NCBI GenBank assembly: GCA_031260865.1
Contig: JAISKQ010000198.1
Coordinates: 1-23,039, forward strand
DNA from: Prevotella sp.
GTDB lineage: Bacteria > Bacteroidota > Bacteroidia > Bacteroidales > Dysgonomonadaceae
DNA length: 23,039 nucleotides
Direction of reading: 5' to 3'
Below the pieces are notes generated by a model. The model saw only the letters and a program-made list of their open reading frames with translations. It searched no databases and was not told the DNA's origin. A program made the position numbers and the translations under genes. Below, piece after piece: positions 1-23,039 of the stretch. Position 1 is the stretch's first letter. Each line of letters starts with the position of its first letter.

Positions 1-58
1 GTTTAGCCTTTAAGCCCGTAGCGGGTCGGCCTATGAAGTGGGCGTTAAAGCGTTTTTG

Positions 59-88
59 CTTCCTTTTGCGGCTTTGGGCAAAAGGAAG
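59..88. repeat. Perfect 11-bp inverted repeat (stem-loop)
   Basis: The arms are cttccttttgc (59-69) and gcaaaaggaag (78-88), with an 8-base loop. The stem is strong enough to fold in RNA from either strand. A run of five T lies just before it on the plus strand, but no T-run follows it in the direction in which uxaA is read. It is therefore not a textbook intrinsic terminator. It may be a transcript-end stabiliser or part of a palindromic repeat family. Confidence 0.55.
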
Positions 89-275
89 GCAAGCAATCTG
101 TGATTGCGCGCAGTAAAAAGAACCAACAAAAAAGGATCAATAAAATTTAAACAGTTTGCAAGAAAAATGGCGCGACGCGGTGTTACCCAAAAACTGTTAC
201 TTTTGTCACCTTTTTCAAATTAGCCATCTCTTCTCAACTTTCCGGGTTGACTCGAGATTAGGTTGCTTGGTCTAT

Positions 276-292
276 GGGTGTTATTTACACCC
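276..292 (-). terminator. Weak stem-loop just after uxaA
   Basis: The arms are gggtgt (276-281) and acaccc (287-292) around a 5-base loop. The stem lies 23 bases beyond the uxaA stop codon on the minus strand, which is where an operon terminator would sit. No T-run follows in the minus direction, so an intrinsic terminator is doubtful and the structure may only mark or protect the 3' end. Confidence 0.3.
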
Positions 293-314
293 GAACTATT
301 GAACATTAATAATC

Positions 315-1802
315 CTACAAAGTCACTCCTGTTTTAAAAATAGCAATCTCTTTAAAACCGGATTCTTCATGTTTTAGATGTTTACGGTTACATACATCTA
401 CGGTAAAGTTAATAAAATCGTCTAATACTGTTTCCATGCTTTTCCCCTCGAGTAGAGCGCCGGCGTTGAAGTCTATCCAGTTCTTTTTGAAGTTATACAA
501 CTTGGAGTTGGTGGAAATCTTCATCGTAGGGACAAACGAGCCGAAAGGCGTTCCCCTGCCTGTCGTGAATAATACAATCTGGCAACCGGACATAGCCAAA
601 GATGAAGCGGCAACGAGGTCGTTACCCGGCGCGTTCAGCAGATTCAGCCCATGTTTGGTAACAGGCTGTGTGTAGTCTAATACTGCCACAACTTCCGAAT
701 TACCGCCTTTTTGTGTGCATCCCAGCGATTTATCTTCAAGGGTGGTTATTCCCCCCGCCTTATTTCCCGGAGAAGGATTCTCATAGATTGGCTGGTCAAA
801 TTTACGGAAATAATGTTTGAAGTTATTGATAAGCAGTACCGTATCGTTAAATACCTTTTCCGTTTCGGCGCGGTTCATCAAGATGGTTTCGGCACCGAAC
901 ATTTCGGGTACTTCCGTCAATATGCTTGTCCCGCCCTGTGCTATCAGCCAATCGGAGAACTGCCCGACAAGCGGATTAGCTGTGATGCCCGAAAATCCGT
1001 CACTGCCGCCGCATTTTAATCCCACTTTCAGTTTGGATAGAGGAAGCGGTTCGCGTTTGTCATTTCGCATGTTTTCCACAAGTTCTTTCATCATCAGAAA
1101 GCCTGTTTCCACTTCATCTTCCACTTCATGCGCGATAAGGAATTTCACCCGTTTTTCGTCCCATTCGCCCATTACTTTTTTAAAGTCTGATTGCTGATTG
1201 TTTTCACACCCCAGGCTAAGGACTAACACACCTCCCGCGTTTGGATGTTTGACCAACGCCGCCAACGCTTTTTGTGTATTTACATGATCATCGCCAAGTT
1301 GAGAGCATCCGTAGTTGTGCGTATAAACCCTTATATCATCAATGTGGGATACATCAAGTTCTGTTTTTATACGGTTGACTATTGCTTGCGCTTGCCCGTT
1401 GACACAGCCGACAGTAGGAACAATCCACAATTCGTTGCGGATTCCCATTTCACCGTTGTAGCGAAGGTAGCCGTTTATTTTCAGATCGCTTTTGGCAATA
1501 TCCAATTTCGAATGAACCGGTATATAGGCGTATTTAAGGTCATCGTGCAGATTCGTTTTTACATTATGCGTATGCACGTGTTCGCCGATATGTATATTCA
1601 TGGTGGCATGACCGATGGGATAACCATATTTGATTATATCCTCGTTCAGCTTTATCTCCTTAACCGCGAACTTATGCCCCGTAGGTATCTGATTGCCGAT
1701 AGTCACGGAAACGCCGTCGATAGTGAGTATATCTCCTTCATTAAGGTCTGTTATAGCCACACATACATTATCGGTAGGCGCTATTTTCAGATATTTGTCC
1801 AT
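315..1802 (-). CDS. uxaA: Altronate dehydratase (UxaA)
   Basis: Cytoplasmic enzyme that dehydrates D-altronate to 2-keto-3-deoxy-D-gluconate, the third step of galacturonate catabolism. The 495-residue protein is full length for the family. An N-terminal SAF-like domain spans about residues 10-85 (GYPIGHA at 60-66, GEHVHTHN at 73-80). The large dehydratase domain follows, with the family's Cys-containing motifs GCVNG (C133), YGCSQLGDDH (C166), LGCENN (C199) and KCGGSDGFSGITANP (C264). These Cys residues are plausible iron ligands. It is the last gene of a four-gene minus-strand operon and starts only 11 bases after the HIT gene stop. The join with uxaB upstream supports altronate over the related galactarate substrate. 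No defects are seen. Confidence 0.95.
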   Translation of the reverse strand: MDKYLKIAPTDNVCVAITDLNEGDILTIDGVSVTIGNQIPTGHKFAVKEIKLNEDIIKYGYPIGHATMNIHIGEHVHTHNVKTNLHDDLKYAYIPVHSKLDIAKSDLKINGYLRYNGEMGIRNELWIVPTVGCVNGQAQAIVNRIKTELDVSHIDDIRVYTHNYGCSQLGDDHVNTQKALAALVKHPNAGGVLVLSLGCENNQQSDFKKVMGEWDEKRVKFLIAHEVEDEVETGFLMMKELVENMRNDKREPLPLSKLKVGLKCGGSDGFSGITANPLVGQFSDWLIAQGGTSILTEVPEMFGAETILMNRAETEKVFNDTVLLINNFKHYFRKFDQPIYENPSPGNKAGGITTLEDKSLGCTQKGGNSEVVAVLDYTQPVTKHGLNLLNAPGNDLVAASSLAMSGCQIVLFTTGRGTPFGSFVPTMKISTNSKLYNFKKNWIDFNAGALLEGKSMETVLDDFINFTVDVCNRKHLKHEESGFKEIAIFKTGVTL

Positions 1803-1813
1803 TTCGATTTTTT

Positions 1814-2239
1814 CTATTTTAATTTGTCTTTTATCGCCACAACCAATTTCGTATATTCTTCGTCAGACAAATATGTTGACATAGGATTCATCGCGAATGT
1901 AGAACCAAAATCAGGACCATCTATATACTTAGGAGCCAGATGTATGTGCAGGTGAGGCAATTTATCGGAATATGCTCCGTAATTAATTTTTACAGGAGCA
2001 AATAATTCTTTTAATACTCGGGCTACTTTATTAACATCTTCCATGTAGGCGAGTAAATCGGCAGCTTCTAATTCGTACAGCTCTGTCGCGTGATCTTTAT
2101 AGGCAACTATACATCTTCCCCTATAAGTCTGTTCTTTGAAAAGGAATACCGTGGAAACATTCAATTTACATATTTCTATCATCAGATCTTGTTGTGTCTG
2201 ATTCTTGTTGCAATAAAGGCAATCGTTGTTTATTGACAT
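1814..2239 (-). CDS. HIT-family nucleotide-binding protein
   Basis: A 141-residue cytoplasmic protein of the histidine-triad superfamily, whose members hydrolyse or transfer nucleotidyl groups (AMP-lysine or Ap4A-type hydrolases, nucleotidyltransferases). The signature is clear: PHLHIHLAP with H96, H98 and H100; one of these would form the nucleotidyl-enzyme intermediate. An N-terminal CLYC pair (C7, C10) resembles the metal-binding or structural Cys pair of some HIT proteins. It sits between uxaB (22-base gap) and uxaA (11-base gap) and is surely co-transcribed with them. Nothing in the known galacturonate route needs a nucleotidyl step, so its job there is unknown. It could be a housekeeping nucleotide hydrolase or act on a sugar-acid nucleotide or acyl-adenylate. 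Confidence 0.85.
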   Translation of the reverse strand: MSINNDCLYCNKNQTQQDLMIEICKLNVSTVFLFKEQTYRGRCIVAYKDHATELYELEAADLLAYMEDVNKVARVLKELFAPVKINYGAYSDKLPHLHIHLAPKYIDGPDFGSTFAMNPMSTYLSDEEYTKLVVAIKDKLK

Positions 2240-2261
2240 AATCTTTAATATTGTTTGAAAA

Positions 2262-3704
2262 TTAGCTTATTATTTCTTTTAAGGCATTCAATATACCCTT
2301 ATCAAGGATGGATTCAATGTCTTTAGATACTTCGTCTATAAAATAAGGTACTTCCGAAAAGTTTTCTTTCCACAGCTCCCTGTTGTTCACAACATCGGCG
2401 ACCCAGCCGTTGATATTTTCCCGATTGTACGTTTTCTGTATAAAATCAATAAATTCGGGCGTGTCATTTGGCGTGAAATTTGTCGCGGCGGATTGTCCGG
2501 TATAGAGTACAAGCAGGGCGGCAAAAGAGAATATTGTCAGATGAGCGTTTTTACCTAACTTTTTACAGTTGTCATAAACGGTAGGATAGTCTCGCGTTTC
2601 CCATTTAGAAATAGAGTTCAGCGAAATATCTTTCAGATAGTGTTTCAGGTACGGGTTGTAGAAGCGTTCCAGTATCTTAGCCGCGAAAATATTCAACTCA
2701 TTTGGATCTTCGTCGATACACGGTAATACTTCTTCAGCCACCATACGGTTTATATATTTTTCAATCTCAGGCGTATTGAACGCGTCCATTACCGTTTCGC
2801 AGCCTAATTGCAAAGCCACAGGCACCATCGCCGTATGCGAGCCGTTCAGTACGCGGACTTTCTTGGCTCGGAAAGCTTTTATATCATCCATGAATAATAC
2901 ATTCAATCCGGCTTTATCCAACGGAAACTTTTCCTTGATTATATCATCCCCGCCAATAGCCCATACATGGAAATATTCGCCCTTAACCACCAGGTTGTCA
3001 TCAAATTCTATTTCTTGCTTTATTTCATTGATGTTTTCGCGTGGAAATCCCGGAACAATGCGGTCAACCAATGTGTCGTAGAAATGGCAGGCTGTGTTTA
3101 TCCAATTAATAAAGCCTTCTTCCAGTTGATTCTGTGTCGCGTGCTTCAATACATATTCGCGAAGAGTAGAACCATTATCTTCAATTAATTCACAGCAGAT
3201 GATAAGAAGGCCTTTATTTTGATCCCCATTAAATTTTTTATAACGTTTATAGAGTAAAGCCGTCATCTTAGCAGGGAATGATTTGGGCGGTTCCGCGTTC
3301 AGGTCATCCCCTTCTTCGTAACGGATTCCCGCTTCCGTGGTATTGGATATTATCATTTCCAGCTCATCGCTAAGGAAGAGTTTTTCATATTCGGCGTATT
3401 GGCTGTATGGGTTCAATATATCCATCAAGCTTTTTACCAAAGCCACTTCTTTCACGGGCTTTTTATCTTTTATTCCTTCCAGATAGACGTGGTACATACA
3501 ATCTTGAGCTTTGAAAATGGCAGCTATTTCCTTCCCTTGCGCAATAGGCTGTACGGCAATAACTCCGTGATTCATCACACCGGCGTTGTTTGCTTTGTCT
3601 ATCATCCAGTCCACAAAGGCGCGGAGGAAGTTCCCTTCTCCAAATTGAAGTATCTTTATCGGTAAATTTTTCTTTTCTACGGTTGTCTTGTTCAGTGGGT
3701 TCAT
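2262..3704 (-). CDS. uxaB: Tagaturonate reductase (UxaB)
   Basis: NADH-dependent reduction of D-tagaturonate to D-altronate in the cytoplasm. The 480 residues match the polyol-specific long-chain dehydrogenase (mannitol dehydrogenase) family. The dinucleotide-binding motif ILQFGEGNFLRAF lies at about residues 18-30. The C-terminal catalytic domain has KVRVLNGSHTAMVPV, with K282, N287 and H290 as probable active-site residues. Fructuronate reductase (UxuB) is the closest alternative. The neighbouring uxaA, with uxaC across the locus, favours the tagaturonate branch. It is the second gene of the minus-strand operon, 16 bases after the DUF4861 gene. No defect is seen. Confidence 0.92.
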   Translation of the reverse strand: MNPLNKTTVEKKNLPIKILQFGEGNFLRAFVDWMIDKANNAGVMNHGVIAVQPIAQGKEIAAIFKAQDCMYHVYLEGIKDKKPVKEVALVKSLMDILNPYSQYAEYEKLFLSDELEMIISNTTEAGIRYEEGDDLNAEPPKSFPAKMTALLYKRYKKFNGDQNKGLLIICCELIEDNGSTLREYVLKHATQNQLEEGFINWINTACHFYDTLVDRIVPGFPRENINEIKQEIEFDDNLVVKGEYFHVWAIGGDDIIKEKFPLDKAGLNVLFMDDIKAFRAKKVRVLNGSHTAMVPVALQLGCETVMDAFNTPEIEKYINRMVAEEVLPCIDEDPNELNIFAAKILERFYNPYLKHYLKDISLNSISKWETRDYPTVYDNCKKLGKNAHLTIFSFAALLVLYTGQSAATNFTPNDTPEFIDFIQKTYNRENINGWVADVVNNRELWKENFSEVPYFIDEVSKDIESILDKGILNALKEIIS

Positions 3705-3720
3705 GATATATTTATTTAAG

Positions 3721-4932
3721 TTATAAGTTACGAGTTATTAACGGATTATTAAGTTTGTTTAAAACTTCGTTTATGCAGCGTATTAAATCCTCTTTTGTTT
3801 TCACAGGATCTTTATCCAGTTCCCATGTCGGCATAAAGTAATATTCTATATATCCGTTCCGGGGAGTGAAGATCATGATGTGGTTGAGCTTGTCTTCTGT
3901 AATCTCTTTTATCTGGGCAGTGGGCGCGAACACAACGAGTCCCTGCATATCGTCGTTCATGCTTTGTTGTCCGAATGTCGCTATATATGACCATTTGCTG
4001 TCCTTTTCATTGCTGATGATCAATTCAGCCTTTTCGCTCTTTATAATTCCGGTTGCTATATTATCTATGTCAACCAATAATTCCATGTGCGACGCAAGGC
4101 TACCCGCGTCAATCGAAATTAATGACGTCAGGTCGCGTTTTGTGTCGTTAGCGTCCCAGCCGTAATATATTGTCTTCACTTGTGAACGTATCTTTCCATC
4201 GGCAGGAATATAGCACACCATGCTGTCTTTTTTCTCTACCCTTACAGCCTTTTCACCGTCCCACACCGCGATAGAACCTAATCCCAGAGCTTTTCCAACT
4301 ATCAGGTTGTCCATTCCCCAATCAGCCATTTTATGATAGCTGTCGAATCCGTCAACCCCCACGGCAGGCAACACTATATCCGATGTTTTCTTTCCAAACA
4401 CATCAATGGCGTTGCGGTTATCCAGATAGAAACGAAAAGCGGTTTTGTCGCTTTCCCATCCCGGTCCTTCATATTTAATGTAATAAGAATGGTCGTGGAA
4501 AGTACCCGGCAGGGAGATATAATTTGGTTTTACCCATGAATACCCGCCTGTATATTTCTGTCCTTCAAACTGTCCACCTATTTTATGCGATAGTTCGGCG
4601 TAAGTCCGTTTGGGGTAATTGACGGCTGTTCCTTTTTGCAATTTTATAAATAGTTCCTCGTTGCCCTGTATCTTTTCAATAGGGATTATAGCGAGCTGTT
4701 TACCCTTTATATCGGTGACAACTTCGACCGGAACGTCCAAATCATTTACTTTGGCTATATAACTACCGAAGGATAAGTTTAATTCTTCTGTCGGTATTTC
4801 TAATGTATAGTCCCGGATAGTCCGGGCGGAATTATTTTTCACGGATATGGTCTGAGCCTGCAAACTAACCTGTATCAGTAGGATGGCACAGAAAATAAAC
4901 AAATATTTGCGCGTTGAAAAAATATTATTCAT
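3721..4932 (-). CDS. Secreted DUF4861-type protein
   Basis: A 403-residue exported protein. Residues 1-26 are a signal peptide (basic NIFSTRKY, then a hydrophobic stretch, cleavage likely at QA/Q near 26-27), with no lipobox, so a periplasmic location is expected. The rest looks beta-rich and resembles the DUF4861 family seen in pectin loci. Conserved-looking patches include FHDHSYY (H146, H148), EGPGWESD (155-162), RFYLDNRNAID (167-177) and GVDGFDSYH (192-200). The polar and aromatic clusters suggest a carbohydrate-active or sugar-binding site, but no biochemical role can be read from the sequence. It is the first gene of the uxaB-HIT-uxaA operon, an unusual pairing of a secreted protein with cytoplasmic catabolic enzymes. 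The family assignment is from memory of its sequence features. Confidence 0.7.
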   Translation of the reverse strand: MNNIFSTRKYLFIFCAILLIQVSLQAQTISVKNNSARTIRDYTLEIPTEELNLSFGSYIAKVNDLDVPVEVVTDIKGKQLAIIPIEKIQGNEELFIKLQKGTAVNYPKRTYAELSHKIGGQFEGQKYTGGYSWVKPNYISLPGTFHDHSYYIKYEGPGWESDKTAFRFYLDNRNAIDVFGKKTSDIVLPAVGVDGFDSYHKMADWGMDNLIVGKALGLGSIAVWDGEKAVRVEKKDSMVCYIPADGKIRSQVKTIYYGWDANDTKRDLTSLISIDAGSLASHMELLVDIDNIATGIIKSEKAELIISNEKDSKWSYIATFGQQSMNDDMQGLVVFAPTAQIKEITEDKLNHIMIFTPRNGYIEYYFMPTWELDKDPVKTKEDLIRCINEVLNKLNNPLITRNL

Positions 4933-4969
4933 TGTTTTATAAGGTTATAGCATTCAAATGACTGAAAAT

Positions 4970-4984
4970 AGGTGTTCGACACCT
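4970..4984 (-). promoter_or_regulatory. Palindrome at the predicted 5' end of the DUF4861-uxa transcript
   Basis: The 15-base sequence is aggtgt-tcg-acacct, two perfect 6-base arms around three bases. It lies 5 bases beyond the -7 element at 4990-4997, so it would begin at about +1 of the minus-strand mRNA. It could be a repressor operator, or a 5'-end hairpin protecting the transcript. Confidence 0.45.
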
Positions 4985-4989
4985 GTTGG

Positions 4990-4997
4990 CAAATGTA
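4990..4997 (-). promoter_or_regulatory. -7 element of the DUF4861-uxaB-HIT-uxaA operon
   Basis: On the minus strand this reads TACATTTG, a full match to the Bacteroidetes -7 consensus TAnnTTTG. Transcription would start near 4983, giving a leader of about 50 bases before the start codon at 4932. I see no -33 TTTG at the usual 19-21 base spacing. In its place lies the CCCCC-ended motif at 5020-5035, which fits an activator-dependent promoter. Confidence 0.6.
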
Positions 4998-5019
4998 GCG
5001 AATACTATTTATAAATGCT

Positions 5020-5035
5020 GGGGGTGAATTTGACT
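5020..5035 (-). promoter_or_regulatory. Candidate HTCS binding site upstream of the DUF4861-uxa operon
   Basis: On the minus strand the 16 bases are AGTCAAATTCACCCCC. They match 13 of 16 positions of the site upstream of susC at 9567-9582. The site ends 22 bases before the -7 element, so it would occupy about -37 to -52, a normal place for an activator that contacts RNA polymerase. Assignment to the HTCS is inferred from co-occurrence within the same locus. Confidence 0.55.
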
Positions 5036-5036
5036 A

Positions 5037-5052
5037 AAACAATTTCACCCCT
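5037..5052 (+). promoter_or_regulatory. Inverted partner copy of the candidate HTCS motif
   Basis: The plus strand reads AAACAATTTCACCCCT, agreeing with the minus-strand copy at 5020-5035 in 12 of 16 positions. Together they form an inverted repeat whose outer arms ggggtgaa (5021-5028) and ttcacccc (5044-5051) are perfect. The same repeat lies 20 bases past the HTCS stop codon, so in RNA it could also fold as a hairpin at the end of the HTCS transcript. No T-run follows it on that strand. Confidence 0.45.
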
Positions 5053-5071
5053 TATATTTTTCAAAACAAGG

Positions 5072-8000
5072 TTATGATTCCCTGACCTTGTTTTTATACT
5101 CGCTTGGCGTCATGCTAAAGATATTCTTAAAACATTGGGTGAAATATTTTGTATCGGATATACCAACCATGTATGAAACTTCCTTTATCGTATATTGTTG
5201 AGTTCCTATCAATTTGGCGGCGTGTTTTATCTTGACGTCCCTTATAAATTCAATAGGGGAGAATCCGGTAAGGCTTTTCAGTTTCTTAAAGAACACGGTT
5301 CGACTCATCGCCATAGCAGCGGCAAGATCATCGACAAGGAAATTGTTGTCATCGATATTGTTTTCCACCTCTTCCTTAATCTTCTTGATGAATAATTCAT
5401 CCTGAGGAGTTATCTTCAATTCCGGTTCTACATCAGTATTCTTTACCGATTCTATCGCTTTGGATTCAACGGTCGAATGGGCAAAGCTGTATGTTTCATA
5501 TAAGCGTTTCCGTTGTCGGATTATATTATCTATCCTTGCTTTCAGGTATTTTACGCTAAATGGCTTTGTAATATAATCATCGGCGCCGTATTCCAAACTA
5601 TCTAATTTACTTTCCATATCTGTTTTTGCCGTCAGCAGAATGAAAGGTATATGGCTGGTATTCGTATTGGTTCTTATTCTTTGCAACAGTTCCACTCCAT
5701 CCATTTCCGGCATCATAATATCGCTTACTATAAAGTCCGGTATAGCCTTGACCGCTATTCCGTATCCCTGTTTACCGTTTTCCGCGTCCAATACATTATA
5801 ATAAGGCTCTAAGATTGTCACGATGAATCGCCTCAAGTCCGAATCGTCTTCTACAACCAGAATCGTTTCTTGTTGATTGGCTTTTTCTTCTTTATCCGGT
5901 TTTGAGATATTGGGATTCTCCAACTTATCGGCTGTTTCGGGTTTCGTTTTGTTTGCTTCCTCTTTGGCTGCATCAGCATATACAAACACAACATTCTCGT
6001 CATCCTTGAAGTGATCGATACCCATCGGGAATAATATAATAAATGTAGAGCCTTCGTTTACTTCACTTTCCACTATTATTTTCGCATGGTGCTTGTCCGC
6101 CACTTCTTTCACTATCGACAGTCCGATACCTGTGCTGGGTTTACTCTTATCCTTATTGAAGGAAGCAAAGCGGGTAAAGAGCTTGCTCAGTATTTCTTTA
6201 TTCATCCCCCTGCCTTCATCTTTTACTTCAATAGCGACAGCCTGGTCTTTTATGTTTCTTTTTACATTTACTTCTATTGTCTTTTCCACAGAAGTATATT
6301 TAAAAGCATTCGACAGAAGATTAAATACTAATTTTTCCACACTATCCCTGTCTATCCATATTTTTTCGCCGTTCGTATTATCAAAGAACTTTAAGTTTAT
6401 ATTTTGATATTCAGCTGTCTTTGAAAAATTATTACAAATATCGGATACATAGTCTCCTATTGGCGTTTCTTGTATATTCAGTTTTTGTTTTTGTATTTTC
6501 CTGAAATCAAGTATTTGATTTACCATCCGTTGCATTCTATTTGCGTTTTTCAATACTAATTGAAGCTGGGATTTAATATCTTCGGAGGTTTGTTTGTTTT
6601 CGATGATGTTCTCCACCGGAGACACGATCATGGTCAATGGAGTACGGATTTCATGGGAAATATCCGTAAAAAAGCGAGTCTTCATTTCGGTTTGCTCATG
6701 CTCCAGCTTCACCCGATACCTCAAGCGGTAGAAGATGAAAAGGGTACGCAGGATAATATATAAAATGGCAATAATGAGGATGGAATATAATAAATATGCC
6801 CAACCTGTCTGCCAGAAAGAAGGGGTGATCTCAATGCTCAAAGTATGCTCGTTTTCCATCCATATCCCATCGCTATTGGTCGATTTCACTCGGAAAATAT
6901 ATTTACCCGGTGATAAATTGGTGTAGTTGGCTATCCGTTGCTTTTTAGTAATAATCCAGTCTTCATCAAATCCTTCCAGCTTATAGGCATACGTTATTCG
7001 TTTAGGTTCAATATAATCGAGGGCGACGAACTCAATATTAATGAAGTTTTGTTTATAATTCAACTTTATGGATTTTAAGTCGTCAATATTTTCTTTCAAG
7101 GGTGAATTTCCGCCGATAGGGACGTCTTTATTCGCTATTTGGAATTTCGTCAGGGCAAGGTAAGGTTTGAAAGTGTCTTTATTATTCCTTTTTATGTTAT
7201 CGGGATCAATAGACAAGATACCCTTTGAATACCCGAAATAAACAGTACCCGATTTGGTTGTACATCGCGCTCCTTCCGAGAAATTCTGACCGCTGATCAA
7301 CCTGTTTATTTCGCTGTATGTTTCAAATGATTTTATTTCAGGGTCAAATTTAGTGATATTACCCTCCGAGGCAATCCACAACTTTCCTTTATCATCTTCC
7401 ACAATGGTAAGTATTACATCCATCGGTAAACCGTCCTTTATGGTAAAAGAAGTGAATTTGGTGGGAAAACCCGCTCCATCCACGGCTTCAATCTTGTTGA
7501 TACCGCCGCCGAAGGTAGCTATATATGTTTCGCCTTTCTTTGTGGTACATATATCGTACACATCATTTTCGCTCAGGCTCTCATTATCTTCAGGCACGCG
7601 TGTGTAAAACTTGTAATCAATCTCGTTTACGGAAGTAAAATCGGAAGAGAACATAATCAAGCCAAGAGTAGTTCCCACACAGATGTTGTTGTATTTATCC
7701 GAAAGCATAGTCCTGATTTGCGAGCCATATTGCGCCGGATAGTTTTTCAGATTATTACGGTGATTAATAAACCGTTCCTGTTCCTCATCCAGCAGGTTAA
7801 GACCTCCGCCATAAGTTCCTACCCAGATGCGGTTTTTGTTGTCTTCCAGTATGGTGTAAACGCTGTTGCTGCTCAAGCTATAAAGATTATCGGGTGAATA
7901 TTTGTATTGCTTTATCAGATAAGCGTTGCCCGACGGGGTGAGTTTGTAAACCCCTTCGCCTTTTGTTCCCAGCCAGATATTTTTCTTACTGTCTTCGATG

Positions 8001-9511
8001 ATGCAATAGGTTATACCTTCCAGCGGTTTGCCGGATTCGATATGTCCGTTGCCGCACATATATCCTTTTTGGTTCAGTGATTTATCATAGACAAATACTT
8101 TTCCGCCTTTGGTCGAAACCCATAGCTGTTGGTTGCTGTCTTCAAAAATACCGCGTATATCATTGTTGATTGTGGAATGGATATTCGTATCCACCACAAT
8201 GGATTTGTAAACATCATCACTGAAAATAACCTTTTCCAATCCATTCGAACGCGTGCTCATCCACAAATTGCCCTGTCTGTCCGAAAAGGCGGTATGCATC
8301 ATGTTCGAAAACCGCCAGTCGGGTGAAGACGGTTCGTTATAGAACGGAACCGGTATATCTTTTTCGGCGTCGTACCAAGCGAATCCGCCGCCGCGCAGAT
8401 GTACCCAGAGTCGGTTGTCTCTATCTTCAAAGATGAAAAAGTTGGATGGGAAAACATTTGAAACGGTACTTTCTGTTTTTAGTTCAAAGTGCTTAAACGA
8501 TTTTGTTTGCGGGTTAAATTTTGCCACGCCGGCGTAATCCATCTCGAACCAGATATTCCCCGCCTTATCCTTGTAACAGGAAAGGATGCGGTTAACGGGC
8601 ATGTTCGGTAAGTTTGAAGTATCATATTTCTTTAACGCCTTGAATGTCTTATTATAGATATAAAAACCATCATTTCGTGTCGCTATTAATATCAGATTAC
8701 TATCTATATTATTGATATATATGATTTCTGATTTAGAATCTGTTTGCAGCAATTCGGTATTTTTTTTCTTTTTATCATATATCCATATCCTGCCTTTACT
8801 CGAACCAAACCATATATTATTCTCCAGTTCCATTACCGCGTGAAAATCCTGGGTAGGGTTATCCTCAACATAATTTTTTTCGGTAAAGAAGCTGTTTATT
8901 TTACCGTCGGTTGAAATCAAATATAATCCATTGTTGGTTAACAGCCATGAGTTTAGTTCTTGATCTTCATATACGGCATAAACAGCGTTCGCGTTAATCC
9001 GGTTATTCTCCCTGTTATAAATTTCGAGATTGAAAGTAGAATCGGTTACACATACACAGCCCATATTATCCGACAAAAGCCACACTTTACCGGACGCCGC
9101 GGTCACAATCTTTGAAGCGATGAATGTGAAATTTTCATATCCTTTCACAGATCGTATTCCCATGAATTTTTCCGGACGGGGGTCAAATCGGTGTGGTTCT
9201 CTGTCGTAAGGTAATGTCCATATATTACCGTATTTATCTTCACAGATAAAGTCTATCCGGTTGCTTCGCATGTGATATTTGTCTCCCTGTTGAATTTTAT
9301 AGGTATAGAAGTTGTACCCGTCGAAGCGACACAGCCCGTTCCATGTCGAAAACCACATGAATCCTTTCTTATCTTGCACAATATTCATAATGGTATGCTG
9401 CGGAAGCCCGTTTTCGGATCCGTAATGTTCAAAAAAGCATTTCTGCTGACAAAACGCGGGGGGGATAATGTGTGCAAGTATTATAATAAGAACAAATAAT
9501 TTCAATTTCAT
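5072..9511 (-). CDS. Hybrid two-component system regulator (HTCS)
   Basis: A 1479-residue inner-membrane sensor and transcription factor in one chain, which senses pectic oligosaccharides in the periplasm (by family) and activates the locus. Domains in order: signal peptide or N-terminal hydrophobic segment (1-21); two seven-bladed-propeller-like sets of Reg_prop repeats with many NIWFG/LWVGT-type strands (about 28-770); Y_Y_Y domain (about 805-895); membrane helix (902-928); HisKA with SHEIRTPL and phospho-acceptor H953; HATPase with NLLSNAFKYT (1065-1074), DEGRGM and GIGLSIV; receiver domain (about 1217-1330) with phospho-acceptor D1264 and K1316; AraC-type helix-turn-helix (about 1375-1476). 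All catalytic residues are present. It lies divergent from susC and behind its own promoter. Confidence 0.95.
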   Translation of the reverse strand: MKLKLFVLIIILAHIIPPAFCQQKCFFEHYGSENGLPQHTIMNIVQDKKGFMWFSTWNGLCRFDGYNFYTYKIQQGDKYHMRSNRIDFICEDKYGNIWTLPYDREPHRFDPRPEKFMGIRSVKGYENFTFIASKIVTAASGKVWLLSDNMGCVCVTDSTFNLEIYNRENNRINANAVYAVYEDQELNSWLLTNNGLYLISTDGKINSFFTEKNYVEDNPTQDFHAVMELENNIWFGSSKGRIWIYDKKKKNTELLQTDSKSEIIYINNIDSNLILIATRNDGFYIYNKTFKALKKYDTSNLPNMPVNRILSCYKDKAGNIWFEMDYAGVAKFNPQTKSFKHFELKTESTVSNVFPSNFFIFEDRDNRLWVHLRGGGFAWYDAEKDIPVPFYNEPSSPDWRFSNMMHTAFSDRQGNLWMSTRSNGLEKVIFSDDVYKSIVVDTNIHSTINNDIRGIFEDSNQQLWVSTKGGKVFVYDKSLNQKGYMCGNGHIESGKPLEGITYCIIEDSKKNIWLGTKGEGVYKLTPSGNAYLIKQYKYSPDNLYSLSSNSVYTILEDNKNRIWVGTYGGGLNLLDEEQERFINHRNNLKNYPAQYGSQIRTMLSDKYNNICVGTTLGLIMFSSDFTSVNEIDYKFYTRVPEDNESLSENDVYDICTTKKGETYIATFGGGINKIEAVDGAGFPTKFTSFTIKDGLPMDVILTIVEDDKGKLWIASEGNITKFDPEIKSFETYSEINRLISGQNFSEGARCTTKSGTVYFGYSKGILSIDPDNIKRNNKDTFKPYLALTKFQIANKDVPIGGNSPLKENIDDLKSIKLNYKQNFINIEFVALDYIEPKRITYAYKLEGFDEDWIITKKQRIANYTNLSPGKYIFRVKSTNSDGIWMENEHTLSIEITPSFWQTGWAYLLYSILIIAILYIILRTLFIFYRLRYRVKLEHEQTEMKTRFFTDISHEIRTPLTMIVSPVENIIENKQTSEDIKSQLQLVLKNANRMQRMVNQILDFRKIQKQKLNIQETPIGDYVSDICNNFSKTAEYQNINLKFFDNTNGEKIWIDRDSVEKLVFNLLSNAFKYTSVEKTIEVNVKRNIKDQAVAIEVKDEGRGMNKEILSKLFTRFASFNKDKSKPSTGIGLSIVKEVADKHHAKIIVESEVNEGSTFIILFPMGIDHFKDDENVVFVYADAAKEEANKTKPETADKLENPNISKPDKEEKANQQETILVVEDDSDLRRFIVTILEPYYNVLDAENGKQGYGIAVKAIPDFIVSDIMMPEMDGVELLQRIRTNTNTSHIPFILLTAKTDMESKLDSLEYGADDYITKPFSVKYLKARIDNIIRQRKRLYETYSFAHSTVESKAIESVKNTDVEPELKITPQDELFIKKIKEEVENNIDDNNFLVDDLAAAMAMSRTVFFKKLKSLTGFSPIEFIRDVKIKHAAKLIGTQQYTIKEVSYMVGISDTKYFTQCFKNIFSMTPSEYKNKVRES

Positions 9512-9529
9512 CGCAAATTAGGTTTAGTA

Positions 9530-9537
9530 CAAAAGTA
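9530..9537 (-). promoter_or_regulatory. -7 element of the HTCS gene
   Basis: The minus strand reads TACTTTTG, a full match to the Bacteroidetes -7 consensus. Transcription would start about 6-8 bases on, near 9523, only about 12 bases before the start codon at 9511. The message would thus have a very short leader. No good -33 element is visible. Confidence 0.5.
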
Positions 9538-9566
9538 ATCAGTTTTAAAGAAAATAATACAGGTAA

Positions 9567-9582
9567 AGTCAATTTGTCCCCC
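9567..9582 (+). promoter_or_regulatory. Candidate HTCS binding site upstream of susC
   Basis: The 16 bases are AGTCAATTTGTCCCCC, shared in 13 of 16 positions with the minus-strand site at 5020-5035 ahead of the DUF4861-uxa operon. It is the only C-rich block in an otherwise AT-rich region and points toward susC. Binding by the adjacent HTCS is inferred. Confidence 0.55.
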
Positions 9583-9764
9583 TCTAAAAAATATTTTAAC
9601 ACCCATTATTCCGAAAAAACATACATACATTGCAGTCGAATTAGAAAAACCATGAAAAATGAAAAAGAATTTAGTCTGTTATTTTTATTCTTTAAATAAG
9701 GAAGGAAAATACAAATTCGCAAAGAAACAAACGCTTAAATATTTATTATTTTAAATCTACAACC

Positions 9765-12700
9765 ATGCAAAAGACAATCAAAAAATTTTTGACACTGATT
9801 TGTATCTCGTTGTTTTTATTATGTGGGCAAAATGTATATGCTCAACAAAAAGAAATAAAAGGTACAGTAACTGACACACAAGGAGAGCCCTTGATTGGTG
9901 TTACTATCGCGGTAAAGGGTACAAACAAAGCGACCATGACCGACGTGGACGGCGCTTATATCCTATCGGTAGGCAATGAAGCCAAAACGTTAGTTGCTAC
10001 TTTCGTAGGGATGAAGTCGAGCGAAAAAAACATAACGGGGAGTGTTATGAATTTCGTCATGGAAGACCTCAGTTCCGAATTGGAAGAGGTTGTCGTGATA
10101 GGATACGGCACAGTAAAGAGAAAAGACCTTACAGGCGCTGTTTCCTCAATCAAAGGAGATGCTATTCAGGCGATTCCGGTGTCTAATGTAACGGAAGCCA
10201 TTACCGGTAAGCTGGCGGGGGTACAAATAACCACTACCGAAGGTTCTCCGGATGCCGAAATGAAAATACGTGTACGTGGGGGCGGTTCCATTACAGGCGA
10301 TAATACGCCGTTGTTTATAGTTGACGGATTTCCCGTGCAATCTATCAGTGACATAGCGCCATCCGACATAGAGTCGATCGATGTATTGAAAGATGCTTCT
10401 TCGACCGCCATTTATGGTTCGCGAGGTGCGAACGGTGTGGTTTTGGTTACTACAAAATCAGGTAAATCGGGTAAAATAAACGTGGCTTACAATAACTATT
10501 ACAGTTGGAAGAAAATAGCGAAAACATTAGATGTCCTTTCGCCAAAAGATTACGCGACATGGCAATATGAATTGGCGGGCTTAATAAAAAGCAGCGATAT
10601 GAGTTCATATACCGACTTTTTTGGAGCATATCAGGATATTGATTTATATGACAATATTCCGTATAATGATTGGCAAGATCTTACTTTCGGTCGTATAGGT
10701 CATACATTCAATCAAAGCCTTAGTATAAGCGGGGGCAGTGAAAAAATGAGTTTCGCTTTCAACTATTCACACACAAACGACAAAGCTATCATGCAGGGAT
10801 CGAACTTCAAACGGGATAATCTCAGTCTGAAATTAAATACGACTCCTGCTAAAAACGTCACTGTCGATTTCTCCGTCCGTTATGCCGACACAGATATTAA
10901 CGGCGGAGGATCGAATGACGCTAAAAGTACATTAGACACGGACAAACGCTTGGGTTACTCTGTAATCTACACACCGATACCTTTGGCGAACTTAACCTCG
11001 GATACAGGTAGTAGTGATGATTTGGGAAATCTTTTTAACCCTTTGGTCGCTATTTCGGACAACGCGCGTAAACAAACACGTAAAACGCTGAATTTAGCGG
11101 GAAGTTTCGGCTGGGAAATTTTTGATAATTTCCGTTTTAAGACAGAAATCGGGTTGGACGATTATAGGAACAGCGATAACAGGTTCTGGGGATTAACCAC
11201 TTATTATGCCAAAAACGACGGTTCGGGCAATCCTGTTACCCGATTGGTAAATATAGACCGTAACACACTCCGTAATACCAATACAATAAATTATAATTTT
11301 AAGAAATTGATAGGAAAAAACCATCATCTCAATATACTGGCAGGTCAAGAATATATTGGTACGAAAATAAAAACATTGACGGTTGAGCATCATAATTTCC
11401 CTAAAGAATTTACAGCGGAACAAGCTTGGAATTTATCATCGCAAGGTGATAATATAACAAAAGCGGATGATTTTTATAATCCTGACGATAAACTGCTATC
11501 TTTCTTTGGCAGGGCAAACTATGACTGGCAGAGTAAGTATATACTAAACTTTACTTTCCGCGCCGATGGTTCTTCCAAGTTCGGGAAAGAACACAGATGG
11601 GGATATTTCCCTTCTGCGGCCGCGGCTTGGCGCGTTTCGTCCGAATCGTTCATGGCTGGCACCAAATCATGGCTGGAGGATATGAAGTTGCGCTTTAGTT
11701 ACGGTACGGCAGGTAACAATAATATACCTTCGGGAGTAATGATTCAAACATTCTCGGCAGTCTCCTCCCAATGGATAAATGGTTTTAAAAATTACTGGGC
11801 GCCGACAAAAGATGATGATAGCAATGTCGTTATGGCAAATCCTGATTTGAAATGGGAGACTACAATTACCCGCAACATAGGTCTTGACTTTTCCTTATTG
11901 GGTGGAAAGGTGAACGGAACTATCGACGCGTATCTCAATACGACTAAAGACCTGCTTATACAGTTCCCTACCGCGGGTACCGGCTATACAGTACAATACC
12001 GTAATATGGGCGAAAACCGCAATAAAGGTATTGAAGCGACAGTCAATTGGATAGCCCTTGATAAGAAGGATTACGGCTTGTCGGTAAGCGCTAATATAGG
12101 TTTCAATAAGAACACGATCAAGTCGCTTGGCATAATGGATGACTTCGGCTGGATTTCAAGATGGGCGTCTTCCGAAATCAATGAAGATTTTTGGATCGCT
12201 GTCGGCGGATCTGTGGGAAAGATGTATGGATACCGTTCCGACGGCAGGTACGAAGTAAGCGACTTTGAAGAATATGATGGAAAAACATGGAAACTGAAAG
12301 ACGGCGTAACCAATTCGTCTTCGGCGGTAGGCACACTTCGTCCGGGTTCTATGAAATTGAAAGATTTGAACGGCGACAATAATGTGACCAGCGAAGATTG
12401 TGAAATCATAGGAGACGCTAATCCTTTGCATACCGGTGGCTTTACTATCAGCGGACGTTTATATGGATTCGACCTTTCGGCGAATTTCAACTGGAGTTAC
12501 GGAAATGATGTATATAATGCTAACAAAATAGAATACACACAAACAAGCAAATATCAATACCGGAATATGTCTTCGATTATGGAAAGCGGAAAACGTTGGA
12601 CAAATCTTCGTCCCGATGGAACTATTTCCAATGATGCCGCCGAGCTGAACGCGATGAACGCGAATACCACCATGTGGTCTCCTTACACTCAGAAAAGGAT

Positions 12701-12971
12701 ATTCAGCGACTGGGCGGTGGAAGACGGTTCTTTCTTACGCCTAAACACCCTGACTTTGGGATATACATTGCCTAAAGCGATCTTGTTTAAAGCAGGAATA
12801 CAAAATGTCCGTTTCTATGTGACAGGTTACAACCTGCTTTGTATAACAGGTTATTCCGGTTTCGACCCTGAAGTTTCCACTATTCGCAAAACAAATCTGA
12901 CTCCGGGCGTGGATTATTCCGCCTATCCTAAGAGTCGTCAATTTGTTATAGGACTTAACTTGAATTTCTAA
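9765..12971 (+). CDS. SusC/RagA-like TonB-dependent outer-membrane transporter
   Basis: Outer-membrane beta-barrel of 1068 residues that imports oligosaccharides, here probably pectic galacturonides, using energy passed on by TonB. A signal peptide covers residues 1-26 (cleavage VYA/QQ). A carboxypeptidase-D regulatory-like domain follows at about 30-100 (EIKGTVTDTQGEPLIGVTI). A TonB-box-like segment EEVVVIGYG lies at 107-115 and the plug domain at about 118-235 (PLFIVDGFPV, DIESIDVLKDASSTAIYGSRGANGVVLVTTK). The barrel runs to the C-terminal aromatic residue (LNLNF), as needed for barrel assembly. The susD-like gene starts 23 bases after its stop. Substrate is inferred from the enzymes downstream. 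No truncation is seen. Confidence 0.96.
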   Translation: MQKTIKKFLTLICISLFLLCGQNVYAQQKEIKGTVTDTQGEPLIGVTIAVKGTNKATMTDVDGAYILSVGNEAKTLVATFVGMKSSEKNITGSVMNFVMEDLSSELEEVVVIGYGTVKRKDLTGAVSSIKGDAIQAIPVSNVTEAITGKLAGVQITTTEGSPDAEMKIRVRGGGSITGDNTPLFIVDGFPVQSISDIAPSDIESIDVLKDASSTAIYGSRGANGVVLVTTKSGKSGKINVAYNNYYSWKKIAKTLDVLSPKDYATWQYELAGLIKSSDMSSYTDFFGAYQDIDLYDNIPYNDWQDLTFGRIGHTFNQSLSISGGSEKMSFAFNYSHTNDKAIMQGSNFKRDNLSLKLNTTPAKNVTVDFSVRYADTDINGGGSNDAKSTLDTDKRLGYSVIYTPIPLANLTSDTGSSDDLGNLFNPLVAISDNARKQTRKTLNLAGSFGWEIFDNFRFKTEIGLDDYRNSDNRFWGLTTYYAKNDGSGNPVTRLVNIDRNTLRNTNTINYNFKKLIGKNHHLNILAGQEYIGTKIKTLTVEHHNFPKEFTAEQAWNLSSQGDNITKADDFYNPDDKLLSFFGRANYDWQSKYILNFTFRADGSSKFGKEHRWGYFPSAAAAWRVSSESFMAGTKSWLEDMKLRFSYGTAGNNNIPSGVMIQTFSAVSSQWINGFKNYWAPTKDDDSNVVMANPDLKWETTITRNIGLDFSLLGGKVNGTIDAYLNTTKDLLIQFPTAGTGYTVQYRNMGENRNKGIEATVNWIALDKKDYGLSVSANIGFNKNTIKSLGIMDDFGWISRWASSEINEDFWIAVGGSVGKMYGYRSDGRYEVSDFEEYDGKTWKLKDGVTNSSSAVGTLRPGSMKLKDLNGDNNVTSEDCEIIGDANPLHTGGFTISGRLYGFDLSANFNWSYGNDVYNANKIEYTQTSKYQYRNMSSIMESGKRWTNLRPDGTISNDAAELNAMNANTTMWSPYTQKRIFSDWAVEDGSFLRLNTLTLGYTLPKAILFKAGIQNVRFYVTGYNLLCITGYSGFDPEVSTIRKTNLTPGVDYSAYPKSRQFVIGLNLNF

Positions 12972-12994
12972 CATAAATATTAAAGAATACAATA

Positions 12995-14782
12995 ATGAAA
13001 ATAAAAAAATTCACATATAAATCTATTTTGCTCTTAGCGCTCGCGGGTATAATCACGTCCTGCGACCTGGATGCTCCGACTAAATCTGCCACCGACGAAT
13101 CGATTGTGTATTCGAACTATGTTATCGCCGAAGCGGCAGTGGTGGGTATTTGCAATTCATTTGCGTCAGTTAACTCTTACAGGGGACGTTTCCTTCCGTA
13201 TTACGGGATTAATTCGGATGTGGAATGGATTAATAATATGCCGGAAAACGGGCTAAATATAGCGGATGATGGTAAATATGAACTTGCAGGATATGCGGCG
13301 CGTCCAAGCAATGGGCAAATGAATACTCCCGATAATGCATGGTCTGCTTTTTACGAAGGAATAGAACGTGCCAACTTGTGTATTCGCGGATTGCGCGCGT
13401 ATGGAAATATAGAGCAGGATAAGAATATGGCTCAATTGCTGGGAGAAGCCTTGACCTTGAGATCCGTCATTTACCTGGATTTAGTAAAAGGATGGGGAGA
13501 TGTGCCCGCGCGTTTTGAACCGATCGGTTCCGAAACGTTGTATATACCGAGATCAGACAGAGATATTATATATAAACAATTGCTCGCCGACTTGTTGGAA
13601 GCCGAATCATTGGTCGCGTGGCCTAACGAGACACAAGTGACAAGCAGCGTAGAACGTATAAACAAGTCTTTCGTCAAAGGACTCAGGGCACGCGTGGCAT
13701 TGTACGCCGGTGGTTACAGCCAACGTAAAGACGGCGTACGTAGAAGTACCGATCCTGAATTGGCTCCGGAAAAGATGTATGCGATAGCCAAAGAAGAATG
13801 CTTGGACGTTATCAATCGTAACGCCAATAAACTGGGTACATTTGAAGAAAATTTCAAAAAACTTTGTCAGGATAATATCGCGGCAGGAGGCGAGTCGCTA
13901 TGGGAAATACCATTTAATGACGAACCTGCGCGAGGACGTGTTGTCTTTACACTTGGTGTGTTACACCAATCTGTGGATCAATATACGGGACAAAATAAAG
14001 GCGGTGTAAACGGTCCGCTTCCAAACCTTTTCTACGACTACGATGTGCAAGATGTGCGCCGCGATATTACTTGTGTTCCTTACGAATGGTCGAAAGAGAA
14101 CCCAAGTAAACAACAACTTCGCAGTCTTAAATCATGGTGTTTCGGTAAATTGCGTTACGAGTGGATGAAACGTTATGTGACTTCGACAAATGATGATGGC
14201 GTGAACTGGCAATATATGCGTCTTGCGGATGTTTATATGATGGCTGCCGAAGCTATCAACGAACTGGAAGGACCGGGTAATGCCGCGCAATATCTGAAAC
14301 CTATTTTGGATCGCGCTCTTCCTGCGGCTAAGGTGAACGCGTATATGACAACAGCGACGGCAGGTAAGGATGCGTTTTTCAAAGCCATTGTGGATCAACG
14401 CGCGCTTGAATTTGCCGGGGAAAGCCTGAGAAAAGCCGACTTGATACGTTGGAATATCTTGAAAACAAAATTAGATGAGGCAAAAGCTAAGATGGTTCAG
14501 CTGGCAAACCGTCAGGGCGCTTATGCCGATCTTCCGGAAAGCCTTTACCATAAAATTGCCGCCGATGGCGAGACATTGGTTATTTACGGACTAAATCACG
14601 GTGAAACCGATGCTGTGGGAGCTACGCTTAGCGGTTATGAAAAAACATCGTGGATATCCGCGACTAAACTTCCCGAACCTATGATCAACTCTCTTTACCA
14701 GAAAGACCCGAACCAAAACCAGTTCTGGCCTATTTGGCAATACTTTGTCTCCACTAGTAACGGAACATTGACAAATGATTAA
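12995..14782 (+). CDS. SusD/RagB-like surface glycan-binding lipoprotein
   Basis: A 595-residue lid protein that pairs with the SusC barrel on the cell surface and binds the oligosaccharide. The lipoprotein signal is clear: a hydrophobic stretch followed by TSC with lipidated C23, and acidic residues at 24 and 26. Family hallmarks are WSAFYEGIERANLCI (116-130), RSVIYLDLVKGWGDVP (156-171), MRLADVYMMAAEA (408-420) and DQRALEFAGESLRKADLIRW (467-486). The protein is helical with TPR-like repeats in known members. It lies between susC (23-base gap) and the beta-helix lipoprotein gene (25-base gap), so the three are one transcript. Confidence 0.95.
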   Translation: MKIKKFTYKSILLLALAGIITSCDLDAPTKSATDESIVYSNYVIAEAAVVGICNSFASVNSYRGRFLPYYGINSDVEWINNMPENGLNIADDGKYELAGYAARPSNGQMNTPDNAWSAFYEGIERANLCIRGLRAYGNIEQDKNMAQLLGEALTLRSVIYLDLVKGWGDVPARFEPIGSETLYIPRSDRDIIYKQLLADLLEAESLVAWPNETQVTSSVERINKSFVKGLRARVALYAGGYSQRKDGVRRSTDPELAPEKMYAIAKEECLDVINRNANKLGTFEENFKKLCQDNIAAGGESLWEIPFNDEPARGRVVFTLGVLHQSVDQYTGQNKGGVNGPLPNLFYDYDVQDVRRDITCVPYEWSKENPSKQQLRSLKSWCFGKLRYEWMKRYVTSTNDDGVNWQYMRLADVYMMAAEAINELEGPGNAAQYLKPILDRALPAAKVNAYMTTATAGKDAFFKAIVDQRALEFAGESLRKADLIRWNILKTKLDEAKAKMVQLANRQGAYADLPESLYHKIAADGETLVIYGLNHGETDAVGATLSGYEKTSWISATKLPEPMINSLYQKDPNQNQFWPIWQYFVSTSNGTLTND

Positions 14783-14807
14783 TACACTCATTATAAAAAA
14801 ATGAATT

Positions 14808-16352
14808 ATGAATAAGCTAAAGAATATCATATATTTAATAGGATTATCAATTGTGATAATGCTGACGGGTTGTTCGGATATTGATGATGAAATAACAAAT
14901 ATTGGTTACGGCCGTTTGTTTTCACCTACCGAACTTGCAGCAAGAATTGTAAATAAAACGAGCGTCCGGTTAACATGGAATGCCGTTAAAGGCGCAGATG
15001 GGTATAATATTGAAGTGTTTGCAAATGGCGATATGTCTTTTGACGGCGCTCCTGTGTTATCATTTAACAATATAACAGAAATACCTTTTATCATTGAAGG
15101 TTTGGAAGGTGAATCGGATTACTCGATACGCGTTCGGGCTGTCGGCTCTGCGACCGCTGAATCAAAGTGGGCTGCTGTTACGGTTAAGACAGATGCTGAG
15201 CAGATATTCCTTCCTGTCGATCCGGACGAACTAAAAGCGACGGAAGTAACGCTTCGTTGGACTCCGGGTCAAACCGGCACAGAGATTGTTATCACTCCGG
15301 GCAATATTAAGCATGTCGTTACCGCGCAGGAAATAACCAACGGAGCTGCTACTATAACAGGCCTTATCGGTGAAACCACATACACCGCCAAATTGATGAA
15401 CGGAGCCAAAACCCGTGGAACTCTTACATTTACTACATTGATAGATTTGGGTGACGCGACAGGAGTTTATCCGGAAGACGACCTCATAGCTATTCTTGAC
15501 GCGGCTAAAAATGGCGACGCGTTTGTCCTCTTCCCAGGAACGTATAACTTGGGCGCTTATGATATTACGAAGTCACTCAAGATAAGTGGTTATAAATCGA
15601 ATGATAAACCGGTTATCTACGGGCAACTTACTTGTAGTTCATCCGTTAACTCACTGGAACTGAAATCGATTACATTCCGTGGTGATGAAACTCCGTCTGC
15701 CATGTTGGGTCAATTCTTTAATATATTAGTTGGTTGCAACTTGAAAACTCTTTCCATCAACGATTGTGATATATATAATTATGCAAATCAGTTGATTTAT
15801 AACAATACCTCAGGTACGATTGGCGATATTATTATTACCAACAGCCTTATCCACGACATCGAGGGTAGCGGCGGCGATGGTATTGACTTCCGTGGAAGTA
15901 CATTAGGTTCGTTTAAAGTAGAAAACACCACATTCTACAACGGATTCCGTACATTCCTGCGTATGCAGGCAAAATCCGGTCCTATTTCGTTTACCAACTG
16001 TACATTCTATAGAATAGCGAACTACGACAATAGTAATAACCATGGTTTATTCAGGGTTACCGATGGAACCACATTTGAAGTAAAGAATTGTATTTTTGTG
16101 GAAACAGGAAACGCGACAACCTCTGTTACCACTGCCGGAAACTTCTGCCGTCAGTCGTCCAACATGAAGGCTACAACCTCTTACGCGACGAATGTTTATT
16201 ACAGTTGTTATCAGTTATGGGTAGGTTTATACACCAGTCCGTCGGCATGTTCCGCAAGCGAGGTCAACCCTCAGTTCAAGAATCCGGCGCAAGGTGATTT
16301 CACCGTGCAAAATATAGATGTAACGGCAGGTGATCCGCGCTGGCTTAAATAA
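14808..16352 (+). CDS. Surface lipoprotein with FN3 domains and DUF4957/DUF5123-type beta-helix
   Basis: A 514-residue lipoprotein in the SusE position. The signal ends in LTGC with lipidated C22, followed by SDIDDE, a negatively charged start that suits surface export. Two fibronectin-III-like domains lie at about 37-128 (TSVRLTWNAVKGADGYNIEV) and 134-211. From about 215 to the end the chain has the short repeats of a parallel right-handed beta-helix (YNLGAYDITKSLKI, TFYNGF, SFTNCTFYRI, EVKNCIFVE), ending in GDPRWLK as in DUF5123. The likely role is a surface pectin-binding protein. Because this fold is shared with pectate lyases and polygalacturonases, and a DGIDFRG patch (D357, D360, R362) with R381 and R385 resembles their active regions, a catalytic role is possible but unproven. 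Confidence 0.85.
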   Translation: MNKLKNIIYLIGLSIVIMLTGCSDIDDEITNIGYGRLFSPTELAARIVNKTSVRLTWNAVKGADGYNIEVFANGDMSFDGAPVLSFNNITEIPFIIEGLEGESDYSIRVRAVGSATAESKWAAVTVKTDAEQIFLPVDPDELKATEVTLRWTPGQTGTEIVITPGNIKHVVTAQEITNGAATITGLIGETTYTAKLMNGAKTRGTLTFTTLIDLGDATGVYPEDDLIAILDAAKNGDAFVLFPGTYNLGAYDITKSLKISGYKSNDKPVIYGQLTCSSSVNSLELKSITFRGDETPSAMLGQFFNILVGCNLKTLSINDCDIYNYANQLIYNNTSGTIGDIIITNSLIHDIEGSGGDGIDFRGSTLGSFKVENTTFYNGFRTFLRMQAKSGPISFTNCTFYRIANYDNSNNHGLFRVTDGTTFEVKNCIFVETGNATTSVTTAGNFCRQSSNMKATTSYATNVYYSCYQLWVGLYTSPSACSASEVNPQFKNPAQGDFTVQNIDVTAGDPRWLK

Positions 16353-16366
16353 ACGTTAGAACAAAT

Positions 16367-16380
16367 CCCTGTTTACAGGG
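16367..16380 (+). repeat. Short stem-loop after the beta-helix lipoprotein gene
   Basis: The sequence ccctg-ttta-caggg is a perfect 5-bp stem with a 4-base loop, 15 bases after the stop codon. No T-run follows. It could help protect the 3' end of the importer portion of the transcript. Confidence 0.4.
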
Positions 16381-16398
16381 TATAAATGATGCAGTTTT

Positions 16399-16439
16399 CT
16401 CTTCCTCCAGTCCCTTCCAAATCATGACTGGAGGAAGAG
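16399..16439 (+). repeat. Perfect 13-bp stem-loop between importer and enzyme genes
   Basis: The arms ctcttcctccagt (16399-16411) and actggaggaagag (16427-16439) are perfect complements around a 15-base loop. It is among the strongest hairpins in the window. Without a following T-run it is unlikely to be a simple terminator. A role in mRNA processing or partial attenuation, setting more importer than enzyme message, is plausible. Confidence 0.6.
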
Positions 16440-16505
16440 GTTCACTGTCCACTGCTTATTTTTATTTGTTTCCCGTTTACTACTTACTGTAAAATATAGA
16501 TTTTA

Positions 16506-18146
16506 ATGAGAAAACTTAAAACAACTCAATTTTTTATGTTATCCCTGTTGATGCTATTCATTCAATTCGGGTATGCACAAAAAAAGGGATATAAGTACGA
16601 ATACCTATATAATGATTTACCATTCAGTATGTCATATATAGAGCATCCTGTATTTCCCGACAATCATGTTTCCTTAGCTGATTTTGGCGGAGTGCCTGAC
16701 GGAATAACACTGAATACCGAGGCTTTTGCTTCCGCTATGGAGGCATTGTCCCAAAAGGGTGGGGGAGTACTTCATGTACCCAAAGGTATTTGGTACACAG
16801 GTCCTATTGTTTTCAGATCGAATATTAATTTACACCTCGAAAAGGGAGCTTTAATCTTATTTTCTTCCGACTTCAATTTATACCCTTTGGTAAATACTGT
16901 ATTTGAAGGTTTGGACACACGGCGTTGTCAATCGCCTATTTCGGGGCGGAATTTACAGAATATAGCCATCACAGGCAAAGGTTCAATAAATGGGTCGGGT
17001 GAAGCTTGGCGTCCTTTGAAGAAAACCAAGATTACGGAAAGCCAGTGGAAAGATGTAGTAAAATCGGGAGGAATTGTAAAAGATAAAGATTATTGGTTTC
17101 CTTCCGAAAGTTCTTTAAAAGGGCTTGAAATCAGTGATATGAATGTTCCCCGAAAGGATCTTACCGAATCCGAATGGATAGAGATAAAGGATTTTCTTCG
17201 TCCGGTAATGGTTAGTTTTATTGAATGCGAAGGTGTATTGCTGGACGGTGTGTTGTTTGAAAATTCTCCCAGTTGGAATATCCATCCTTTGATGTGTAAA
17301 AATGTGATTATTAGCAATGTATTTGTCCGCAATCCGGGCTATGCGCAAAATGGGGACGGGATAGACCTTGAGTCTTGTGTAAACTCTATTATTGTGAATA
17401 GCGTGTTCGATGTAGGGGATGACGCTATTTGCATCAAATCGGGAAAGGATGAGGATGGACGCCGGCGCAACAGACCTACCGAGAATGTACTGATAGACAA
17501 CTGTAAAGTTTTTCAAGGGCATGGAGGCTTTGTCGTGGGTAGCGAAATGTCGGGGGATGTCAGGAATATTTCAGTTTCTAATTGTCAGTTTTTGGGCACG
17601 GATGTAGGGCTTCGTTTCAAAAGTTGCAGAGGACGCGGCGGTATCGTGGAAAATATTTATATTAGGGACATAAATATGTTTGATATAGCGACAGAATCAT
17701 TTCTATTCGACTTGTATTATGGCGGAAAGTCTGCTTCGGAGGCGTTGGCGGATGGAGACAAAATACTTGTTGATTCTATTATTCCGGCTGTAGATGAGAC
17801 AACACCCGCTTTCAGGAATATTTATGTGAAGAATATAATTTCGCGTAACGCGCGCAGGGCTATGTTCTTAAATGGTTTGCCTGAAATGAAAATATCGAAT
17901 ATAAATGTGGAGAATGTGACGATTACATCTCAAATAGGCGCTGAAGTGGCGGAATCGAAAGGTGTTAAGTTTAAGAATATAAAGATAATACCGAAAGAAG
18001 GTCCGGCTCTTATACTGAAAAATATAGAAGATTTCTCACTATCGGGATTTGAATATCCTTCATCATTGAAGGATGCTATAAAAATAAGCGGAAAGAATAA
18101 AAATATTCAGTTACCGGATGAGTTAGTCCATAAAATAAAGAAATAA
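16506..18146 (+). CDS. GH28 polygalacturonase
   Basis: Hydrolyses alpha-1,4 bonds in de-esterified homogalacturonan; whether endo or exo cannot be settled from sequence. The protein has 546 residues. A signal peptide ends near residue 24 (GYA/QKKG) without a lipobox, so it is probably periplasmic. After a linker, the parallel beta-helix carries the full GH28 active site: NGDGID with D284, GDDAICIKSGKD with D305 and D306, GHGGFVVGSE with H339, and RFKSCRGRGG with R370 and K372. An insert at about 165-230, rich in Lys and Glu, is longer than in small fungal enzymes and typical of bacterial relatives. GH105 follows after 19 bases. Confidence 0.95.
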   Translation: MRKLKTTQFFMLSLLMLFIQFGYAQKKGYKYEYLYNDLPFSMSYIEHPVFPDNHVSLADFGGVPDGITLNTEAFASAMEALSQKGGGVLHVPKGIWYTGPIVFRSNINLHLEKGALILFSSDFNLYPLVNTVFEGLDTRRCQSPISGRNLQNIAITGKGSINGSGEAWRPLKKTKITESQWKDVVKSGGIVKDKDYWFPSESSLKGLEISDMNVPRKDLTESEWIEIKDFLRPVMVSFIECEGVLLDGVLFENSPSWNIHPLMCKNVIISNVFVRNPGYAQNGDGIDLESCVNSIIVNSVFDVGDDAICIKSGKDEDGRRRNRPTENVLIDNCKVFQGHGGFVVGSEMSGDVRNISVSNCQFLGTDVGLRFKSCRGRGGIVENIYIRDINMFDIATESFLFDLYYGGKSASEALADGDKILVDSIIPAVDETTPAFRNIYVKNIISRNARRAMFLNGLPEMKISNINVENVTITSQIGAEVAESKGVKFKNIKIIPKEGPALILKNIEDFSLSGFEYPSSLKDAIKISGKNKNIQLPDELVHKIKK

Positions 18147-18165
18147 AGAAAGGTTAAGTTAGGTT

Positions 18166-19332
18166 ATGAAGGTGATATTATTGGCGATATTATTGTCCCT
18201 GTCATCCGCGCTGTTCGCGGGTGATGGGACAAAATATTATATCCGGCTGTCCGATTCGGAAATGAAACGGAATCCCGAAGGATGGATGCTTGATTTCTCA
18301 AAAGCTCCGAAATGGAATTATTGTCAAGGACTGGAATTACAGGCTATTTTGGGGACGTGGCAAAAAACATTTGACCAAAAATACTATGACTATGTGTATG
18401 CTTTTACCGATTTGATGGTAGAGCAAGATGGGCAAATTAAAACCTATAAGCCATTGGAATATAATATTGATCGCGTAAACTCAGGAAAAATACTTTTTCC
18501 TATGTACGCGTTTACCAAGCAAGAACGCTTCAAAAAAGCCCTTGATCTGATGCGCGGGCAAATGCGGACACATCCGAGAACAAAAGACGGTAGCTTTTGG
18601 CATAAGAAAATATATCCTTATCAGGTTTGGCTTGACGGTTTATATATGGCGGGACCATTCCTTGCCGAATATGCGAAAACCTTTAACGAACCTGAACTAT
18701 TCGATGATGTGGCTTTGCAAATACTGGATGTGCGTAAATATCTTTATGACTCAAATACAGGTCTTTATTATCATGGATGGGATGAAAGCCGTCAACAACG
18801 GTGGGCTGATCCTGTGACGGGTCTCTCATCATGCTTCTGGTCAAGAAGTATTGGTTGGTATATGATGGCGATGGTGGATGTCCTCGATTTCTTACCCGAA
18901 AATCATCCGAAGCGTGGTGAAATTATCACTATTTTCAGGAATATTTGTTCCGCCATAGAGAATTATAGGGATCAAGATACCGGAATGTGGTATCAGGTGA
19001 CAGACCAGTTAGGACGCGAAGGGAATTATATAGAATCGAGTGCTTCTGCTATGTTCATCTATTCATGGGTAAAAGGCAGCCTAAAGGGATATTTGGACGA
19101 AACCTATCTCGAAAAAGGGAAGGTCGCGTATAATCAATTCGTAAAACGTTTCATTAAGCAAAATGATGACGGTACTATTTCCGTTACCGACGGATGCGCC
19201 GTGGCAGGTCTTGGCGGAGCGGAAAACTATCGCGACGGCAGCTATGGATATTATATAAATGAACCTGTTCGCGATAACGATCCCAAAGTGGTAAGTCCTT
19301 TTATTATGCTGAGCGCCATGCTCGATATATAA
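18166..19332 (+). CDS. GH105 unsaturated galacturonyl hydrolase
   Basis: Removes the 4,5-unsaturated galacturonic acid left at the non-reducing end by pectate lyases, by hydration of the double bond. The 388-residue protein has a signal peptide (about 1-18, ALFA/GDG) and so acts in the periplasm. The family motif YQVWLDGLYM is present, with D157 in the place of the catalytic Asp of YteR. WSRSIGWYMMAMVD (225-238) is also typical of the alpha/alpha-barrel. Rhamnogalacturonan-derived substrate is the alternative; the PL1/GH28/CE8 neighbours favour homogalacturonan fragments. It precedes the PL1 gene by 8 bases, so the two are tightly co-expressed. Confidence 0.92.
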   Translation: MKVILLAILLSLSSALFAGDGTKYYIRLSDSEMKRNPEGWMLDFSKAPKWNYCQGLELQAILGTWQKTFDQKYYDYVYAFTDLMVEQDGQIKTYKPLEYNIDRVNSGKILFPMYAFTKQERFKKALDLMRGQMRTHPRTKDGSFWHKKIYPYQVWLDGLYMAGPFLAEYAKTFNEPELFDDVALQILDVRKYLYDSNTGLYYHGWDESRQQRWADPVTGLSSCFWSRSIGWYMMAMVDVLDFLPENHPKRGEIITIFRNICSAIENYRDQDTGMWYQVTDQLGREGNYIESSASAMFIYSWVKGSLKGYLDETYLEKGKVAYNQFVKRFIKQNDDGTISVTDGCAVAGLGGAENYRDGSYGYYINEPVRDNDPKVVSPFIMLSAMLDI

Positions 19333-19340
19333 ATACATAG

Positions 19341-20723
19341 ATGAAAAAATTAGTATTGTTTCTATTCGGCGTATTTTATTTTATACTTGTTTTTGCCCAA
19401 ACTCCCGCGTTTCCCGGCGCTGAAGGCGGAGGCATGTACACCTCCGGAGGAAGAGGCGGGAAAGTCTATTATGTAAATTCCTTGGAAGATACAATTGCCG
19501 GAAACAAAAAGACTCGGGAAGGAACACTTCGCTGGTGTCTGAAACGTCCGGGAGCAAAAACGATCCTTTTCAAAGTCGCGGGAATCATTCACTTGAAGTC
19601 GAAGCTGACAATAAACGACAGCATTACGATTGCCGGACAAAGCGCGCCTGGCGATGGTATATGTATCGCGGATAATACGGTTAAAGTGGAGGGCGATAAT
19701 GTTATAATCCGTTATATGCGCTTCCGTCTGGGCGACTTGTGTGGCGTGGAAGATGACGCTTTAACCGGATATCGCAATAAAGATGTTATTATCGATCATT
19801 GTTCGATGAGTTGGAGCACTGACGAATGCGCTTCTTTTTATGATAATGAGAACTTTACAATGCAATGGTGTATTATATCCGAAAGCCTGAGGGCGTCGGT
19901 GCACAAAAAAGGGAAACATGGTTATGGCGCGATATGGGGCGGAGAGAAAGCTACCTATCATCATAACCTGTTGGCTCATAACGACAGCCGCAATCCCCGC
20001 ATGTGCGGGAGCAGGTACAACAATCAATCGGAGTTGGAACTGGTCGATTTCAGAAACAATGTGATTTATAACTGGGGTATCAATAGCGGCTACGCCGGTG
20101 AAGGCGGCAGGTATAATTTCATCAACAACTATTATAAACCTTCTCCTACTTCATCCAATCAAGACAGGATATTCGCCCCCAATGCCGATGACGGCGCTAA
20201 TAAACAAGCGGAAGGCGTTTGGGGCGTTTTTTATTTAAACGGGAATTATGTTTATAACCATGAAGAGGTTTCCAATAATAATCTCTTAGGTCTTCAACCT
20301 AATCCGGTATCCAAAAACATAAAAGACCTTATATCATTCACTCCGTTCGATGTTCCTTATGTGACTACTGATGATGCTGAAACAGCTTATCGGAAAGTAT
20401 TGGAATACGCAGGGGCAAGTAATAAAAGGGACAACACAGACACTCGAATCATCAACGAAGTGAAAAATGGACTGACGCCGGTCAGGGCATCCGCAAACGC
20501 GGGTACGCGTCCCGGTATGATCGACTCTCAGAAAGATGTAGGAGGATGGGAAACATATAGATATGATACGAACTGTTCGCTGATAGACGCCGATATTGAC
20601 GGCATTCTAGACGGATGGCTTGAGGAACATTATAAGGGCAAGTCAGCGAACGACCTGAATGAAGATGGCTATACCTACCTTGAAGTCTATTTGAATAGTT
20701 TGGTTTCCGAAAATAAGTTTTGA
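19341..20723 (+). CDS. PL1 pectate lyase with C-terminal calcium-loop pair
   Basis: Cleaves polygalacturonate by calcium-dependent beta-elimination, giving 4,5-unsaturated ends for GH105. The 460-residue protein has a signal peptide (about 1-19, VFA/QTP), no lipobox, and a beta-helix starting at AFPGAEGGG. Likely active features are the acidic pair D138/D139 and D161/E162 for calcium, the DHCSMSWSTDE strand, and the SRNPR segment (R217, R220), where the catalytic Arg of PL1 lies. Beyond the lyase, residues 416-454 form two EF-hand- or dockerin-like loops (DADIDG, then DLNEDG, each with a following Glu or Asp). They probably bind calcium and stabilise or dock the protein. Confidence 0.93.
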   Translation: MKKLVLFLFGVFYFILVFAQTPAFPGAEGGGMYTSGGRGGKVYYVNSLEDTIAGNKKTREGTLRWCLKRPGAKTILFKVAGIIHLKSKLTINDSITIAGQSAPGDGICIADNTVKVEGDNVIIRYMRFRLGDLCGVEDDALTGYRNKDVIIDHCSMSWSTDECASFYDNENFTMQWCIISESLRASVHKKGKHGYGAIWGGEKATYHHNLLAHNDSRNPRMCGSRYNNQSELELVDFRNNVIYNWGINSGYAGEGGRYNFINNYYKPSPTSSNQDRIFAPNADDGANKQAEGVWGVFYLNGNYVYNHEEVSNNNLLGLQPNPVSKNIKDLISFTPFDVPYVTTDDAETAYRKVLEYAGASNKRDNTDTRIINEVKNGLTPVRASANAGTRPGMIDSQKDVGGWETYRYDTNCSLIDADIDGILDGWLEEHYKGKSANDLNEDGYTYLEVYLNSLVSENKF

Positions 20724-20734
20724 TATAAAACGAA

Positions 20735-20782
20735 GCATGATTTTTGTCAAATCACCAAAGTCCATGATAATAAAAATCATGC
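20735..20782 (+). repeat. Inverted repeat with two competing stems before the CE8 gene
   Basis: Arms gcatgattttt (20735-20745) and aaaaatcatgc (20772-20782) are perfect 11-base complements with a 26-base loop. Inside, catgat (20763-20768) can instead pair with atcatg (20776-20781) over a 7-base loop, using the same right arm. The two folds exclude each other. The element fills the 97-base gap between the PL1 and CE8 genes and could tune CE8 expression or be a processing site. Confidence 0.5.
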
Positions 20783-20820
20783 GAGTTCCATATGGCAACT
20801 AAAATCAAAATTATTATCAT

Positions 20821-21774
20821 ATGAAAAATATAATTCTTTTTTGTTTGATTCTCCTTTCAACGAATTTGTCAGCTCAAGAGAAAACCGAAATCACAGTGGA
20901 TCGTAACGGCACAGGTGATTTCAGAAATATACAGGACGCGATAAATTCGGTACGGACAGCTGATCCCAGAGGCATGATCATAATTCATATCAAAAATGGA
21001 GTTTACAAAGAAAAATTAGTATTGCCGCCTCATGTGACCAATATAAAATTTGTAGGAGAAGATAAGTACAAAACGGTTATTAATTACGACGATCACGCCA
21101 ACATCAATAAGATGGGAACGTTCAAAACTTATACTTTCCTATTGAGCGGCAATGATATAATAATGGAAAACATCACAGTGGAAAATTCAGCCGCCCAACT
21201 GGGACAAGCCGTGGCTATACATATCGAAGGCGACCGCGTGGTGTTTCGTAATTGCCGTTTTATAGGCAATCAGGATACGATATATGCAGGCAGGGATGGC
21301 GCAAGGCAATATTTTGAAAATTGTTATATCGAAGGAACGACGGATTTCATATTCGGACCGGCAACCACTTGGTTTGAAGGATGTACAATCCATTGCAAAA
21401 AAAACTCATATATCACGGCTGCTAACACTCCGCAAAATATAAAATACGGTTATGTTCTGAATAACTGTGATATAACATTGGCAGACAACGTGACTTCCAT
21501 GTATCTGGGACGTCCTTGGCGTGCTTACGCGATGACTTTGTTTATGAATTGCACTTTACCTAAAGGAATAAACCCTGAAGGTTGGGATAATTGGAAAGAT
21601 GAGGAAAATGAAAAAACCGCTCGTTATATGGAATTTAACAACAAGGAAGAAGGTGCAAATACAAGCGACAGGGTAAAATGGATAAAGATACTCACAGCCG
21701 AAGAAGCGAAAGAATACAGTATCGAAAATGTATTGGGTGGATGTGATAATTGGAATCCTTCTGTTGCTGAATAA
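20821..21774 (+). CDS. CE8 pectin methylesterase
   Basis: Removes methyl esters from homogalacturonan, making it a substrate for the PL1 lyase and the GH28 enzyme. The 317-residue protein has a signal peptide (1-18, LSA/QEK); the Cys at position 8 lies too early to be a lipobox. The beta-helix active site is complete: QAVAIH (Q129), GNQDTIY (Q151, D152 acid/base), GTTDFIFG (D175 nucleophile) and YLGRPWR (R231, W233). The start has no Shine-Dalgarno, as is usual in Bacteroidetes. It is the last gene of the plus-strand enzyme run and is followed by a terminator-like hairpin at 21904. Confidence 0.95.
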   Translation: MKNIILFCLILLSTNLSAQEKTEITVDRNGTGDFRNIQDAINSVRTADPRGMIIIHIKNGVYKEKLVLPPHVTNIKFVGEDKYKTVINYDDHANINKMGTFKTYTFLLSGNDIIMENITVENSAAQLGQAVAIHIEGDRVVFRNCRFIGNQDTIYAGRDGARQYFENCYIEGTTDFIFGPATTWFEGCTIHCKKNSYITAANTPQNIKYGYVLNNCDITLADNVTSMYLGRPWRAYAMTLFMNCTLPKGINPEGWDNWKDEENEKTARYMEFNNKEEGANTSDRVKWIKILTAEEAKEYSIENVLGGCDNWNPSVAE

Positions 21775-21792
21775 TATATTTTGGTAAAATTA

Positions 21793-21805
21793 AAACAGTT
21801 TCTAA
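21793..21805 (+). repeat. Direct repeat AAACAGTTTCTAA, copy 1
   Basis: A 13-base sequence found again exactly at 22085-22097, 292 bases on, in the uxaC leader. Its role is unknown. It may be a coincidence of AT-rich sequence or a remnant of a local duplication. Confidence 0.4.
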
Positions 21806-21903
21806 CGATATTATAAGAAATACACCACACCTCGATTTAATCCGATATAAGCTAAATGACGGAATCATCGGGTAAGATGCTGAAAATGAAAATAGTATAA
21901 TGC

Positions 21904-21940
21904 GGATGTTATAAAACATCTTTTTATTTTTTTTATTTTA
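21904..21940 (+). terminator. Intrinsic terminator of the pectin enzyme operon
   Basis: Stem GATGTT (21905-21910) and AACATC (21915-21920) with loop ATAA, extended by one G-T pair, followed at once by about 20 bases that are nearly all T. The stem is short and weak, but the long T-run in the plus direction is typical of intrinsic termination. It lies 130 bases after the CE8 stop and ahead of the uxaC promoter. Confidence 0.6.
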
Positions 21941-21981
21941 TAAGATGGTTATATTCAGTAGTTTATTATATATATAGATAT

Positions 21982-22001
21982 ATATGTGTGCGCACACATA
22001 T
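21982..22001. promoter_or_regulatory. Operator 1 of uxaC (20-bp perfect palindrome)
   Basis: A perfect palindrome centred between 21991 and 21992, with core TGTGTGCGCACACA and flanking ATA/TAT. It lies directly upstream of, and touches, the -33 TTG. An even palindrome with a central CG is the form bound by LacI-family repressors. A KDG- or hexuronate-sensing regulator is the natural guess, but none is encoded in the window. Confidence 0.75.
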
Positions 22002-22030
22002 TGTTTGATTGTCGAAAATAAGTATCTTTG
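22001..22030 (+). promoter_or_regulatory. uxaC promoter
   Basis: The -7 element TATCTTTG (22023-22030) is a full match to TAnnTTTG. A TTG at 22001-22003, spaced 19 bases from it, serves as -33. An overlapping TTTG at 22004-22007 has a less usual 15-base spacing. Transcription would start near 22037, with a leader of about 75 bases. An AT-rich alternating tract upstream (about 21967-21981) may act as an UP-like element. Confidence 0.75.
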
Positions 22031-22041
22031 TACACCCATTG

Positions 22042-22055
22042 TGTGTGCGCACACA
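22042..22055. promoter_or_regulatory. Operator 2 of uxaC (14-bp palindrome)
   Basis: Perfect palindrome TGTGTGCGCACACA, identical to the core of operator 1, centred 57 bases downstream of it. It falls at about +5 to +18, where a bound repressor would block initiation or early elongation. With operator 1 it brackets the promoter. Confidence 0.75.
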
Positions 22056-22084
22056 ACAGGATGCTGATAAAACTATTAAAAGAT

Positions 22085-22097
22085 AAACAGTTTCTAA
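22085..22097 (+). repeat. Direct repeat AAACAGTTTCTAA, copy 2
   Basis: Second exact copy of the 13-base sequence at 21793-21805, ending 14 bases before the uxaC start codon, so it lies in the translated gene's leader near the ribosome-binding region. Confidence 0.4.
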
Positions 22098-22111
22098 ATA
22101 AATATACGATT

Positions 22112-23039
22112 ATGAAATACTTCATGGATGATGATTTTGTATTACAAAATGATACCGCGCGAGAACTTTATCATGAACATGCTAAGTCGCTGCCTATCAT
22201 CGATTATCATTGCCATCTCGACCCAAAGATGATTGCCGGGGATTATCAGTTTGACAATCTGGGTGAAATATGGCTGGGCGGAGACCATTACAAGTGGCGC
22301 GCCATGCGTACCAACGGTGTTGATGAAAAATTTTGTACCGGAAAAGATACGAGTGATTGGGAAAAATTTGAGAAGTGGGCGGAAACAGTGCCTTACACAA
22401 TGCGTAATCCTCTTTATCATTGGACGCACCTCGAATTGAAAACGGCTTTTGGCGTGACTAAATTATTAAGACCCGAAACGGCGAGGGAAATATATGATGA
22501 ATGTACCGCTAAATTGCGTACGCCTGAGTTTTCCGCGAGGGGGCTGATGAAGCATTATAACGTGGAGGCGGTTTGTACAACTGATGATCCGGTGGATTCA
22601 CTGGAATATCATCTTGCGCTGAAAAAAGAAGGATTTTCCGTAAAAGTACTTCCTACATGGCGTCCCGATAAAGCGATGGCTGTTGAATCGCCGGATGTGT
22701 TCAGGGCTTATGTGGAAAGGCTCTCGGAAGTTTCGGGAGTGCCGGTAAGTAACTTCACCGACCTGATGACAGCCCTTCGTAAACGTCACGATTTCTTTGC
22801 CGAAGCAGGTTGTAAATTATCGGATCATGGTATCGAGGAATTTTACGCGGAAGATTATACTCAAAACGAAATTGACGCTATTTTCAACAAGGTATATGGT
22901 GGAAAAGAACTGGCTCATGGCGAAATACTGAAATTCAAATCCGCGATGCTTGTCGAAGGAGCTATCATGGATTGGGAAAAAGGTTGGACTCAACAATTCC
23001 ATTATGGCACGATCCGCAACAATAATACGCGCCTGTTTA
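22112..23039 (+). CDS. uxaC: Uronate isomerase (UxaC), 3' end outside the window
   Basis: Isomerises D-galacturonate to D-tagaturonate (and glucuronate to fructuronate), the entry step of the pathway finished by UxaB and UxaA. The frame is open from the ATG at 22112 to the window edge, giving 309 residues of a family usually near 470. The start fits: MKYFMDDDF leads into the conserved IIDYHCHL with metal-ligand candidates H33 and H35. Further family signatures are GGDHYKWRAMRTNGV, TTDDPVDSLEYH, LPTWRPDKAM, RKRHDFFAEAGC, LSDHG and QFHYGTIRNNN (295-305). It has its own promoter with two operators. Missing catabolic genes may follow it beyond 23039. Confidence 0.95.
   Translation, partial: MKYFMDDDFVLQNDTARELYHEHAKSLPIIDYHCHLDPKMIAGDYQFDNLGEIWLGGDHYKWRAMRTNGVDEKFCTGKDTSDWEKFEKWAETVPYTMRNPLYHWTHLELKTAFGVTKLLRPETAREIYDECTAKLRTPEFSARGLMKHYNVEAVCTTDDPVDSLEYHLALKKEGFSVKVLPTWRPDKAMAVESPDVFRAYVERLSEVSGVPVSNFTDLMTALRKRHDFFAEAGCKLSDHGIEEFYAEDYTQNEIDAIFNKVYGGKELAHGEILKFKSAMLVEGAIMDWEKGWTQQFHYGTIRNNNTRLF

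Follow-up and report, generated by a model that had tools for sequence, protein, structure and literature searches.

A half-site shared by the promoters of a pectin import operon and a galacturonate catabolism operon on either side of an HTCS gene in Prevotella sp.

The HTCS gene and its two flanking promoters

The stretch of DNA analysed here, referred to as the window, comprises positions 1-23,039 of contig JAISKQ010000198.1 of Prevotella sp. (GCA_031260865.1), a single contig from a 2.54-Mb draft genome that is 74% complete. An HTCS gene is located between a divergent run of genes (susC-susD-DUF5123-GH28-GH88-pectate-lyase-like-pectinesterase) and a co-directional run (DUF4861-uxaB-HIT-uxaA), and uxaC lies at the window's far right end. 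The HTCS protein combines a propeller sensor, a histidine kinase, a receiver and an AraC-type HTH in one polypeptide, and its gene adjoins the divergent susC and susD genes (9765-14782), as is characteristic of the HTCS class; it is the sole regulator among the 13 window proteins scanned against Pfam. The genes of interest, assigned by Pfam, are as follows.

315..1802, minus strand: UxaA-like altronate dehydratase
1814..2239, minus strand: HIT-domain protein
2262..3704, minus strand: UxaB-like oxidoreductase with Mannitol_dh domains (name uxaB taken from context)
3721..4932, minus strand: DUF4861 protein, first gene of the catabolic operon
5072..9511, minus strand: HTCS, with Reg_prop propeller, Y_Y_Y, HisKA, HATPase_c, Response_reg and AraC-type HTH domains (HTH_18/HTH_AraC, residues 1396-1474)
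9765..12971, plus strand: SusC-like TonB-dependent receptor, first gene of the importer operon
12995..14782, plus strand: SusD-like protein

A first-pass annotation had singled out two 16-mers, at 9567-9582 on the plus strand and 5020-5035 on the minus strand, as a motif shared by the two operons, and both are found exactly there, differing at 3 of 16 positions. The AGTCAANTTNNCCCCC pattern has no match in the whole 2.54-Mb draft genome other than these two 16-mers. Too much was made of their 13/16 identity as evidence, as without relatives such a pair proves little: with three mismatches allowed, shuffled windows give a mean of 0.31 or 0.19 matches (two shuffle tests). The sequence match itself stands, but 16 bp is not the unit, which is instead a half-site of about 15 bp (AGTCAA....CCCC). 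The half-sites and promoter elements of the window are listed below, with matrix ranks (see below) given among 3,146 intergenic positions.

4990..4997, minus strand: -7 element TACATTTG of the DUF4861-uxaB-HIT-uxaA promoter, without TTTG at -33 (from sequence and alignment)
5021..5035, minus strand: promoter-proximal half-site AGTCAAATTCACCCC of the catabolic operator (rank 6; spacing conserved in 19 of 19 promoters)
5037..5051, plus strand: distal half-site AAACAATTTCACCCC of the catabolic operator, inverted (rank 1; GGGG arm in 16 of 19 promoters)
9567..9581, plus strand: distal half-site AGTCAATTTGTCCCC of the susC operator (rank 2)
9589..9603, plus strand: proximal half-site AAATATTTTAACACC of the susC operator, completing a 22-bp tandem repeat (rank 3)
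9626..9634, plus strand: -7-like element TACATTGCA of the susC promoter (TAnATTGCA conserved in genus promoters)

Both 16-mers are thus real, yet each is only part of an operator: the susC-side copy is merely the distal half of the 22-bp tandem repeat, 59 bp from TACATTGCA, while the catabolic copy is the promoter-proximal half of an inverted pair whose other arm, at 5037-5051, had been overlooked. Because they occupy different operator halves, their distances to their respective promoters are not equivalent, and it is the proximal susC half, 37 bp from its -7 element, that matches the catabolic half-site in position. The catabolic copy does lie just upstream of a perfect -7 element, as had been proposed, with 38 bp between the start of AGTC and TACATTTG, and inspection of the sequence bears out the missing -33 element, TTTG being absent at that position. 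HTCS motifs in B. thetaiotaomicron are direct repeats, 21 bp on average (PMC3878776), a layout that the susC operator shares with its 22-bp spacing in the window. At the catabolic operator no direct repeat of about 21 bp is found in the window, where the half-sites stand back to back with their centres 16 bp apart. As this pair is inverted rather than directly repeated, we describe it as an HTCS half-site operator in variant layout.

Conservation across related genomes

The susC-side element is conserved in both sequence and position, with AGTCAAnT...CCCC lying 59-60 bp upstream of TAnATTGCA in all 10 genus genomes that have susC divergent from the HTCS gene. The strict susC-side pattern yields 12 matches in 101 family genomes, every one before a susC gene, and none in the control; these are the ten divergent genus promoters, a second susC unit in genome G065 and a susC gene of genome G066 on a contig different from that of its main HTCS. 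Among 18 HTCS-divergent promoters from 17 genomes of other genera, the best repeat spacing is 22 bp in all 18 (13-mer match sums of 160 at 22 bp, and 99 or less at every other spacing from 16 to 27), a count that was not blind as the anchors were picked by eye. For example, G079 carries CAATTTGTCACC-N10-CAATTTATCACC. The 17 genomes are those that gave promoters out of 33 non-genus genomes with an HTCS orthologue, the set leaving out G061 and G084 (near-duplicates of G026 and G033), loci that were not fetched and promoters lying off the contig. The 22-bp tandem repeat is present in the HTCS-divergent promoter of each genus examined (g1, g3, g5, g6, g9, g10 and g38), and was also found by pattern in g11 (G070).

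Similarly, the strict catabolic pattern, half-site plus promoter, occurs in 17 of the 101 family genomes with one match in each, 16 before DUF4861 and one before uxaC, while the reversed-pattern control gives two matches. With the relaxed sites of G001 and G068 added, 19 catabolic promoters can be aligned, and in all 19 a distance of 36-38 bp separates the half-site start from the -7 element downstream of it, counting a ATAAATTTG-like element for G068. In 16 of the 19, an inverted arm containing GGGG begins 16-18 bp upstream of AGTC; the exceptions are G065, where the arm is degenerate, and G008 and G001, which have instead a tandem repeat of the half-site at 21 bp, that is, the HTCS-type layout. 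G029 has one sequence, AGTCAAAATATCCCCC, as both its proximal susC half-site and its catabolic half-site, each 37 bp from its -7 element.

Conservation upstream of orthologous operons, on which the first-pass annotation had staked its proposal beforehand, was found in 18 of 28 DUF4861-bearing family genomes (16 strict, 2 relaxed); in the rest the site is elsewhere in one (uxaC), absent before DUF4861 in eight, and one genome is unjudgeable. G004, whose contig starts inside the gene, falls outside this judgement, and in G006 the site precedes an HTCS-linked uxaC-uxaB-uxaA operon instead of DUF4861. Six of the eight siteless genomes (G026, G028, G032, G061, G062 and G117) have a DUF4861 gene immediately following the HTCS gene, with which it probably shares a transcript. 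The g6 operon differs in content, with the order DUF4861-uxaC-PfkB kinase-SDR-KDPG aldolase in G029.

The two operators are linked by a matrix of 20 distinct half-sites from 12 HTCS-divergent promoters of genera g3, g5, g9, g10 and g38, which excluded genus-mates and catabolic promoters and whose 12 anchors were picked by eye. Under this matrix from other genera, the window's four half-sites all place sixth or better among 3,146 intergenic positions, with the inverted catabolic arm ranking 1, the distal susC half 2, the proximal susC half 3 and the proximal catabolic half 6; over all 46,050 window positions the corresponding ranks are 2, 6, 10 and 52. Adding g6 promoters to the matrix gives ranks over the same 46,050 positions of 1 for the catabolic arm, 2 for the distal susC half, 22 for the proximal susC half and 3 for the proximal catabolic half, but this extended matrix is partly circular because the g6 promoters were found with the window's own AGTCAA motif, and the ranking relied on is the one without them. 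With the extended matrix, 0 to 5 of 300 shuffles per region reach the real best score across 12 catabolic regions, and in the 10 inverted-type genus promoters, G006 excepted, the best plus-strand match is the proximal half and the best minus-strand match the distal arm. Judged from these sequence comparisons, the motif is genuine, and a regulatory role is almost certain.

Broader searches add little beyond these sites. One looser search returned 25 matches in 22 of the 101 genomes, 18 of which are the known catabolic sites, while the remaining 7 are within the reversed-control level (19 matches); two of the 7 (G018:C195 and G024:C70) resemble each other. A tandem-pattern search matched 29 of 101 genomes, many through unrelated coding-like repeats (control, 7 matches), and this pattern misses the window's own, more degenerate susC repeat. 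Across the order, 7 of 393 evenly drawn genomes matched, four being known family members and the other three at the control level (3 matches). In a genus-wide loose search only the two HTCS-flanking sites recur.

Candidate regulators and modes of action

Uronate catabolism has been assigned to LacI regulators in B. thetaiotaomicron (PMC3878776), and LacI-type sites of a different kind are present at the far end of the window.

21985..21998, no strand assigned: upstream LacI-type palindrome TGTGTGCGCACACA at uxaC (palindrome search; a contrast, outside the HTCS site)
22042..22055, no strand assigned: downstream LacI-type palindrome at uxaC (palindrome search; 57 bp from the upstream one)

These two TGTGTGCGCACACA palindromes upstream of uxaC bracket a TTG-N19-TATCTTTG promoter, and the pair occurs in all 6 genus genomes with uxaC in the examined span, the window included, although one palindrome of G010 is substituted. 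Within one mismatch, palindromes of this type occur at three places in the draft genome, namely the two at uxaC and one before a lacI-SDR-uxuA operon, and none was found at the uxaB promoter. We therefore set aside a LacI reading of the catabolic element, as the palindromes are confined to uxaC and lacI-SDR-uxuA at this threshold. As they are common to these two promoters, the shared isomerase and the glucuronate branch look LacI-controlled, while the galacturonate-only steps look HTCS-controlled.

A uxaB orthologue is missing from 10 of 25 genomes in the genus, and all 10 are also without the HTCS orthologue and the strict site (38-39% matches in G009 and G014 were taken as absence, and G015, where uxaB runs off the contig, was left out). 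Among the 14 genus genomes with a uxaB orthologue, the HTCS was found in 10 and not in G001, G004, G008 and G020, which are 51-82% complete. Co-occurrence of HTCS and uxaB in the genus means that their distribution does not tell regulator and target apart. Of 25 HTCS orthologues compared, 18 carry the HTH segment SRTVFFKKLK unchanged, as does 1 of 4 closer paralogues, and it is unchanged in none of the 10 HTCSs that are more distant. Repeats of a similar kind lie upstream of the targets of some HTCS paralogues (for example, G117:C43), and with the segment also exact in one paralogue, a paralogue could bind. A protein search with the HTCS of the genomes' contigs gave at least 80 loci, distant ones with best segments no more than 38% identical among the matches listed, and was not used.

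We favour, at a probability of about 0.78, the interpretation that a single regulator, most likely the intervening HTCS, has both sequences as its operators and would directly activate galacturonate catabolism together with import. It is unlikely that some other regulator, such as a paralogous HTCS or an unlinked uronate regulator, controls both operons: the LacI precedent in B. thetaiotaomicron, the similar repeats beside HTCS paralogues and at other loci, the three HTCS relatives in G066, where the susC site is on another contig, and the retention of the site in G008 (55% complete) and G001 (51% complete), where the HTCS orthologue was not detected, would all be in keeping with such control, but the 22-bp tandem repeat sits divergent from this very HTCS in every genus examined, the LacI-type sites here are unrelated palindromes that, within one mismatch, do not extend to the uxaB promoter, and the second uxaB of G010, which adjoins a LacI gene, lacks the half-site. 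There is, moreover, only a small chance that the HTCS binds the catabolic site and represses or merely tunes it. Such a role might be expected from a back-to-back geometry that differs from the tandem repeat, the distal arm being inverted in 16 of 19 promoters, and the HTCS BT2391 of B. thetaiotaomicron is reported as a repressor of its PUL (PMC11253607, excerpt). However, the proximal half-site lies at a susC-like distance from the -7 element, upstream of it rather than over it, the window has no -33 element, as for an activator, and the G008 and G001 versions are tandem.

Alternatively, the catabolic element might act in the HTCS transcript as an intrinsic terminator or a processing hairpin, its likeness to the susC site being incidental. 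In keeping with this, it starts 36 bp past the HTCS stop, its arms in the window form a good RNA fold (z -2.18) with 13 of 15 positions paired, G068 has a stable hairpin with a T-rich tail, and a terminator scan reports another terminator-like hairpin, at 4970-4984, shortly downstream of the -7 element. We consider this reading very improbable. At 5020-5051 the same scan gives no call; in G012 and G018, where the HTCS stop lies at a distance of about 818 and 586 bp, respectively, the element is still found at the catabolic promoter, and G008 and G001 carry it with no HTCS alongside. Arm pairing in the best register reaches 10 of 15 positions or fewer in 13 of the 19 aligned rows; AGTCAAA....CCCC and the 36-38 bp spacing are kept, while pairing is not. 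A terminator at 5020-5051, defined as a stem with a trailing T run that goes with the 3′ end of the gene before it, was accordingly rejected: the element tracks the catabolic promoter and not the HTCS 3′ end. Chance likeness of two C-rich 16-mers is hardly credible, for although such a pair alone is expected 0.2-0.3 times per shuffled window, position, spacing and sequence are conserved in 19 catabolic and 12 susC promoters, and the sites are predicted from promoters of other genera, a cross-genome comparison that in practice refutes chance.

A proposed division of hexuronate control

What the comparisons establish is the shared motif with its geometry, its conservation and its specificity across the genome; from these we infer the HTCS as the binder, activation as its effect and a pectin-derived inducer. 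The periplasmic sensor of the HTCS would meet pectin fragments, probably homogalacturonan, and its phosphorylated receiver-AraC output would bind two promoters: at susC the 22-bp tandem repeat (9567-9603), and at DUF4861-uxaB-HIT-uxaA the back-to-back pair of the same half-site (5021-5051). As the proximal half-sites start about 37 bp upstream of -7 elements and -33 is absent, the protein, once bound, would act as an activator by recruiting polymerase. In this way, sensing of pectin could directly induce the galacturonate-specific cytoplasmic steps along with import, and uxaC would be separately under a LacI-type repressor common to the glucuronate branch. That the sites are conserved in related gut bacteria points to a single membrane sensor turning on import as well as breakdown inside the cell. 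We lean, by a modest degree, towards a fuller scheme in which one HTCS reads two geometries (tandem for import, back-to-back for catabolism) and the hexuronate pathway is split, a periplasmic polymer sensor switching on the galacturonate-only steps before their substrate arrives and a cytoplasmic LacI sensor retaining control of the glucuronate branch and the shared isomerase.

For most HTCS pathways reconstructed in B. thetaiotaomicron, the end products are periplasmic monosaccharides, their catabolism being governed by cytoplasmic sensors, and only HTCS_Hep and HTCS_Fru reach cytoplasmic kinases (PMC3878776). The earlier claim that HTCS control beyond susC operons is unusual was overstated, because these two already reach cytoplasmic steps; theirs, however, are an inner-membrane transporter and a sugar kinase, whereas here the addition would be an altronate branch that has a promoter of its own and an operator with inverted halves. 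HTCS_Rgu-1 (BT4111/BT4124, pectin; PMC3878776) is similar to the system here in being an AraC-type HTCS by susC/susD, with a direct repeat of about 21 bp and pectin enzymes, but Rgu pathways end in periplasmic monosaccharides (PMC3878776), while here a galacturonate-specific cytoplasmic operon appears to be included via the inverted operator. UxaR, KdgR and UxuR of Bacteroides likewise control uronate catabolism genes (PMC3878776), yet these belong to the LacI family, and in this window LacI-type palindromes occur only at uxaC. In Segatella copri, pectins raise several uronate genes but neither altronate dehydratase nor a LacI-like gene located nearby (PMC11784079, excerpt), and HTCS receivers have a conserved S/CHIP-DK contact motif (PMC11253607, excerpt). 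We found no description of HTCS control of uxaA/uxaB or of inverted HTCS operators in the top-ranked open-licence PMC literature.

If the proposed wiring is correct, cells could ready a cytoplasmic pathway before galacturonate arrives and tie it to pectin alone, as the polymer sensor here appears wired directly to galacturonate catabolism. The catabolic site is a concrete candidate operator that is cheap to test, and the occurrence of both inverted and tandem layouts among orthologous promoters is a natural experiment on DNA reading by AraC-type HTCS outputs.

Sensor and catabolic genes in relatives

In one relative (G117, L227:3652-12501), the HTCS stop codon is followed directly by DUF4861-uxaB-HIT-uxaA, and the sensor and catabolic genes therefore look to be carried on one transcript, an arrangement that would represent another wiring for the same sensor-catabolism link. 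The orthologue in a second relative, G024, reads as a short frame:

L237:4823-7711, HTCS orthologue of G024, 962-aa frame

Pfam places the propeller, receiver and HTH in this frame, and Y_Y_Y and kinase domains were not found there by the same comparison, which may reflect either a real deletion or an assembly fault. Both the susC-side and the catabolic operators are kept in this genome.

Palindromes at the uxaC promoter

The uxaC promoter is flanked on both sides by perfect TGTGTGCGCACACA palindromes (two copies, 21985-22055), and the pair is kept in all six genus genomes with uxaC in the span examined, with a single substitution in G010. A third copy, with one mismatch, lies upstream of lacI-SDR-uxuA on contig C79. 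The palindromes at these two places look like a LacI uronate regulon.

Other repeats and hairpins

Immediately 3' of the catabolic -7 element lies a perfect hairpin, AGGTGTCGAACACCT (4970-4984), which the terminator scan marked as terminator-like; its counterparts in G018 and G012 are, by eye, partial copies only. It is possibly an operator or leader element.

Among relatives, G018 and G024 share a similar repeat-type site around GTCAAATGTCCACC between divergent frames (L276, L277), perhaps the operator of a different regulator. An additional 22-bp tandem repeat, CAAAATACCCCCCGTCTTAAAACAAAATACCCCC, occurs in G006 (contig C11, L304:1501-1534); the open reading frame downstream of it, 475 aa or longer, may be a further member of the regulon.
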